Of a stretch of DNA of 64,000 nucleotides, positions 1 through 64,000 are shown in pieces. Position 1 is the first letter of the stretch, and each line of letters opens with the position of its first letter. Under the pieces are notes generated by a model. It did no database searches and was not told where the DNA came from. It worked only from the letters and a program-made list of their open reading frames with translations. This DNA is from Deltaproteobacteria bacterium. Its GTDB lineage: Bacteria; Desulfobacterota; GWC2-55-46; UBA9637. The DNA is taken from NCBI GenBank assembly GCA_030690165.1, contig JAUYHF010000055.1:67493-131492 (forward strand), given 5' to 3'. A program made the position numbers and the translations under genes.

Positions 1-552
1 TGATATTACTGCCGCTCCGTCAGCGCCTGCCGCCATAACATCTTTTAGATTGTCTTTCTTTATCCCGCCTATTGCAAAAACAGGGATATTTATTTCCTTC
101 CTCACCCTTTTTATTACTTCAACTCCCAATGGCTCTCCGTAATCTGCCTTTGACGACGTATAGAATATCGGGCCAAGGGTTATAAAATCAGCGCCTTCGT
201 CCTCCGCCTTTTTTGCCTCATTAAGAGAATGGGTTGAAACGCCAATAGCCGCTTTCGGAAATATCCTTTTTGAATCTCTTGCTGAAAAACCATTCTGCCC
301 GAGATGTACGCCATCTGCATTAACCGCCATAGCAATATCAACCCTATCGTTTATAAAAAGCCTTGCGCCATACTGCCATGTCAGACTTCTAATACCCTGC
401 GCCAATTCAAATAATTCCTTTGCGCTTAATCCCTTTTCCCGCAACTGCACGGCCTTTATACCACCCTTTAATGCCTCTTCTACAACTGTTGTCAGCGGCT
501 TCCCGCATGTCCGGTGTCTGTCGGTTATGAGATAAAGATTAAAATCAATCAT
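1..552 (-). CDS. thiE: Thiamine-phosphate synthase ThiE, 3' end cut by the window edge
   Basis: ThiE joins the pyrimidine and thiazole halves of thiamine into thiamine phosphate in the cytoplasm. The frame is open from an ATG at 552 to base 1, so 184 codons are visible and the C-terminus is missing. Family motifs seen in order are LYLITDR at the N-terminus, QLREKG, FINDRVDIA, DGVHLGQ and GPIFYTSSK (phosphate loop). The start lies 4 nt past the lgt stop and is preceded by a GGAAG-like ribosome site inside the end of lgt, so the gene is probably cotranscribed with lgt and thiG downstream of the TPP riboswitch near 4.1 kb. Identification is firm; only the length is unknown. Confidence 0.93.
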   Translation of the reverse strand, partial: MIDFNLYLITDRHRTCGKPLTTVVEEALKGGIKAVQLREKGLSAKELFELAQGIRSLTWQYGARLFINDRVDIAMAVNADGVHLGQNGFSARDSKRIFPKAAIGVSTHSLNEAKKAEDEGADFITLGPIFYTSSKADYGEPLGVEVIKRVRKEINIPVFAIGGIKKDNLKDVMAAGADGAAVIS

Positions 553-556
553 ACTA

Positions 557-1324
557 TTATTTCTTCCAGAGTCTCCCTTTCAGTATAGCAATAAGCGCCG
601 CAACGGCCAGCGTCAGGCTCACTGCCTGCGCTGCCCTGATCTGCCCGAGCATAAGGCTGTCTGCCCTGAAACTTTCCACGACAAAGCGTCCCAGCGAATA
701 GAGCATGAGATATGCCACAAAGATAAAACTATTTTTATATTCCCTTTTTCTCAAACCAAACCAGAGGATTAAAAATATGGAAATGTTTATTGTCATCTCA
801 TACAGCATTGTCGGATGCAAAGGTATGTTTGGAAATTCTCTGCCTGCAATGCTTTCCGGCGGGAATACTATGCCCCAGGGCATAGTGGTCGGTCTTCCAT
901 GCGCGTCGCCGTTCATAAAGTTTCCGAATCTGCCGAATGCCTGGCCAAGTATCATGGCAGGCGCAACTGAGTCCGCCATCCTCCAGAATGATATGCCTCT
1001 TCGTTTCAGATATAGATATGCAATAAGGATTCCGCCTATAAGACCGCCGTGTATCGCAAGGCCTCCGTGCCACACAGCAGGGACCTCCCTTAAATTTGCA
1101 GAATAATAATCCCAGTTAAACGCAACATAATAAATCCTTGCGCCAATGATCCCGCCAAGCGCTGACCAGAGGACGAAGTTCATCACATCATCTTCTGTCA
1201 ATTTAATGCCTTTACGTCTGACCTCTCTTTTTATAAGAAAGCTGCCGGCCAGAATTGCAATTACATACATGAGGCCATAAAATCGTATCTGGATTGGGCC
1301 AAATTCAAATAATATAGGATGCAT
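557..1324 (-). CDS. lgt: Prolipoprotein diacylglyceryl transferase Lgt
   Basis: Inner-membrane enzyme that moves diacylglycerol from phosphatidylglycerol to the lipobox cysteine of prolipoproteins, the first step of lipoprotein maturation. At 255 residues it has the usual family length, about seven hydrophobic segments, the HGGLAIHGG motif in the first half and the Lgt signature GRFGNFMNGD with its essential arginine near residue 137. It sits between thiG and thiE, with 4 nt to thiE, so it shares the thiamine transcript although it has no thiamine role. The lipoprotein encoded at 34.2-34.85 kb would be one of its substrates. Confidence 0.96.
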   Translation of the reverse strand: MHPILFEFGPIQIRFYGLMYVIAILAGSFLIKREVRRKGIKLTEDDVMNFVLWSALGGIIGARIYYVAFNWDYYSANLREVPAVWHGGLAIHGGLIGGILIAYLYLKRRGISFWRMADSVAPAMILGQAFGRFGNFMNGDAHGRPTTMPWGIVFPPESIAGREFPNIPLHPTMLYEMTINISIFLILWFGLRKREYKNSFIFVAYLMLYSLGRFVVESFRADSLMLGQIRAAQAVSLTLAVAALIAILKGRLWKK

Positions 1325-1339
1325 AAGTCGCTTCGCTCC

Positions 1340-1436
1340 ATTGAAGATTGAAAAATGTAAAGTGTAAAATTAAGGCGAACTTTAAAAATTTTAAAATTTG
1401 CAATTTACATTTTGCAATTTGTATTTTGCAATTTTA
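1340..1436. repeat. Low-complexity A+T-rich spacer between lgt and thiG
   Basis: The spacer consists of imperfect copies of a TTGCAATTTTA/TTTGCAATTTA-like unit on one side and related complementary runs (TTGAAGATTGAAAAATG) on the other. It resembles the spacers at 2205-2254 and 62350-62430. I see no gene or promoter in it. It belongs to the structural class of short tandem units followed by their complement that recurs across this window. Confidence 0.6.
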
Positions 1437-2204
1437 TTAAATCATTCCTTCTATTGGACTACTCGCCGTTGCATAGAGTTTTTTTGGTATCCTTCCTGCC
1501 TCGTATGCAAGCCTCCCTGCCTCAACAGCAAGTTTCATGGCCCTTGCCATTTTTACAGGGTCTTTTGCGCCTGCAATACCGGTATTCATTAAAAGACCGT
1601 GACAGCCAAGCTCCATTGCAATTGCAGCATCCGATGCTGTGCCGACACCAGCATCCACAATAACTGGCACTTTAACTGTTTCAAGTATAATCCTGATATT
1701 ATAGGGATTGCGAATACCGAGACCTGAGCCGATGGGCGCAGCAAGGGGCATTACAGCGACACAGCCAATATCTTCCAGCTTCCGTGCCATAATTGGGTCA
1801 TCATTGGTATATGGCAAAACAACAAAGCCTTCTTTTACCAGAACCCTTGCGGCCTCAAGCAATGCCTCATTATCAGGGAAAAGCGTCCTTTCGTCTCCTA
1901 TTACTTCAAGCTTTACAAAATCAGTCCCCAGCGCCTCTCTTCCAAGCCTTGCAGTCCTTATGGCATCCTGCGCTGTATAGCAGGCAGCAGTATTGGGAAG
2001 CAAAGTATATTTTTTAAAATCAATGTAATCCAACAGAGATTCTTTACTTCTGTCAAGGTTCACCCTTCTGACAGCAACAGTTACCACTTGAGCGCCCGAT
2101 TCCTCCAGCGCCTTTACCATTATCTCATTAGACGGGTATTTCCCTGTCCCAACCATGAGCCTTGATTTAAACTCCCTATTTCCAATCTTTAGTATACCTG
2201 CCAT
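1437..2204 (-). CDS. thiG: Thiazole synthase ThiG
   Basis: ThiG builds the thiazole phosphate moiety of thiamine from deoxyxylulose phosphate, dehydroglycine and ThiS-thiocarboxylate. I chose the ATG at 2204 (protein starts [12 protein letters not shown]) because GGAG lies 6 nt upstream; an ATG 24 nt further up is also in frame. The Schiff-base lysine lies in the motif FVKLEVIGD, and the phosphate-binding glycines in [11 protein letters not shown] and [11 protein letters not shown] are present. At about 255 residues it is family length. It lies directly downstream of thiS, its sulfur donor, in the riboswitch-led cluster. Confidence 0.96.
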
Positions 2205-2254
2205 TTTTTCTCCATTTAAAATTTTCACTTTTCAATTTTCACTTTGCAATTTAC

Positions 2255-2545
2255 TTACCCTCCCCCCACCATCCTTACAATCTCAATCTTATCCCCGTTC
2301 TTTAAAACAGTTTCACCATATTTGCCTTTTGGCGCTATCTCCAAATTTAATTCCACTGCTATCCCTTGCGGCTTTACATTAAGCTCGTTTAAAAGTTTAA
2401 AGATGGTTACCCCTTCTTCAAAATTTTTCTCTTCTCCATTCACAATAATTTGTACCCGTCTTACAGTTTCTGGCTCCTGACTCCCCTGCTTACTACTTGC
2501 AGGGGCAGGCCTGACGCCTGACTGCTGACTTTTATAAATAGACAT
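2255..2545 (-). CDS. thiS: Sulfur-carrier protein ThiS with a repeat-derived N-terminal extension
   Basis: ThiS carries the thiocarboxylate sulfur for thiazole synthesis on its C-terminal glycine. The last ~66 residues are a normal ThiS beta-grasp domain (IIVNGEEKNFEEG to IVRMVGGG) ending in glycines as required for adenylation. The first ~30 residues are not ThiS-like and are encoded by a palindromic G+C-rich repeat (2472-2512; CCCCTGC and GCAGGGG arms). The ATG at 2545 has GGAGAAG just upstream and overlaps the 3' end of the upstream radical SAM gene by 14 nt. No internal ATG or GTG would give a clean ThiS N-terminus, so the extension is probably translated. Confidence 0.88.
   Translation of the reverse strand: MSIYKSQQSGVRPAPASSKQGSQEPETVRRVQIIVNGEEKNFEEGVTIFKLLNELNVKPQGIAVELNLEIAPKGKYGETVLKNGDKIEIVRMVGGG
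2472..2512. repeat. Palindromic repeat inside thiS
   Basis: A hairpin-forming element with arms CCCCTGC and GCAGGGG around a ten-base loop, followed on the plus strand by GGCAGGC and preceded by CTCCTGAC. The flanks CTCCTGAC...GGGGCAGGC recur at 58357-58392 with a different loop, so this looks like a diverged relative of the palindrome family found three times in the gas-vesicle operon. It is translated in frame as the N-terminal extension of ThiS. Confidence 0.6.
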
Positions 2546-3902
2546 CTCTTCTCCCATTTTTAATCTCGTCCAATTTCCTCAAAACCTCTTTTTTCAGGGC
2601 AGGCTCTTTTATTTGCTCAAGCCCTCTTTCTATTGCAGCCGTGCCAATCTCCTTAGCGCCGTTTTGAGCGCAGTCCATAATATATTCCTGCAGCGTCAGG
2701 ATTGCATTTGCCTGGCAGAATTTTTCCATATTCCCTGAGAGGGCCTTTTTTGTAAAATCCGCCCCTGTTCTCCCAACACGATAACAGGTTGTGCAAAGGC
2801 TGGGCAAAAGCCCATTTCTTGCAATGGACGCTATCATCTCTTCCATACTTCTATGGTCGCTTGTAGAAAATTGCTCGCCCGCTTTACTCCGAATTGTATT
2901 CAAAGCATACCCACCCGGTTCTGTCCTTGAACCTGCGCTTATCTGTGATGCGCCAATACTCATAACCTCGTCCCTCAACCCAGCGCCTTCTCTTGTAGAA
3001 ACAACAATCCCTGCGCTTGGCAGAGTTAATCTATAAACTGCAACTATCTTTTTAAATTCTATGTCTGAAACAGGATATGACGCGGTTGTTATCGGTGAGC
3101 CATCTGCTGGCCGCAGCCTCGGCGCCGATATTGTATGGGCATAGCTGCCGAATCTTTCATAGAGATACTGTGAATGGGCTATCGTTGCAAGCGCATCGTA
3201 TTTATAATCATAAAGCCCTAAAAGGCTTCCGATCCCGACATCTTCAAAACCAGCCTCCATTGCCCTGTCAATAGCATTTAATCTGTAATCATAATCTCTT
3301 TTTTTGCCGGATGGATGCATGACCTCATATGTAGGTCTGTGATAAGTCTCCTGAAATACCTGATAAACACCCACACCGGCAGCCTTAAGCCTCCTTAACT
3401 CACTAACCTCCATAGGCGGCGCATTTACATGGACAATCCGTATGCCAGTATTTTTATAGATCGCATCAACTGCCTCGATAATATATCCAATGCCTGAAAT
3501 CTTAGTATCCTCGCCGCATACAAGAAGCGCCCTTTTAAAGCCCTTTGCCGCAAGGGCATTAGCCTCCTGTATTACTTCATCTATTGTCAGGGCCTTTCTT
3601 ACAGCGTCTTTATTGTCTTTCCTGAAACCGCAGTATAGACAATTATTGACGCAGTAATTGGAAAGATAAAGCGGGGCAAAAATAACTATCCTCCTGCCAA
3701 AGATCTTTTCCTTTATCTCACCTGCTTTTTTAAATATCTTCTCCATGACATCCGGGCTTTCTACAGATAAAAGCGCTGCCGCATCTTCAAGGCTTAAGCC
3801 ATTCAAAGAAGATGCCTTTGCAAGTATGCTGTCAATCGTAGAAATATTCGGCTCTCCAATATCCGACAAAATATCTTCTATTCTTTTGGCATCTATAATC
3901 AT
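2532..3902 (-). CDS. ThiH/HydG-family radical SAM tyrosine lyase in the thiamine cluster
   Basis: Radical SAM enzyme with the CxxxCxxC cluster motif (CVNNCLYC) near residue 92. ThiH and HydG both cleave tyrosine to p-cresol and dehydroglycine; ThiH feeds the dehydroglycine to ThiG, HydG turns it into CO and cyanide. Position between the TPP riboswitch and thiS argues for the ThiH role. However, the C-terminus carries CTTC followed by 22 residues and another Cys (CX2CX22C), the auxiliary-cluster signature of HydG. The ATG at 3902 is chosen because AAGGGA lies just upstream and because all longer starts would fall in the leader beside the intrinsic terminator at 3960-3997. About 456 residues. 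Confidence 0.85.
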   Translation of the reverse strand: MIIDAKRIEDILSDIGEPNISTIDSILAKASSLNGLSLEDAAALLSVESPDVMEKIFKKAGEIKEKIFGRRIVIFAPLYLSNYCVNNCLYCGFRKDNKDAVRKALTIDEVIQEANALAAKGFKRALLVCGEDTKISGIGYIIEAVDAIYKNTGIRIVHVNAPPMEVSELRRLKAAGVGVYQVFQETYHRPTYEVMHPSGKKRDYDYRLNAIDRAMEAGFEDVGIGSLLGLYDYKYDALATIAHSQYLYERFGSYAHTISAPRLRPADGSPITTASYPVSDIEFKKIVAVYRLTLPSAGIVVSTREGAGLRDEVMSIGASQISAGSRTEPGGYALNTIRSKAGEQFSTSDHRSMEEMIASIARNGLLPSLCTTCYRVGRTGADFTKKALSGNMEKFCQANAILTLQEYIMDCAQNGAKEIGTAAIERGLEQIKEPALKKEVLRKLDEIKNGRRDVYL

Positions 3903-3959
3903 ATTGTCCCTTGCAAACCCCGTTAGAAAGCTAATCCCCATCCTTTCTAACAGGGCAAA

Positions 3960-3997
3960 TAAAAAAGCCGTCTTTAAGAAGAAGGAAGACGGCTTTG
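3960..3997 (-). terminator. Intrinsic terminator of the TPP riboswitch
   Basis: On the minus strand an 11-bp stem (AAAGCCGTCTT pairing with AAGACGGCTTT, 3986-3996 and 3964-3974) is followed by a run of T. It lies between the TPP aptamer and the first start codon, so it is the likely expression platform: ligand-bound aptamer should favour this hairpin and stop transcription of the thi genes. Confidence 0.85.
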
Positions 3998-4060
3998 CTT
4001 GTCCAGCTATCACTTTTTGTTTTTACTGATAAACTGCCCGCTGATAGCTGTTTTTATGCC

Positions 4061-4160
4061 GCTTTCCTACGCTGGTATTATCCAGATCAGGTCGTCAGGG
4101 TCTCCCGATAACCATCAGGACTCTCAGCCCCCGATTGACTCTATCAGGGGCTCCCCTAGC
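4061..4160 (-). ncRNA. TPP (THI-box) riboswitch aptamer
   Basis: Read on the minus strand, the element contains the diagnostic GGGGCTGAGAG segment, then GACCCTGACGACCTGATC and TGGATAATACCAGCGTAGG ending in AAAGC, with a closing GGGGAGCCCC region. These are the conserved parts of the THI box. It precedes the radical SAM-thiS-thiG-lgt-thiE genes on the same strand and is followed by an intrinsic terminator at 3960-3997, so repression is most likely by premature termination when TPP is bound. Confidence 0.95.
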
Positions 4161-4170
4161 ATTAAGATAG

Positions 4171-4199
4171 AATTTATCAGGGCTTTTATCAGAAGTCAA
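4171..4199 (-). promoter_or_regulatory. Candidate sigma70-type promoter of the thi operon
   Basis: On the minus strand TTGACT (4194-4199) is followed after 17 nt by TAAATT (4171-4176), placing the transcription start a few bases before the TPP aptamer. The -10 box is not ideal, and another TTGACA lies slightly upstream, so the assignment is tentative. Confidence 0.5.
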
Positions 4200-4324
4200 G
4201 CTGATAAAATCGTCGTGTCAACCCCGTTAGAAGGTTTATTCCAAAGGGTTAAGGCTTGGGACTTAAGCGATAACAACACTGATATGGCCTTCTGACTGGG
4301 TCAAAATCTTGATTGATAATAGTA

Positions 4325-4401
4325 TGGTCGGGGCGGCGGGATTCGAACCCACGACCACTTGCACCCCAAGCAAGTGCGCTTCCAGGCTGCGCTACGCCCC
4401 G
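4325..4401 (-). tRNA. tRNA-Pro (GGG)
   Basis: A complete 77-nt cloverleaf with encoded CCA. The acceptor stem is CGGGGCG/CGCCCCG, the anticodon stem-loop is CTTGC-TTGGGGT-GCAAG giving anticodon GGG, and the T loop is GGTTCGAATCC. It starts 12 nt after the stop of the merR-type gene on the same strand and may be processed from the end of the pheST-ihfA-merR transcript. Confidence 0.97.
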
Positions 4402-4413
4402 ATTGAGCTAAAT

Positions 4414-4770
4414 TCAGGAAAGGCTCTTTTTTATAGAGTACAACTCTTCTTTTATAGATTTCAAGGCTTTTACATGCCTCTGGTCGGGGAATTTAATATC
4501 AAGCTGTAGATTATTCCTTGCCTTAAGCCATTCCCTTACTCTGGCCTTTGCCCCGTTAAGCGTATATTTTTCGTCATACAAAAGTCTTTTTATCTCTAAT
4601 ATAAGCTCAACATCCCTTTTCCTGTAAACCCTCTGATTTGACTTAGATTTCTGAGGGTTTATTATCTTGAACTCTGTTTCCCAATATCTCAGGACATAAG
4701 GCTTCACCCGTGTTATCTTGCTAACTTCACCTATCTTAAAGTAGAGCTTATCAGGGATATTAACCTTCAT
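4414..4770 (-). CDS. MerR-family DNA-binding regulator
   Basis: A 118-residue protein beginning with a MerR winged-helix domain (YFKIGEVSKITRVKPYVLRY then WETEF, with RVYRKRDVELI as the wing and second helix). The rest is a short basic and helical tail without an evident effector domain or metal-binding cysteines. A MerR-type gene directly after ihfA is a conserved arrangement in many proteobacterial and deltaproteobacterial genomes, where its target is not well defined. It lies 45 nt after ihfA and just before tRNA-Pro. I do not assign a regulon. Confidence 0.85.
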   Translation of the reverse strand: MKVNIPDKLYFKIGEVSKITRVKPYVLRYWETEFKIINPQKSKSNQRVYRKRDVELILEIKRLLYDEKYTLNGAKARVREWLKARNNLQLDIKFPDQRHVKALKSIKEELYSIKKSLS

Positions 4771-4815
4771 TTACTCTTAGTGGGCAACAAATAGTTTTGA
4801 GTTGCCGCATACCGC

Positions 4816-5097
4816 TTACTTATTAATATTGACCGAATCCTTTAGTATCTGACTTGGTTTAAATGTCAAAACCCTTCTGGCTGTTATGGTCATATCTTTA
4901 CCTGTCTGGGGGTTTCTCCCCCTCCTTGCCCTTTTCTGTCTTACCATAAAATTTCCAAAACCTGATATTTTTACATTCTCCTCTTTTTCAAGAGACTCCT
5001 TTATTTTCTCAAATATCAGTTCCACCACCTCTGTTACATCTTTTTTTGAAAAACCTACCTTTTCAAAGATATTTTCTACAATATCTGCCTTGGTCAT
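4816..5097 (-). CDS. ihfA: Integration host factor alpha / HU-family DNA-bending protein
   Basis: Small DNA-bending nucleoid protein. The protein starts MTKADIVENIFEKVGFSKK and contains the family signature GFGNFMVRQKRARRGRNPQTG with the tip proline that intercalates into DNA. Placement right after pheT is typical of ihfA. The ATG at 5097 is preferred over one six codons upstream because AAGGGGG stands just before it. About 93 residues, the normal length. It would partner an IhfB encoded elsewhere. Confidence 0.93.
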   Translation of the reverse strand: MTKADIVENIFEKVGFSKKDVTEVVELIFEKIKESLEKEENVKISGFGNFMVRQKRARRGRNPQTGKDMTITARRVLTFKPSQILKDSVNINK

Positions 5098-5164
5098 TTT
5101 ATACCCCCTTGTCACCTTGCTCTATTGTAAAATGTAAATTGTAAATATGAAATTGCCGTAAGGC

Positions 5165-7585
5165 TCACTCTCCTCTAATCTCTACCCCGAATCTTGTCTT
5201 TAAACTTTCTAATACAGTTGAATGAACATTAGTAACTTCATCATCGGTCAACGTCCTATCAGGAGAACGATACATAAAGCGAAGGGCCATGCTGTATTTG
5301 CCATCTGGAATATTTTCACCGTAGTATACATCAAATACATTAACTTCCTCAAGAAGTTTGATGCCCAATCCATTAATAGCATTATAAATTCTCTGGAACG
5401 GGATTTCCTTCTCTATTATCATTGCCACATCCCTGACTATCATTGGATATTTGGGTATGGGGCTGTATCTTTTGGGACCGCTTACCGCTGCAGCAATAAT
5501 CTGCATATCCAGTTCAAATATATGTGCAGACTGTCTTATGTCCAGCCTCTGTATAATATCCGGATGAATCTCGCCAACTATTCCAATCTGTTTATCATCA
5601 GCCTCTATAACAGCAGCCTTGCCGAGGTGTAAAAATGGGATATCTGCTTTGGAAGCAAAAATATATCTCTCAACACCAAGCCCTGTCAAAATCTGCTCCA
5701 CCGCCCCTTTGATATCATAAAAGTCTGCGCTGTCTTTTCCTGTGTTCCATGCCTCTTTGCACCTAAGGCCGCTTATCAGGCCGCTTATCATATTCCTCTC
5801 TTCAGTTTCTTTTTCTTTGGGGATAAATATCCTGCCGATCTCAAAAACCCTTATGTCATGATTATTATGATTTAGATTATACTGCAGGGTTTGCAAAAGG
5901 CCAGGGATAAGACTCTGCCTCATTATTGACTGCTCTTCTGTCAATGGATTCAGAAGTTTCAAACCATTTTTTATATCAGATATGTTAATATCAAAAAACC
6001 TTGGTGATATAAAGCTGTAATTAACAGCCTCAAGAAAACCATTGTTGGTTAAAATATCCCTCGCCTTCTCTCTTACCAAATCATCCCCTTTTGTTTTTGT
6101 GGTTAACAATCTGGCCGTAGGAATGGTAGCGGGTATTTTTTCGTAACCGTACAGCCTTGCAATCTCTTCTATTATGTCTATCTCTTTAATCAGATCAACC
6201 CTGAATGAAGGCGGCGCAACATCCCACATCGCGTCTTCTTTGTTTTTTAATTTTACCAGCTTAAAACCAATGCCGAGGTTGTTGAAACAATCCTCGACCT
6301 CTTTTTTATGTATGCTGATCCCAAGAATTTTATTAATCCTTGAAAGCCCGGCCTTAATAGATAGAGGCTTATGCTGCCGCGGGTATTTATCAACAGATCC
6401 CATTGCCATATTACCGCCTGCAAGCTCAACTATCATTTGAGCAGCCCTGTCCAATGGCTTTGTTACACCCTCAATATCAACGCCGCGTTCAAATCTGTAA
6501 GATGACTCAGTGAAAATACCTAATGCTTTAGATGTCCTCCTGACACAAGAAGGGTCAAACCAAGCGCTTTCAAGGAGGATATTTTTTGTTGCATCATTTA
6601 TCTCTGTTTCCTTACCCCCCATTATGCCTGCCAGGGCAATAGGCCTTTCCTTATCTGCAATAACGAGCATTTCCTGTGTAAGTGTCCTCTTAAAACCGTC
6701 AATGGTCTGTATTTTTTCATTTTTATCAGCCCTTCTTATGATAATTTGTTTATCAGAGACAAGGTCGTAATCAAATGCATGCAGCGGCTGGCCATATTCA
6801 ATCATCACATAATTTGTTATATCCACCACATTATTTATTGACCTGAAACCGGCCGATTCCAATCTGCGCTTTAGCCAATCAGGTGAAGGCGCTGCCTTGA
6901 TATTTTCAAGAACCATCGCGGCATACCGTCTGCACAGAGACGGCTCTTTAATGGAAACAGTTATATGTTTTGAGTTTTGAGTTTTAAGTTTTAAGTTCTG
7001 GATTTTGAGTTTTGAGTTTTGAGTTTTGAGTGTAGTTTTTGTTATGGCAGCTACTTCCCGCGCTATTCCCATGATGGATAAACAATCCGGCCTGTTGGGC
7101 GTAACATTCACATTCAATATGCTGTCGTTCAGACCCATTGCCTCTGTAAAATCTTTGCCAATTGGGAAATCCTGCGGTAGAATCATGATGCCTTCTGACA
7201 CATCCTTTAAGCCGAGCTCAGCCTCGGAACACATCATCCCTTCAGATTCAACGCCGCGTATCTTTGTCTTTTCTATTTTTATGCCTTTTGGAAGACTTGC
7301 TCCAGGGAGCGCCAGCGCCACCTTATCGCCAGCTTTCATATTCTTGGCGCCGCAAACAATAGAATGAATCCCCTTATCGGTCTTCACTTTGCAAAAGGAA
7401 AGCCTGTCTGCATTGGGATGCTTTTCTACGGAGAGTATCTGCGCTGTCACAACACCGCTAATCCCTTTCTCCAATGCCTCAATACCCTCTACCTCCAGAC
7501 CTGCCATGGTGAGCCGTTTTGCAAGCTCGTCAGGTGGGGGGAGTTTTTTTACATATTCTTTAAGCCAGTTATAACTAACCTTCAT
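5165..7585 (-). CDS. pheT: Phenylalanyl-tRNA synthetase beta subunit PheT
   Basis: Beta subunit of the (alpha-beta)2 enzyme that charges tRNA-Phe. It begins MKVSYNWLKEYV, followed by the EMAP-like tRNA-binding domain (residues ~40-150), the B3/B4 editing region, B5 and the C-terminal anticodon-binding FDX-ACB domain (YPMIVRDVAMII). At 806 residues it is slightly long for the family. The excess includes a lysine/glutamine-rich stretch at about residues 185-210 (KTQNSKLKIQNLKLK) encoded by a low-complexity tandem tract at 6962-7032. The gene is separated from pheS by a PilB-like ATPase gene. Confidence 0.97.
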   Translation of the reverse strand: MKVSYNWLKEYVKKLPPPDELAKRLTMAGLEVEGIEALEKGISGVVTAQILSVEKHPNADRLSFCKVKTDKGIHSIVCGAKNMKAGDKVALALPGASLPKGIKIEKTKIRGVESEGMMCSEAELGLKDVSEGIMILPQDFPIGKDFTEAMGLNDSILNVNVTPNRPDCLSIMGIAREVAAITKTTLKTQNSKLKIQNLKLKTQNSKHITVSIKEPSLCRRYAAMVLENIKAAPSPDWLKRRLESAGFRSINNVVDITNYVMIEYGQPLHAFDYDLVSDKQIIIRRADKNEKIQTIDGFKRTLTQEMLVIADKERPIALAGIMGGKETEINDATKNILLESAWFDPSCVRRTSKALGIFTESSYRFERGVDIEGVTKPLDRAAQMIVELAGGNMAMGSVDKYPRQHKPLSIKAGLSRINKILGISIHKKEVEDCFNNLGIGFKLVKLKNKEDAMWDVAPPSFRVDLIKEIDIIEEIARLYGYEKIPATIPTARLLTTKTKGDDLVREKARDILTNNGFLEAVNYSFISPRFFDINISDIKNGLKLLNPLTEEQSIMRQSLIPGLLQTLQYNLNHNNHDIRVFEIGRIFIPKEKETEERNMISGLISGLRCKEAWNTGKDSADFYDIKGAVEQILTGLGVERYIFASKADIPFLHLGKAAVIEADDKQIGIVGEIHPDIIQRLDIRQSAHIFELDMQIIAAAVSGPKRYSPIPKYPMIVRDVAMIIEKEIPFQRIYNAINGLGIKLLEEVNVFDVYYGENIPDGKYSMALRFMYRSPDRTLTDDEVTNVHSTVLESLKTRFGVEIRGE
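6962..7032. repeat. Low-complexity tandem tract translated inside pheT
   Basis: About eight imperfect copies of a TTTTGAGT/TTTTAAGT unit (plus strand) in tandem. Such tracts normally sit in spacers of this genome, but here the tract stays in frame on the minus strand and encodes repeated KTQNSKLK/KIQNLKLK-like residues between the editing-region strands of PheT. It looks like an inserted or expanded spacer-type repeat tolerated in a surface loop. Confidence 0.75.
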
Positions 7586-7661
7586 TGAGCGCTAAACCTC
7601 TTTTAAATCAATCCGAAATAATCGGGCAACCTTATTATTATAATAATTTAAGATCAAAATA

Positions 7662-9569
7662 TTAAGCAGCTCCTGGCAATGTCAATTTGAGTTTTCCACC
7701 GCAAAACGAGCAAAACAACCATGTTGAATCTATATCCCTTTTACAGGACGGACAAATATCCTTAAGTTTATACTCGCACTTAGGACATGCACTCATATTT
7801 TCATGCAACTTTTCTGCACAGTGCGGACATTCTATAATATCATCACCTAATTCGACAAAGAGGACTCTCATTAACTCTTCTATCGTGGTTAACCCATCCA
7901 ATGCCTTTTTGATACCATCGTCTCTGAGCGAAGTCATGCCTTTTGCAGCAGCCTCTTTTTTTATTACCCCTTCTGACGCATCTGTTCTAATAAGCTCCTT
8001 GATGGCTGATTCTACAGGGAGTATCTCGAAAATTCCGAGCCTTCCTTTATATCCAGTAGAGTTGCATTTATGACAGCCATTGCCATGGAAAAATGTATTT
8101 CCTTTTTTCCCGGCAAGACCTAATTTTTTCAATTCTGCCTGTGATGGATCATATGGTTCTTTGCAATCTGTACATATTTTTCTTGCGAGACGTTGAGCAA
8201 TGATGCCATTTAAAGCTGATGCAATTAAATAGGAAGGCACGCCGATATCCTTCAATCTTACTATTGTGGACACGGTGTCATTTGTGTGAAGCGTGCTTAA
8301 GACAAGATGACCGGTAAGAGAGGCTTGAATGGCAATGGTCGCTGTTTCATTATCCCGTATTTCTCCAACCATTACAACATCCGGGTCCTGTCGCAATATT
8401 GATCTGAGGCCGTAAGCAAAGGTAAGTCCTGTTTTTTCATCAATAGCTACTTGTGTTATGCCTTTAATTTCATATTCTATAGGATCTTCAAGGGTGATGA
8501 TGTTGATTGTAGGCGATTTTATAGAATTGACCATTGCATAAAGCGTTGAGGATTTTCCACTTCCCGTGGGTCCGGTAACAAGAACGATACCATGCGGTTT
8601 TTCTATCAGTCTCTCTATTGATTTTATATTTTCCTTGTTTAAACCCGTGCTGCCTAATTCCACTACACCTGATTTTGAATCCAATATGCGTATCACAATC
8701 TTTTCGCCATATTGGCTCGGGAGTGATGACACCCGCAGTTCTATTTCTCTATCCGAAACTCTAATCTTTATTTTTCCATCCTGCGGCAATCTTTTCTCGG
8801 TAATATCCAACTTTGACATAATCTTTATTCGCGAAGTAATAGCTCCCTGAAGCCATTTGGGAAGCTGCATGACATCTACCAATAAGCCGTCTATCCTGTT
8901 TCTGAGTTTGATTTCCGTCTGGTGAGGCTCTATATGTATATCGCTTGCCCGGCTGGAGACCGCGTTGAACATTATATCATTCACAAGTTTTATTATGGGC
9001 GGGAGTTCGCTCTTTTTCATATCCTCAGCAATGTTGGTGGTGGCTTCATGAACCACTTCCACGACACCCTGAGCAGACCCGAAACCCGTGCCTATCGGAA
9101 GATTAATGACTGCGTCAGCAATTGAGTAGTGATGTTTAATTGAAGTGTCTATTTCGCGCGCAGTAGAAATTGCCGGGACTATCCGGCATCTGGTTACAAG
9201 GGACAGTTCGTCTATGATGTGAAGGTTTAATGGATCAACCATAGCAACGGTCAACATGCTTCTATCAATACAAACCGGAATCAGCTTATACATAACGGCT
9301 AATTTTTGAGGGACAAGTTGGATAGCTTCAGGCTCTATTATCGTTGAACCGAGTTCAATATACTTTATGTTCAACTGCATTGAAACGGTTTGAGCAATGT
9401 CAACATCCCGGCAAACACCATTTTTAATCAAGATATCGCCGAGAGGAAGATGCTCTATTTTTTGTTCTTCGAGGGCAATTTTAAGCTGGTCTTCGGTAAT
9501 GAGGGCGGAGTCAACGAGAAGTTCTCCAAGCCGGCGCGTCTTTTTTATCTCCATATTGGGTATATCCAT
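7662..9569 (-). CDS. PilB/GspE-type assembly ATPase with MshEN domain and C-terminal double zinc ribbon
   Basis: Hexameric ATPase that powers pilus or pseudopilus assembly. The N-terminus (residues 13-65) has two 24-residue motifs, RLGELLVDSALITEDQLKIA... and PLGDILIKNGVCRD..., separated by five residues. This is the layout of the MshE N-terminal c-di-GMP-binding domain. It is followed by a GspE core with Walker A GPTGSGKSST, Asp and His boxes (GEIRDNETA, LVLSTLHTND) and a tetracysteine motif (CTDC...CHKC). Unusually, the last ~60 residues hold four more CxxC pairs, a double zinc ribbon. The gene lies between pheS and pheT rather than in the pseudopilus operon at 20-32 kb, which has its own GspE. 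635 residues. Confidence 0.92.
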   Translation of the reverse strand: MDIPNMEIKKTRRLGELLVDSALITEDQLKIALEEQKIEHLPLGDILIKNGVCRDVDIAQTVSMQLNIKYIELGSTIIEPEAIQLVPQKLAVMYKLIPVCIDRSMLTVAMVDPLNLHIIDELSLVTRCRIVPAISTAREIDTSIKHHYSIADAVINLPIGTGFGSAQGVVEVVHEATTNIAEDMKKSELPPIIKLVNDIMFNAVSSRASDIHIEPHQTEIKLRNRIDGLLVDVMQLPKWLQGAITSRIKIMSKLDITEKRLPQDGKIKIRVSDREIELRVSSLPSQYGEKIVIRILDSKSGVVELGSTGLNKENIKSIERLIEKPHGIVLVTGPTGSGKSSTLYAMVNSIKSPTINIITLEDPIEYEIKGITQVAIDEKTGLTFAYGLRSILRQDPDVVMVGEIRDNETATIAIQASLTGHLVLSTLHTNDTVSTIVRLKDIGVPSYLIASALNGIIAQRLARKICTDCKEPYDPSQAELKKLGLAGKKGNTFFHGNGCHKCNSTGYKGRLGIFEILPVESAIKELIRTDASEGVIKKEAAAKGMTSLRDDGIKKALDGLTTIEELMRVLFVELGDDIIECPHCAEKLHENMSACPKCEYKLKDICPSCKRDIDSTWLFCSFCGGKLKLTLPGAA

Positions 9570-9651
9570 GTGTTATTTAAAATAAGCATATTTAAAAAAA
9601 TGAATCCGTGAAGTTTTTAAAAGCCTATTTGCGGTTATCTTTAGATAAGGG

Positions 9652-10668
9652 TTAAAACTGCATTAGGAACCTGACATCATTTTCAAAAAAGAGCCTTATA
9701 TCATCTATTCCAAATTTAAGCATTGCGATGCGCTCTATGCCCATACCAAACGCAAAACCGGCAAACCTCTCAACATCATACCCCACAGCCTTGAACACCA
9801 TCGGATGAATCATGCCGGCGCCAAGTATTTCCAGCCATCCGCTATTCTTGCACACGCGGCAACCCTTGCCATTGCATATAACACACTGAATATCCACTTC
9901 TGCACTCGGCTCTGTAAATGGGAAAAAACTCGGTCTGAAACGAATGGTTGTATCTTCTCCAAAGAGAGAATGGAGAAAGACACTGAGAACACCTTTGAGG
10001 TCGCCAAATGTAATGAATTCATCCACCATAAACCCTTCCACTTGGTGAAACATTGGCGTATGGGTTATATCCGAATCCCTTCTGTAGACTTTTCCGGGGG
10101 CAACTACCCTTAAAGGAGGTTTTTGCCCCTGCATTACCCTTATCTGCACAGGAGAGGTGTGTGTCCTAAGAAGCAAATCACCGCTTATATAAAATGTATC
10201 CTGCATGTCCCTTGCAGGATGGTCTTTTTGTATATTGAGGGCCTCAAAATTATAATAATCAGTTTCAATCTCAGGGCCTTCTGCTGCTTGAAAACCCATA
10301 CCGAAAAATATCCTGACCACCTCATCCATCACTTGGGTTATCGGGTGCCTCTTTCCTAGCCGGCCATATCTTCCCGGCAGGGTTACATCAACCTTTTCGG
10401 CCCTTAGTTTTTCTTCCTTTTCTCTCTTTACAATATCTGCTAAAAGGCTATTTATCTTATTCTCTATTCTGGCTTTTATGGTGTTTATCAACTCTCCTGC
10501 AATTGGCCGTTCTTCAGAGGAAAGTTTCCCCAGTTCTCTTGTAAGAGAGGCAAGTTCTCCTTTCCTGCCAAGATACTTAACCTTAAGTTCCAGAATAGCT
10601 TCTTTGTTTTTAACAAAGTTTATCTCCTCAAAGGCAGCTTTTTCTAGTTGCTGAAGCTTGTCTCTCAT
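9652..10668 (-). CDS. pheS: Phenylalanyl-tRNA synthetase alpha subunit PheS
   Basis: Catalytic subunit of PheRS. The 338-residue protein has an N-terminal coiled coil and a class II core with motif 2 ([11 protein letters not shown]) and motif 3 ([14 protein letters not shown]). A cysteine-rich [12 protein letters not shown] segment occurs in a variant of bacterial PheS. Its ATG overlaps the rplT stop by 4 nt (ATGA), so the two are translationally coupled. pheT does not follow directly; the ATPase gene at 7662-9569 is interposed. Confidence 0.97.
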
Positions 10669-11024
10669 GCGCTTAAACTTGCCTTTGCAATGGAAACAAT
10701 CTGTGAGAACCCTCGGGGGTCGTTTATCGCAAGATAGGCAAGATTCTTTCTATCCACTTCTACATTAGCCTTTTTCATACCCTTCATGAACTGGCTGTAG
10801 GATATATCGTTCAATCTTGTTGCAGCGTTTATCCTGGCTATCCAAAGGCTTCTGAATTCCCTTTTCTTTGCCTTTCTATCCCTGTACGCATAAGCCATGG
10901 CTCTATCAACAGCCTCTGTTGCAATGCGATACAAATTGCCCCTGGCGCCCCTCATTCCTTTGGCAGCCTTTAATATCTTTCTTTTTTTCTTTTTGGCATT
11001 AACTGCTCTTTTTACTCTCGGCAT
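10665..11024 (-). CDS. rplT: 50S ribosomal protein L20
   Basis: Ribosomal protein that binds 23S rRNA early in 50S assembly. The sequence [16 protein letters not shown], the [15 protein letters not shown] segment and [11 protein letters not shown] are L20 hallmarks; 119 residues is standard. It sits in the conserved infC-rpmI-rplT order and overlaps pheS by 4 nt. L20 is the usual feedback repressor of such operons, though I cannot point to its operator here. Confidence 0.98.
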
Positions 11025-11055
11025 ATTTTTATGACTCCTTTCTCATTTAATATTT

Positions 11056-11142
11056 ATAAGATTTCAAGTCACAAGTCACAAGTGAAAATTCGAAACTTGT
11101 TTCTTGTAACTTGTGTCTTACAACCGGTGCCTTGTGACTCTG
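11056..11142. repeat. Inverted low-complexity tract between rpmI and rplT
   Basis: The plus strand reads tandem AAGTCACAAGTCACAAGT units, then the reverse type ACTTGTTTCTTGTAACTTGT. The two halves can pair into a long imperfect hairpin. The sequence differs from other spacers but has the same design: short direct repeats followed by their complement. Confidence 0.65.
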
Positions 11143-11340
11143 TTATCCGTAGGGCAGCAACTTTTTTATCTGGTCATGATTAGCCTTTTCAACATACACG
11201 GCATTTCTCATACCCCGCGATGTTCTTGCGGAATTGGACAGCAATAGATGTCTGCGGCCCGCCCTTGCCCTTTTCAACTTTCCAGTGCCTGTAATGCTGA
11301 AACGTTTTGCTGCACCGCTTTTGGTCTTTAACTTTGGCAT
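11143..11340 (-). CDS. rpmI: 50S ribosomal protein L35
   Basis: 65-residue basic ribosomal protein beginning MPKLKTKSGAAKRFSITGTG with the KRARAGRRHLL segment, the standard L35 length and sequence. It lies between infC and rplT as in nearly all bacteria. The spacers on both sides are low-complexity inverted tracts rather than tight junctions. Confidence 0.98.
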   Translation of the reverse strand: MPKLKTKSGAAKRFSITGTGKLKRARAGRRHLLLSNSARTSRGMRNAVYVEKANHDQIKKLLPYG

Positions 11341-11349
11341 AAATCCTCC

Positions 11350-11438
11350 CTTTTTATAGTGTCAAAGTGTCGTAGGGTCAAAGAGTCATAGCTCTTGATA
11401 CTTTGACTCTCTGACTCCTTGATACTTTAACTCTCTCT
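11350..11438. repeat. Inverted low-complexity tract between infC and rpmI
   Basis: Units of the type GTCAAAGAGTCATAG on the left and CTTTGACTCTCTGACTCCTTG on the right can pair across the spacer. No promoter or gene is evident. It has the same design as the tract at 11056-11142 with a different repeat unit. Confidence 0.6.
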
Positions 11439-11439
11439 T

Positions 11440-11952
11440 TTACTTTCCCGCCGGGGCAATGATCATTATCAGGCTTTTGCCCTCCATCCGCGGCTGCTGT
11501 TCTATAACACCTTTATCTTTAATTACATCCACTACCTTCTTAAGCATTTCTCTTCCCAGATCTATATGCGCAAGCTCCCTTCCCCTGAATACGATAGTAA
11601 TCTTGGCCTTATCTCCATCGGCGAGGAATCTTTCTACATGCCGCATCTTAAACTGAAAATCATGTTCATCTGTTTTTGATCTCAACTTAACTTCTTTAAG
11701 ATGGATTACGGCCTGTTTCTTTTTTGCCTCGTGAGCCTTCTTGCTCAGTTGGTATTTATATTTCCCATAATCCATTATCCGGCACACCGGAGGAACCGCA
11801 TTCGGCGATATTTCTACAAGGTCCAAACCTGCTTCTTCCGCAATTTTTATACCATCCCTCGTAGCCATGATACCAAGCTGTGCCCCCTCCTTGTCAAGCA
11901 CCCTCACCTGCGGAGCCCGTATCCATCTGTTTATTCTTGTGTGATCTTTTAT
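11440..11952 (-). CDS. infC: Translation initiation factor IF-3, apparent AUA start codon
   Basis: IF-3 binds the 30S subunit and proofreads initiation codons and fMet-tRNA. The frame shows the N-domain INRWIRAPQVRVLDKEG and the linker and C-domain IVFRGRELAHIDLG. The conserved N-terminus extends upstream of the only GTG (11907) and contains no ATG. An optimal AGGAGGTG lies 7 nt before an in-frame ATA at 11950-11952, which gives IKDHTRINRW and 170 residues, the normal size. IF-3 genes are known for rare AUU/AUA/AUC starts that let IF-3 repress its own translation, so I take ATA as the start. It is downstream of thrS. Confidence 0.93.
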   Translation of the reverse strand: MKDHTRINRWIRAPQVRVLDKEGAQLGIMATRDGIKIAEEAGLDLVEISPNAVPPVCRIMDYGKYKYQLSKKAHEAKKKQAVIHLKEVKLRSKTDEHDFQFKMRHVERFLADGDKAKITIVFRGRELAHIDLGREMLKKVVDVIKDKGVIEQQPRMEGKSLIMIIAPAGK

Positions 11953-11975
11953 AACACCACCTCCTGATTTATCCC

Positions 11976-13901
11976 TTATGATAAGGGTTTATTATTTTTC
12001 TTAATAGTCTCTATAAAATTTTCAACAGACATAAAAGGCATTGGCTTTGCGCCGCTTCTTCCTCGGGGTGAAAATTCTTTTTTTTCTTCTTCTTGACTGC
12101 CTATTACGAGCATATACGGAATCTTTTTTAATTCAGCCTCTCTTATCTTCAGCCCGAGTTTTTCATTTCTTGTATCAAGCTCTGCCCGTATATCCTCTTT
12201 GCGCAGCGCATCAAATATCCCTTTTGCATATCCATTGTTTTTTTCAGTGATGGCAAGTACGATAACCTGCACAGGTGCAAGCCACAATGGGAATGCCCCT
12301 GCGTAATGCTCTATCAAAACCCCGAAAAATCTCTCAAGGGAACCCATGAGGGCCCTGTGCAGCATTATTGGCTGGTGATCTTTATCATCCTCTCCTCTGT
12401 AAGCCACATTAAATCTTTGCGGGAGGTTAAAGTCAACCTGGATGGTTGAACACTGCCACGCCCTTCCGAGTATGTCCCTTATCTTTATATCTATCTTCGG
12501 GCCATAAAAAACCCCTTCACCGGGGTCAATCTGAAATTTTAGCCCTGTCTTTTCCAGCGACTGCTTTAACGCATTCTCTGCCTTTGCCCAGTTATCAAGG
12601 GCGCCGACAAATTTTTCAGGCCTTGTGGAAAGATATATATCGTAGCTATTAAACCCAAAACTCCTTAATATGTAAAGAGTAAAATTCAACACACTACTAA
12701 TCTCATCTTCAAGTTGTTCCGGCCTGCAAAAGATGTGGGCGTCATCCTGGGTAAACCCCCTCACACGCATCAAGCCGTGAAGCACCCCTGACCGTTCAAA
12801 TCTGTAGACGGTTCCAAGTTCAGCATAGCGGATGGGCAAATCCCTGTAGCTCCTAAGTTGGCTCCGGTATATCTGTATATGAAACGGACAGTTCATCGGC
12901 TTCACAATAAAATCCTGGCCCTCAATATCCATGGGCGAATAAAGATTCTCTTTGTAAAAATCCCAATGCCCGCTCGTCTTCCACAAATCAACCTTGGCTA
13001 TATGCGGCGTATAGATGATTTGATAGCCGTGCCTGTAATGCTCCTTTTTCCAAAAATCCTCTATGACACTTCTGATAACCGCGCCGTTCGGATGCCAGCA
13101 GACAAGCCCTGAACCGATGTCATCGTTTATACTGAAAAGGTCCAACTCTTTGCCCAGCTTTCTATGGTCTCTCTTTTTCGCCTCTTCTATCCTGTAAAGA
13201 TAATTATCCAACTCCTTTTTTGTGGGAAATGCCGCGCCGTAAATCCTCTGGAGCATCTTATTCTTTTCACTACCCCTCCAGTAGGCGCCTGCAATACTTA
13301 AGAGTTTAAATGCCTTTATCCATCCTGTTGAAGGAAGGTGCGGGCCGCGGCACAGGTCAACAAAAGCATCCTGTTTATAAACGCTCACCTTGTCCTCAGG
13401 TATATCATTTATGAGTTCCTGTTTATAAGTCTCGCCCATTTCGCCAAACAGTTCCATCGCCTCTTTCCTGCCCATCTCTATCCGAAGAAAAGGCTTATTC
13501 TTTTTTATAATCTCAAGCATGCGATTTTCTATTTTTTCCAGATCTTCAGGGGTAAAAGAACGGGGCGAATCAAAGTCATAATAAAAACCATCTTCTATAG
13601 ACGGACCTATTGTAACCTTTACATCACTGCCAAAAACCTCCTTTACTGCCTGGGCCATAACATGGGATGCGGAATGGCGGTAGATTTCAAGCCCCTCTTT
13701 TGAACCAATCGCAATTGGCTTTATACGGCTGTCAGCATTTAACTGAAATGAGAGATCAACATACCTTTCATCAATCTGCGCTGCCACAGTATTTTTTAAA
13801 AGCCCCTTATCAAAGTCTTTTAAAACATCTTCTGCTGCAACGCCGGCTGGATATTCTTTAAGCTTCCCGTCAGGAAATGTTATTTTGATTAAATGATTCA
13901 T
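11976..13901 (-). CDS. thrS: Threonyl-tRNA synthetase
   Basis: Charges tRNA-Thr. Domains in order are TGS (residues ~1-60), the editing/SAD domain, the class II core with MNCPFHIQIYR (zinc and active-site cysteine) and MLHRALMGSLERFFG (motif 3), and the anticodon-binding domain. About 641 residues, family length. I place the start at the ATG at 13901 (MNHLIKITFPDGK), which fits the TGS domain; a second ATG six codons upstream adds only MLFFNH. The small inverted repeat CCCTTATGATAAGGG (11974-11988) spans its 3' end just before infC. Confidence 0.97.
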   Translation of the reverse strand: MNHLIKITFPDGKLKEYPAGVAAEDVLKDFDKGLLKNTVAAQIDERYVDLSFQLNADSRIKPIAIGSKEGLEIYRHSASHVMAQAVKEVFGSDVKVTIGPSIEDGFYYDFDSPRSFTPEDLEKIENRMLEIIKKNKPFLRIEMGRKEAMELFGEMGETYKQELINDIPEDKVSVYKQDAFVDLCRGPHLPSTGWIKAFKLLSIAGAYWRGSEKNKMLQRIYGAAFPTKKELDNYLYRIEEAKKRDHRKLGKELDLFSINDDIGSGLVCWHPNGAVIRSVIEDFWKKEHYRHGYQIIYTPHIAKVDLWKTSGHWDFYKENLYSPMDIEGQDFIVKPMNCPFHIQIYRSQLRSYRDLPIRYAELGTVYRFERSGVLHGLMRVRGFTQDDAHIFCRPEQLEDEISSVLNFTLYILRSFGFNSYDIYLSTRPEKFVGALDNWAKAENALKQSLEKTGLKFQIDPGEGVFYGPKIDIKIRDILGRAWQCSTIQVDFNLPQRFNVAYRGEDDKDHQPIMLHRALMGSLERFFGVLIEHYAGAFPLWLAPVQVIVLAITEKNNGYAKGIFDALRKEDIRAELDTRNEKLGLKIREAELKKIPYMLVIGSQEEEKKEFSPRGRSGAKPMPFMSVENFIETIKKNNKPLS

Positions 13902-13939
13902 ATGGTTAAAAAACAACAAAAGGCATCAACCCTACTATA

Positions 13940-14010
13940 AAACAGATTGAGGATTAGGTTAAGGTTAAATATTTCCTCAACCTTTACCTCAACCTTTACC
14001 TGTAGTTATA
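13940..14010. repeat. (GGTTAA)n / (TTAACC)n inverted tract upstream of thrS
   Basis: The plus strand reads GGATTAGGTTAAGGTTAAAT, then CCTCAACCTTTACCTCAACC, forming an imperfect hairpin. Near-identical tracts lie at 18720-18790 and 34136-34228. They superficially resemble telomere repeats but are short and interstitial. Confidence 0.7.
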
Positions 14011-14065
14011 GGGGTGATACCTTTTTAATTTAAATACTACAAAATCCTTCTCCGTCCAATTTAAT

Positions 14066-14142
14066 TGGTAGGCACGGGCGGTCTCGAACCGCCGACCTCT
14101 ACCGTGTCAAGGTAGCGCTCTAACCCCTGAGCTACGCGCCTA
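14066..14142 (-). tRNA. tRNA-Val (GAC)
   Basis: Complete 77-nt cloverleaf with encoded CCA. Acceptor TAGGCGC/GTGCCTA (one G-U pair), D arm GCTCAGGGGTTAGAGC, anticodon stem-loop CTACC-TTGACAC-GGTAG giving GAC, T loop GGTTCGAGACC. It lies downstream of the radical SAM gene on the same strand. Confidence 0.97.
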
Positions 14143-14225
14143 TAGCTTTACGCAGCAGAAACAACCGCACTGGATCGAAATTTTATCATAACAAACAAGA
14201 CTGTCAAGGAATTTATTGAAGAATA

Positions 14226-15047
14226 TCAAAGAGATGTAATAAGGCCTTTATCCACCAGTTCCCTAAACGACTGGTGATATGGACCGGCTAATATGTTCTT
14301 TTCTAATATTTCAGTTGGCTGGAGACCGAGTCTGATTATCGGAATTCTTCTATCATTGAATAAAGAAACAAGTTTTTTGCATATATCCGTCATTTCAGTT
14401 AAAGACCATGGATTATATGAGCCCAAGAGATACATCTTTTCCAAAGGGGTATCCCTTATAACAAGGGTTGGATAGATTCTGACAAAATCAGGCTGAAGCT
14501 CTACAGCTTTAGCGGCAGTAAAGAGTATAGTATCTCTGGTATCCCCCGGCAGACCCGGCATAATCTGAAGGCCGGCCTTAAAGCCATGTTTTTTTAATAG
14601 CATAACTGCCGCAGTGGTATCTTTTGCTTTATGCCCCCTGCCTGAAAGCCTCAATACTTCATCCGACATAGACTGAACGCCAAGCTCAACTGTTTCAACC
14701 GTGTATTTTTTTAAAAGTGACAACCCTTCATCTGTTATATAATCCGGCCTTGTGGATATCCTTATAGAATCTATTAAACCATCGCCTATAAACCCGCAGG
14801 CTGTGGATAAAAATCCTTCTTGCATATTTTTATCCAGGCCTGTAAAACTACCCCCGTAAAAGGCAATTTCTTTTCTGCCTGAGCCTTTCCATGTCTTTAA
14901 ATATGTGCGGACTATGTTTGACACTTCATTTACATCAGGCAGTTTTTCTTTGCCTGTTATTTTTGATTGATTGCAAAAAACACACTGGTGGGGACAGCCT
15001 TGTTGGGGGATGAAAATAGGAATTATGAGTTGTTTTTTTCTAGCCAT
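14226..15047 (-). CDS. Elp3-like radical SAM protein, function unknown
   Basis: Radical SAM protein of the Elp3/COG1243-like group. The cluster motif is CPHQCVFC near residue 18, with FYGGSFTGL as the next strand and GLQIMPGLPGDT later, all as in Elp3-type enzymes. It has no acetyltransferase domain, and at about 273 residues it is the short bacterial form. It follows rnc by 11 nt, an arrangement I associate with deltaproteobacterial genomes. The ATG at 15047 (MARKKQLIIPIF) is chosen over an upstream one; neither has a clear ribosome site. The substrate is not known. Confidence 0.8.
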   Translation of the reverse strand: MARKKQLIIPIFIPQQGCPHQCVFCNQSKITGKEKLPDVNEVSNIVRTYLKTWKGSGRKEIAFYGGSFTGLDKNMQEGFLSTACGFIGDGLIDSIRISTRPDYITDEGLSLLKKYTVETVELGVQSMSDEVLRLSGRGHKAKDTTAAVMLLKKHGFKAGLQIMPGLPGDTRDTILFTAAKAVELQPDFVRIYPTLVIRDTPLEKMYLLGSYNPWSLTEMTDICKKLVSLFNDRRIPIIRLGLQPTEILEKNILAGPYHQSFRELVDKGLITSL

Positions 15048-15081
15048 ATTGAAATACGGGTTATAGGTCATGGGTTATAGG

Positions 15082-15810
15082 CTAAGGGCTTTCATTACCT
15101 TGTACCCGAGTCTTTATCTTTTCCAATCCCTCCATTGCAGCTCGCTGTTCAGCCTCTTTCTTGGCCTTTCCCTGACCTCTTCCAAATCTTTCGCCGTTAA
15201 TCAACACCTCAACTTCAAAAACTTTATTATGCTCAGGCCCTGTTTCACTGATAAGTCTGTAGCCTGGCGCAGCCTTGAAAATCTCCTGAGTCTGTTCCTG
15301 GAGTTCTGTTTTATAATCCATGGAGATCTCTGTAACAGAAACATCTTGTATTAGAAAAGAAAATTGTCCTGCTACAAGAGAAAATGCCGACTCAAACCCT
15401 CCGTCCAGATATACTGCTGCTATGACTGCCTCATACGCATCAGAGAGTATGGAAGGCTTTCCCCTTCCGCCTGTAAGCTCTTCGCCCTTGCCGAGAAGAA
15501 GATGCCTGCCCAATTCAATATCCATTGCAAGTTTGGCCAGAGTATTTTCATTTACCAGTCTTGCCCTGAACTTAGACAGCACCCCCTCGTCAGCATCAGG
15601 GAATCTTTTAATAAGAAGATGGCTTACTACTATGGAAAGAACCGCATCACCCAAAAATTCCAGCCTCTCGTTGTTCTCCATATTCTGGTCTCCCCTCTCA
15701 TTAAGAAAAGACCTGTGAACAAGGGCATGAAGAAGGATACTGATATCATTGAAGGTATAAGGAAGCCTTGATGCAAGTCCTTCCAATTCTTTTTTATCGG
15801 CCAACTGCAT
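15082..15810 (-). CDS. rnc: Ribonuclease III
   Basis: Double-strand-specific endoribonuclease for rRNA and mRNA processing. The 242-residue protein has the RNase III signature NERLEFLGDAVL, the second acidic motif SDAYEAVIAAVYLDGG (catalytic Asp/Glu), and a C-terminal dsRNA-binding domain (DYKTELQEQTQEI to GKAKKEAEQRAA). Family length. It lies between mnmA and the radical SAM gene on one strand. Confidence 0.97.
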   Translation of the reverse strand: MQLADKKELEGLASRLPYTFNDISILLHALVHRSFLNERGDQNMENNERLEFLGDAVLSIVVSHLLIKRFPDADEGVLSKFRARLVNENTLAKLAMDIELGRHLLLGKGEELTGGRGKPSILSDAYEAVIAAVYLDGGFESAFSLVAGQFSFLIQDVSVTEISMDYKTELQEQTQEIFKAAPGYRLISETGPEHNKVFEVEVLINGERFGRGQGKAKKEAEQRAAMEGLEKIKTRVQGNESP

Positions 15811-15866
15811 AACCTGTTATCCTCTCTCCGTTTATCTCATTGCATATAACGTCTTCAGGGCTTCCT

Positions 15867-16946
15867 TCATCCTTCAATCCAGCCTCCGCCGATAACCTCG
15901 TTGCCTCTGTAAAAAACCACCCCCTGGCCAGGGGTTATTGATTTCTCGCGCCTTTTAAAACAGACCTTTACCTTGCCGTCTGCCAAAGGGATTACCGTTG
16001 CATCTGCGCCTTTATGGCGGTACCTTATCATGGCAGTTACATCTATCGGGCCATCAGGCAAGGGTATGCCTACCCAGTTTGTCTCCTTTGCAATAAGGCT
16101 GTCTCTGAACAAATTCTCCTCAGGACCGACGACAAGCCTATTCCTGGCCGCATCTAATTTAAGCGCATATAATGGCTCATCCTTTGTTACGCCAAGTCCT
16201 TTTCTCTGTCCGATTGTATATTTATAAAGCCCGTTATGCATGCCGATAACATTGCCCGATGTATCCGCTATCTCGCCGTGTGCATCCATCCTACCGAGCC
16301 TCTGGCTTATAAATGACGGATAATCTTCTTCCACAAAACATATCTCCTGGCTGTCTTTCTTCTCCGCAACATTCAGGCTGAATTTCTTTGCAAGGCCTCT
16401 AACCTCTGCTTTTGTCAAATCACCAAGAGGGAATTTTATCCGCTGTAACTGATTCTGTGTCATTGTAAAAAGGAAATAAGACTGGTCCTTTGATACATCT
16501 CTGCCTTTCAGGAGCAGATACCGTCCTCTATCCTCATCGTAACTTACCCTTGCGTAGTGACCTGTTGCAAGAAAATCCGCCTCAAGTTCCAGCGCCCTTC
16601 TTAAAAGCGTCTCAAATTTTAAGACCTGGTTGCATTTAAGGCACGGGTTTGGCGTCTCACCCTTCAGATAGCTGTTGACAAAATAATCCACCACTTCCTT
16701 TAAAAATACCTCTTCAAAGTTAACAACATAAAATGGGATATCAAGTTTGTCAGCAACCCTCCTGGCATCATAGAGGTCATCCAGAGAACAGCAGCTTCCC
16801 GGCCTGTCTTTTTCCCCATCGGTGTAGTCCCACAACTGCATGGAGATGCCTATGACATCATAGCCCTGCTCTTTAAGAAGCGCGGCCGCAGTGGATGAGT
16901 CCACTCCGCCGCTCATGGCAATAACAACACGCTTTGGTTTATCCAT
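15867..16946 (-). CDS. mnmA: tRNA-specific 2-thiouridylase MnmA
   Basis: Uses ATP and persulfide sulfur to make 2-thiouridine at the wobble position of tRNA-Lys, Glu and Gln. The PP-loop SGGVDSS, the catalytic cysteine in NPCLKCNQ and the second cysteine in QEICFVEE are present. The ATG at 16946 (MDKPKRVVIAMSGG) follows AGGAG by 5 nt. Longer in-frame starts run into the intrinsic terminator at 16980-17010 and are rejected. About 359 residues. It lies just downstream of iscU and iscS, its sulfur source. Confidence 0.96.
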   Translation of the reverse strand: MDKPKRVVIAMSGGVDSSTAAALLKEQGYDVIGISMQLWDYTDGEKDRPGSCCSLDDLYDARRVADKLDIPFYVVNFEEVFLKEVVDYFVNSYLKGETPNPCLKCNQVLKFETLLRRALELEADFLATGHYARVSYDEDRGRYLLLKGRDVSKDQSYFLFTMTQNQLQRIKFPLGDLTKAEVRGLAKKFSLNVAEKKDSQEICFVEEDYPSFISQRLGRMDAHGEIADTSGNVIGMHNGLYKYTIGQRKGLGVTKDEPLYALKLDAARNRLVVGPEENLFRDSLIAKETNWVGIPLPDGPIDVTAMIRYRHKGADATVIPLADGKVKVCFKRREKSITPGQGVVFYRGNEVIGGGWIEG

Positions 16947-16979
16947 AATCTCCTGTAACTTTCCGTGCGTCTTCATTGG

Positions 16980-17010
16980 TAAAAAAATGGCGGACTGTAT
17001 GTCCGCCATA
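16980..17010 (-). terminator. Intrinsic terminator after iscU
   Basis: On the minus strand TGGCGGAC-loop-GTCCGCCA forms an 8-bp G+C-rich stem followed by seven T. It lies between the iscU stop (17040) and the mnmA start (16946), so isc transcription should end here at least in part. Confidence 0.9.
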
Positions 17011-17039
17011 AAAGCCGTTTAATATTTGTCTCTTACAGC

Positions 17040-17414
17040 CTACTTCTGCAGATTTTTCTTTTTATAATCCTCTATAGCGGCATGGAGCGCATCTGCCGCA
17101 AGGTTTGAGCAGTGCTGCTTGACAGGCGGAAGGCCGCCAAGCGCCTCTGCCACAGTGGCGTTGGATATCTCCTCTGCCTCGCCCAGATGTTTCCCTTTAA
17201 CAAGCTCTGTAACCATTGAACTTGTCGCAATTGCCGCGCCGCATCCGAATGTCTTAAACTTAACATCTTTAATAACATCGCCTTCAACCTTTATGCTGAG
17301 TTTCATAATATCGCCGCAGGCAGGATTTCCAACAGTGCCTACGCCGTCTGCATTTTCTATCTCCCCTACATTCCTCGGATTGCTAAAATGGTCCATTACC
17401 TTTTCGCTGTACAT
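17040..17414 (-). CDS. iscU: Iron-sulfur cluster scaffold protein IscU
   Basis: Scaffold on which Fe-S clusters are assembled using sulfur from IscS. The three ligand cysteines are in NPACGD, GCGAAIATSSM and KQHCSNLAADAL; the IscU/NifU N-terminal signature NPRNVGEIENADGVG is at the start. 124 residues, standard. It lies downstream of iscS on the same strand and is followed by a strong terminator. Confidence 0.96.
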   Translation of the reverse strand: MYSEKVMDHFSNPRNVGEIENADGVGTVGNPACGDIMKLSIKVEGDVIKDVKFKTFGCGAAIATSSMVTELVKGKHLGEAEEISNATVAEALGGLPPVKQHCSNLAADALHAAIEDYKKKNLQK

Positions 17415-17434
17415 ATCTCAATCTCCTTTTCATT

Positions 17435-17490
17435 TTTTCAAGGCTAAAGCCTTGAGTTACACTTTGTAACTCAAACCTTTAGGTTTGAAG
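17435..17490. repeat. Three small hairpins in the iscS-iscU spacer
   Basis: Consecutive palindromes AAGGCTAAAGCCTT, GAGTTACACTTTGTAACTC and AAACCTTTAGGTTT fill this 55-nt spacer. They may stabilise or process the mRNA between iscS and iscU. No coding potential. Confidence 0.6.
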
Positions 17491-17493
17491 TCT

Positions 17494-18708
17494 TCAATGA
17501 CTGTGTGAACCGCTTTCAGTAAAGGTCATCTCTGTCCCCTTTCCGGTAATAGTGGAATAAAGCGGCGACATACTCCTCATCCTCTCTACCATTGCAGGCA
17601 GAGCCTCAATTACATAATCAATATCCTCCACAGTATTACCGCGGCCAAGGCTGAACCTGACGGAACTGTGTGATACCTCCAGCGGGACGCCCATAGCAAC
17701 CAGCACATGCGACGGCTCCAATGTGCCGGATGTGCACGCAGAGCCGGATGATGCCGCTATCCCCTTCATATCAAGATTTAGAAGCAGCGACTCTCCCTCG
17801 GCATATTCAAAACTCAAATTCACGGTATTTGGCGTTCTCTTAGTCGGATGACCGTTCAAACGCACATGGGGAATCTTCTCCATCAGACCTTTCTCAAGCC
17901 TGTCCCTCAAGGCTGCAATATGCTTTATCTCCTCCGGCATATCTCTTTGAGCAATCTCACATGCCTTTCCCAGCGCAACAATGCCCGCAACATTTTCCGT
18001 GCCGCCTCTCCTGTTCCTCTCCTGATGGCCGCCGTGGATAAGAGGCGTCAATCTCACCCCCCTTTTTACATACAATGCGCCGACCCCCTTTGGCGCATAG
18101 AGTTTGTGTCCTGAAACGGTCAAGAGATCAATATTCATCTTCTTTACATCTATAGGAACCTTTCCCGCGCCCTGAACTGCATCAGTGTGGAAAGAAATAT
18201 TATGCTCTTTAGCAAAAGAGCCTATCTCTTCAATAGGAAATATTACACCTGTTTCATTATTGGCAAACATAATCGTGATGAGTATAGTCTTTGGAGTTAT
18301 TGCCTTTTTAAGCTGGTCTAAATCCAGCATACCCTTGCTGTCAACATCGAGATATGTGACATCAAACCCGGTTTTTTGAAGGTATTTGCATGTGCTTAAA
18401 ACAGCAGGATGCTCTACCTTTGTGGTAATTATATGGTTCCCCTTGTCTCTCTTTGATTCTGCGACACCTTTTATTGCAAGGTTATTGCCCTCTGAGCCGC
18501 AGCTCGTAAAGATAATCTCGCTTGAATCGCAGTTCAGAAGTTTTGCTGTCTTTTCCCTTGCATCGTCAACTCCCCTTCTTGTATTCCTGCCTGCCCAGTG
18601 AATGCTTGAAGGGTTACCGAATTCATCCTTCAGATACGGAAGCATTGCATCCAGAACTTCGGGATGGATTGGCGTTGTCGCATTGTTATCCAGATAGATT
18701 TTCTTCAA
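17494..18708 (-). CDS. iscS: Cysteine desulfurase IscS/NifS
   Basis: PLP enzyme that releases sulfur from cysteine as a persulfide for Fe-S clusters and tRNA thiolation. It begins MKKIYLDNNATTPIHPEV, has the PLP lysine in TVSGHKLYAPKG and the catalytic cysteine loop SSGSACTSGTLEPSHVL. About 404 residues; the last ~20 are an unconserved tail rich in Ser/His. It lies between iscR and iscU, and mnmA further downstream can use its sulfur. Confidence 0.96.
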   Translation of the reverse strand: MKKIYLDNNATTPIHPEVLDAMLPYLKDEFGNPSSIHWAGRNTRRGVDDAREKTAKLLNCDSSEIIFTSCGSEGNNLAIKGVAESKRDKGNHIITTKVEHPAVLSTCKYLQKTGFDVTYLDVDSKGMLDLDQLKKAITPKTILITIMFANNETGVIFPIEEIGSFAKEHNISFHTDAVQGAGKVPIDVKKMNIDLLTVSGHKLYAPKGVGALYVKRGVRLTPLIHGGHQERNRRGGTENVAGIVALGKACEIAQRDMPEEIKHIAALRDRLEKGLMEKIPHVRLNGHPTKRTPNTVNLSFEYAEGESLLLNLDMKGIAASSGSACTSGTLEPSHVLVAMGVPLEVSHSSVRFSLGRGNTVEDIDYVIEALPAMVERMRSMSPLYSTITGKGTEMTFTESGSHSH

Positions 18709-18719
18709 AACAACCTCCT

Positions 18720-18790
18720 AATTAAATACAGGTTAAGGTTGAGGTTAAGAATTTCCTTAGCCTTAACCTTAACCTTAACCTTAACCTGTT
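18720..18790. repeat. (GGTTAA)n / (TTAACC)n inverted tract between iscR and iscS
   Basis: The plus strand reads CAGGTTAAGGTTGAGGTTAA, then CCTTAGCC followed by four CTTAACC-type units. The arms can fold into a long hairpin that overlaps the 3' end of iscR by about ten bases. Related to 13940-14010 and 34136-34228. Confidence 0.75.
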
Positions 18791-19233
18791 TTTCCTTGCC
18801 TACTGCCTACTCCTTCTGAAAACTGTAAGGCCTCGCGGCTTAAGTCTTCTATTGTAATAGAATCTAAAAATTCTTTTATCTTGTCGGCCAGCCCTTTCCA
18901 AACCCGCTGCGTAACACATCTATTTGTCCTCGCGCAGACGGCAGGGTCCGCGTCAAGGCATGCAACAGGATTTAAAGATTCCTCAACTACAGTTATTACC
19001 TCTCCCACCTTTATCTCGCTTGCAGACCGCGCAAGAACATAACCGCCGCCGGGTCCCCTGACGCTTTTTACAATATTACCCCTCCTGAGCTTGACAAAGA
19101 GCTGTTCAAGATAGGCCAGCGATATGTCTTCGCTGTCAGATATATCCTTTAGTGTTATTGGTCCGCCATTTGCATGACAGACCAAGCTGACCATTGCCCT
19201 CACAGCATATTGTCCTTTAGTAGATAACCTCAT
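18781..19233 (-). CDS. iscR: Rrf2-family regulator, IscR-like
   Basis: Winged-helix repressor that senses Fe-S status and heads the isc genes. It begins MRLSTKGQYAVRAMVSL, followed by the recognition helix region (LAYLEQLFVKLRRGNIV) and the RGPGGGYVLAR wing. Three cysteines stand where IscR binds [2Fe-2S] (CLDADPAVC-ARTNRC, spacing CX7CX5C rather than the CX5CX5C of E. coli). The following E. coli ligand histidine (CLTHALW) is Gln here (CVTQRVW). So an Fe-S cluster is likely, but its fourth ligand must differ. 150 residues. Confidence 0.88.
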   Translation of the reverse strand: MRLSTKGQYAVRAMVSLVCHANGGPITLKDISDSEDISLAYLEQLFVKLRRGNIVKSVRGPGGGYVLARSASEIKVGEVITVVEESLNPVACLDADPAVCARTNRCVTQRVWKGLADKIKEFLDSITIEDLSREALQFSEGVGSRQGKTG

Positions 19234-19244
19234 AATTTTAGCAA

Positions 19245-19273
19245 ATTCTAATATACCTTAATAATTTTGTCAA
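19245..19273 (-). promoter_or_regulatory. Sigma70-type promoter of the isc operon
   Basis: On the minus strand TTGACA (19268-19273) and TAGAAT (19245-19250) are separated by exactly 17 nt, about 12 nt upstream of the iscR start codon. The transcript would be nearly leaderless. IscR autoregulation would be expected to act on this A+T-rich region, but I do not see a convincing operator. Confidence 0.75.
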
Positions 19274-19281
19274 GTATTTTG

Positions 19282-19779
19282 TTAGTCGATGATTTCATCC
19301 CGAAAAAGACCGAAAAACAGATTCAATGCAAGCAAAAGCATACCCAGTAATAATCCGCCAACGCCCATATACGTTAGCGCCTCGGTTATAAAATGATGAT
19401 GCGCTGCCTCCCTGCCGATGTAGGGCGCAAGGAAGAACATATTGAACCACGCAAGCGGATAAAGTCCACTTAGTCCAATCAGGAAAGACGAAACCGCTTT
19501 TAAGCGTTGCCTCATATCAGTGAACATCAGCAAGATAATTAGTCCGAGGGAAAATGCCGCTATACCCGTGGCGTGAAAATGAGCCCGTTGCGCATAGCGC
19601 CATATCTTATTTTTACCTTGTACATCGTGAACCTCAGGATGAGCCTTGACCTGCTCTGTGATAAAGGCCTTATAAGCATCTTCCTTTACACCGAACGAGA
19701 CGCCCATACCCACTCCAAAGAGCATACCCAGAAGAACCATAGCCAAACCAATCTTTACTGTCCTTAACTTTTCTGCCAT
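19282..19779 (-). CDS. Four-helix membrane protein of unknown function
   Basis: 165 residues with four hydrophobic segments (roughly 8-28, 70-90, 97-117 and 137-157). Histidines cluster near the membrane surface (AQRAHFHATG after helix 1, REAAHHHFITEAL before helix 4), which would suit metal or haem binding, though there is no CxxCH motif. A good GGAGG ribosome site precedes the ATG at 19779. It stands alone upstream of iscR on the same strand. I do not recognise the family. Confidence 0.7.
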   Translation of the reverse strand: MAEKLRTVKIGLAMVLLGMLFGVGMGVSFGVKEDAYKAFITEQVKAHPEVHDVQGKNKIWRYAQRAHFHATGIAAFSLGLIILLMFTDMRQRLKAVSSFLIGLSGLYPLAWFNMFFLAPYIGREAAHHHFITEALTYMGVGGLLLGMLLLALNLFFGLFRDEIID

Positions 19780-19850
19780 ATCATGACCTCCGTATAATAT
19801 TCTCTATGCATCTAATCATAGCTTATACAAACAACCCGTAAAAACTTTAC

Positions 19851-20078
19851 TTACACATTCTCGCTTTCCTTTTTTTCTTTTGCTGCCTCGGGCGCAAGGT
19901 CGCTGGTATCTTTTTCAGACGCTTCTATCAAGGTCATTGGTCTTTCTGATTCATCGCCATTTCCAGCCTCATCGAAGCATTGCACATACCCGCACTTTGG
20001 GCACTTTATCTCAACAAAACATACCTCGCCCTTCATAAGAAGTCTCCTGCATTTTTTGCATCGTATATTCTTCTGCAT
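19851..20078 (-). CDS. Small Com-like zinc-finger protein
   Basis: The core IRCKKCRRLLMKGEVC and IKCPKCGYVQ (two CxxC pairs about 20 residues apart) resembles the zinc-binding translational activator Com of phage Mu. The rest is an acidic unstructured tail. A longer frame to 20204 exists, but its first 42 residues look non-coding, so I prefer the ATG at 20078 even though its ribosome site is weak. Stand-alone Com-like proteins are common outside phages, and there are no other phage genes here. About 75 residues. Confidence 0.6.
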   Translation of the reverse strand: MQKNIRCKKCRRLLMKGEVCFVEIKCPKCGYVQCFDEAGNGDESERPMTLIEASEKDTSDLAPEAAKEKKESENV

Positions 20079-20325
20079 TCGGGAATTCGACTTAAAGTGA
20101 GGATTATATATGGTCTTTGGCTCTTTAAACACTTTTTTGTTCAAATATATCCCTCCGTAGTTCCTTCCGTAACGGGTCTTTTTGATTATGATAATCGTTT
20201 TCATAATACCATTTTTTTATTTTCTGTCAAGATTTTTTTTGATTTATTTATTAAGGAACCTCTTCCGGTTAGTTATTTCTGCACACTGTGGCGAAACTTA
20301 TAGGCGTCGAATTAAGCCGGCGACA

Positions 20326-22164
20326 TTATTGTTTTTCATCCATCTTTTCCTTGAAATAAGGAACCAGTGTTTTATCACCCTCCTTACGGTACGGATGATT
20401 TGAAAGCTCTTCAATCCGTTCCCGGCTTATCTCCTGCCCCTCCGCAGGAGTCATGATTATATGCGGGGTAACGAGCAATATGAGCTCGCTCTTTATTTTT
20501 ACATCCACGTCACGGCGAAAGAGCATGCCAAGCAGAGGAATGTCTCCCAAAAGCGGCACCTTTGTTGTTTCTTTGTTGATCGTGTTGCGGATCAAGCCGC
20601 CTATTGCCACGGTCAGATTATCTTTAACAACCACGGTCGCTGTCAGATTGGCAGTATTGACCGTATCAATGGGAAATTCTTGAACCGTCCCTCCTACGGA
20701 CACGATAGGGATACTCGCACTGGCGCTCAATACAGACGACGAGTCCTGTTGAATTAATATGGTTACCGTTCTATCGGCATTTATCTTAGGTTTGATAATA
20801 AGCGTATTACCGATGCCCCGAACCTCGGTAATCGGCTCCACAAGGGAGGTTGTCGGACCGGTAGCAGATGTGACAATTTTAGTATTAACACCGGTAATCA
20901 ATACCCTCTCCTCTCCAACAAAGACTCTTGAAGGCTGATCATTAGATGCCAGTATCAGAGGGGTAGACAACATGGTAATGCGATTGTCGCGTTGAAAAAG
21001 TTGAATCCTTGCCCGTATCTTGTCGTTCAGGAACTGATATACAAGGGTGCCCCCTTCGAGGGGGAAATTACCCAACCCAAGAACATTCTTGGCGCCTATG
21101 GAAGCTTGGAGACTCATGGGATTGGGCGGCTGGGTTGTTGCCGGTCCAGTGGATCGCTGCCCTTCCTGGAAATCAAGGTCAAAAATAGAACGGTACGTAT
21201 CATCGAGTGTAAGCTCAAGTATCTTCATCTCCAGAAGAACCTGGGGAGTCGGCCTATCTATCTCCAGAATAATCTTTTCAATATCCTTCATAGCCGCAGT
21301 ATCGCTGGTGCGCACAATCATGAGATTGTGCCGGCGATTCACGGTGATATAGATGGGCGGTTCCTGTTTATAAACCCCTTTGGTAGCATCCAAAGAAACG
21401 CCATGCTGATCCTTATCCTTCTTGCGGCGCTCAAGCTCAGCGATCTGATCCGAGGTCAATGACTCACCCAGCATCTTTTTTTCAATAGTCTGGCCGCCGC
21501 CCCCTGTTTGCAACATACCTCCGCCTTGCAACATATTTCCGCCTTGCAACATATCTCCGCCTTGCAACATATCTCCGCTTGATACCTGACGGGAGAATTG
21601 TCCGGCGCTGGCGCCAAACCCTAAAGTAAATGCCGACGTATCTTCAGTGGTACCCAGTGAAAGTATTACCCTCTCACCGTAGAGATCCCGCACTGCCGTG
21701 CTTGCGCCTATGACATTTGGGTGCAACAGTGTAAAGACCCGTGTAACATCCTCTTTGAAAACAACAAGGTCTTTCTGATACTCTTCGGTGGTCATGATGC
21801 GGAATGTATCGCTTTCTTTATCGCGGCGATACCATAAGCCGCTGATCTTGCAGATGGTATCTATTATGTCGCGAACCGTAACCTGCTGTATATAGAGGGT
21901 GACCTCTTTCTGCCCGGCAGCCTCTGTTGCAACTATGTTGACGTTGAACCCCTCAGAAATAAGACGGGCGGCATCCACAATCTTTGCCTTCTTGAGATCA
22001 AACTGTTTAACCTTCAATTCCGCTTCCGTTACTGCTACGGCTTCATCCTGCGCCGAACCACCTTTGGCCATCAAGACTAAGAAACACAAGATAAGAAAGA
22101 AAAGCAAAAACCGCCCCGCCCCCCTTTGACGGTTGCTCTCTTTGTTGTTGAAGAAACGCATCAT
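20326..22164 (-). CDS. Secretin of the pseudopilus/type IV pilus-like system (PilQ/MshL/GspD type)
   Basis: Forms the outer-membrane pore through which the pilus or substrate passes. A signal peptide is at residues ~18-38, then an N0/STN-type domain (LKVKQFDLKKAKIVDAARLI), an N1-like domain, a Gly-rich linker and the secretin barrel (MLSTPLILASNDQPSRVFVG, ...VPLLGDIPLLGMLFR). The linker holds a perfect hexapeptide tandem repeat (GGDMLQ type, four copies) encoded by 18-bp repeats at 21507-21578. 612 residues. It overlaps the upstream PilP-like gene by 4 nt and is the last gene of the operon. Confidence 0.93.
   Translation of the reverse strand: MMRFFNNKESNRQRGAGRFLLFFLILCFLVLMAKGGSAQDEAVAVTEAELKVKQFDLKKAKIVDAARLISEGFNVNIVATEAAGQKEVTLYIQQVTVRDIIDTICKISGLWYRRDKESDTFRIMTTEEYQKDLVVFKEDVTRVFTLLHPNVIGASTAVRDLYGERVILSLGTTEDTSAFTLGFGASAGQFSRQVSSGDMLQGGDMLQGGNMLQGGGMLQTGGGGQTIEKKMLGESLTSDQIAELERRKKDKDQHGVSLDATKGVYKQEPPIYITVNRRHNLMIVRTSDTAAMKDIEKIILEIDRPTPQVLLEMKILELTLDDTYRSIFDLDFQEGQRSTGPATTQPPNPMSLQASIGAKNVLGLGNFPLEGGTLVYQFLNDKIRARIQLFQRDNRITMLSTPLILASNDQPSRVFVGEERVLITGVNTKIVTSATGPTTSLVEPITEVRGIGNTLIIKPKINADRTVTILIQQDSSSVLSASASIPIVSVGGTVQEFPIDTVNTANLTATVVVKDNLTVAIGGLIRNTINKETTKVPLLGDIPLLGMLFRRDVDVKIKSELILLVTPHIIMTPAEGQEISRERIEELSNHPYRKEGDKTLVPYFKEKMDEKQ
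21507..21578. repeat. Four tandem 18-bp repeats inside the secretin gene
   Basis: Four copies of CTTGCAACATATCTCCGC (plus strand) with a few substitutions, in phase with the reading frame. They encode GGDMLQ/GGNMLQ/GGGMLQ units in the linker before the secretin core. Copy number could vary by slippage without breaking the frame. Confidence 0.9.
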
Positions 22165-22610
22165 CGCACCACCATGACTCGTCCTAATGTCCCGACATCC
22201 ACTATTACACTATTGTTGACAATATCTTTTATTCTGAGAACTATATTTTGCCTCGGATATTGAAGACTGATGGTGTCCTCTCTATGGACGATATATATGC
22301 CGAATCCCTGTATATCCAGAAGGGCTACCGGCGATCTATCCACTCCTTCTATAAGACCTTTCAATTGCATAAGTGGTATCTCCCCTTTCTGCTGCACTGA
22401 CTGCTTTATCTGTTCGGTAGTGACAAATGGATCCATAGGCTTAACTTGAAGAGGGCTTGCCGGAATAGACTGAGCTTGCTTTTCCTTTGATTCATAAGAA
22501 ACCTTTTTTTTATCATCTGCAAACCCAACGGTATGCAAGAATAATAAAATTATCACGAATAGGGCGATCTCATGTTTATTGCCGTATTTCATCATGGCGT
22601 TACTTCTCAT
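22161..22610 (-). CDS. PilP/GspC-like periplasmic pilot or alignment protein
   Basis: 149 residues with an N-terminal signal or anchor segment (ALFVIILLFLHTVGFA), a short charged linker and a small beta domain (LMQLKGLIEGVDRSPVALLD to GRVMVVR). This is the size and layout of PilP or the HR domain of GspC, which connects the inner-membrane platform to the secretin. Identity is inferred from layout and position immediately before the secretin gene (4-nt overlap), not from strong motifs. Confidence 0.72.
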   Translation of the reverse strand: MRSNAMMKYGNKHEIALFVIILLFLHTVGFADDKKKVSYESKEKQAQSIPASPLQVKPMDPFVTTEQIKQSVQQKGEIPLMQLKGLIEGVDRSPVALLDIQGFGIYIVHREDTISLQYPRQNIVLRIKDIVNNSVIVDVGTLGRVMVVR

Positions 22611-22645
22611 TTTGTTTCTCCTTTTCTATCACCGCTTTTAAAATG

Positions 22646-23890
22646 TTATTTATTGCCCGTTGCCAGGCGAAAGATGGCCTGGAAAAAGGCAAAGTAGACA
22701 AACCCTACGATCCCTCCTATAACGATTATCATAACGGGCTCTACCATGGCGCTCATCCGTTTTATCCTCTCTTCAAGCTCCTGGTCATAAAAATTACTCA
22801 ACTCATCGAGAACGTGCACCAGGGCTCCGGTACGTTCACCTACAGCCACGACCTGCGACACAAGGGTCGGAATTGCAGGATGGCGCAATGCCCCGGACAG
22901 GTCCTTTCCCGAAAGTATATGGTCTGCGGCATCTTTCAGGCAGCTCGCAATTGCCCTGTTTCCCAGAATTCCCGGTATCGTCCTCAGAGATTCGAGCAGC
23001 GTCACCCCACTGTGGAGAAGCATGGAAAGGGTTCTGCACAGCATGGCCATTGCCCCCACAGTCAAGAGATTGCCCACTACAGGTAGCATTAAAAGTCCTC
23101 TATCCATCTTCTGTCGTCCTGTTTCGGATACGTAGAGAACAACAATGCCGGCCGTGAGGAGCGCCGCTCCCAACAGGATGAAAATGGCGTAGGTCGTGGC
23201 AAATCCCGAGATATTCATCAAGAGCTGGGTTGACCAGGGGAGCGACACATTTCTATGCGCAAAGAACTTGGCAAACTTCGGAATTACCATCCACACGAGG
23301 AATATCACCACTGCAAAGGATGTCACAACAACAATAGCGGGATAGAGCAGGGAGGTTAAAAGCTTGCTCTTCAGCTCCATGTTCCGCTGGATATGTAAGG
23401 CTATCCTGTCAAGAATCATATCAAGTTCGCCGCTCACCTCCGCATTTTCAACCAATTTGACGGCAATGGTCGGAAAGAGTCTTCCCTCTCCTGACAACGC
23501 CTGAGAGAAGCTCTTGCCTGACCGAACTGCGTCGCCCATCCGAACTATTGCCGCCGCGAATCTCGGTTTTGTTCCTTGCTGCCCCTGGCTCACTGCCAGC
23601 GCCTGCAAAAGGGTCAATCCCGAGCGAAGCATCAAGGCGGTCTGTTGTAAAAAAAAGATAATATCCCGCTTTTTGACGCGTCTTAATCCCTTCAGCGCCT
23701 GCGTGAGAGAAAGAGAACGCATTCCTTCCTCAGCGGGGACCGCGGTCTCAGATGACGCGGCGCATAATTGCGCCACAAAAAGCCCCTGCCGTCGCAGAAT
23801 ATCGGCCGCTGCTCTGGTATCCGCCGCCTCGATGGTCCCGCTGTTTTCTTCGCCGCGCTCATCAACTGCGCTATATTGAAATCTCGCCAC
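22646..23890 (-). CDS. Inner-membrane platform protein, GspF/PilC/MshG family
   Basis: Polytopic platform protein around which the pseudopilus is assembled. It has two homologous GspF domains, each with LxxGLTLLQALAV- or LHSGVTLLESLRT-type signatures, and three membrane segments (about residues 170-190, 215-240 and 385-405). The start is a GTG at 23890 with AGAGGTG upstream, just after the stop of the ATPase gene. 414 residues, family length. Confidence 0.95.
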   Translation of the reverse strand: MARFQYSAVDERGEENSGTIEAADTRAAADILRRQGLFVAQLCAASSETAVPAEEGMRSLSLTQALKGLRRVKKRDIIFFLQQTALMLRSGLTLLQALAVSQGQQGTKPRFAAAIVRMGDAVRSGKSFSQALSGEGRLFPTIAVKLVENAEVSGELDMILDRIALHIQRNMELKSKLLTSLLYPAIVVVTSFAVVIFLVWMVIPKFAKFFAHRNVSLPWSTQLLMNISGFATTYAIFILLGAALLTAGIVVLYVSETGRQKMDRGLLMLPVVGNLLTVGAMAMLCRTLSMLLHSGVTLLESLRTIPGILGNRAIASCLKDAADHILSGKDLSGALRHPAIPTLVSQVVAVGERTGALVHVLDELSNFYDQELEERIKRMSAMVEPVMIIVIGGIVGFVYFAFFQAIFRLATGNK

Positions 23891-23892
23891 AG

Positions 23893-25527
23893 TTACACCT
23901 CTTGAATTACCGCTGTCATCACTTCGTCCAAGGTTACAAGCCCTGCGCGCGCTTTATCGCACCCATCTGAAAGGAGAGTGGTAAACCCCTTACATGCCGA
24001 CCTGATCTCCGCCTCGGTTGTTCCCGATGAGATAAGCCTTGCCAGCGGTTGATCTATCCACAGGGTTTCAAAAAGCGCGATTCTTCCCCGGTAGCCTGTT
24101 CCAAGGCAGTACGCGCAACCTACCGGCTCATAGAGATTAATTCCCTCATCCCCTCCTACCCCAAGAAGCGCCGCCTCTTCAGGGGTTATAGTTCTGGGTT
24201 TCTTGCACAAGGAACAGAGGCGGCGCACAAGCCGCTGGGCGATCGCCGCGGCAAGCGTAGAACCTATCAGAAACGGTTCGCATCCGATATCCGTCAGCCG
24301 CGTAACTGCCGCGCAGGCTGAATTTGTATGGAGCGTTGAGAAGACCAGATGACCGGTCATAGCAGCCTTCATGGCTATATCAGCGGTTTCCGCGTCGCGT
24401 ATTTCTCCGACCATAAGCACGTCAGGATCATGACGCAGCAGGGCGCGAAGCGCCTTGGCAAAATTCATTTTTTCGCCGCCGCTTATTTGAACCTGGGAAA
24501 TTCCAGTAATGCTATACTCAATCGGGTCCTCAACGGTCATGATATTTATATGCGGGCGATTGATCTCGCAAAGTGCGGCGTAGAGTGTGGTGCTTTTACC
24601 GCTGCCAGTGGGCCCGGTCAAGAGAATCATACCGTAAGGCCTTTGTATCACTTTGCGAAATTGCTCCAGATTCTGATGAGACATACCCAGGGACTCAAGC
24701 GTCAGATCCTGCGTCTCGGTCCCTAATAACCGAAGCGTTGCCCGCTCGCCCCAACGGGTAGAGATTGTTGCCACACGGATATCTATCTTCTTGGATGCGG
24801 TCAACGGCAGTTGATAGCTAAATCCGCCGTCCTGCGGAGCACGCTGTTCCGCAATATCGAGCCCTGCCAACACCTTGATTCGGGAGAGAAGACTTGCGCC
24901 CGATTCCGTTCCCAGATTCGCCAGGCAGCACTGCAGCCTTCCGTCAATCCTCAGCCTGACGACCAACCCCTGCTCCGCCGGCTCAAGGTGGATGTCTGAT
25001 GCCCGGCAAAGAAACGCCTCTTTCATGATCCGGTCAAACAGCTCGACAGCGTCTATGGAGGCACGCGCAGGTTCAATATGAGCGGCCGTATGTTTATCCC
25101 TAAAGGCGCTGTCAATGGCTGTCTTCAGCGTGTCCGGATCGCTCACGGCAAGCTTTGCAGGGATACCTACTATGCGTTGAACCGCGTCCAGGGATTGCCG
25201 GTCATCGGGATCTGCGGTAACAATAAGAATCTCCCCATTCTCCTGAAGTAGGGGAAAGATAAGACGACGTCGCGCAAGACTTTCCGGTAATCTTCGCACA
25301 AGCTCCGTAGGGGGATCGATAATTGCAAAATCAATATAACGAAGCCCTCTTTGTGCGGCAAGGGCGCGATAGAACGCAGAAACAGGAAACCGTCCGTAGC
25401 TTGCGATCACTTCAAGCAGGTCGCTGCGTTCCCTTCTTGCCTTGACACGGAGTTCTGGTACGATTGCAGCCTCAATGAGTCCGCTCTCCGCAGCGGCATT
25501 AATAAGATGTTCAACAGCAACAGGCAT
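23893..25527 (-). CDS. Assembly ATPase, GspE/PilB/MshE type
   Basis: Drives pilin polymerisation in this system. Walker A GPTGSGKSTT, Asp box (EDPIEYSITGISQVQI), Walker B region (DVLMVGEIRDAETADI), His box (LVFSTLHTNS) and a tetracysteine zinc site (CSLC...CAYC) are all present. The N-terminal domain is degenerate and does not carry the clear paired c-di-GMP motifs seen in the PilB-like protein at 7.7-9.6 kb. The ATG at 25527 (MPVAVEHLI), 2 nt after the PilT stop with AGGTGATT upstream, is chosen over longer forms that overlap pilT. About 544 residues. Confidence 0.94.
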   Translation of the reverse strand: MPVAVEHLINAAAESGLIEAAIVPELRVKARRERSDLLEVIASYGRFPVSAFYRALAAQRGLRYIDFAIIDPPTELVRRLPESLARRRLIFPLLQENGEILIVTADPDDRQSLDAVQRIVGIPAKLAVSDPDTLKTAIDSAFRDKHTAAHIEPARASIDAVELFDRIMKEAFLCRASDIHLEPAEQGLVVRLRIDGRLQCCLANLGTESGASLLSRIKVLAGLDIAEQRAPQDGGFSYQLPLTASKKIDIRVATISTRWGERATLRLLGTETQDLTLESLGMSHQNLEQFRKVIQRPYGMILLTGPTGSGKSTTLYAALCEINRPHINIMTVEDPIEYSITGISQVQISGGEKMNFAKALRALLRHDPDVLMVGEIRDAETADIAMKAAMTGHLVFSTLHTNSACAAVTRLTDIGCEPFLIGSTLAAAIAQRLVRRLCSLCKKPRTITPEEAALLGVGGDEGINLYEPVGCAYCLGTGYRGRIALFETLWIDQPLARLISSGTTEAEIRSACKGFTTLLSDGCDKARAGLVTLDEVMTAVIQEV

Positions 25528-25529
25528 AA

Positions 25530-26633
25530 TCACCTCATCCTTTCCGGGGTCGTCTCCCCACCCTGAATCCCCAGCCACATGTTCAGCGCATTCACGTCGC
25601 GAGCCGCTGTTTTGGCATCCTCAAGCGTAATAAGCCCGTCTTTTACCAGCCTTCCCAGCGATTGTTCCAAGGTTTGCATACCATGTGCCTTCCCCGTCTC
25701 CATAACCGTATAAAGCTGCTGTGCTTTGCCGGTGCGGATGAGATGGGCAACTGCCTGGGTAACACGCAGAACCTCTATTGCGGGCACCCTTTCTGCTCTC
25801 CTGTTTCCGGTGAGAAGCATCTGCGCCACCACAGCGCGTAAAACCATGGCAAGCTGCTGCCGTATCATCTCCTGTTCATCGCTTGGAAATGCACCTACTA
25901 TTCTATTTAAGGCCCCTACGGCATCTCCTGTATGCAGGGTGGAAAAGACCAAGTGACCCGTCTCGGCCGCGGTTATGGCAGCGCGCATTGTTTCAAGATC
26001 ACGCATCTCTCCTACCAGAATCACATCAGGGTCTTCGCGCAAGGCTGAGCGAATTGCACGGGCAAAACTGGGGACATCTGAATAAAGTTCCCGCTGATGG
26101 ATAAGGCTCTTCTGATTGGTGTGAATGTACTCAACCGGGTCCTCTATGGCAAGGATATGGCAGGTGCGAGTCATATTGATCTGATGAATCATGGCCGCAA
26201 GGGTCGTCGTCTTGCCGCTTCCTGTCGAACCTGTCACCAGCACCAGACCATCTTTCAGTTCAGCAAGCTCCTCAAGCTGCAAAGGAAGACCGAGTTCTCG
26301 AACGGTGCGAATAGTCGCTTCCATTTTTCGTATAGCCATGGCTGCTTTTCCGCGCTCCCTGAACACATTAACGCGAAATCGTTCCCCTCCATTCAGGGAA
26401 AAGGCCATGTCAAGGCTTTGTTCCTCTTCAAAGACCTTAAGCTGTCTCTCATTCATAATAGCCCGCGCCATCTCTTCCAGAGCATCTGATGAGAGAATGT
26501 TACCTTGAAGCATCGTGAGTCTTCCGTGTATTCTGAGGATTGGAAGACTTTCAGCAGAAAGGTGAAGATCCGATGCCTCCTTTTCTATGCACTGCTTGAG
26601 AAGCTTTTCCAGTACTCTTGGCAGGTTATTCAT
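25530..26633 (-). CDS. PilT-type retraction ATPase
   Basis: 367-residue ATPase of the PilT branch, which depolymerises pili and powers retraction. It starts MNNLPRVLEKLLKQC, has SDLHLSAESLPILRIHGRL at the N-terminus, Walker A GSTGSGKTTT, Walker B DVILVGEMRDLETMRAAI and the His box LVFSTLHTGDAV, and lacks the tetracysteine motif of PilB. Its presence argues that the system makes dynamic pili rather than only a secretion piston. It precedes the GspE-type gene by 2 nt. Confidence 0.94.
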   Translation of the reverse strand: MNNLPRVLEKLLKQCIEKEASDLHLSAESLPILRIHGRLTMLQGNILSSDALEEMARAIMNERQLKVFEEEQSLDMAFSLNGGERFRVNVFRERGKAAMAIRKMEATIRTVRELGLPLQLEELAELKDGLVLVTGSTGSGKTTTLAAMIHQINMTRTCHILAIEDPVEYIHTNQKSLIHQRELYSDVPSFARAIRSALREDPDVILVGEMRDLETMRAAITAAETGHLVFSTLHTGDAVGALNRIVGAFPSDEQEMIRQQLAMVLRAVVAQMLLTGNRRAERVPAIEVLRVTQAVAHLIRTGKAQQLYTVMETGKAHGMQTLEQSLGRLVKDGLITLEDAKTAARDVNALNMWLGIQGGETTPERMR

Positions 26634-26652
26634 ACCTATTGTCCATTCCTCC

Positions 26653-27276
26653 CTAAAGCGCGATAATTAAATTTGACGTGATGGTACTGCCGTCTCCATC
26701 ATTCTCGGATACCATGATCTCAAACCGTACGATCGTTACGTAATAAGATAATCCTTTTAACCCTATAATGAATCTCCGTAAGTCAGGGTAGGAAGATTCT
26801 ATTGTTATTTGCCTGAACAGCCTCTGTGGTAAACCCTTGCCCAAAAACCAGGCCAGAGAGGCGTCCTGGGATGTTCCATGATACGAGACATCTTTTACTA
26901 TCAGCACCCCATGCGCCCTTGCAAGTCCGGATATTTCGACCTTGAGCGCCTGAAACAACTCTGATGAGTCATGGGGCACAAACCGCTGTTCATACGAATG
27001 AATACGCGTCTGCCACTGCTCAATTTCCTGCTCAATACCGGCCAGTTCATTCGTAATCTGCAGAATATCGTCTTCCGACGGTTCCTTTGGTAAGTTGGTT
27101 TCCTTGAGCTTCGCCCTCAAACCTTCAATCTCCGTGCCCATGCCTCTGAGCGCTTGCACAGCAGGCCAGTAGCGAATGCGCACATAGCCCACTCCAATTA
27201 TGACAAGGAAAGCCATGAAAAAGAGGACCATTTCCCTGAGGCTTATTTTCCCCCCTCGCATCACCCGTCCCCTCAC
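26653..27276 (-). CDS. PilO/MshJ/GspM-like inner-membrane protein
   Basis: One N-terminal membrane helix (MVLFFMAFLVIIGVGYVRI), a coiled coil (about residues 45-95) and a C-terminal small alpha-beta domain, the layout of PilO. The start is GTG at 27276, or ATG five codons later. It overlaps the PilM/PilN-like gene by 4 nt. Sequence identity to known PilO is weak by eye; the call rests on layout and position. Confidence 0.75.
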   Translation of the reverse strand: MRGRVMRGGKISLREMVLFFMAFLVIIGVGYVRIRYWPAVQALRGMGTEIEGLRAKLKETNLPKEPSEDDILQITNELAGIEQEIEQWQTRIHSYEQRFVPHDSSELFQALKVEISGLARAHGVLIVKDVSYHGTSQDASLAWFLGKGLPQRLFRQITIESSYPDLRRFIIGLKGLSYYVTIVRFEIMVSENDGDGSTITSNLIIAL

Positions 27277-29036
27277 TTTGCACTTCGCAGACTATTTGTT
27301 TTCACCTGGGTATCTTTGTCAAGCTTTTCAGGCGCTACTATCTTTTGTGCGAGGGTAAAGCTTACTGCGTAGCCTTGTATCCCTAACCGCCCGGCCTTCA
27401 TCCAGATATCAAGGTCGGTAACAATCCGTTGCCATGGTTGCATAGATGCGGCAAGGTTCCTGGCAAACTGCTGGGCAGCGGTCTCTGAAACGGTCCAGCC
27501 GTTGATCTCGATTGCCCGCTCCGTTGTCTCGCTTATCTTGTCAATAACGGCACCCGACGTCACCGCTGACCGCGCAACCCCGTCCAGAAGCGCGGTCACA
27601 AACTGGGTGCGGCGCCCCAGCACGTCTTCAAAAAAGGTTATTTGCTCATCCAGGGTCTTCAACTCAAGCCTCTTGGCCTCAAGAGACTTTGTCAGCTGGT
27701 CTTTCTTTTCTGCCGCGCCTTTTATCCTCTTAACCTCTTCTTCGACCCTCTCCTGCTGCATCCGTAATTCTGTCTGCGCGGCAGAGCTCCCCTTCATTCT
27801 CACTGACAGATATATCTCAAGACCGGCAATGACCGCGATGCTTGCGCATACTGCGGCAGCCCACCGCATATCGGAACGCTTATAGAGCGGCGGAGCGGGA
27901 TCTGCTGCAGGGACAAAAACCGTCAGCTTTCCGCCCGGCATGCCGAAGGCATTCCGCGCAGCCCCGGTGATATTTGCAAGCGAGGCCTGTATCCCCGGCA
28001 ACATATTCCGGCCAGCCATAGAAACAGGAATGGGATTGACCCCATATTTGAATCTTCCCTCTATCTCATGCTGAAGCTGCGAAAGAATATCTTCCCTTCC
28101 GCATAGATAGATACGGTCAACCTTTTCGTCCAGAAGATAGAGAGACGCATCAACAGAAGGCGGCTCACCTCCGATGGGATAAAGCCTTATGTCGTGAATA
28201 GCGCCGTCTGAAAGCAAGATTGCGCAGATAAGCCCTGTCCGGATATCAAGAACGCCTACAACCCCTTTGAGAGAGGTTTGCCCTAACGCAGCAGCGCAAC
28301 ATCCTATCAATGGATAAATCCCCTTGAGTTTAAATCCATTAACCTTAAATAACCTTGCATACCGATCTCGCACAGACCTGCTGATCCCACAGGCAAGAAA
28401 AGGAGTCCCTTGCTCTGCCGAATTATTCTCTCCGCGCTGGCACGACCAACCGCACACATAATCTTCATCACTGCCGGCCTGGAACCCCTCCTGAAGTTTC
28501 AAACACTCCTGAAGCTGCTCCTGTGTAACAAGGCCAAGCGCTATCGCTGTCTCGCCAAAACGGAGAGGCTGCCGTCTTTCCCCTCCACCCGCCATAACCT
28601 CGTTCCTGTACACTTCCTGTTTTTTCAGTATCTCCCGCGCCTGTTCTTGAGACAGGCAGCCCCTTCCAACCATGATCGCGCCCAGAGAACGCATCGCGAC
28701 CTGCTGGGCAAGTCCCGGTTCAAGTTCCCAACGAATCATTTCATGGAGACGCGATAAAGATCTCGCCTTTGCCGGATCAACAGGGAGCTTGAGAAGCACG
28801 GGAATTGCTTCATGGGACAGTAATACGGCCTGATGGGGAAGATTATTGGTAAATCCCTTTAGCGCACTGATTGTTTCGGTAAACGCAGCTTCAAAACCGG
28901 TCTTTTTTGACTCGACTACGTGTTCCACAATAATTTGCCCTTTTGCAGCCCGCACAATTACTGTTCTTAGACTCAGTCCGTCTGTCTCAACAACAAGCAG
29001 GCGGCGCGGATATTTTAATAAGGTTCTAAAATCCAT
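27273..29036 (-). CDS. Fused PilM-PilN-like protein with an inserted MshEN-like motif pair
   Basis: The N-terminal half is an actin-like PilM-type domain and the C-terminal half is PilN-like, with one membrane helix (RWAAAVCASIAVIAGLEIYL), a coiled coil and a periplasmic domain. Two 24-residue motifs are inserted in the PilM part at residues ~117-140 (SLGAIMVGRGCLSQEQ...) and ~159-182 (RFGETAIALGLVTQEQ...). They match the RLGxxL-G-L-Q pattern of the MshE c-di-GMP-binding domain, with an 18-residue rather than 5-residue spacer. The ATG at 29036 (MDFRTLLKYPRRLLVVE) fits PilM; ATG 29078 is possible. About 587 residues. Confidence 0.85.
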   Translation of the reverse strand: MDFRTLLKYPRRLLVVETDGLSLRTVIVRAAKGQIIVEHVVESKKTGFEAAFTETISALKGFTNNLPHQAVLLSHEAIPVLLKLPVDPAKARSLSRLHEMIRWELEPGLAQQVAMRSLGAIMVGRGCLSQEQAREILKKQEVYRNEVMAGGGERRQPLRFGETAIALGLVTQEQLQECLKLQEGFQAGSDEDYVCGWSCQRGENNSAEQGTPFLACGISRSVRDRYARLFKVNGFKLKGIYPLIGCCAAALGQTSLKGVVGVLDIRTGLICAILLSDGAIHDIRLYPIGGEPPSVDASLYLLDEKVDRIYLCGREDILSQLQHEIEGRFKYGVNPIPVSMAGRNMLPGIQASLANITGAARNAFGMPGGKLTVFVPAADPAPPLYKRSDMRWAAAVCASIAVIAGLEIYLSVRMKGSSAAQTELRMQQERVEEEVKRIKGAAEKKDQLTKSLEAKRLELKTLDEQITFFEDVLGRRTQFVTALLDGVARSAVTSGAVIDKISETTERAIEINGWTVSETAAQQFARNLAASMQPWQRIVTDLDIWMKAGRLGIQGYAVSFTLAQKIVAPEKLDKDTQVKTNSLRSAK

Positions 29037-29122
29037 ATCGTTAAACTTTAGTTTAAGAAATCTTAACTTTTCCTTCATATAGTATAGTACGTAGGGAGAT
29101 TTATCGTTATCAGCCTCGCTCC

Positions 29123-30115
29123 TTATTGAATCACCATCTCTACCACAGGCCTTACTGCATGAGGATACCAATTGACCGTGCGAACCACGCGATTCCCGGC
29201 GCTCACATAGGGCGCATCATCGCTATTATGAGGCACGCCATCATTGTCCTGTATCAGAATCAACAGATGTTGCCCCATGGGAATCCGCGTCGGAATTGCA
29301 AGCAATGCGTCTGGAAAAGTAAAAACAGCGGATGCGTTGTTTGCAAGCGCAGCGATTGAATCCGATGTCAGCCGCTTCCAGCCGGGATTAAGACCCGAAC
29401 GTTTGACATATGTAAGGAGCGATACGCGCAGTCGTCCGGTTATATCGCTCCCGGATCTATTTGTCACCGTAACCTGCCACCCGGCTGCGTCAGCGCTCCA
29501 GTTTGATTGTTGAATTGCATCGGATATGTCACTATCATAACCGGCTCCACCTGCTTGCCCGTCAGCGCCAAGAGTCGTTGCAGTAAAATCAGTTGGTGTT
29601 GCAGTGACTGACCATCCGAAGTTGACGTCGCCGCTTGCACCGTTACCCCACCCATCGCGATACTCGCTGCTTCCCGGCTGCATGCTAAGATAGCTGCCCC
29701 GATGCCCCTTAAAAAGCCTTTCAGAGCTGCCAGTGAGTGTGATTTCGCCGCCGTTATTGAAACCTTCCAAGGCATCGGGCGTGGGGTCAAAGAGCGGATC
29801 CTTTAGACCGTAAACATCAAAACCCCCAAGCCTTTGCGTTAATGCCTGGATTGTATCGGGCAAAGCGCCGTTTTCAACGACAAATCCGGATAAGAGCCTC
29901 TCGCCATGGTACGACGTATCAAAATCTCCTATGATTGCGCGTCTGATATTGAGCAGGTGTCTTTGTGTCTCCTCATAGCGAAACTGTTCATCCGCATTGT
30001 TCACAAACGAAGCAGTCATTGCCGCAATCGTAGAAAGGATAAATACCACAAGGAGGAGTTCAAGGAGCGTAAACCCTCCGGTTGTCTTCAATTGGAAAAA
30101 AACTGTTTTATTCAT
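29123..30115 (-). CDS. Type IV pilin-like protein (pseudopilin), large
   Basis: Class III signal peptide cut at TTGG/FTLLELLLVV, with the conserved Glu5 and a hydrophobic N-terminal helix, so a substrate for a prepilin peptidase (none in this window). The 330-residue protein has a long, Gly/Asp/Asn-rich C-terminal domain without recognised motifs. It follows the second pilin gene after 4 nt and precedes the PilM-PilN gene. The large size suggests a minor pilin or tip protein. Confidence 0.88.
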   Translation of the reverse strand: MNKTVFFQLKTTGGFTLLELLLVVFILSTIAAMTASFVNNADEQFRYEETQRHLLNIRRAIIGDFDTSYHGERLLSGFVVENGALPDTIQALTQRLGGFDVYGLKDPLFDPTPDALEGFNNGGEITLTGSSERLFKGHRGSYLSMQPGSSEYRDGWGNGASGDVNFGWSVTATPTDFTATTLGADGQAGGAGYDSDISDAIQQSNWSADAAGWQVTVTNRSGSDITGRLRVSLLTYVKRSGLNPGWKRLTSDSIAALANNASAVFTFPDALLAIPTRIPMGQHLLILIQDNDGVPHNSDDAPYVSAGNRVVRTVNWYPHAVRPVVEMVIQ

Positions 30116-30119
30116 ATGA

Positions 30120-30812
30120 TTACTTCAAGAGATACAAAACAATGTCGTCTCCGCCAGCGCCAGTGCTGTTGCTCTCATAAATGAGATTTGGCCCCATGCA
30201 GACGATCCTGACATTGGTATTATCCAAATCAAAGAGGAGGTACGGCCTTCCCCATCTATCATGGGGAGGGCCGCCCGAACTTGTGCGCCAGACAAGATAC
30301 GATCCAACCGGCCTTGCAATAAAACTATCCGCCACCCCCTGCACCTCGTTCAGCGGACCGCCTGATGTCGGACTTCCGGTCCCGTCTGCGTTGAGACCAT
30401 CTCCAATATCCACATATCCCTCGCCTCCGCGGGTAAGATACGGGCCCCGCCACCCCCTTGAAGTATTTTGATTCCATGTTTCGAGTGCATGACCTGTTCC
30501 TGAAAGCGGATTATCGTAAAGCTGACTGAAATTTGCCGGCGAATTGAACCAGGCTGCGCCTTGCGAAGGAACCGGTACACTTCCATCCGGCACAAGTCTG
30601 AATGGCCATTGCTTGGGCATATACCCTGTGTCCTGTCTAAACCTGAGAATTGCATCTTTGATCCTGAGCATTTCACTGTTTGCAAGCCTTAAGGTAGCGT
30701 CCTCCTGCACATTGTTAAACGCAGAGATGGCCCCGGCTGCCACAGCAGCAAGAATAGCCACAATAAGCAATAATTCAAGAAGTGTAAATCCCTGTTTATT
30801 CCCCATAGTCAT
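30120..30812 (-). CDS. Type IV pilin-like protein (GspG/PulG type)
   Basis: Short leader ending NKQG/FTLLELLLIVAIL with Glu5, then a pilin helix and a C-terminal domain containing RFRQDTGYMPKQWPF and DRWGRPYLLFD, typical of GspG-like pseudopilins. I start at ATG 30812 (30806 is also possible); a longer frame to 30851 runs through the G+C-rich hairpin at 30832-30857. About 230 residues. Confidence 0.88.
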   Translation of the reverse strand: MTMGNKQGFTLLELLLIVAILAAVAAGAISAFNNVQEDATLRLANSEMLRIKDAILRFRQDTGYMPKQWPFRLVPDGSVPVPSQGAAWFNSPANFSQLYDNPLSGTGHALETWNQNTSRGWRGPYLTRGGEGYVDIGDGLNADGTGSPTSGGPLNEVQGVADSFIARPVGSYLVWRTSSGGPPHDRWGRPYLLFDLDNTNVRIVCMGPNLIYESNSTGAGGDDIVLYLLK

Positions 30813-30831
30813 CGCGCCGAGAAATAAATGG

Positions 30832-30857
30832 CCGGGGGTGAATTCTTCCACCCCCGG
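30832..30857. terminator. G+C-rich hairpin between the first and second pilin genes
   Basis: Perfect 9-bp inverted repeat CCGGGGGTG / CACCCCCGG with an 8-nt loop and no T run on the minus strand. It sits just downstream of the first pilin gene. Such hairpins often protect the 3' end of a highly expressed pilin mRNA or attenuate downstream genes; that role is inferred. Confidence 0.65.
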
Positions 30858-30887
30858 CGCATCAATTATCCTATGCGAGCCACGCTG

Positions 30888-31820
30888 TTATTGCTTTTGT
30901 CCTGTAAACTCAGCATACTCTTCGTCGAGCCAATCACCCTTCGGATCAAGGATACCTACGAATCTTGCTGTACTAAACTGCTCGCCTGCTGCTATTACTC
31001 CATCATCGTTGGTATCTGATGCGAGATGGAAGAGCGCCATATAGCGGCCATACTGATTCTTCGCAACATCGGTGTAGAAAGGCGCCTCTGCAAAGCCGGC
31101 TGAATTGCCTCCGGTTGCATCCGACACTATGGAGGAATTGTTCCCCACTCCGAGCGCCAGAACAATATGCTGGATAGCAGGATTCAGGCCTGTGATGTCA
31201 TTGAGGCGGTTGCAAGGGCTTGAAAAAGGCGATGTGCAAGCCGCTGCTGCGCCAAGTCCCTCAGACTCCACAACCGGAACTACCGAACCTACGATAAGGG
31301 TTGTAAGCACCCCTTTACCCCTTGGTGCATCATCAAAATCCCTGTTCGGTATGTTACCTACCGTATTTGTAGCATTGGCAATATAACGGACCTGGGTAAT
31401 CCCTGCATTGTTGAGTGCAGTCACATCAGCGGCAGTAAGGGTGTAAAGACCCAGCTTGTTGTCTGCTGTTGTTAAGTCTCCATCAGTACCCTGCAAGTTG
31501 TTATGAAGACCTGCGTAGAATCCGCCCGTGGTAAGCGAGCAAGAAGTGCCTGCCGCGCAATTAGCTGCGGTAGCATTATCTGTCAGTAACGCGTCAAACT
31601 CATTCGGATAAGCGCCACCAACCACCTTAAAGGTGCGAACCCCTTTATCAACCGCTGCTATATCGAATGTTGCCTGACCTTTGGCGGCCTTTGCCTCCAG
31701 CCCGTCATAAGATACGAGCAGCCCCCCTGCTATGATTGCCAGAATGGCAATGACAACGATCAGCTCAAGCAAGGTAAAACCATCTTGACGCCTTTTCATA
31801 TTCTTCAAGAATGTGTTCAT
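30888..31820 (-). CDS. Type IV pilin-like protein, first pilin of the operon
   Basis: Leader MNTFLKNMKRRQDG is cut before FTLLELIVVIAILAIIAGG, with Glu5. The 310-residue mature region has VRTFKVVGGAYPNEFDALL near the helix, and two cysteine pairs that could form disulfides. A strong AAAGGAGAAG ribosome site and first place in the pilin run suggest high expression, but it is much larger than a typical major pilin. Next to it is the small conserved-looking gene at 31840-32193. Confidence 0.88.
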   Translation of the reverse strand: MNTFLKNMKRRQDGFTLLELIVVIAILAIIAGGLLVSYDGLEAKAAKGQATFDIAAVDKGVRTFKVVGGAYPNEFDALLTDNATAANCAAGTSCSLTTGGFYAGLHNNLQGTDGDLTTADNKLGLYTLTAADVTALNNAGITQVRYIANATNTVGNIPNRDFDDAPRGKGVLTTLIVGSVVPVVESEGLGAAAACTSPFSSPCNRLNDITGLNPAIQHIVLALGVGNNSSIVSDATGGNSAGFAEAPFYTDVAKNQYGRYMALFHLASDTNDDGVIAAGEQFSTARFVGILDPKGDWLDEEYAEFTGQKQ

Positions 31821-31839
31821 TGTCTTCTCCTTTTATTTT

Positions 31840-32193
31840 TTATTTTTTTATGAGGAATAGTTCCCCCGAAGAACCTATCTCATAGCCAACAACGATTTTT
31901 CCGGCCGTAATTCCCTTCCGGCCCCCCCGGACAGATCTCTCTGTTCCATAGGCATCACCTCCTCGTTTTTTTTTCGGTTGATAATCAACAACAAAACGGT
32001 ACTGTTTCCCGCAGTGGATGATTATCTCTTTTTGATCATGGTGCAATATGCGCATCTCTATCCTGACCTCGCCGTATCCGTTGTGGGCAAACAACTCGTC
32101 ATAGAGCGCAAGAAACTTTGTCACCACATTTTTGTTGCTTGATGTATTTTTTGAAGAGTTTTTTTTGCATATTCTTTCCTCTTGCCTATACAC
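31840..32193 (-). CDS. Small protein of unknown function heading the pilus operon
   Basis: The central part FLALYDELFAHNGYGEVRIE and RILHHDQKEIIIHCGKQYRF looks like a compact folded domain, while the first ~22 residues and the basic Gly-rich tail look disordered. The start is uncertain: the frame opens at GTG 32193, and GTG codons around residues 23-24 are alternatives. It ends 20 nt before the first pilin gene, so it is the first gene of the operon. I do not recognise a named family. Confidence 0.6.
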   Translation of the reverse strand: MYRQEERICKKNSSKNTSSNKNVVTKFLALYDELFAHNGYGEVRIEMRILHHDQKEIIIHCGKQYRFVVDYQPKKKRGGDAYGTERSVRGGRKGITAGKIVVGYEIGSSGELFLIKK

Positions 32194-32250
32194 AGCCCAT
32201 TTTTTACGCTTCTACTATTCCAACCTTCCTGTCTCCCCGTGAATGTCAAT

Positions 32251-32342
32251 AAAAAAAGCCCGAACATAAGGCGGAAGTTTTACTTCCACTTTCTGTGCGG
32301 GCTTCGAAAGCCTCTCAGGAATTTAACGACCCTTACAAGGGT
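32251..32342 (-). promoter_or_regulatory. Attenuator-like structured leader of the pilus operon
   Basis: In the transcript sense, hairpin A (ACCCTTGTAAGGGT, plus 32329-32342) is followed by hairpin B (GGCTTTCGAAGCC, 32300-32312). An intrinsic terminator follows: AAGCCCG (32298-32304) pairs with CGGGCTT (32256-32262) around an inner GTGGAAGT/ACTTCCGC stem and ends in seven T. The AAGCC segment is shared by hairpin B and the terminator, so the two are mutually exclusive. I could not match the leader to a known riboswitch class. Confidence 0.65.
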
Positions 32343-32393
32343 TCTCTATGGCGAAACTCTTAGTTATTGACTATGAAAATCACTTTCAGCGGC

Positions 32394-32422
32394 AATATAA
32401 CAAAAACGTTAAACCTTGTCAA
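32394..32422 (-). promoter_or_regulatory. Strong sigma70-type promoter of the pilus operon
   Basis: On the minus strand a consensus TTGACA (32417-32422) is separated by exactly 17 nt from TATATT (32394-32399). Transcription would begin near 32387 and run through the attenuator-like leader into the pilus genes. No sigma54 -24/-12 pair is visible. Confidence 0.8.
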
Positions 32423-32528
32423 GCTTTTTTTACTTACGCCATTTATTTTTTGTATTTTGATGAATTTACGACACTGTGTGCGTTTTTTTACAAATTTACT
32501 CGCACACCAAAGGTTTTGGTGTGTGGGT

Positions 32529-33608
32529 TCATACATCAAATAACGGGGAGTTTCTGAAATTGTCTGCAATGGATTTAAAGAATACCTTCAGAATAGCTGT
32601 AAGAGGGATAGCAATCAATATGCCAAACATCCCTAAAAGCTCTCCCCACACTAGTATGGAAACCACTGTAATTACAGGATGGAGCCCGACCTTTTGGCCG
32701 ATAAGTTTGGGTGTTATCAAATAGGCCTCAAGTATCTGCATTATTACAAAGGCTATTATTACATAGAGGGGATGTAGAAAATCCTGAAACTGAAGCAAGG
32801 CCATTGCCCCGCCAAGCAAGATTCCAAATACCAACCCCATAAAAGGGATAAGAAAGGCTACGCCCGCTATTACACCGATGAAGAATGACAACTCCACCCC
32901 GATTATGTAAAGGCTTATGCTGTAAAGGACTATCATTATAACGGACAGTATAAGCTGGCCCCTCAGAAATGCGCTTAAGACATAATCTATCTCATCCCAC
33001 TTTACATCAAACCAGTGTCTCTGCTTAGGAGGTATGTAGCGCCATGCTATGGTCTTTATCTTTTCAAAATCTCTCAGTATGTAAAAAACATAAAATGGTA
33101 TTATAAGAAATCCCAGAAGACCTATGACATAGCTTAAAGTGTTCCTGAACACAGAGGATAACCACCCGGTTAACATAGATATTACATCCGGCGACAGCCC
33201 TCTTGCGTAGTTTGCAAGTTGGATAAAAAGTTCTTCTATGGTTGTTGGCATATTTTTTAACATGAATATATTTTTTAATCTGGGCAGAATGGTATTCCCA
33301 AGGCTTGCGATATATGAAGGAAGCTTTTCACTGGCAATACTTATCTCCCGCTGGATAATTGATAAGAGAGTTGAGAACAGGAAAAAGGAGACAACAAGGA
33401 GTATCGCCAATATAGAGATGGTAGCAGTGATTCTACTAATCTTTTTCCTTTCCAGCAGTTCCACAAAAGGGTTCAATAGGTATGCCATAAAAAATGACAA
33501 TATTATGGGGATAAAAACTATCCTCAAAGTATAAAGGATAAAAAGCAGGATTAATATAACAGAAAACCCTAAAATAAATTTTGCTAATTTCCCTTTTTCC
33601 AGCATCAC
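32529..33608 (-). CDS. AI-2E/PerM-family membrane permease
   Basis: 359 residues with about eight hydrophobic segments, including two near the N-terminus, a central soluble region and the conserved later segments LSFFIGVIAGVAFLIPFMG and YLITPKLIGQKVGLHPV, which are diagnostic of the AI-2E transporter family. Members export or exchange small solutes or ions; the substrate here is unknown. It overlaps pgsA by 4 nt. Confidence 0.88.
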   Translation of the reverse strand: MMLEKGKLAKFILGFSVILILLFILYTLRIVFIPIILSFFMAYLLNPFVELLERKKISRITATISILAILLVVSFFLFSTLLSIIQREISIASEKLPSYIASLGNTILPRLKNIFMLKNMPTTIEELFIQLANYARGLSPDVISMLTGWLSSVFRNTLSYVIGLLGFLIIPFYVFYILRDFEKIKTIAWRYIPPKQRHWFDVKWDEIDYVLSAFLRGQLILSVIMIVLYSISLYIIGVELSFFIGVIAGVAFLIPFMGLVFGILLGGAMALLQFQDFLHPLYVIIAFVIMQILEAYLITPKLIGQKVGLHPVITVVSILVWGELLGMFGILIAIPLTAILKVFFKSIADNFRNSPLFDV

Positions 33609-34126
33609 TTAATGTCTCCCATTATTTTTATTCCGCGATACATATACTGAAGACCAGACAGGATTGTAAGGGCGGCAGTTGCTGTTATAAAAAGTTGAAT
33701 GTAAAGGATTGATAAAGGATAGAGGGTTATGATTATGGTGAGTATTTGAAATACCGTGGTAAACTTGCTTGCAATGGAAGGGCGAATGTCAGTCCCCTTG
33801 CCCATTAAAGATATTATAGCAATCCCTGAAAGGATTATTATCTCCCTGCTCACAACTATCACAGAAAGCCAGCCCGGCAGCATGTCCTTGAAGGCCAGAC
33901 TCAGATATGCGGATATAAGCAGCATCTTATCGGCAATGGGGTCAAGGTATGCGCCTACTACCGTCCTCTGATTCAATACCCTTGCTATCAAACCATCAAG
34001 GCCATCTGTTATGCCTGCCAGAATAAATATAATCAAGGCCATCCATAGGTCATTGTGAATAACAAAGATGATAAATACAGGAACCAGTAATATCCTGAAT
34101 ATTGTCAGAAGATTTGGTATGTTCAT
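33605..34126 (-). CDS. pgsA: CDP-diacylglycerol-glycerol-3-phosphate 3-phosphatidyltransferase
   Basis: Integral membrane enzyme making phosphatidylglycerol phosphate. The CDP-alcohol phosphotransferase motif DGxxAR...GxxxDxxxD appears as DGLDGLIARVLNQRTVVGAYLD followed by PIADK. The N-terminus MNIPNLLTIFRILLVPVFI is typical of PgsA, as is the length (173). Its product pool feeds Lgt. It overlaps the AI-2E permease gene by 4 nt. Confidence 0.94.
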   Translation of the reverse strand: MNIPNLLTIFRILLVPVFIIFVIHNDLWMALIIFILAGITDGLDGLIARVLNQRTVVGAYLDPIADKMLLISAYLSLAFKDMLPGWLSVIVVSREIIILSGIAIISLMGKGTDIRPSIASKFTTVFQILTIIITLYPLSILYIQLFITATAALTILSGLQYMYRGIKIMGDIK

Positions 34127-34135
34127 AAGAAAAAA

Positions 34136-34228
34136 CAGGTTGAGGCTGAGGTTAAGGTTAAGTAAAGAACAAATAAAAACTTAATGTATTGTTTTTCAAC
34201 CTCAACCTTTACCTTTACCTTAACCTTT
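34136..34228. repeat. (GGTTAA)n / (TTAACC)n inverted tract upstream of pgsA
   Basis: The plus strand reads AGGTTGAGGCTGAGGTTAAG, then, after an A+T-rich middle, TCAACCTCAACCTTTACC and further TTAACC units. The arms can pair over more than 25 nt. Third copy of the tract type seen at 13940-14010 and 18720-18790. Confidence 0.75.
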
Positions 34229-34232
34229 GTTT

Positions 34233-34850
34233 TTATGGAAGCCAGTCATAATAATTCTTTTGCGATCTGCCCCTTGCAGTCATCTTACCAGCAGGCATGG
34301 TTGAAAAAATAGCGTCTATTACGCGCTGAATCACCGGCTCATAAGTCTTTATAACCCCAAATTCAACAACATTTCTTTCAAGGCTCATATCAGAATCCTT
34401 AGTTTTAAACTCTGATTCCAATAATTTTCCCCCGCTGGCCCCGTCATATAATTCAAGCTTAGCCCCTATCTTCATAGAGGCGTAACTAAGGAAAACAGTA
34501 GAATCCCACTCTGTTACAGTAGTATACAGGATGGAATCAGCGCCCAATATTGACGCAAGTTCTTTTGGGGTTTTGTTATAGAATTCACCCCTTCTCATTC
34601 CGCTGCGAAGAAGCCTGTCATCTACGGTTTCCAGAGAGATTGGAGAATATCCCACCTGGATAAGTTTTTCATACGTCATAGTCCTGAAGAGGTAATGCGC
34701 ATCTTTATCCCCAATATCGCCGCCCACCGGCATCACAGCAATTATGCTCGGCATCCGCTCGTTATAATCAGCCGTCAGTGTATATTGAACAGCGCTGCCA
34801 CAGCCGGAAACCAACAACATAAAAATACAAATAAATATAATTTTCATCAT
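34233..34850 (-). CDS. Outer-membrane lipoprotein, GNA1162/DUF799-like
   Basis: 205 residues with a lipobox signal (FMLLVSGCGSA; Cys near residue 17) and a domain with IAVMPVGG, YSPISLETVDDRLLRSG and LGADSILYTTVTEWDS, which resembles the DUF799 (GNA1162) lipoprotein family. Known family members are often encoded with other envelope components. Here it overlaps the upstream secreted-protein gene by 4 nt. Exact role unknown. Confidence 0.75.
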   Translation of the reverse strand: MMKIIFICIFMLLVSGCGSAVQYTLTADYNERMPSIIAVMPVGGDIGDKDAHYLFRTMTYEKLIQVGYSPISLETVDDRLLRSGMRRGEFYNKTPKELASILGADSILYTTVTEWDSTVFLSYASMKIGAKLELYDGASGGKLLESEFKTKDSDMSLERNVVEFGVIKTYEPVIQRVIDAIFSTMPAGKMTARGRSQKNYYDWLP

Positions 34851-35563
34851 TGATTTATTGGCCCTTTCATTGGAAAAAATCTTACATCTATCCTATCCGC
34901 AGAAAACCAACCTGATGCAACAGTGGATTCTATTTTCCAATCTTTTATATCCATAGCCATAATTTCTTGTTTTAGCGCCTGGGCCCCTCCGCTTGTTTCT
35001 ACGGTCATTTCTATTCTATCTCTGATAAATGAATTATAATGAATCGCTTTTACACCCTTGGTTCTTAGTATATTATTTCTGAAAAGTTCAAACCCTTTGT
35101 AGTCTCTAAGGTTCAGTATAGTAACGACGAGTTTTTTGATTTCTCCTTCATGAATAATCCCTGCAAAAGTCAAATCTTTTATTAACAGGTCAACTGCAAT
35201 ATCCGCTTCTATGGAGACATTATATATTGTCACCCCGCCTTCTGTTGCAGAGATCTCATCTTCCATGATTTCCTTTGAAAGGATGCGATAATTTAAAATG
35301 TAGCGGCTTGCATTGCTGTAAATCTTATCATCCAGTATCAAGGTAAAAGTGTCTAATCCTCCTTGATGTACGATTGTCTCTACTGCCTTTGCAACAGCCT
35401 TCCTGAACGCATCCTCAATAGCCATATCATCAGGTTTTTTTGTATCAATGGACGCAGGAATGCTGCCCATAACTTCAATGCGAATGGTATTATTATGGGA
35501 AAAAGCGATAGGTGAAATAAAAAACACAGCAACCAGCAATAAAATTATAGATTTAAGACTCAT
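34847..35563 (-). CDS. Secreted or periplasmic protein of unknown function
   Basis: 238 residues with a signal peptide (IILLLVAVFFISPIAFS) and a domain with EDAFRKAVAKAVETIV and RYILNYRILSKEIMED, a pattern shared with flagellar-assembly FlgT-like and LPP20-like envelope proteins. I do not assign it further. It is coupled by 4-nt overlaps to both miaA and the lipoprotein gene, suggesting that the two envelope proteins work together. Confidence 0.65.
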   Translation of the reverse strand: MSLKSIILLLVAVFFISPIAFSHNNTIRIEVMGSIPASIDTKKPDDMAIEDAFRKAVAKAVETIVHQGGLDTFTLILDDKIYSNASRYILNYRILSKEIMEDEISATEGGVTIYNVSIEADIAVDLLIKDLTFAGIIHEGEIKKLVVTILNLRDYKGFELFRNNILRTKGVKAIHYNSFIRDRIEMTVETSGGAQALKQEIMAMDIKDWKIESTVASGWFSADRIDVRFFPMKGPINQ

Positions 35564-36480
35564 CTCAGAAATCCCTCTATCAAGGTTACTATCTTATCCT
35601 TTTCCTCAGAAGAAAACCATCTTATATCCGCTTCTTTCCTAAACCATGTCATCTGCCGCTTGGCATATCTTCTGGTGTTTTTCTTTATCTCTCTCACAGC
35701 GCCTTCCAAACCGTATTTATTTTGAATATAACCAAGAATCTCTTTATATCCCAGACCGCGCATTGCCTTGAGGTCTGGTGAATAACCCATATCCAAAAGT
35801 CTTCTTGCCTCCTCTGCCAAACCAACCTTCATCATATTATCTACCCTATCCTCTATGCTTTTGTAAAGAGACTTTCTATCAGCCGATAATCCGACCTTAA
35901 TTGCCTCATACGGCTCTTCGGAAAAATTATGCTCCTTTTGAAAGACAGATATGGGCTTATTGGTCAGATAATAAACCTCAAGGGCACGAATAATCCTTGC
36001 TGCATTATTGGGATGTATTCTGGACGCTGCCTCCGGATCCACCTCCTTCAATTTTCCATAAAGATACATTGCTCCCTCGCTTCCCAACCCAAGCATGGCA
36101 AATTCATTCCTAAGCCGCACATCAGAACCAGGGCCTTTGAAAAGCCCTTTTGTAAGCGCCTTTATATATAAACCCGTTCCGCCGGCAACAAATACATTCT
36201 TCCCCCTCTCGTGTATCTCTCTGATTGCCTTTGAAGCCTCATCGCTATATCTTGCCGCAGTGAATTCTTCATCCGGATCTGCTATATCTATCAGGTGGTG
36301 TGAAATTTTTTCTCTCTGCTCCTTAACAGGCTTTGCCGTGCCAATATCCATATAACGGTATACTTGCATTGAGTCAGCGCTGACAATCTCTCCATCAAAC
36401 CTCTCGGATAGCTCCATGGCAAGCGCAGACTTTCCCGATGCCGTCGGACCAACTATTACAATAATCTTTATCTTATCCAT
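35560..36480 (-). CDS. miaA: tRNA dimethylallyltransferase MiaA
   Basis: Adds an isopentenyl group to A37 of tRNAs reading U-starting codons. P-loop GPTASGKSALA, the conserved SADSMQVYRYMDIGTAKP, VAGGTGLYIKAL and the C-terminal RRYAKRQMTWFRK are present. 306 residues. In many bacteria miaA directly follows mutL; here the two are separated by about 6.8 kb holding a phosphoesterase gene, a RayT element and a signalling block. Confidence 0.97.
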   Translation of the reverse strand: MDKIKIIVIVGPTASGKSALAMELSERFDGEIVSADSMQVYRYMDIGTAKPVKEQREKISHHLIDIADPDEEFTAARYSDEASKAIREIHERGKNVFVAGGTGLYIKALTKGLFKGPGSDVRLRNEFAMLGLGSEGAMYLYGKLKEVDPEAASRIHPNNAARIIRALEVYYLTNKPISVFQKEHNFSEEPYEAIKVGLSADRKSLYKSIEDRVDNMMKVGLAEEARRLLDMGYSPDLKAMRGLGYKEILGYIQNKYGLEGAVREIKKNTRRYAKRQMTWFRKEADIRWFSSEEKDKIVTLIEGFLR

Positions 36481-36486
36481 TTTACA

Positions 36487-37341
36487 TCAAACCTTCCGAG
36501 CATCTCTTGTTAATGTTATGAGAGTAATCTCAGGCGGGCAGTTAAATCTTATTGGAAGCCCTACAACACCAATACCCCTTGAGACATACACCTGTGTATT
36601 GGGCAATTTTACCAAGCCGCCAGTGTATTTTTGACCATAATTAGACATAGTCACAGGCGCTATGGAAAATGGCAGGCGAACCTGGCCGCCGTGGGTATGA
36701 CCCGCAAGCACTAAATCCACCCTTGCGGTTTTTGACATAACCTCTGCATAATCTGGATTGTGAGAAAGCAAAATCCGCGGGATATCGTTAGAAACCCCGT
36801 GAAAGGCTGCCTTTAAATCCTGAGAGCCCTCCATAAAATCTCCAACACCAGCAACACAAATAGCCGTATCTTTTATCTCTATCAATTTATTACTATTTGT
36901 TATTACAGGGATGCTATATTTATTAAAAACATCTTTTGTCAGTTCTGCCCCTGCCCAGTGGTCATGATTGCCAAGAACAGACAGAATGCCATTGGGTGAT
37001 TTAAGTTTGCACAAGGCACTGACAGCAGGCTCAATATATTTATGAGAATCATCCACGTAATCCCCTGTGAGAACCATCAAGTCAGGCTTTAAGGCATTAG
37101 CTTCGTCAACAACCTTCCCAATAAACTTAATCCCGACAAACGGGCTATGATGTATATCCGTTAACTGGCATATCCTGAATCCCTCAAATACTTGAGGAAG
37201 ATTGTTTATAGTTATGGTCTTTTTTTCTACGACAATACGTCTTGGTTCAAAAAAGACGCCGTCAGCAATAAGACCTGCTGCCCCGGCAGTTAGAGCGCCT
37301 TTTAAAAATTGTCTTCTATTAAAATTAGGGACACATCCCAT
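36487..37341 (-). CDS. Tat-exported calcineurin-like phosphoesterase
   Basis: Metallophosphoesterase with a twin-arginine signal (NRRQFLKGALTAGAAGL) and metal motifs QLTDIHHS, TGDYVDD, LGNHDHW and LAGHTHGGQ. The C-terminus resembles YkuE/YaeI-type enzymes, which in some bacteria hydrolyse lipid A or cell-wall intermediates. The first residues MGCVPN are encoded by a copy of the RayT-type repeat (GGGATGTGTCCC), so the start codon appears to have been replaced by the repeat. 284 residues. It starts 1 nt from the RayT gene end and ends 6 nt before miaA. Confidence 0.9.
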   Translation of the reverse strand: MGCVPNFNRRQFLKGALTAGAAGLIADGVFFEPRRIVVEKKTITINNLPQVFEGFRICQLTDIHHSPFVGIKFIGKVVDEANALKPDLMVLTGDYVDDSHKYIEPAVSALCKLKSPNGILSVLGNHDHWAGAELTKDVFNKYSIPVITNSNKLIEIKDTAICVAGVGDFMEGSQDLKAAFHGVSNDIPRILLSHNPDYAEVMSKTARVDLVLAGHTHGGQVRLPFSIAPVTMSNYGQKYTGGLVKLPNTQVYVSRGIGVVGLPIRFNCPPEITLITLTRDARKV

Positions 37342-38016
37342 TTATTGACCTTTCCCCTTCTTTGGCCTTCCTCGCGGCCTTAATTTGAATATTCTATCAA
37401 GTTTTTGCTCCATTTTCTCTACGAAACTCTCACTGCCAAAGGGACGGCCATTTCTCGTATAATCTCTTATGTTGTTTATATCTTCTTCTTTAATATTCGC
37501 TTTCATCAATTCTATGTAATCTGTCCTTTGCCTGCCTTCAAATAGCATTTCGCCAAGCGCCTCGTCTTTTGTGCCGTATATATGAGTCTTTGCGCTTGAA
37601 TATGGGTAATCTTCGGCTTTCTTCGCAATTTTTGCCCGCACAGGGTTTTGTTCTATGTATCTCGCCACAGCCCATAAATATTTCTCTTTATCTATTATAC
37701 ATGAATGATACCTGCTCTCCCACAACCTGCCTGTCCTCTTATAAGTCCTGTTGATGTATTGGGTATAGCAAAGGGTTATGCCCTGCATCATTTTGTATAA
37801 AGACTCATTTTTTGACGGCCTCGCCAATAAATGCACATGGTTGCTCATAAGACAGTAGGCAAGGATGGGCGATTTCCATTTATCTGAATATTTCTTGAGG
37901 AGGGATAGATACTTGTCTTTGTCTTTTTCATTGAAAAAGACTTTTTCTCTGTTGTTGCCTCTCTGAACAACATGATGGGGAAATCCTGATGCGACTGCCC
38001 TGGCTATCCTTGGCAT
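37342..38016 (-). CDS. REP-associated tyrosine transposase (RayT, Y1 HUH family)
   Basis: Single-strand transposase of the IS200-like Y1 family domesticated with REP repeats. It begins MPRIARAV and HHVVQRGNNREKVFF, has the HUH motif in MSNHVHLLARP and the GRLWESRYHSCIID/QNPVRAKI segments diagnostic of RayT. 224 residues with a very basic C-terminal tail (RPRGRPKKGKGQ). Repeats GGGATGTGTCCC lie on both sides (37328-37339, 38059-38070, 38112-38123) and are the likely recognition hairpins. Confidence 0.93.
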   Translation of the reverse strand: MPRIARAVASGFPHHVVQRGNNREKVFFNEKDKDKYLSLLKKYSDKWKSPILAYCLMSNHVHLLARPSKNESLYKMMQGITLCYTQYINRTYKRTGRLWESRYHSCIIDKEKYLWAVARYIEQNPVRAKIAKKAEDYPYSSAKTHIYGTKDEALGEMLFEGRQRTDYIELMKANIKEEDINNIRDYTRNGRPFGSESFVEKMEQKLDRIFKLRPRGRPKKGKGQ

Positions 38017-38050
38017 GATGGAATTCTACAGAATAATAGCCAGATTGTCA

Positions 38051-38146
38051 AATAAATTGGGATGTGTCCCTAATTACTCTCTAATTACTCTAATTACTCT
38101 AATTACTCCTTGGGATGTGTCCCTAATTACTCACCTAATTACTCAC
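38051..38146. repeat. RayT-type repeat pair with CTAATTACT tandem units
   Basis: Two copies of GGGATGTGTCCCTAATTACT (from 38059 and 38112) are separated and followed by tandem CTAATTACT units. GGGA-TGTG-TCCC can form a minimal hairpin like those recognised by Y1 transposases. Further copies in the opposite orientation are at 37328-37339 and 43160-43171. Confidence 0.8.
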
Positions 38147-38266
38147 GAAGGTCGCGGCGGACATCAAAAAAATATTGAAGGCGCTGGGGCTGTAGGGGGG
38201 GAGCGTAAACTCCGGCATCATGTCAAACCAAACGCGGCAAATGGCGCCCGACCAGGACCGCCGACA

Positions 38267-38668
38267 TTATGGGTTGAGTCTTTCGTAGGCCTTATACAAG
38301 GTATTCTCTTCCTTTCTGATGCGCGACTGCAATGTGGCGTAAAGCCAGCCGAAGTCCCTGGCGAACTCCGTGCCCTGCCCTCCTGAGGCGTATTTATCGA
38401 AAAACCTCATTGCCGCCTTGGAAACCTCGTCCATGTCCCTGGTGAAAATATCGAGCGTCTGCTTCAAGACGGCGTCGGTCTCAGATGCCTTTCTTAAGAC
38501 CGGATAGAGCTTCGTGTCTTCTTTCGTAAGGTGCGCAAGCAGCGTATCCTTGACGGAATTAAGGCCCTCCTTGCCCTCCCTCGACATAATGCCCTGACGC
38601 CTTACCGCGTTCAGGATATCTACTATGAGTATATGGTCTTTCTGAAGCTCTTGAATAAGATTGGACAT
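38267..38668 (-). CDS. Hemerythrin-like HHE domain protein
   Basis: 133 residues forming a predicted four-helix bundle. Candidate di-iron ligands are His in LQKDHILIVD and LLAHLTKEDTKLYP. The last helix (LQSRIRKEENTLY) has Arg where many HHE domains have His, a feature shared with the N-terminal domain of the hybrid kinase at 42.9 kb. ATG 38668 follows GGAGG. It probably senses or binds O2 or NO. It is the last gene of the G+C-rich signalling block. Confidence 0.88.
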   Translation of the reverse strand: MSNLIQELQKDHILIVDILNAVRRQGIMSREGKEGLNSVKDTLLAHLTKEDTKLYPVLRKASETDAVLKQTLDIFTRDMDEVSKAAMRFFDKYASGGQGTEFARDFGWLYATLQSRIRKEENTLYKAYERLNP

Positions 38669-38811
38669 TTTCGTTCCTCCGTTTGACGAGATTGCCTGAG
38701 ACAATATTCCAAGTTCCATATCGAAGCCTCAGGTTTATATGAAATTCATACTGCCTCGAAGATTACCGGCCTCCTTCCATGAGATGGACCATCAGGTTTC
38801 GGGGCAAGGCG

Positions 38812-39189
38812 CTAAAGGCCGAGCACGGTCGACGCCTTCAAGACTATGTCATCCGGATTGAACGGCTTGGTAATATACATGTCGGCCCCGACCTCTATCC
38901 CGCGTTGCTTATCATACTCCTGCCCCTTCGCGGTAAGAAGCACTATGTGGACGTCCTGCATCCCGAGGTCCTTCTTGACCGTGCGGCACACGTCAAAACC
39001 GTTCATCTTCGGCATCATGACATCCATAAATACAAGCCCCGGCCTTTCGGTCTTTATAATCTCGAGCGCGGCCTCGCCGTTGTCGGCCATAAGCAGCACC
39101 GCGCCCTTTTCCTCGATGTCTTCAAGCGTCTGCTCCAGTAAAAGCCTTATGTGCGATTCGTCGTCCACGATCAATATCTTCTTCGGCAT
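38812..39189 (-). CDS. Single-domain response regulator
   Basis: 125-residue CheY-like receiver: acidic pair in LIVDDESHI, phospho-acceptor Asp in LVFMDVMMPKMNG, the switch Thr in VLLTAKG and Lys in YITKPFNPDDI. There is no output domain, so it passes the phosphate by protein contact. It lies 13 nt after the cyclase gene and probably receives phosphate from the hybrid kinase at 40.6-42.9 kb. Confidence 0.93.
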   Translation of the reverse strand: MPKKILIVDDESHIRLLLEQTLEDIEEKGAVLLMADNGEAALEIIKTERPGLVFMDVMMPKMNGFDVCRTVKKDLGMQDVHIVLLTAKGQEYDKQRGIEVGADMYITKPFNPDDIVLKASTVLGL

Positions 39190-39202
39190 AATCCCCTCCG
39201 GT

Positions 39203-40615
39203 TCAATATAAGACCTCGAAGACCTCTACGGATCTTTTCTTACCCTTCACCTCGACGCTCCCGCGCGCCTTAAAATCATATACCCCCTTCATGGTCTCTT
39301 GGATGTGCCTTCCGACAAGTATCTCCCCTCCCCGCGCCATGGCCTGAAGCCGCTGCGCGATGTTAACCTCGTCACCGATGGCCGTATAGTCCATATGGTG
39401 TACCGATCCGATATTCCCCACCACGACGTCTCCAGAATTTATCCCGATCCCGACCGAGAAGTCTCTTGACGGGCACGGCCAGTTACCCGCCCTTATGGCG
39501 CGCTGCATGTCAACGGCGGTGTCAATGGCCCTCTTCTCGTTGTTGCCCATGTCTTCCGGCGCCCCGTAAAGGGCGAGTATCATGTCGCCGACGAACTTGT
39601 TGAGCGTCCCGTTGTGTTTGAAGATTATGTCCACCATGTCGCCGAAGTATTTATTAAGGAGACCAACGAGGGACACAGCCTCCATATCCTCGCTAAGCGA
39701 GGTAAAATTCCTTATATCCGAAAAGAGTATTACGAGCCGTCGTTTTGCCGATTTGAGCGTAATGTCTCCGCTTGTGTTCATGACCTCGCTTACAAGGTGC
39801 TGCGGCAGATAGCGTCCGAGGTTGGTTTTGATCCTCTCATGCTTGAGCGCGGCCGTATGCAGCCTGCTGTTCTCGATGGCGAGCGCCGACTGGAAGGCGA
39901 GGTTCGAAAGCCGCCTTAAATCGGCCGCGGTGTAATTATAGGGTCTGTGGGTAGACACGTTGAAGACCCCCATGACCTTATCGCCGGTCTTCAGCGGGGC
40001 GCAGATGAGTGAATGTATCTTTATGTCGCTCTTTACGAACCTGTGGTCCAACTCGACGTTATTGATTATCTCGGCCATTCCGGTCTTGAGCACATGACCG
40101 GCTATGCCGACCCCTGGACCTAATTCGGCCTTGGGGAAATGTTCCTTCCCGTACGGGACGAGTATCTCGAATTTATTCTCCTCGTCGCTCCATGTCATTA
40201 TCGAGGCGCTCGTGACCTCCGTCTGCTTCCTTATTTCGTCCACCGCGAGCCTCGAGACCTCTCTTACGTCGAAGCACGCCACCACCTTCTCGGAGAAATC
40301 GTATATGAAGTTTATATCCCTGTACTTATCGAGGGCCTCCGCCGCAAGGGCCTTCTTCTCGGCCTCCTTCTCCACGAAAACCCCCATGAGAGTTGCCACG
40401 GCCTCCGCCTTGCCGTCCCCGACGACCCATGCCACGGGGGAGTCCTTAAAGAGTATGGGATGACGGTGGGTCGCGTTCGTATCGTTAGAACCGATGATGC
40501 CTCTGCCGTCCGAGTCTACTACGGCTACGGAGGAGCCGACGGCGGCCTGGAGGTTGGAGAAGAACGTCGAAAAATCCTTTTTCTTGGACAACTTGCGCAG
40601 GATTACCTCATCCAT
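39203..40615 (-). CDS. GAF-domain class III adenylate/guanylate cyclase
   Basis: About 470 residues: an N-terminal roadblock- or PAS-like region (to ~100), a GAF domain (~115-265) and a class III cyclase domain. The cyclase has both metal aspartates ([12 protein letters not shown] and [12 protein letters not shown]) and the transition-state region [12 protein letters not shown]. Product (cAMP or cGMP) is not determinable by eye. ATG 40615 follows GGAGAG and overlaps the upstream kinase gene end by 8 nt, so it is in the same operon as the hemerythrin kinase. Confidence 0.88.
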
Positions 40616-42875
40616 CGGCTCTCCCCCCCACCGCCATGAAGATAAAAAAGACGTTTTCAAGCCCCTTCTCGTATCTGATGGTCTTCACCACGTCGTGTTT
40701 TTCGGAAAAGATCTTGTCCATTATTATCAGGTCCGGCTTGTACCTCACCGCCTCTTCCACGCATGTGCTGCCCTCGCATACCCCTACCGCCTGAAATCCC
40801 CTGCTCTCGAGCGCTTCGGTCAGCGCCTTTACGGACGATTCGGTTTCATCCATGACCATGACCTTCTTCTTAGACCCGCCCTGCGACACAAGGACGCCCA
40901 CCTCTTTTAAGAGCGCGTCGATGTCCACGGGTTTTGTGAGATACCTGTCAATGCCGAGCTTAAAACCCCTTTCCTTGTCCTCGCATATGGAGAGTATGAT
41001 GATCGGGATGTTCATGGTAAGCGGGTCGTTCTTGATTACAGCCGCGACGTCGAAGCCGCTGATGCCCGGCATCATGACGTCGAGCACTATCAGGTCCGGC
41101 CTCACGCCCTTGATAATGTTCAACGCCTCCATCCCGTCAACGGCCTCCATAACGGAATATCCGGTGGTCTCGAGTTCCTGCCTCAGGAGTTCCCTGATGT
41201 TCTTGTCGTCATCCACTATGAGAACGCTCTTGCCGGAGCCGGACGACGACACGGAGGAGCTTGTCACGTGCTGCCTGAGCCTTCTGATGAGCGCGTCTAT
41301 ATTGTTGATTTCGGCGCGGGCCGCATCGTCCTTGACGGGCAGGGTGAATGAAAAGGCGCTCCCATGCCCAGGCTCGCTCTCCACCCATATCTTGCCTCCG
41401 TGATGCTCCACTATCTGTTTGCATATCGGGATGCCAAGCCCTGTCCCTTTCCGTCAGGGTGTCTCCCACCTGCTTGAACTTCTCGAAGACCTTGGGCTGG
41501 TCTTCCTTCGATATGCCTATCCCCGTATCCACGACGCTTATCACGACCTCGTTCTTTGAAAACCGCGCCCTGCACGTGACGTTCCCCTTTTCGGTAAACT
41601 TCACGGCATTTGAAAGGAGGTTTATCACCACCTGCATGAGCTTGTCCGCGTCAACTACCACCGTCGGCAGGCCCTCCTCGATATCCTTCACCACCCGTAA
41701 ATCCTTATGGTCGAAGAGAGATGTGGTGGCGTTAACCGATCTGTCTATAATCTCCGATACGGTCGTCTTCTCCAGCTTCCAATCCACCCTTCCGGCCTCA
41801 AGCTTGGCGAGGTCGAGAACGTCGTTGATGATTGACGTCAGACGCCCGGCCTCGGAGAGGATGATGCCAACGTTGCTAAGCACCTGTCTTACCGCCTTTT
41901 GAACCTTCGCATTGCTGCTCTTGACCTCCGGTATTACGACCCCTTCAAGCCTGTTTTTTATGATCTTCGCGAATCCGAGGATCGAAGTGAGGGGCGTTCT
42001 CAATTCGTGGGAGACCGTGGAGAGGAAATCCGACTTGACCTTGTCGAGTTCCTGCAGCCTTACGTTGGCCTCGTTCAGGGACATGGTCTGCCCCTCAAGC
42101 TCCTTGAAGAGCCGTTCGGACTCCGCTTCCAAGGTCTTCTCAAACGTCATGTCCCGGATTACGGACGTGACCCCCGTCGCGCACCCGGCCTCTGATATGT
42201 TGGCGACGCAGATTACGGTGAGGCTGGCGCCGTTTTCAGCGGCAATCTCATTGATTAAGGCGGGCCTTCTTTTAGAAAAAAACGAGACGGGGTATAGGAC
42301 CCCCCCTCCACCGCAGCTTCGTAGACGCCCGGGGCGTCGGCGGCCGCGCCGCTTGACAGCCCGAGAAGCGACTTTGCAAAGGCGTTCATGAAGCTTACCT
42401 TCTTATCGAGGCCCGTAACGATCAACCCCATGCCGCTGTTGTCGAAGCGGTCCAAACTGAACAGGTCGCCGAGATTGAGGCTCTCATCCGACCCTATCGC
42501 GTAGAGTATCTCCTCTTCCTTCTCGATCCGGGCTTTTAAGGCCGCGAAGAACATGCTGAAGTCCTTACCGAACTCAAGGCTCGAACCGTCGGCGCAGTAT
42601 TTATCGAAGAATTGGAGCGCCGAGCCAGCCACTACACCCATGTCCTTTACGAAATAATCTATCGTTTCGAGGAGGTCTTTATCCTCCGCCGCGATCCGCT
42701 TGAGCGACGGATACAGATTGACCTCTTCATTATTCAGGTGGGCGATCAGTATGTCCCTGAACGACACAAGCGTCTTTTGAACCTCCCGCGACAGCGCGCC
42801 GGCGTCCTTCACCTTGACAAGCATATCGAGCGCTATGGCGTGTTCGGCCTTGAGCTGCTTGATGAGTTCTTGCAT
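40608..42875 (-). pseudogene. Hemerythrin-PAS-histidine kinase-REC-REC hybrid, broken by two frameshifts
   Basis: Reading across three frame segments gives one protein of about 750 residues. It has a hemerythrin HHE domain (IAHLNNEEVNLYP), a PAS domain (GMGLIVTGLDKKVSFMNAFA), HisKA (FLSTVSHELRTPLTSILGFA), HATPase (VVINLLSNAVKFTEKG, VVDTGIGIS) and two receivers (LIVDDDKNI...LDVMMPG; then [10 protein letters not shown]...). The first shift is near a run of seven A at 42276-42282; one more base restores the PAS domain. The second is near 41445-41455 in the ATP lid, where TLTE is followed in another frame by [19 protein letters not shown]. Either a decaying gene or sequencing errors. Confidence 0.85.
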
Positions 42876-43012
42876 ACGACTCCTTTTTTTCGGAAGGTAT
42901 TATTCGGGTCCGCGCTATTGCTTAAATTTGCGCCCGGCGCCGCTTTCCATCTGCCGCGCTCATCAGCCTGACGAAGACCGGCGAAGCGGCGCTGGGGGCA
43001 AATCAAAGGCAA

Positions 43013-43056
43013 AAAGAAAGGGACAGACCGTAAAACGGTCTGTCCCTTTCTTGAAT
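43013..43056. repeat. Perfect long inverted repeat downstream of mutL
   Basis: AGAAAGGGACAGACCGT and its exact complement ACGGTCTGTCCCTTTCT are separated by three bases (stem 17 bp). On the minus strand a T run follows, so it could terminate mutL transcripts; the GGGACAGACC motif is also REP-like. It marks the right side of the G+C-rich block. Confidence 0.75.
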
Positions 43057-43155
43057 AAAAAAACAGTTGTCGCTGAAGCTATACTGCCTGCCTGCGCAAG
43101 AATTATGCCTTATTATTCTTTCTATGCTTCCCACGTTGCCTATTTTATAATTGTA

Positions 43156-43206
43156 AATGGGGACACATCCCATTTATCGCCTTCCTCTTTTTCCCGCTAT
43201 CTCTCA
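43156..43206 (-). mobile_element. Remnant of a RayT element 3' end
   Basis: On the minus strand GGGAAAAAGAGGAAGGCGATAA would encode a GKKRKA-stop tail like that of the complete RayT at 37.3 kb, and it is followed by ATAAATGGGATGTGTCCC, the same bases found after the complete gene. It therefore looks like the end of a second, deleted copy on the opposite side of the signalling block. Confidence 0.6.
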
Positions 43207-43251
43207 ATCATGCAATTTACAAACTTTGCCTGAAGATGTGCGGCGCAACCA

Positions 43252-45054
43252 TCATCTCCTTTTAAACATCTTCTCTATCTCAATCCTGGAGATGGCCTTT
43301 ATAACAGGCCTTCCATGCGGACAATTGCCGGAAAAGTCAACATGAGTCAGCCTTTCCAGTAATGCCTTTGCCTCCTCATTAGAAAGCTGCCTCTGCCCCC
43401 TTATAACGCTGTGGCAGGCTATCCGCATAAGAATATCATCCAGTCCATCTTCTATCCTGAAACTTATCTCAGAAGAGACCAGTTCCTCTAACATCCCTTT
43501 TATCAAACCACTGCAATCCCTGCCGGAAAGTATATCCGGCACAGCTCGTATTATGAATGCATTACCGCCAAATGGTTCAATATCAAAGCCAATAGCCTTT
43601 ATAGCCTCATGAGAATTTTCTAAAACATCTCTTTCCTGCAAGGAAAGCTCAATACCCTGGGGGATAAGAAGCATCTGGCTGGCTACACAACGGTTCAGAT
43701 AGTAGTCTTTTTTTAATTTCTCAAATGCAATTCTTTCCGCTGCCGCATGCTGGTCTATTATATAAAATTCCCCTTCTCTTTCGCACAACAGATATTCCAG
43801 CCATAACTGGCCTAATATTTTTAATTCGCTAAAAAACAAGGTCTTGGCATCCCCGGCAGACCCGGTAAATTCTGTTTGGCTAACTTGTAAATCAGAACAC
43901 GTTGCCTCAGGATTATATCTTTGTCTAAATTGTGATAAATCATCATAACCTGAGGTTCTCTCCCTGACCCATCCTGCCGGCATCCTATTTTCATATGGTT
44001 TGACAAAGGAGGCATGAGAAGGCTCCCCCCATATCCCCAGGGCAGCTTCTATTGCCCCTCTTGTAAGCTCATACACGTTTTTGGGATTTTTAAATCTCAC
44101 CTCGCATTTTGTCGGATGCACATTGACGTCAACCTCTTGCGGCAGAGTGGTTATAAATAAAACAACAAAAGGATATTTGTCCCTGTATGTAGTAAGTATG
44201 GATTTGCCGTGCGCAAAGCAGTTTCTATAGCCGTTTGCAACTGCATGATTGATTCCCCTGTCTCTTACCCATCGGTTATTTACATAGATAAAAAGTCCCT
44301 TGGTTGTTGTGGAATATGCAGATTCAGGCTTCGCAACAAAGCCATGAATCTTCAGCGCCTCATCCCCTGCCTCTACAGGAATAATATCCTTTAAAAACCC
44401 CTTTCCAAAGACATCCGCAACCCTCGTCCTCAAATCAGCCTTCGTTGAAGTCTCTAATATAGAGACATTGTTATTATAAAGCCTGAACCTTATAGAGGGA
44501 TACGCCAAGGCAAGCCTTGTAACAGTATCGGATATATGCCCAGTTTCTGTAGAGATTGACCGCATAAATTTCAGCCTTGCCGGTGTATTGAAAAATATAT
44601 CCCTTACCTCAACCATGGTCCCGTTTGCGCAGCCGGCATCGCTAAAATCTTCTATCTTCCCTCCTTTCACTGTCACTATTGTTCCTGCAATCTCTCCGGA
44701 GACCTTAGTAGTCAAAACAGTTTCAGATACGCTGGCGATGCTGGGGATAGCCTCACCGCGAAATCCCATAGTGCTAATGGAATAAAGGTCTTCTTCATTC
44801 AACACCTTGCTTGTTGCATGCCTCTCAAACGCAATAACTGCGTCATCCCTTGTCATGCCTTCTCCATCGTCAATAACCTTTATCAGCTTCCTGCCGCCAT
44901 CGCGGATATAGACAGATATATCTGTTGCCTTTGCGTCAATAGAGTTTTCAACAAGTTCCTTCACAACAGAGGCAGGCCTCTCTATAACCTCGCCGGCAGC
45001 AATCTTTATGGCAAGAGACTTGGGCATTATCTTTATTTTATTGCATTGCGGCAT
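43252..45054 (-). CDS. mutL: DNA mismatch repair protein MutL
   Basis: Matchmaker and nicking factor of mismatch repair. N-terminal GHKL ATPase motifs AAGEVIERPASVVKELVENS, DDGEGM and TMGFRGEAIPSI are present. The C-terminal domain has DQHAAAERIAFE, matching the DQHA(X)2E(X)4E endonuclease motif, and NCPHGRP near the end. So this is a nicking-type MutL, expected in an organism without MutH. 600 residues. Confidence 0.97.
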   Translation of the reverse strand: MPQCNKIKIMPKSLAIKIAAGEVIERPASVVKELVENSIDAKATDISVYIRDGGRKLIKVIDDGEGMTRDDAVIAFERHATSKVLNEEDLYSISTMGFRGEAIPSIASVSETVLTTKVSGEIAGTIVTVKGGKIEDFSDAGCANGTMVEVRDIFFNTPARLKFMRSISTETGHISDTVTRLALAYPSIRFRLYNNNVSILETSTKADLRTRVADVFGKGFLKDIIPVEAGDEALKIHGFVAKPESAYSTTTKGLFIYVNNRWVRDRGINHAVANGYRNCFAHGKSILTTYRDKYPFVVLFITTLPQEVDVNVHPTKCEVRFKNPKNVYELTRGAIEAALGIWGEPSHASFVKPYENRMPAGWVRERTSGYDDLSQFRQRYNPEATCSDLQVSQTEFTGSAGDAKTLFFSELKILGQLWLEYLLCEREGEFYIIDQHAAAERIAFEKLKKDYYLNRCVASQMLLIPQGIELSLQERDVLENSHEAIKAIGFDIEPFGGNAFIIRAVPDILSGRDCSGLIKGMLEELVSSEISFRIEDGLDDILMRIACHSVIRGQRQLSNEEAKALLERLTHVDFSGNCPHGRPVIKAISRIEIEKMFKRR

Positions 45055-45104
45055 AAAATGATGTTAAGACATTATGGTCTTTAATGTCAACTACAGCCTA
45101 ACAG

Positions 45105-45245
45105 GCTGTTGAAAAAGACCTCAACAGCCATGATTACACAGATTTATAAAAACGATTACACAGATAATTCAATAGTTTAAATCTATGTAATCTATATTTT
45201 TTATCCGTGTAATCAGAGATTGTTGAGTTTTTCAACAAGCTCCTA
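45105..45245. repeat. Palindromic spacer with a dispersed 60-bp repeat
   Basis: Bases 45181-45240 are almost identical (three differences by my count) to 52951-53010: a TGTAATCTATATTTTTTATC stretch, then GTGTAATCAGAGATTGTTGA and GTTTTTCAACAA. The left part of the spacer carries partly complementary sequence (TGTTGAAAAAGACCTCAACA, GATTACACAGAT), so the whole can fold on itself. No gene is seen. Confidence 0.7.
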
Positions 45246-45274
45246 AAGAATAGTTTGACATCATTTAAAGCACT

Positions 45275-45559
45275 GTGGAAAAAATGTTGTTTACCCTCTT
45301 ACTTCTCACACTAATCACACTAATCCTTAACCTGCCATTCGGCTATTTGAGGTCAATGGCAAAGAGGTTTTCTCCCAAATGGTTTCTATATATACACATA
45401 CCGATACCATTTGTAGTTTTGATGAGGATATGGTTAGGCTTCAGCTATAATGCAATCCCTGTTCTGCTCATAGGGGCAATGACCGGCCAGCTTTTGGGCG
45501 GATACCTGCCCCTGCTTAATATCTGCAGGGACAGGAATAAAGCAAAACAGTTGTTATGA
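45275..45559 (+). CDS. Small three-helix membrane protein of unknown function
   Basis: 94 residues, almost entirely hydrophobic: segments at about 4-22, 37-57 and 60-80, with a conserved-looking NLPFGYLRSMAKRFSPKW between the first two. The start is GTG 45275 or ATG 45284. It overlaps the DciA-like gene by 4 nt (ATGA), so it is expressed with it. Family not recognised. Confidence 0.7.
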   Translation: MEKMLFTLLLLTLITLILNLPFGYLRSMAKRFSPKWFLYIHIPIPFVVLMRIWLGFSYNAIPVLLIGAMTGQLLGGYLPLLNICRDRNKAKQLL

Positions 45560-46056
45560 CATCTACAAAAGAACCTGCAAAAATAGGAAATATCTTATCT
45601 GCTTTTTGGCACAATAATACTCCTAAGGCAGTGGCAAATTGGTTTAGAGTCCTCAGTGTATGGCCAAAGATAGCGGGGATAAATATAGCAAAAAGGGCCG
45701 GGCCGTTAAAGATCGCAGGAAAAACCTTATATTTAACAGTAGAAACATCTGCATGGATGGAAGAGTTGAAATATATAAAGGAAGACATTATAAAAAAGAT
45801 AAATAAAGAGCTTCAAGATACGACAGTTGAAGACATTGTTTTCCGCCTCGGCAAGATTACTCATGCCCAAAAAACACCCGCCCCGACCCGCCGATCCAAT
45901 TCCAATCCGTTGGCGGGCAATGCCCACCCTACGCAACTCTCTCAGAAAGAAATGGATAACATTGACAGATTGGTGTCCCCTGTAAAGGATGAGGGGTTAA
46001 AAGAAACCATCCGAAGGGCAATAATAGCAAATAAATGTCAGATAATCCGTAACTAA
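45556..46056 (+). CDS. DciA/DUF721-like protein with a repeat-derived insertion
   Basis: The first ~100 residues match the DUF721/DciA pattern (VLSVWPKIAGINIAKRAGPL, TLYLTVETSAWMEELKYIKE), a family that loads the replicative helicase in bacteria without DnaC. A Pro/Asn-rich stretch after residue 110 (RRSNSNPLAGNAHPTQ) is encoded by a palindromic repeat (GGCGGGCAATGCCCACC at 45912-45928), followed by a short helical tail. 166 residues. Confidence 0.8.
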   Translation: MTSTKEPAKIGNILSAFWHNNTPKAVANWFRVLSVWPKIAGINIAKRAGPLKIAGKTLYLTVETSAWMEELKYIKEDIIKKINKELQDTTVEDIVFRLGKITHAQKTPAPTRRSNSNPLAGNAHPTQLSQKEMDNIDRLVSPVKDEGLKETIRRAIIANKCQIIRN

Positions 46057-46174
46057 AAATGAGCAAGCAAGCAGGGCGGCTTAATTTTTGACTTAATTGT
46101 ATTGACATATTAGGGGAAAAATGTTTACCTTCACATTTTAAAATTTTTGATAAAAACTAAGGAGGCTATTATTT

Positions 46175-47338
46175 ATGGGAATCAAAAATTATCTTTTTAC
46201 ATCGGAGTCCGTGACAGAAGGACATCCTGATAAGGTTGCAGACCAGATATCTGATTCGGTTCTTGATGCAATCCTTACTCAGGATCCCAAAAGCAGGGTT
46301 GCATGCGAGACGCTGGTTACTACAGGCCTTGCGCTTATAGCAGGGGAGATAACTACAAAGGCGCAGATAAATTATCCTGAGGTTGTAAGGAATACTATCA
46401 GGGATATCGGTTACACCGAGACCAGCATGGGCTTTGACGCCCATACCTGCGCTGTTATGGTAACGATTGACAAGCAGTCGCCTGATATTGCAATGGGTGT
46501 TGATACTACGGAGGGTAAGGAACAGGGCGCAGGAGACCAGGGGCTCATGTTCGGCTATGCCTGCGATCACACGCAAGAGTTAATGCCGATGCCGATACAT
46601 TTTGCGCACAAGATAACAGAGAGGCTGGCAGAGGCAAGAAAGAAGGGAATATTAAAGTTTCTAAGGCCAGACGGAAAATCTCAGGTTACTATTCAATACG
46701 TTAATAACAGACCGGTAATGGTTGATACTGTGGTTGTTTCAAGCCAACATTCGCCGGATGTGGACAACAAAATATTAAGGGAAGCTATCATTGAAGAGGT
46801 GGTAAAGAAGGTTATTCCTGCCCAGTTTTTGGATAAAAATACAAAGTATTATATAAACCCAACAGGAAGGTTTGTTGTCGGCGGACCACAGGGCGACTGC
46901 GGGCTCACCGGAAGAAAGATAATAGTTGATACATACGGCGGACACGGCAGCCATGGAGGCGGGGCATTCTCAGGTAAAGATCCGTCAAAGGTGGACAGAT
47001 CTGCCTCATATATGGCTAGATATGTGGCAAAAAATGTTGTTGCAGCAGGTCTGGCAGACGAGTGCGAGATACAGATTGCTTATGCTATAGGCGTTGCAGA
47101 GCCGGTATCGATCATGGTTGACACATTCGGCACAGAGAAGATTGCGCCGGAAAAGATAGTTGAGCTTATAAGAGAAAACTTCAAAATGAAACCTGCTGAT
47201 ATAATCAAAACGCTTAATCTTTTAAGACCTATCTACAGAAAGACCGCTGCAAACGGCCATTTCGGAAGAAATGAACCGGAGTTTACATGGGAGAAAACAG
47301 ATAAGGCAGAGGCGCTGAAGAAGGCGGCAAAAATATAA
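46175..47338 (+). CDS. metK: S-adenosylmethionine synthetase
   Basis: Makes SAM from methionine and ATP. The N-terminal [20 protein letters not shown], central [13 protein letters not shown] and [20 protein letters not shown] are the family signatures. 387 residues, full length. AAGGAGG lies 9 nt before the ATG. The spacer upstream (46057-46174) shows no SAM riboswitch. It is followed by ahcY, so the SAM cycle enzymes are grouped. Confidence 0.98.
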
Positions 47339-47340
47339 AA

Positions 47341-47405
47341 ACAGGCGATAGGCAAGGGGCAATAGGTAAAAAATTACAAAACCTATTGCCTATAGCCCAT
47401 AGTCT
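47341..47405. repeat. Inverted low-complexity spacer between metK and ahcY
   Basis: The left half reads GGCGATAGGCAAGGGGCAAT and AGGT, the right half ACCTATTGCCTATAGCCCAT; the arms pair as an imperfect hairpin. Same design as the tracts near rpmI, thrS, iscS and pgsA. Confidence 0.65.
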
Positions 47406-47424
47406 GTATCAAATTGGAGGTTAA

Positions 47425-48681
<1,257 letters not shown>

Positions 48682-48682
48682 G

Positions 48683-48752
48683 ACCTCTATTGTAAGAGGA
48701 GTTCTCCCTGCGGCAGGCTCTATCCCTCAAGATATGAAAGATAGGGCCTGCC
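48683..48752. terminator. Hairpins between convergent ahcY and the phosphoesterase gene
   Basis: CCTCT-ATTGTA-AGAGG (48684-48699) is followed by a longer stem GGCAGGCTCTATC / GATAGGGCCTGCC (48712-48752). They lie between two convergent stop codons and could act as a bidirectional terminator, although neither has a clean T run. The GGCAGGC arm also recalls the palindromic repeat family of the gas-vesicle operon. Confidence 0.55.
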
Positions 48753-48769
48753 GATTTCCAAAAGTTTAT

Positions 48770-49837
48770 TCAACCAATCCTCTTTACTATCTCCTTAAGA
48801 ATGGCCCTGTCGTAATCCCCTACTTCACCCCTCTCCCTACCCACCAGCTTATACGCCTGGGGCCTTAACCCGTTTTGGGTTTGCTCTATATAAAAGATAA
48901 ACGCATCGGGAGAAAAGACCTCCGATGGCACAAGCCATCCCCCTGTGTTCCAGAGGTTTATAAAACGACCGTTTACCCTTACCTTTCTATCATCCTTTAA
49001 AACCCTGCCGCCATAATGGGTATGACCAAACACAAGGTGAAAATCGTCTGTATCCATGCTTAATTTGACCATCTTCTCCAGATATGTGACAATCCTATCC
49101 CTCATACCATCGTCAAATACAGGGGTAGAATCCTCCTTGAAGCTGACCCCTCTTGTAGGATGGCCAGCCCTGAGACTAATCCACCTTGCCCAATCATAAA
49201 TCTTTTCCCTGAGGTTATATATCCACGGGGACTTCCCCCCTTGAAACCATATTTTTTCCATAAATTCCCATGTCTTCTCTTCTATTTCCTCAAGACTGGA
49301 CACAGGACCGGCTGCCTTATTCAGGGTGCTGGAAAAGAGGTGACCGTGGTCAAAAAGGAAATAACTATTATCCATCTTGATTTTGTAAAATGGGTAATAG
49401 GCCTCTACATCACCTTTATAATCTGCGGGGATACACCGCTCCATAAGGGCATTTGGCCTCTGAATACTAACCCCGGTTTTTGGAAAGCATTCTTTATAAC
49501 CCTTTCCATAACGGGCCTCAAGCATCTCCACCCAGAGATGATGGTCGTGGTTTCCAGGGATGTATATAACCTTATCCACACTAACTTTTTTAAGAATAGC
49601 AGTAAGAAAGACCCTCGTATTGCTATATGCCTCTTCCGGCTTTGCCTCAGAAAGGTCTGCAATATCCCCTATAAGGATGAGTTCCTCTATACCGTTCTCA
49701 ATCCCCCCGCCACCATTGGCAAGTTCTGATACCTTAGCAACAAGGATATCTAATATATTGGGGGGCTTATTATATAAAAGCCCCTCCGGCTCTCCCAAAT
49801 GCAGGTCTGAAAGCGCCATGACTTTAATCTTCTTCAT
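48770..49837 (-). CDS. Calcineurin-like metallophosphoesterase, cytoplasmic
   Basis: 355 residues with the full metal-binding set: LSDLHLG, LIGDIADL, YIPGNHDHHLW, DHGH and VFGHTHYGG. There is no signal peptide or membrane segment. The two long insertions around the GNHDHH motif are not familiar to me, so the substrate is unknown. It is the downstream neighbour of the DUF362 operon but is separated from it by 135 nt, and it converges on ahcY. Confidence 0.88.
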   Translation of the reverse strand: MKKIKVMALSDLHLGEPEGLLYNKPPNILDILVAKVSELANGGGGIENGIEELILIGDIADLSEAKPEEAYSNTRVFLTAILKKVSVDKVIYIPGNHDHHLWVEMLEARYGKGYKECFPKTGVSIQRPNALMERCIPADYKGDVEAYYPFYKIKMDNSYFLFDHGHLFSSTLNKAAGPVSSLEEIEEKTWEFMEKIWFQGGKSPWIYNLREKIYDWARWISLRAGHPTRGVSFKEDSTPVFDDGMRDRIVTYLEKMVKLSMDTDDFHLVFGHTHYGGRVLKDDRKVRVNGRFINLWNTGGWLVPSEVFSPDAFIFYIEQTQNGLRPQAYKLVGRERGEVGDYDRAILKEIVKRIG

Positions 49838-49972
49838 ATTAACACCTCCCTGTCTATCTGTTAAAATTGAATCAAATCTGTTTCCGTTCCACGCTATAAT
49901 ATGTCAGTAAAACACGCACAAATATGGGAGGTAATTTATCTAACAGTGTCAAATAAAATCCTTATTTACTGA

Positions 49973-50413
49973 TTAAATTTCAATCCATTTGAGGTTCATC
50001 CTTCTTAAACAGCTGACGGTGAGATAGGCGATAAGACAATTCATAAAAACAAAAAATACCAGCAGGTAGTGGAAAAAATAAATTGGTTTTCCTAACAAAA
50101 AGAAGACTTCAATAAAATCTATCACGGCTGCTGACAAACGAAATACAATAGATAACTGCACTGCCACAATGTTTTTTCCCGGATTTTTAAATCCAAGGAA
50201 TTGAATATAGGCTGCGAATAGCCAGTATACCCCAACACCTCTTATAAACAGAGGCTCATTCTGGGGGGTAAAAAGAATAAACTGTTGAAAATGTTTTGCA
50301 AAAAAGATTGCATACACTCCGATCCCAATATCCCAGAAGAAAAGAACCGCCAGAAGCAGGCGCAGACGTTTTCTCGCAACTTCCTTTTGCTCCACTTTCA
50401 CCTCCATATTCAA
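49973..50413 (-). CDS. Four-helix membrane protein of unknown function
   Basis: 146 residues with four membrane segments (about 19-38, 60-78, 87-107 and 112-132) and a charged N-terminus. The topology resembles the four N-terminal helices of the DUF362 protein encoded 4 nt upstream, so the two may pair in the membrane. No motif identifies a function. Confidence 0.7.
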   Translation of the reverse strand: MNMEVKVEQKEVARKRLRLLLAVLFFWDIGIGVYAIFFAKHFQQFILFTPQNEPLFIRGVGVYWLFAAYIQFLGFKNPGKNIVAVQLSIVFRLSAAVIDFIEVFFLLGKPIYFFHYLLVFFVFMNCLIAYLTVSCLRRMNLKWIEI

Positions 50414-50417
50414 AATG

Positions 50418-51956
50418 CTACAGATAATCGTACCGATAAAATATCCGTTTAATCGGCTTTAAAATCTTTCTCAGGATTACGATGGGCAGCGCCTTTTTCT
50501 TAAAAGAAAAGTACTTGTCCATAGCAGTGATCCCGGAGAACCACCAGTCGCTGAACGCAGTTGCCTCTTCAATGATATCCAGGGATTTGATGAAGACCTC
50601 ACTCACATTCTGCCATGGCTCATATACAGACGTATCTCCTATCCACTGAATCTCAGGTTTTCCAAATGCCTCTACAGCAAGGGGGAGAAACCTTCCAATC
50701 TTTGGGTCGTCAGGATCAATGCCCATCTTTTTGGCGCCAACCCAGTCCACAGCAATAAGGTTTTCACCGCCGAGCATTGTCTTTGTATGATTTGGTTTTG
50801 GATCAACTATAACCCCGAAGTGTCCATCGGCGCTATAAATGCCATCAATCAGACCGAAATGCACAGGAAAGCGCTTTAATGTCTCTATGGTCGGCCAGTC
50901 GTACTCCCTCTTTGAGTGGTACTCTTTTAATTTATTCTGCATAGGGAGAGTGCCATAGATATTCTTTAGGGTAAGTGTATAGTGGCAGAATACATGGGTC
51001 TTGTTTTTGGCAAAGGAGATTCTAAAATCCGCATCCCTCCATGTAGGCCCCACGAAGTGCCTGCCCAATCTCCCGCTGTAATCATACGGGACCATCTCCT
51101 CTGTCAGGTCAACTATGCGGTAATTCTTATTTGTAGAATATCCTATATACTGCGCTACCTTTACCACCTCTCTGTTTTTGTAGTAATTTCCAAATGTGCT
51201 CTGCGCTTCAACAATACTTATATTGGAAAATCCCCTGCCCGCAATCCTGTCAATAAAGGCCTCCACAAGTTCAGGGTCTGTATATGTGGAGATGTCCTTT
51301 TTAGAGTGCATAAACATAAAGTTAGGTTTGATCACCACGGAAAAATCTTTCCTGGGCTTGCCTGTTTCCTGAAAACGTTTCTCCAAAATCTCAAAAAATC
51401 GTGTCGTCTCCAGAACCTTATCCAGCAGTCCAAATTTATCATCGCCTTTAAAAACGGCTACAGTCGCAGGACCTGTGCCTTTGGGCGCCGCTGCCACCTT
51501 TTTGAGATAGAATGTCTGGACCTCAAAAAATGCCTTGTTCGCCCTGATATAAAAGAAAAGTGTTATCCAGAAGATAGAGCCGTCAACTATAAATATAACC
51601 AGATAGGCAAAGTACCTATCCGAAAAGATGAAGAAGCATAGCGCGGAGACAGCGGATGCAGATTTGGAAATAAGTAGCGGTATGACATAATCCTTATTTT
51701 TTCGGACATTGTGCTGGGCAATGTAACAGAGGGTAGTAATAGTCATCATCATGGAAAATGTCATGGAAAGCCAGAACTTCTCAACAGATATTGGAATCTC
51801 TTTCAGATTCGGCATTAAGAACCGCGAAAAAATATTTATTGCCTTGAGCATCCAATCAGGCGCAATAACAAAGGCAAAACCTACTGAAAGATAGGTTGCA
51901 GCGCTTATCGCCATAAATATCTTTAAGTGTTTTTCTTCCCTGGTCATCTCAATCAT
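50418..51956 (-). CDS. DUF362-domain protein with a membrane N-terminus
   Basis: 512 residues: four membrane helices in the first ~145 residues, then a DUF362 domain (VVIKPNFMF, SIVEAQSTFGNYY, DADFRISFAKNKTHVF, TLTLKNIYGTLP, GLIDGIYSADGHFG, ENLIAVDWVGAKKMG). Many DUF362 proteins carry ferredoxin-type Fe-S sites; this one lacks the CxxCxxC motifs. Function unknown. It lies between two membrane-protein genes, with 4 and 17 nt spacers, in a three-gene operon. Confidence 0.82.
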   Translation of the reverse strand: MIEMTREEKHLKIFMAISAATYLSVGFAFVIAPDWMLKAINIFSRFLMPNLKEIPISVEKFWLSMTFSMMMTITTLCYIAQHNVRKNKDYVIPLLISKSASAVSALCFFIFSDRYFAYLVIFIVDGSIFWITLFFYIRANKAFFEVQTFYLKKVAAAPKGTGPATVAVFKGDDKFGLLDKVLETTRFFEILEKRFQETGKPRKDFSVVIKPNFMFMHSKKDISTYTDPELVEAFIDRIAGRGFSNISIVEAQSTFGNYYKNREVVKVAQYIGYSTNKNYRIVDLTEEMVPYDYSGRLGRHFVGPTWRDADFRISFAKNKTHVFCHYTLTLKNIYGTLPMQNKLKEYHSKREYDWPTIETLKRFPVHFGLIDGIYSADGHFGVIVDPKPNHTKTMLGGENLIAVDWVGAKKMGIDPDDPKIGRFLPLAVEAFGKPEIQWIGDTSVYEPWQNVSEVFIKSLDIIEEATAFSDWWFSGITAMDKYFSFKKKALPIVILRKILKPIKRIFYRYDYL

Positions 51957-51973
51957 TGTCTTCCTCCTTTTAT

Positions 51974-52726
51974 CTAAAAGGTATCCTTATCCATGGGTTC
52001 ATTTGCCAGAAAGGCCGATAGTGAATATTGGGCCAGTATCTCCAACGGCCAGCATCCAAAGAGGAGAAAAAATGGGGGATAAAGAGGGTTGTGGGTAAAT
52101 GTCCACACACTGCTGGCCACAGACCCTAAATATTCACTGGGATTGCCAACAATCCAGGCTGTAATAATAATACCTGCGAAAACAGGAAAATCCATCCTGT
52201 TGGATGTATAAATGCCTCCTATCAAGAGCAGAACATAGAATGACCAGAACAAGACCCCTGCCCCTCTCCAGTAATCCCCCAGGGTCAAAGGAATTTGTAA
52301 AGATATGAGTGTCAGAATGATTGGGTTCAACCATCCGGGTAAAGGGAGTTTTAGCCTTCTTATCTGCCTTATCACTACCTTGATTGATAATGTATATGCT
52401 ATCAGACCCCCCAGCACCCACGCCCACACGCCAAAATTGTAAAAACCGTTAATGCCATGATATGTCCACATCCCTGACCTTACCCCGATAGTCTCCTTGA
52501 TGTATTCAATTATAAATATACTCAATATGAGGGAGAGCAGGCGATGGGTTGAAATGTTCCAGGCAAGCCATATTGTTATTGAAAAACCAGCGGCGATGGA
52601 GAGATAGAAGGGCATAGATATTAACGGTATATACCCTTCGTGGAATGCTGTAAAGAGGGTAACAAGTATAAATAAGGCAGCCAAAAGAAGATTTCGCTGC
52701 CTTTCTTTGTTTATATCACCTTGCAT
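51974..52726 (-). CDS. Polytopic membrane protein of unknown function
   Basis: 250 residues with about eight hydrophobic segments. Conserved-looking polar residues lie at segment ends (EYIKETIGVRSGMWTYHGING, GDYWRGAGVLFW, NPSEYLGSVASSVWTF). It is the first gene of the operon with the DUF362 protein. I do not recognise the family; it may be an enzyme acting on a lipid-like substrate, but that is a guess from topology. Confidence 0.7.
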   Translation of the reverse strand: MQGDINKERQRNLLLAALFILVTLFTAFHEGYIPLISMPFYLSIAAGFSITIWLAWNISTHRLLSLILSIFIIEYIKETIGVRSGMWTYHGINGFYNFGVWAWVLGGLIAYTLSIKVVIRQIRRLKLPLPGWLNPIILTLISLQIPLTLGDYWRGAGVLFWSFYVLLLIGGIYTSNRMDFPVFAGIIITAWIVGNPSEYLGSVASSVWTFTHNPLYPPFFLLFGCWPLEILAQYSLSAFLANEPMDKDTF

Positions 52727-52814
52727 GACTATCTCGCGGTGTAATTTGGTTAATTACAGTATCCGCATCCTATAATTTTAAATTAGGCATGTCAAGGCAT
52801 GTAACATGTTTTAC

Positions 52815-53012
52815 ACCTGTCCAAAAGGACAGGCAGCAAAATTTTTACTGCGGGAGCAGGTTTGCAACCTGCTCCCTAAATTTCGTATGTGCTGCATACG
52901 AATTATTTGGGTTCAAGTTACAAACTTGAACCCGCCAAAATTTTGCCTTAATCTGTGTAATCTATATTTTTTATCTGTGTAATCAGAGATTGTTGAGTTT
53001 TTCAACAAACTC
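52815..53012. repeat. Composite palindromic element plus 60-bp dispersed repeat
   Basis: From left: CCTGTCC-AAAA-GGACAGG; a MITE-like unit with outer arms GCAAAATTTTT / AAAATTTTGC (52835-52845, 52937-52946) enclosing two inner palindromes, GGGAGCAGG...CCTGCTCCC (52852-52876) and GGGTTCAAG...CTTGAACCC (52909-52933), around TTCGTATG...CATACGAA; then the 60-bp repeat also found at 45181-45240. The same pair of inner palindromes occurs inverted at 57266-57351. No gene is seen in this 317-nt spacer downstream of the gas-vesicle operon. Confidence 0.85.
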
Positions 53013-53043
53013 TTTAAGAATGAACTTTCCCGAAAGGAAGGGA

Positions 53044-54189
53044 TTAAATCTTTTTGATGATCTGATTAGCCGTTTCTTCCTGAAATCTCTTTTGAATCGT
53101 TAGAATCTCATCCACCCCTTTAAAAAAGGCATCAGAGACTTGAGGGTCAAAATGACTCCCCTCGCCTTTTTTAATCTCACTGAGCGCCTCCTCATTTGAA
53201 AACGCGGGTTTATAGGGTCTTTTTGTGGTTAGGGCATCAAACACATCGCACACACCAATAATCTTTCCGGACAAAGGTATCTCATCGCTGTGAAGTCCGT
53301 GCGGATAACCGGTGCCGTCATACCTTTCATGGTGTGTGAGGGCTATCTCCTGGGCCTTCTGGAGAAGCCTTGATTCTGAAGTGGAAAGTATTAAGCCGCC
53401 AATGATGGAATGTGTCTTAATCTTTTCAAACTCCTCTGTTGTAAGTTTATCAGGCTTAAGCAGGATGGAGTCAGGCACGCCTATCTTTCCTATATCATGC
53501 ATTGGCGCTGCCGCAAATATATCTTCCACCTCATCGCTTTTCATGCCTACATTCCTTGCGACAACTGCTGAATAATGACCGAGTCTCATTATGTGATTGC
53601 CTGTTTGATCATCCCGGTATTCTGCTGCCCTGGAAAGCCTGTATACTGTCTCAAGTTCAGCGGTTTTTAATCTGTCATGGGTCTTATACGCATACGCCTC
53701 CATAGCAATGCTCATATCCAGAAAAAAGACCTTTGTGAATGCGTTAATAGCATGCCGCGCCTTTTCCGGTTTATCAGGATACTTAAGAAAGATGCGGTCT
53801 ATTGCAAACTGAAAAAAATGGGTGTATGCCCCTATATACCACCCGGGTCCGACCCCAATCCTTTCATGGGTATAAGCTATATTTAAACGGTCATTAAAGT
53901 AGTCCTTGCCATAATTCCCTTTTAACAGCTCTGTAAAGTATCCCTTCACCGACGGCTTCAATCTCTTTATGACATCCGTATCCATTATAAATACCGATGT
54001 CTCCTTTTGCTTTAATATATGCTCGCAAAAACCTTCAATAAATTCGTCTATATGCTGGGCAAAATCATCCTTCATGGCCATAATGGCTCTACTGTCCTTT
54101 TTTGTGACAGAGAGATATTGCAGCCATCTTTCCCTGTCATATCTATCCAGCGGTTTTTCTTTATGTATCCAGTCCCTGAGCGCCTTCAT
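53044..54189 (-). CDS. Globin-coupled HD-GYP c-di-GMP phosphodiesterase
   Basis: 381 residues. The N-terminal ~165 are a protoglobin-type sensor domain with the proximal-His region IAYTHERIGVGPGWYIGAYT (His108), so a haem-based O2 sensor. The C-terminal HD-GYP domain has HD at MHDIGKIGVPD (231-232), THHERYDGTGYP with GYP at 294-296, and the remaining metal ligands. It should hydrolyse c-di-GMP in response to O2. Its ATG overlaps the transglycosylase stop by 4 nt, so it is the last gene of the gas-vesicle operon. Activity and direction of control are inferred. Confidence 0.9.
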   Translation of the reverse strand: MKALRDWIHKEKPLDRYDRERWLQYLSVTKKDSRAIMAMKDDFAQHIDEFIEGFCEHILKQKETSVFIMDTDVIKRLKPSVKGYFTELLKGNYGKDYFNDRLNIAYTHERIGVGPGWYIGAYTHFFQFAIDRIFLKYPDKPEKARHAINAFTKVFFLDMSIAMEAYAYKTHDRLKTAELETVYRLSRAAEYRDDQTGNHIMRLGHYSAVVARNVGMKSDEVEDIFAAAPMHDIGKIGVPDSILLKPDKLTTEEFEKIKTHSIIGGLILSTSESRLLQKAQEIALTHHERYDGTGYPHGLHSDEIPLSGKIIGVCDVFDALTTKRPYKPAFSNEEALSEIKKGEGSHFDPQVSDAFFKGVDEILTIQKRFQEETANQIIKKI

Positions 54190-54764
54190 CCTTTAAACCC
54201 CTCCATTACCTTTAAGACCTTGCTGATGTATCTATCGTCTGCTGCGCCTGTTCCCCAGAAATATCGCTCTATACCCTTATGGTATCCCCATCTGCGGATA
54301 TTGTCAGCAAGGATAAAGGTACCCAATTGGATATTGGTATCTGTGGAAAAGAGGTCACCCTTAACCCCGAGTTCCTCTGCCATATGCGGCATGACCTGCA
54401 TCAGGCCGACTGCGCCCTTTGGGCTTACTGCATCTATCCTGCCATTGCTCTCCACAATAATAATTGCCATTACCAGTTCGGTGTCTATTCCCTGAAGGCC
54501 TGAATACTTTTCTACCATGCTGCATATAGTATAAATCTCTGAAATACCAAGTTTGGGATTGACCTTTGATAGCCTCTCACTCATGACAAGTATCTTCTCA
54601 TCCGAGATAAAACGCGCTTGGATTTCAGATTGCAGATATTTGATTCGCAGGGGCAATTCATGAATTGCCCCTACCCGGGACAGCGACATTTTTGTCTCTG
54701 CCAATTCATCAGTTGCGGCCGCCATTATTAAGAGAAAAAATGTGATAGATAGTATCGGTCTCAT
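54186..54764 (-). CDS. Lytic transglycosylase (SLT family) with a repeat-derived linker
   Basis: Cuts peptidoglycan glycan strands in the periplasm. A signal peptide (ILSITFFLLIMAAATDEL) leads to an SLT domain with catalytic Glu in AIIIVESNGRIDAVSPKGA, then GLMQVMPHMAEELG and NIQLGTFILADNIRRWG. Between them VGAIHELPLRIKYLQ is encoded by a perfect 22-bp palindrome (54650-54671), an in-frame repeat. 192 residues. It overlaps the Hsp70 gene and the HD-GYP gene by 4 nt each, so all three are translationally coupled. Confidence 0.88.
   Translation of the reverse strand: MRPILSITFFLLIMAAATDELAETKMSLSRVGAIHELPLRIKYLQSEIQARFISDEKILVMSERLSKVNPKLGISEIYTICSMVEKYSGLQGIDTELVMAIIIVESNGRIDAVSPKGAVGLMQVMPHMAEELGVKGDLFSTDTNIQLGTFILADNIRRWGYHKGIERYFWGTGAADDRYISKVLKVMEGFKG
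54650..54671. repeat. Perfect 22-bp palindrome inside the transglycosylase gene
   Basis: GGGGCAATTCA followed by TGAATTGCCCC, flanked by CAG and TACCC, is fully self-complementary. It is read in frame as GAIHELP. The similar repeat-like GGGCAATGCCC element in the DciA-like gene (45915-45925) suggests a related palindrome type. Confidence 0.8.
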
Positions 54765-56224
54765 ATCATCTCCGCCGGTATCTCCTCTATTCCATTGTCC
54801 GCCTGCCCCCGAATGCTTCTATCGGGGAACGAAGGTCTGGATATGGATGTAATCTCTACCATCCGCTCATTATCTGTATGGAGGTCTTTTGCTGAAACCT
54901 TAAGGATGCCATCGCTGTCAATGGTAAATTGCACCTCTAATCTGGGCGTCCCCGCCGGCATAGACGTGATATCAGTCAGCCTGAAATTTCCCAGACTCAT
55001 GTTGTATCTTGCCATGCCCTTTTCGCCCTGCAGGATATGGATATCAACAGAGGTCTGGTCATCTTCTGCTGTTGTAAATATCTTGTTCCTGGATACCGGT
55101 ATTTGGGTATTCCTGTCAATGAGCTTCGCAAATACCCCGCCCTGCGACTCAATGCCCAATGACAGCGGAGTAACATCCACCAGCACAACATCCCTCATCT
55201 CACCTGTTAATATCCCTGCCTGTATTGCTGCGCCAAGGGCAACTGCCTCGTCTGGATTAATATCCTTATATGGCTCTCTGCCGGTCAGTTTCCTTGCCAA
55301 TTCCTGCACCGCAGGCATCCTCGTTGCGCCGCCCACAAGGATAACCCTGTCTATCTCCTCATAGCAGAGCGCTGCATCAGCCAGCGCCTGCATAGTTGGT
55401 TCAACCAATCTCTTAACAAGGTCTGAGGTCATTTCCTCAAATCCTTTTCTTGTTAATGTAATTTCAAAAAGACCATTATTTTCCATGATGCCGGGAATAT
55501 TGATAGTGGTGGATAAGGCGCAAGACAGGGCAATCTTTGTTTCTTCTACTGTCTCTCTAAATCTTCTGAATTCTGTCTTCTGAGTAAGGAATCCATTGGA
55601 CAAACGTTCTGCAATCCGCTGGTCCCAGTCATCACCGCCGAGGTGTGTATCCCCATTCACAGCCCTGACCTCAAATATACCCTGACCTATCTCAAGTATA
55701 GACACATCAAAGGTGCCTCCGCCTAAATCCCAGACCATAACCGTATGCGTATCTTCCTTACCTAATCCATAGGCTAATGCCGCCGCAGTCGGCTCATTGA
55801 TTATCCTCTTTACCTCCAGCCCTGCGATGATACCGGCATCCCTTGTTGCCTGACGCTGTTCATTATTAAAATAGGCAGGGACAGTTATTACAGCCTTGTC
55901 TATATGTTCACCAAGGTATGCGCTGGCATTGGCCTTTATCTTTTGAAGTATCATGGCTGAAATCTCCTGCGGCGCATAATCTCTGCCGTTTAGATTAAAT
56001 CTGCGGCCGGTACCCATATGCCTTTTGACAGAGGCGATGGTTGTCTCTGCTGCATCCTGATTTTTTGCATCTCTGCCAACCAGTATCGCGCCATTAACAG
56101 ATGCCACAACCGATGGGAACAGCCTTTTCCCGAGAGCGTCAGGTATAATAATTGGCTGGCCTCCATCCATAAATGCCGCAACTGTATTGGTTGTTCCAAG
56201 GTCTATACCTATTATTTTTGACAT
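54761..56224 (-). CDS. Hsp70 (DnaK-like) without the C-terminal lid, in the gas-vesicle operon
   Basis: ATP-driven chaperone. The nucleotide-binding domain is complete: IGIDLGTTNT, NEPTAAALAYG, VWDLGGGTFDVSI, GGATRMPAV. The interdomain linker VLVDVTPLSLGIES and the beta substrate-binding domain (DRNTQIPVSRNKIF, VDIHILQGE, ILKVSAKD) follow. The protein ends at 487 residues, just after the beta domain, so the helical lid (about 130-150 residues in DnaK) is absent. The last ~25 residues include RPSFPDRSIRGQAD, encoded by a palindromic repeat (54801-54827). It overlaps the gvpA-like gene by 13 nt. Confidence 0.92.
   Translation of the reverse strand: MSKIIGIDLGTTNTVAAFMDGGQPIIIPDALGKRLFPSVVASVNGAILVGRDAKNQDAAETTIASVKRHMGTGRRFNLNGRDYAPQEISAMILQKIKANASAYLGEHIDKAVITVPAYFNNEQRQATRDAGIIAGLEVKRIINEPTAAALAYGLGKEDTHTVMVWDLGGGTFDVSILEIGQGIFEVRAVNGDTHLGGDDWDQRIAERLSNGFLTQKTEFRRFRETVEETKIALSCALSTTINIPGIMENNGLFEITLTRKGFEEMTSDLVKRLVEPTMQALADAALCYEEIDRVILVGGATRMPAVQELARKLTGREPYKDINPDEAVALGAAIQAGILTGEMRDVVLVDVTPLSLGIESQGGVFAKLIDRNTQIPVSRNKIFTTAEDDQTSVDIHILQGEKGMARYNMSLGNFRLTDITSMPAGTPRLEVQFTIDSDGILKVSAKDLHTDNERMVEITSISRPSFPDRSIRGQADNGIEEIPAEMI
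54801..54827. repeat. Palindromic repeat, copy 1 (C-terminus of the Hsp70 gene)
   Basis: GCCTGCCCCCGAATGCTTCT followed by ATCGGGG on the plus strand; CCCCGA and TCGGGG form the stem. It differs in about two bases from copy 2 (57665-57693) and from copy 3 (58363-58390, opposite strand) apart from the loop. It is translated as the end of the Hsp70. Confidence 0.85.
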
Positions 56225-56424
56225 ATCGCCTCGCCCCTGATCTCCTTATCCCACTCTTCCATAATCCCATATTTAAGCATTGTCTCCATTCCAGCTATGG
56301 CAGCGCCAAGATTGATGCCGAGCATTGGAATGCCTGCAAGGGAAATAATAATATCCGCGCGGATGACTATTCCTTTGTCTAAAACCCTGTCTAAAAGGTC
56401 TGTGAGCGTTACATTTCTTTCCAT
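56212..56424 (-). CDS. GvpA/GvpJ/GvpM-family gas-vesicle structural protein, short
   Basis: 70 residues: LTDLLDRVLDKGIVIRADII followed by ISLAGIPMLGINLGAAIAG and METMLKYG, the GvpA-family core of two helices and a beta hairpin. The KGIVI-A motif is conserved, but Asp-Ile-Ile replaces the Trp-containing segment of true GvpA, so it is more likely a minor J/M/S-type protein than the main shell protein. It overlaps gvpF at its start (16 nt) and the Hsp70 gene at its end (13 nt). Confidence 0.88.
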   Translation of the reverse strand: MERNVTLTDLLDRVLDKGIVIRADIIISLAGIPMLGINLGAAIAGMETMLKYGIMEEWDKEIRGEAICQK

Positions 56425-57206
56425 TGTGGGTTCCGTATCCTATCCAATCCAACAAAACTGTAAGGCGGCCAGGGCCCTGTGAAACGTACAGAGAGCCCAT
56501 TGATACTGCTGATCTTCTTTAGTTCTTCGCCTACATAGCTGCGGCTATCTTTTGGGACAAGGCATGACAGGTTCATAAGCATCTGCGTCTTCCCTTGTTT
56601 TCTTTTTATCTTTTCCACAAAGATGTCCTCAACATGCGCCTTTATTTGATTATATAATTTCTTAAAGCAGACTTCTGTCTCTGCCTCTATTTCATCTCTT
56701 AACCTCTTTTCAAATTTCTGTTTATACATATATGTGGCGCCGTCCCCGATGGATACATCCGGGGATTGTATTTCCCTCTGCAATCCCTTAAGTCCCGTGT
56801 CTCTCTCTACAACCCTTCCAGCAATCATGTCTATATCCCAGAATACCTGAATCCCATATTCTGCCTTGCCCCTGAACCGGCGAATTTTTTTACACATGGA
56901 TTCATATTCCTGTTTAAGCCATGCCTTTACATCCGCTGTGTTACCCTTAATAATAGTATTGAAGGTTATGGGAAGCGCTGTTCCAAACCTCTTCCATGCC
57001 TCATCAACCACCTGCTGATGTGTGATTATCCAGTTTATCATGGCATCTTCATCCTCTGAGTTATATGCCTTTGCCTCGCAGTTATGGACAACTGCTAAAA
57101 GGCTGCAAAAGGGGATGGTGTATACCTCTGCTTTTTCTATGCCGATATTTCCCAGTGATATATCTTCCCTGCCATCGGTTATACAATAAATGTATCTGCC
57201 ATCCAT
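56409..57206 (-). CDS. Gas-vesicle protein GvpF/GvpL family
   Basis: Accessory protein for vesicle nucleation. It starts MDGRYIYCITDG, the GvpF/L N-terminal strand, has the TALPITFNTI segment corresponding to the conserved V-PV-F-T motif, and ends with the characteristic TGPWPPYSFV. 265 residues. One of three GvpF/L paralogues in this operon. It overlaps the short gvpA-like gene by 16 nt. Confidence 0.93.
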   Translation of the reverse strand: MDGRYIYCITDGREDISLGNIGIEKAEVYTIPFCSLLAVVHNCEAKAYNSEDEDAMINWIITHQQVVDEAWKRFGTALPITFNTIIKGNTADVKAWLKQEYESMCKKIRRFRGKAEYGIQVFWDIDMIAGRVVERDTGLKGLQREIQSPDVSIGDGATYMYKQKFEKRLRDEIEAETEVCFKKLYNQIKAHVEDIFVEKIKRKQGKTQMLMNLSCLVPKDSRSYVGEELKKISSINGLSVRFTGPWPPYSFVGLDRIRNPQWKEM

Positions 57207-57229
57207 AGTGAACCTCCCGATAAATACAA

Positions 57230-57381
57230 TTACGAATTAGGAATTACGAATTATGAATTCCTATAGCGGGTTCAAGTTTATAACTTGAACCCCAATAGTT
57301 CGTATCAAGGTAATCACGAAATTTATGGAGCAGGTTACAAACCTGCTCCCGCAAGTAATTCCTAATTTTTAATTCCTAATT
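57230..57381. repeat. Composite palindromic element, second copy, inverted
   Basis: Inner palindromes GGGTTCAAG...CTTGAACCC (from 57269) and GGAGCAGGT...ACCTGCTCC (to 57349) flank TTCGTATCAAGG, in the opposite orientation to the element at 52835-52946. They are enclosed by arms of AATTAGGAATTACGAATT and AATTCCTAATTTTTAATTCC type, overlapping the 3' end of gvpK. It fills the 162-nt spacer between gvpK and gvpF. Confidence 0.8.
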
Positions 57382-57656
57382 GTGTTATTAACCATCCCAT
57401 TTGCAAGATTATCCAGACTATCCCTAACTTTTTTCACGGACTCAGAAACTCCATAGTCCTCTTTTATCTCTTCAATAACCCTGTCAAGTTCCATTAACGT
57501 CCTGCCCAGCCTTTCTATCTCTTCGCCGGTTAAACTCACTCCATCCATTCGTCTGACTGCCTGCGTCTTAAGGATATCCCGTACAATCTCCACCACTGCA
57601 ATAACCAGACCCAAGACCCCCTGTTTCAAATTATCTTTATCTATGTCTATATTCAT
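57369..57656 (-). CDS. gvpK: Gas-vesicle protein GvpK
   Basis: 95-residue alpha-helical protein. It starts MNIDIDKDNLKQGVLGLVIA, followed by DILKTQAVRRMDGVSLTGEE and IERLGRTLMELD, all typical of GvpK, an essential accessory protein in several species. A longer in-frame opening to 57785 overlaps the gvpJ-like gene and has no GvpK similarity, so ATG 57656 is used. Bases of the palindromic repeat just upstream (57665-57693) provide the only purine-rich ribosome-site candidate. Confidence 0.93.
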   Translation of the reverse strand: MNIDIDKDNLKQGVLGLVIAVVEIVRDILKTQAVRRMDGVSLTGEEIERLGRTLMELDRVIEEIKEDYGVSESVKKVRDSLDNLANGMVNNTIRN

Positions 57657-57664
57657 GTCTTTAA

Positions 57665-57693
57665 GCCTGCCCTCGGATGCTTCTATCGGGGGG
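57665..57693. repeat. Palindromic repeat, copy 2 (gvpJ/gvpK junction)
   Basis: GCCTGCCCTCGGATGCTTCT followed by ATCGGGGGG. On the minus strand its CCCCGATAG supplies the stop codon of the gvpJ-like gene (CGA TAG), and its GAGGGCAGGC lies 9-17 nt before the gvpK start. Confidence 0.85.
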
Positions 57694-58048
57694 CCTGTGT
57701 TAATCCACCCGACTTGGCGCTCAACCATCCGCACCATGGACAACCACTGTTCAGAAGTTCTTCCACAGGTTGTCTCTTTTTGCATCCGGGGCAGTTTTCT
57801 TTTGACACCATTGCCTCATTCCATGCCGCTGTTTCAAGATTTGTGCCTAAGGGAAATGTCATGCCGTATTTTGCGGCAGTCTCAAATGAGGCAATGGCTG
57901 CCCGTATCCTTATGTTAAGGAGTTCAGCGCCTGCAACGGATATGGCAATGTCCGCATTGATGACAATCCCTTTATCCAGAACCCTGTCTATAACATCCGA
58001 CAGGGTAGCGCTGTCATTCATTGTTTTAATTCCTGCCTCTATAGTCAT
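57683..58048 (-). CDS. GvpJ-like gas-vesicle protein with a C-terminal zinc ribbon
   Basis: The first ~70 residues are a GvpA/J-family core (LSDVIDRVLDKGIVINADIA, ISVAGAELLNIRIRAAIASF, ETAAKYG). They are followed by a segment with CPGC, 13 residues and CPWC, which should bind one zinc. The last residues LTQAPR and the stop come from the palindromic repeat. 121 residues. It lies between gvpO and gvpK. The zinc ribbon could mediate contact with another Gvp protein; that is inference. Confidence 0.87.
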   Translation of the reverse strand: MTIEAGIKTMNDSATLSDVIDRVLDKGIVINADIAISVAGAELLNIRIRAAIASFETAAKYGMTFPLGTNLETAAWNEAMVSKENCPGCKKRQPVEELLNSGCPWCGWLSAKSGGLTQAPR

Positions 58049-58071
58049 TTATTCACCTTCTCCTTGCGCCT

Positions 58072-58332
58072 TTATGGTTCCACAGTCTCCATCCGTTTAC
58101 GCATACGTTGACGGTTAAATTCCAGCAGATTACCGTTGTCATCCAGAGTTGCCTCGTATGTTGCCAGAATATCCATACCGTCAGGGATGGAATGTTTTTC
58201 TATCATCTCAACAAATACGTGCCATCCCTTTTCATCCTTAACTGTCTTTAGTGTAGTAACGAGATCCAGGCCTGTAACTTTATGAAGTTCATTCCTCGCC
58301 TTTAGAATCACATCTGTTATGTTCATTGTCAT
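58072..58332 (-). CDS. gvpO: Gas-vesicle protein GvpO
   Basis: 86 residues: ARNELHKVTGLDLVTTLKTV, GWHVFVEMIEKHSIPDGMDI, LATYEATLDDNGNLLEF match the GvpO family, which is needed for vesicle formation in haloarchaea. GGAGGG stands just before two closely spaced ATG codons (58332 and 58326). It lies 61 nt after gvpG and 23 nt before the gvpJ-like gene. Confidence 0.9.
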   Translation of the reverse strand: MTMNITDVILKARNELHKVTGLDLVTTLKTVKDEKGWHVFVEMIEKHSIPDGMDILATYEATLDDNGNLLEFNRQRMRKRMETVEP

Positions 58333-58362
58333 TGTGGTCTCCCTCCTTTTTTTAACTCCTGA

Positions 58363-58390
58363 CCCCCGATAGAAATATTCGGGGGCAGGC
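58363..58390. repeat. Palindromic repeat, copy 3 (gvpG-gvpO spacer)
   Basis: On the minus strand GCCTGCCCCCGAATATTTCT followed by ATCGGGGG, with the plus-strand flank CTCCTGAC also seen in the thiS element. It sits in the 61-nt spacer upstream of the gvpO ribosome site and could act as a processing hairpin. Confidence 0.85.
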
Positions 58391-58393
58391 TTC

Positions 58394-58627
58394 TCACTTT
58401 TGCTTTGCTATCTCCTCCATCCTCTCCATCAGTTCTGTCTCCCTCTCCTGATATTCTTCCTCTGTTATCTCTTCCAGTTCTAATTTCATTTGCAGGTCAA
58501 GCAGCGACTCCCGAATCTTTGACTCATCAAACTTCTCTGCCTCTGCTGCCTCTTTAATCTTTTCCGCCAGCCATACCACACCGTGGACAGGGGAAAAAAG
58601 TATGTCGTCTAATAGAAATGCCATCAC
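58394..58627 (-). CDS. gvpG: Gas-vesicle protein GvpG
   Basis: 77 residues: FLLDDILFSPVHGVVWLAEK, then a charged helix with LLDLQMKLELEEITEEEYQE, the classical GvpG pattern. GvpG interacts with GvpF/L-type proteins. Its ATG overlaps the stop of the GvpF/L-J gene by 4 nt, so the two are translationally coupled. Confidence 0.92.
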   Translation of the reverse strand: MMAFLLDDILFSPVHGVVWLAEKIKEAAEAEKFDESKIRESLLDLQMKLELEEITEEEYQERETELMERMEEIAKQK

Positions 58628-59643
58628 ACCACCTTTTTAATCACAATAACATCTCCGCTCATAGAGGGCCTGGCGCTGCCCTGAACGCAGTCCATCAGGG
58701 TTTCGTATGCCTGTTTTATCCCTTCAAACTTTTTTTGCGCCTCATGGTCTTCCGGATTTTTATCAGGGTGGAAAGCCTTTAGCATTACCCTGTAGGCAGC
58801 CCTTATCTCATCTTCTGCAGGCAGTTCGGCAAGCTCACTGTTTGACCATCTGTTTATCCTCATAACATCCATTGCCTTCGCTATCTCATGAATATTTATC
58901 CTCTTGATTTCCATTGTGGAAAAACTATAAGGTGGAAGCGGACCTATAATCCTGAAATTTACATCTCCTCCATATCTCTCATTCATGCTGTCAATTTCTT
59001 CATATAGTTTATGTATATTGTTCCTTTCTATCAGAAACGCCATATTCATTATCATCCTATCGTCCATGAGGTCATGCGTCCGGATGCCCGGGACATATCC
59101 TTTTAAATCTCCTAATATCTCATCTCGTATCCTGCCCGTTTCTTCATCGAGCGCCCTTTTGACCATCCTGCCAAGTTCTATGGCATATTCCTTCGATGGT
59201 CTTAATGCCGCCTCCTCCTTAAAGCTCTTTATATCCTTCTTTTTTCCAATCTCCTTTATTACCTCATCCAGATTATTCCATAACACCAGAACCTCAACCT
59301 GTGTCTTTCCATCCATTGCAAGAATGGCATTCTTGAATCCGGAATAGCCTGTATCTAATATCTCCATAATCTCTTCCTCATCCCTTGCAATGGTTCCAAA
59401 TTTTACAGGAATGACTGTAGAGGCTTTCATAAAGCCCTCAATAACCGATTGATGCTCGGTCAAATAACGGATAATGAGATCTCTGTCAGATGTGGCGCTG
59501 TATGCCGCAAAGGGGACATCCTTTACCACTGCGGAAATATCCTGATAAGGGATGGAATAGACATCGCCGTTTGATTTTGGACCGGTTGATTTTGCAACTG
59601 TCTTCCCATTAGTATTTGCAATACAATAAATGTGTTTAGCCAT
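58624..59643 (-). CDS. GvpF/GvpL-family protein fused to a C-terminal J domain
   Basis: Residues 1-~250 are a GvpF/L protein (KHIYCIANTNG, STVIPVKFGTIARDEEE, IIGPLPPYSFS). Residues ~268-318 form a J domain: SNSELAELPAEDEIRAAYRV, then the HPD tripeptide at 292-294 in MLKAFHPDKNPEDHEAQKKF and EGIKQAYETL. J domains stimulate Hsp70 ATPase, and an Hsp70 gene lies in the same operon, so the fusion probably recruits that chaperone to nascent vesicles. 339 residues. It starts 4 nt after the CDC48-type gene and overlaps gvpG by 4 nt. Confidence 0.93.
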   Translation of the reverse strand: MAKHIYCIANTNGKTVAKSTGPKSNGDVYSIPYQDISAVVKDVPFAAYSATSDRDLIIRYLTEHQSVIEGFMKASTVIPVKFGTIARDEEEIMEILDTGYSGFKNAILAMDGKTQVEVLVLWNNLDEVIKEIGKKKDIKSFKEEAALRPSKEYAIELGRMVKRALDEETGRIRDEILGDLKGYVPGIRTHDLMDDRMIMNMAFLIERNNIHKLYEEIDSMNERYGGDVNFRIIGPLPPYSFSTMEIKRINIHEIAKAMDVMRINRWSNSELAELPAEDEIRAAYRVMLKAFHPDKNPEDHEAQKKFEGIKQAYETLMDCVQGSARPSMSGDVIVIKKVV

Positions 59644-59647
59644 AAAT

Positions 59648-61777
59648 TTATTTCCTCTTTCTTATAGACTCCACTGCCCTTTCCATGTTTGCCATAGAGA
59701 TAGTTAATTCCTCTATATCCCTGCCTTTAATACTCAGAAACTGCCTTATTGCGAGAAGTGTTGCCTCCCTGCATATAGCCTCTATGTCAGAACCGGCCAC
59801 GCCATTGGTCAACATTGTCAAGGCATTAATATCCACATCTTCAGCAAGGGGTTTTCCCTTTGTATGGATCTTGAATATCTCAAGCCTTGCCTTTTCGTCG
59901 GGCATGGGCAGTTCACATATCACATCAAATCTGCCTGTTCTGAGAAGGGCCGGGTCAATGATGTCCATCCTGTTTGTGGCAGCCAGCACCACCACGCCCT
60001 TTAATTCCTCTATGCCGTCCATTTCTGTAAGGAACTGGCTGATGACCCGCTCAGTAACATGGGAATCACCGCCTCCCCTTGTGGGAACAAGCGAATCTAT
60101 CTCATCAAAAAACATAATACACGGCACTGCCTGTTTTGCCTTATGAAAGACCTCCCTCACCCCCCTCTCACTCTCGCCGACCCACTTTGATAATATCTCC
60201 GGGCCCTTGATGGATATAAAATTGCCCTCGCTCTCGGTGGCAAGCGCCTTTGCCATCATGGTCTTTCCTGTGCCTGGGGCGCCGTGTAAAAGTATGCCCT
60301 TCGGGGGTCTTGTCCGCGCATATCTAAAGAGTTCAGGGTGTTTTAACGGCAGTTCAACTGCATCTATCAGGGTCTGTTTTATATCATACATACCGCCTAT
60401 ATCCGACCACCGGACATCAGGGACCTCTACAAAGACCTCCCTCAAACATGACGGTTCAACATCCTTCAGGGCCTCAATAAAATCGTCCATCGTTACCTCT
60501 AATTTAATCAGGGTTTCATAAGGCACCTCATCAAGATGAAAGTCTATCGACGGGAATATCTTTCTTAAGGTAGCCATTGCCGCCTCCCTGCAGAGCGCCT
60601 CAAGGTCAGCTCCGACAAACCCGTGTGTAATCTGGGATATCCTCTGCAGGTCAACATCCTGCGCCAACGGCATTCCCCTTGTATGTATTGTGATGATCTC
60701 CAGCCTGCCGTTTTTATCAGGTATGCTTATCTCTATCTCCCTGTCAAACCTCCCCGGTCTTCTAAGCGCAGGGTCAACCATATTTGGAAGGTTTGTGGCG
60801 CCGATAACGATTACCTGTCCCCTGGATTCCAGTCCATCCATCAATGCAAGGAGCTGGGCGACAACCCTTCTCTCCACCTGTTTTTCCGCGCCCATCTCTT
60901 CCCGTTTTGGCGCAATCGCGTCTATCTCATCAAGGAATATTATTGCAGGGGCGTTAGACGATGCTGTCTCAAATATCTTTCTTAAGTGCGCCTCGCTCTC
61001 GCCGTAAAACTTGTGCATAATCTCAGGCCCGCTCAGATGGGTAAAATATGCGTCTGTTTCATTTGCAACAGCCCTCGCAATAAGGGTCTTTCCGCAGCCC
61101 GGCGGCCCGTGTAAAAAAACCCCCTTTGGCGCATCTATGCCAAGCCTTTCAAATACCTGAGGGTGTCTTAAAGGCAGTTCTATCATCTCCCGTATCCTGC
61201 GTATCTCTTTTTTTAGTCCGCCAATATCCTCATATGATATCCGCGCCCTTTCCGGGGACTTCTTCTCTTCCTTTCTTGTTTTTATTTCAATAATAGTCTT
61301 TGGATGGATGACCACCACATCCCTTGGTATAACAGCCCCAACCAAAAAATCATGGCTTCTGGTTCCAAAAAGGGTTGCCCTTATCCTGTCGCCTTCCACA
61401 AGAGGCAGCCCATCTAACAGACTGCTTAAATATCTCATATCCCCTATTGCCCCTCTCAAAAAGGTAACGGGAGATAAAATAACCCTCTGTGCTGGTTTAT
61501 ACGGCATCTTCTCAATTGCAGTCTTTTCATCTAATCCTATCTGCGCATTCTGTCTTATGAGGCCATCGGCCTGAATAATACCCTTGCCCCTGTCCTCAAT
61601 ATATGTGGGCATGACCTTGGCAACAGTCTTGCGCTTGCCTGTGATCTGCACAATATCTCCCACCTCAACACCAAGGGTTGTCATATCTGAAGGGTCTATT
61701 CTGGCAATGCCTCTGCCTACATCCTTTGTCCTTGCCTCTGAAACACGCAAGTTTAATATGCCTGACGATTCCGACAT
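59648..61777 (-). CDS. CDC48/VCP-type double AAA+ ATPase in the gas-vesicle operon
   Basis: 709 residues: an N-terminal double-psi-barrel domain ([20 protein letters not shown]; residues ~1-165), D1 with Walker A GPPGCGKT (~224-231) and Walker [11 protein letters not shown], and D2 with GAPGTGKT and [10 protein letters not shown]. Second-region-of-homology arginines are present in both modules. CDC48 proteins unfold or remodel protein complexes. Gas-vesicle operons usually carry the smaller AAA protein GvpN, which is not in this window. It lies between gvpH and the GvpF/L-J gene with 1-4 nt spacers. Confidence 0.94.
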
Positions 61778-61778
61778 T

Positions 61779-62327
61779 TCATGCCCTCTTTTCCATTTTT
61801 ATTTCCATTACCCCATTTTTATAAGCAGAGGTAAGCGTGGATGTATTTACGCGGGACGGAAGTGTAATATTCTTTCTATATTTTCTTTCCTTGCCATCTG
61901 CCTTGAGGGTAAGCAGATCATCATTCACATCAACATGAATATCACCCTTTTCCACTCCAGGCATCTCAGCAATAACTAATATATGATCTTTTTCATCAAA
62001 CACATCTACCATGGGCTCTCTCACCTCCTCTACTACAGGCCCCTCCGGGCTCTCCTTGATATTTCCAAACGGCTCTACTATCGGCTTTCCCCCCAATGTC
62101 CTGATGGAAAATCCATAAACACCTTTTACCTCTTTGCCCCCTTTGCCAAAACCCTTTAGTTCGCCTTCTTTTCTGATTGCTTCTCCCTTTTCAGCAACCT
62201 TGCCAGCCATATCTATCAGGTCGCCCAGCCCTTTGAATATCCCGCCGAGGGAAATCTTTCCCACACCAAAGTCAATTACCCCTTCCTCCTCTTTTTTTGC
62301 TTCTGCTTTTTTCTTTTCAGCCGACAT
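61779..62327 (-). CDS. gvpH: Gas-vesicle GvpH, Hsp20-like
   Basis: 182 residues. The N-terminal part is charged and Gly-rich ([20 protein letters not shown]), a GvpH feature. The C-terminal ~85 residues form an alpha-crystallin fold ([50 protein letters not shown]). It should act as a holdase for hydrophobic Gvp subunits. It ends 1 nt before the CDC48-type gene. Confidence 0.9.
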
Positions 62328-62344
62328 ATCACACCTCCCTTACT

Positions 62345-62432
62345 CGCTTTGCGATATTGCAAAATGCAAATTGCAAATTGCAAATTGCAAATTTAAAATC
62401 TTCAATCTTCAATCTTCAATTTGCATTTTCTT
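62345..62432. repeat. TGCAAATTGCAAATT tandem spacer between gvpF/L and gvpH
   Basis: Tandem TGCAAAT/GCAAATT units are followed by three TTCAATC units and TTTGCATTTTC, which can pair back. It closely resembles the lgt-thiG spacer (1340-1436), with units of the same type in the same genome. No gene is visible. Confidence 0.7.
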
Positions 62433-63203
62433 TCATTTCCACTCCACCACTATATTTACAAAGTTAAACGGCGGCGCCGGACCCACATATTTTATCTTCA
62501 GCCTTTCGTTGTGGGCTGCGTCAAACCCTTCTACCTTTTCGTCAAATTCCTTTATCCGCGTCATACCAACTAAAAATGCCGCATTTAAAACCATATTATC
62601 TCCATAGACCTGATTGGTGCGGGTATCTATAGAAATAGTCTTTAAGGAGTTCATCATCTTATCTGCCTCTGCCTCTTTTTTTCTCTTTAATCTTGCCTGC
62701 ACCATCTTACCCAGGTTAATTCTGTCGCCATAAGTCTTGCCAGACGGCATTGCCGCTGTCTTATCCCTCAACCGTTTAATCTCCTCATCTTCCTGTAATA
62801 TCTCCTGAAAGACTGCGTCTATATCCTTCCACACAGCCTTAATCCCCAGTTCTATCTTATTGTCCATATCCCTTAATAGTTTCTTAAACTCTTCATATCT
62901 TTTTCTCAAAAGCCCCCGGATATCTTCTATACTATCGGCAATGGTAGAAAACCTCACAGGAAGCACAGTATGTTCCTTCATAACCCTTTCAATGACACGT
63001 TGGTGCGCCAGCAGATTCCCTCTGTTTAAGACATATTTTGTCTCAGGAGATTTACTGATAACAGCAGAGATGTCCTCATAACCTGCGGTAGTAACCGCAT
63101 CGCCTCTCCCGCCGATCCCGATATCCCCGAAGTTTATAGCCTCTCCCGTCCCTATTATGCAGTAAAGGTAGCTACCTTCCCCTGTTCTCTCTGCCTTTTC
63201 CAA
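62433..63203 (-). CDS. Gas-vesicle protein GvpF/GvpL family, likely TTG start
   Basis: Third GvpF/L paralogue, about 256 residues: YLYCIIGTGEAINFGDIGIG, HTVLPVRFSTIADSIEDIRG and the C-terminal KIKYVGPAPPFNFVNIVVEW. No ATG or GTG stands just before the first strand. A longer frame to ATG 63305 gives an unlikely Gly/Lys-rich leader that overlaps the well-formed gene at 63155-63379. TTG 63203 has GGGAGG 7 nt upstream and gives a normal N-terminus, so I use it. Confidence 0.87.
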   Translation of the reverse strand: MEKAERTGEGSYLYCIIGTGEAINFGDIGIGGRGDAVTTAGYEDISAVISKSPETKYVLNRGNLLAHQRVIERVMKEHTVLPVRFSTIADSIEDIRGLLRKRYEEFKKLLRDMDNKIELGIKAVWKDIDAVFQEILQEDEEIKRLRDKTAAMPSGKTYGDRINLGKMVQARLKRKKEAEADKMMNSLKTISIDTRTNQVYGDNMVLNAAFLVGMTRIKEFDEKVEGFDAAHNERLKIKYVGPAPPFNFVNIVVEWK

Positions 63204-63379
63204 AAATCTGCCTCCCTTTCCAGCGCTGACACTCCGGGGTTTATCCTCCCCCTCTCCAGCGCCCTTGCCCTTTCCCTTGCCATAAGGGTTCTGGCAAGAC
63301 GCCATAGAGATGCTGAATTAAGCCTTGTGTTTTTGCCTTTGTTCACCACTGTCTCTAATTCATAAGATTTCCAATCCAT
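63155..63379 (-). CDS. Small basic protein of unknown function in the gas-vesicle operon
   Basis: 74 residues, Arg-rich and helical: MDWKSYELETVVNKGKNTRL, ASLWRLARTLMARERARALE, PGVSALEREADFWKRQREQ. AAAGGAGAG precedes the ATG by a few bases, which supports translation. Its 3' end overlaps the GvpF/L gene by 49 nt if that starts at TTG 63203. I do not recognise a named Gvp family. Confidence 0.65.
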   Translation of the reverse strand: MDWKSYELETVVNKGKNTRLNSASLWRLARTLMARERARALERGRINPGVSALEREADFWKRQREQGKVATFTA

Positions 63380-63391
63380 ATCTTCTCTCCT

Positions 63392-63706
63392 TTAATAATC
63401 CATGACCATCGCCTTTAAAGGGGACTTTGCCCCCGCATTCCGGCGCAATTTATTCTTCTTCTCATGTTTGAATTGTGCAGGCGCAGATTGTTCCATCTTT
63501 TCTATCTCCCTTTTGAGGTCTTTAATCTCCGCCTCTATATTCATTTTTCTTTTATCAATAGTCTGCATCTCATGTTCCAGCCTTGTCTTTTCCATGGCCA
63601 TGCCAAAAAGCCCGAGATAGTCTTTGCCCTTGCGCCCAAGCATGGAGCGGATTTTTGCCCTCTGACCGGTCTTTATATCAGAGAGACCCAGTGTTTTTCT
63701 GGACAT
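63392..63706 (-). CDS. Small coiled-coil protein of unknown function in the gas-vesicle operon
   Basis: 104 residues. After a short basic N-terminus (MSRKTLGLSDIKTGQRAKIR) there is a long coiled coil (about residues 37-72: EKTRLEHEMQTIDKRKMNIE, IKDLKREIEKMEQ) and a basic tail. A clear AGGAGG ribosome site precedes the ATG. Size and composition would suit a scaffold or adaptor for vesicle assembly, but this is not established. Confidence 0.7.
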   Translation of the reverse strand: MSRKTLGLSDIKTGQRAKIRSMLGRKGKDYLGLFGMAMEKTRLEHEMQTIDKRKMNIEAEIKDLKREIEKMEQSAPAQFKHEKKNKLRRNAGAKSPLKAMVMDY

Positions 63707-63735
63707 AGTTTAAGCCTCCTATGAAAATCAGAAAC

Positions 63736-63978
63736 TCAGCTTAACGGAGACTCAGCGGCTTCCTCTCCGTCATAAATCCTTTGTTTAACCCTGAAACCTG
63801 ACCCGTTCCTGCAGTGCTTATCTATGAGTTTTTCTATCAATTCCCCAACCTTTTTCGTGCTGGTCTTTGATCCAACCCTGCTGGTCTCAGAGCAAAGGAC
63901 ATCTGTGCATATATCCCTGAATATCCTGCTTTCCGCATCCACAGAGCCCTTTCTTACCTTGAGCGTCTTTGCTATCAT
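63736..63978 (-). CDS. Small protein of unknown function, first visible gene of the gas-vesicle operon
   Basis: 80 residues starting MIAKTLKVRKGSVDAESRIF, with two cysteines (ICTDVLC) and a basic end. ATG 63978 follows GAGGGGG, while an in-frame GTG at 63993 lies inside that ribosome site. It precedes the coiled-coil gene by 29 nt. No family recognised; the operon start lies outside the window. Confidence 0.6.
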   Translation of the reverse strand: MIAKTLKVRKGSVDAESRIFRDICTDVLCSETSRVGSKTSTKKVGELIEKLIDKHCRNGSGFRVKQRIYDGEEAAESPLS

Positions 63979-64000
63979 GATGCACCCCCTCACAGTGGGC

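Follow-up and report, generated by a model that had tools for sequence, protein, structure and literature searches.

The gas-vesicle gene cluster described here encodes a protein, GvpF-J, in which a GvpF/L-family domain is followed by a C-terminal J domain with an intact HPD motif (Table 1). The cluster lies in a 64,000-nucleotide stretch of DNA from a Deltaproteobacteria bacterium, and this whole stretch is referred to below as the window. We think it somewhat probable that GvpF-J serves gas-vesicle biogenesis as a dedicated class-C J protein, which would recruit Hsp70 to GvpA-type shell proteins for assembly. J proteins and GvpF/L proteins are each well known; their fusion, its conservation, and the existence of Hsp70-bearing gas-vesicle clusters appear to be undescribed in the open-access literature.

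Table 1. Positions of GvpF-J, its parts and the neighbouring genes in the window
Feature	Position	Strand	Evidence and remarks
GvpF-J, GvpF/L-family protein with C-terminal J domain	58624..59643	-	339 aa; 20 homologues with the same architecture
GvpL_GvpF domain, residues 4-242	58918..59634	-	Pfam PF06386, E 6.6e-51; Foldseek GvpF 6l5d, E 7e-8, also 4qsg
J domain, residues 251-321 (~70 residues)	58681..58893	-	Pfam DnaJ; AlphaFold2 models; Foldseek 5nro_B
HPD motif, residues 292-294	58762..58770	-	Read directly; invariant in 20/20 homologues
GvpF-J C-terminal tail, residues 322-339 (18 residues)	58627..58680	-	Beta strand modelled near the end
CDC48-family double AAA ATPase	59648..61777	-	NCBIfam TIGR01243, 942.8 bits, above cut-off; 4 bp upstream of GvpF-J
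Hsp20-family small heat-shock protein	61779..62327	-	NCBIfam NF041800, above cut-off; Pfam HSP20
Canonical GvpF-type paralogue	62433..63305	-	Closest NCBIfam GvpF, 126 bits, below cut-off; tree
GvpG	58394..58627	-	Pfam GvpG, E 2.7e-21
GvpO	58072..58332	-	Pfam GvpO, E 4.1e-17
GvpA-family (GvpJ-like) protein	57683..58048	-	Pfam Gas_vesicle, E 1.4e-15; best NCBIfam GvpJ, 94.8 bits, below cut-off
GvpK	57369..57785	-	Pfam GvpK, E 3.7e-20
GvpL	56409..57206	-	NCBIfam NF045778, 203.9 bits, cut-off 200
Second GvpA-family protein	56212..56424	-	Pfam Gas_vesicle, E 3.1e-16; directly before the Hsp70 gene
Operon Hsp70, 487 aa	54761..56224	-	Pfam HSP70, E 2.6e-173; alignment with E. coli DnaK

The initial annotation had read this open reading frame as a GvpF/L protein joined to a J domain, and both Pfam models do match it above their cut-offs. 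PF06386 scores 174.1 bits (cut-off 23.6) and aligns at profile positions 3-244 of 245, i.e., over its whole length; DnaJ scores 49.7 bits (cut-off 27.8; E 4e-13) at residues 276-318, inside the interval of 268-318 that had been proposed for the J domain. The HPD motif had also been placed correctly, at residues 292-294; these correspond to bases 58770-58762. With a J domain above the cut-off and an intact HPD, GvpF-J is a J-domain protein; it is not DnaJ proper, since TIGR02349 gives 39.8 bits against a cut-off of 377.2, with the match confined to residues 277-318. The proposed interval of about 50 residues, 268-318, contains a genuine J domain but is not the entire domain, whose limits are approximately 251-321 and include helix I (about 251-260). 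The gene starts 4 bp past the stop of the Cdc48-type ATPase gene, and its own stop overlaps the start of gvpG.

Structure prediction agrees with these limits. In AlphaFold2 models of the whole protein, calculated with five sequences, helices I, II and III of the J domain span residues 251-260, 277-291 and 300-321, respectively; the overall pLDDT is low (62), and block means in the J part range from 63 to 87. When the J part was modelled alone, with three sequences, the pLDDT was 82.7 and the pTM 0.73. The best PDB match of the latter model is the DnaK-bound J domain of E. coli DnaJ (5nro_B; rmsd 1.4 Å over 62 columns, TMt 0.77), and by this match the predicted model has the three-helix J fold. 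The Foldseek E value of 0.014 is as expected with so short a domain, and the leading twelve matches are all J domains. For the whole model, the top Foldseek matches are the GvpF structures 6l5d and 4qsg.

The Pfam DnaJ profile covers positions 13-55 only, yet the J domain is complete. The match probably begins at profile position 13 because of an eight-residue insert in the loop between helices I and II, which distinguishes the window protein from most homologues and is mostly absent from the congener. Helix I of the window protein is divergent as well; in homologues it reads A..xLGL....AT and lies soon after the final strand of the GvpF domain. Equivalents of DnaJ R22 and Y25 are retained, and the CSF..D motif of the tail, common in homologues, has been lost from the window protein.

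Our searches identified 20 GvpF-J proteins, which belong to three lineages; the idea that the fusion is unique to the source genome was therefore rejected. A gene-fusion artefact or frameshift was likewise ruled out by the occurrence of the same continuous fusion in 20 genomes or records. A search of the class yielded fusions in the congener (85% identity) and six other genomes; across the phylum, 11 of 395 sampled genomes have the fusion and 28 have any GvpF/L match (E 1e-12), and in the phylum of a Kiritimatiellaeota MAG it is found in 4 of 289 genomes. Scanning of genome contigs returned two loci only. The fusion is also present on the Octadecabacter arcticus plasmid pOA238_160 (NC_020910; protein WP_015497776.1). 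The plasmid record gives it no name beyond GvpL/GvpF family protein, and DnaJ is not mentioned where the O. arcticus genome paper treats the gas-vesicle cluster. Note that the fusion is not a general requirement, as many gas-vesicle clusters are without it.

In the alignment of the 20 proteins, ten window columns are invariant throughout, three of which form the HPD, and the GvpF part and the J core have mean pairwise identities of approximately 31% and 35%, respectively. In the comparison of window and congener, dN/dS is 0.30 in the GvpF part and 0.26 in the J core (few substitutions), values that indicate purifying selection on the J core. As judged from sequence, the fusion is not a product of chance: in addition to this selection and the conserved HPD, all 17 scanned homologues match both Pfam models. 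Two open reading frames of this type stand out. The GvpF-J at L066:1199-2608 carries an N-terminal Hsp20-like stretch, which may reflect an additional fusion or a deletion that brought two genes together. The GvpF-J-like frame L068:9858-10484 is truncated, with 43-47% identity to residues 2-171; no other gas-vesicle gene was recognised within 19 kb, and it looks like the remnant of a lost cluster.

The operon in the window encodes three GvpF/L proteins. GvpF-J scores below the cut-offs of both NCBIfam equivalogs, with 72 bits against 350 for GvpF (NF052351, cyanobacterial type) and 59.2 bits against 200 for GvpL (NF045778). We constructed a tree of 107 GvpF/L proteins from which the J part had been trimmed, except in three of the 20 fusions where the trimming motif was not found and the J part was retained. 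In this tree, all 20 fusions share one branch (SH-aLRT 89) with a single J-less protein, and this branch lies on the canonical-GvpF side rather than the GvpL side. By profile and tree, GvpF-J is a third GvpF/L paralogue, nearer to canonical GvpF than to GvpL, both of which are encoded alongside it. The J-less member, L093:8971-9963, is a second copy in its genome; its J domain is largely lost, HPD included, and its tail is still recognisable. A clade of all 20 J fusions that excludes every J-less protein was rejected (AU p 0.0004). Since L093:8971-9963 is nested in the clade and the forced grouping was rejected, one gain and one later loss of the J domain would be the simplest history, which we hold with moderate confidence.

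In the order of transcription, the cluster consists of GvpA (past the window end), GvpN, two small ORFs, GvpF, Hsp20, Cdc48, GvpF-J, GvpG, GvpO, a GvpA-family gene, GvpK, GvpL, a second GvpA-family gene, Hsp70, a lytic transglycosylase gene and an HD-domain gene. Largely the same gene set occurs in other members of the class and in distant families of the phylum, and Cdc48 is adjacent or near in J clusters wherever the stretch is assembled, with the exception of Octadecabacter; Hsp20 is usually a neighbour as well. The true start of GvpK is probably about 42 codons downstream, since homologues align from residue 44. The 5' end of the GvpF ORF is also covered, in a different frame, by a 74-codon ORF (63155-63379), a homologue of which (L066:64-318) precedes GvpF elsewhere; the start of GvpF is therefore also probably further downstream. 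The lytic transglycosylase gene (54186-54764) overlaps the end of the Hsp70 gene and has relatives in or beside the gas-vesicle clusters L063, L064, L065 and L069. In another gas-vesicle cluster, the GvpA-family and Hsp70 genes are separated by a gene with histidine kinase and response-regulator domains (L062:2326-3711).

The initial annotation further held that the cognate Hsp70 is encoded in the same operon. The cluster does contain an Hsp70 gene in the same orientation, but the pairing is not obligate: a cluster Hsp70 is found in 11 of the 17 assessable J clusters, not in every one as would be expected of a dedicated pair. This count includes G163 and G178 as positive, where Hsp70 is encoded, along with the remainder of the cluster, on a second contig. 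The J clusters without Hsp70 are those of Octadecabacter, L064, L065, L091, L094 and G437, and two of them contain a single-domain ArsA-type ATPase just before Cdc48 (L094:6723-7628 and L065:5006-6079). Among J-less clusters, none of the eight examined has Hsp70, and several of these have Cdc48; L106, L108 and L119, Hsp70-containing clusters cut upstream by a contig end, were left out. The raw association of J and Hsp70 is significant (Fisher p 0.003). However, on the Cdc48 tree the clusters with both, those with J only and those without J form one clade each, so that they represent a single historical contrast rather than independent replicates, and we dropped the association as statistical proof of co-occurrence. 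The operon Hsp70 is a plausible cognate partner of GvpF-J.

Several properties of the operon Hsp70s bear on this partnership. In an unrooted tree, they cluster separately from E. coli DnaK and the two full-length DnaK proteins of the source genome (support 100/99), which also encodes one GrpE. All 13 operon Hsp70s keep the residues equivalent to DnaK R167 and D393, which we take to be J-domain contact sites in the DnaK-DnaJ complex. Alignment with E. coli DnaK shows that the window Hsp70 has no SBD-alpha lid and a short subdomain IB; most other operon Hsp70s retain the lid, and L059:3810-5465 is also shortened. Without the lid, the window Hsp70 may hold clients differently.

It is conceivable, albeit not likely, that GvpF-J is a functional J protein whose partner is housekeeping DnaK, with the operon Hsp70 serving another step; such an arrangement would be compatible with either assembly or turnover. 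The six J clusters that lack an Hsp70 gene, the two full-length DnaK proteins and GrpE of the source genome, and the lidless form of the window Hsp70 are all in its favour. On the other hand, the Hsp70 gene, where present, is preceded by a GvpA-family gene (in most clusters immediately), the operon Hsp70s are a group of their own, and Hsp70 is absent from every complete J-less cluster examined.

We return to the preferred reading, in which the J domain serves assembly. The GvpF-like domain of GvpF-J would bind a hydrophobic GvpA-family protein (GvpA or GvpJ/M-type tip proteins) or a nucleation complex, the J domain would trigger ATP hydrolysis by Hsp70 via its HPD, and Hsp70 would capture the client, keep it soluble and pass it to the growing shell. 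A J domain with an intact HPD stimulates Hsp70. In the source genome the likely partner would be the operon Hsp70, with housekeeping DnaK as the alternative; where a cluster has no Hsp70 gene, only housekeeping DnaK could take this part. The J activity, the partner, the client and the preference for assembly over turnover are all inferred.

The first step relies on work with other GvpF proteins. That GvpF/L proteins bind GvpA, as the initial annotation had it, is correct for GvpF of Halobacterium but not for GvpL, which binds other Gvp proteins (PMC9501494). Because the fused protein is neither canonical GvpF nor GvpL, GvpA binding by GvpF-J is carried over by analogy. GvpF has been proposed as a transient chaperone of GvpA2 that is superseded by GvpG (2024 interaction study, PMC11445434), and its role as a GvpA chaperone is also considered in PMC9501494 and PMC10903477. 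The text of PMC11445434 makes no mention of Hsp or DnaK, and Hsp70-type factors were not pursued there. The gene order Cdc48, GvpF-J, GvpG would fit a hand-over chain. More speculatively, GvpF-J, the lidless Hsp70, the Cdc48-type unfoldase and Hsp20 could constitute a dedicated Hsp70 system, encoded by one lineage of gas-vesicle clusters, that inserts or proofreads shell subunits by means of ATP. Gas-vesicle assembly would then be a chaperone-machine process, an extension that we regard as possible but doubtful.

The main rival to assembly is Cdc48-linked turnover, in which GvpF-J, in the manner of auxilin, would direct Hsp70 along with the Cdc48-type unfoldase to defective or completed shells for the extraction of subunits. 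We consider this unlikely and favour assembly: a Cdc48-type double AAA ATPase does adjoin GvpF-J or lie near it in nearly all clusters, and auxilin J domains are among the weaker Foldseek matches of the GvpF-J model, but gas-vesicle clusters without the J fusion have Cdc48 too, the known role of GvpF/L proteins is in assembly and not disassembly, and the position of the GvpF-J gene suggests that it is coexpressed with assembly genes. It is very improbable that the J-like tail survives as a structural relic with no Hsp70 function, given the HPD kept in 20 of 20 proteins while most other columns vary, the predicted J fold and the purifying selection, even though the window copy has the loop insertion, the divergent helix I and the lost tail motif, and L093:8971-9963 has lost its HPD.

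These observations address the question of how the very hydrophobic GvpA stays soluble and is inserted. A natural protein that combines a GvpF-type domain with a J domain provides evidence from genomes that Hsp70 can be tied to this step. Its retention in about 20 distant bacteria suggests deliberate recruitment of Hsp70 to build or remodel gas vesicles, an idea also relevant to gas vesicles engineered for ultrasound imaging. In the open-access literature (a scope outside which fall most subscription papers and all bioRxiv preprints), we found no description of the fusion, its conservation or Hsp70-bearing gas-vesicle clusters.

Among known systems, the GvpF/GvpL family (PF06386; 4qsg, 6l5d) shares with GvpF-J the full-length GvpF/L domain and a cluster with GvpA, N, F, L, G, O and K; GvpF-J differs as a third paralogue, below both NCBIfam cut-offs, with an added J domain and tail. 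It resembles class-C J proteins (Hsp40, PF00226; 5nro) in having helices I-III, the HPD and a J domain joined to a client- or site-specific domain. It differs in that it has no G/F, zinc-finger or DnaJ C-terminal domains, its J domain is C-terminal and followed by a short strand, and its targeting domain is one of gas vesicles. Auxilin, which serves in clathrin uncoating, is the J protein that brings Hsc70 to clathrin coats. It too has a C-terminal J domain, which a shell-binding domain targets to a protein shell; this is an analogy only, since the binding domains are unrelated and GvpF-J more likely acts in assembly. Finally, the gas-vesicle clusters with ArsA and Hsp20 (PMC2963123) are similar in that chaperone-type ATPases and Hsp20 are encoded within them, but those clusters carry ArsA, whereas the window cluster carries Cdc48, Hsp70 and the GvpF-J fusion.
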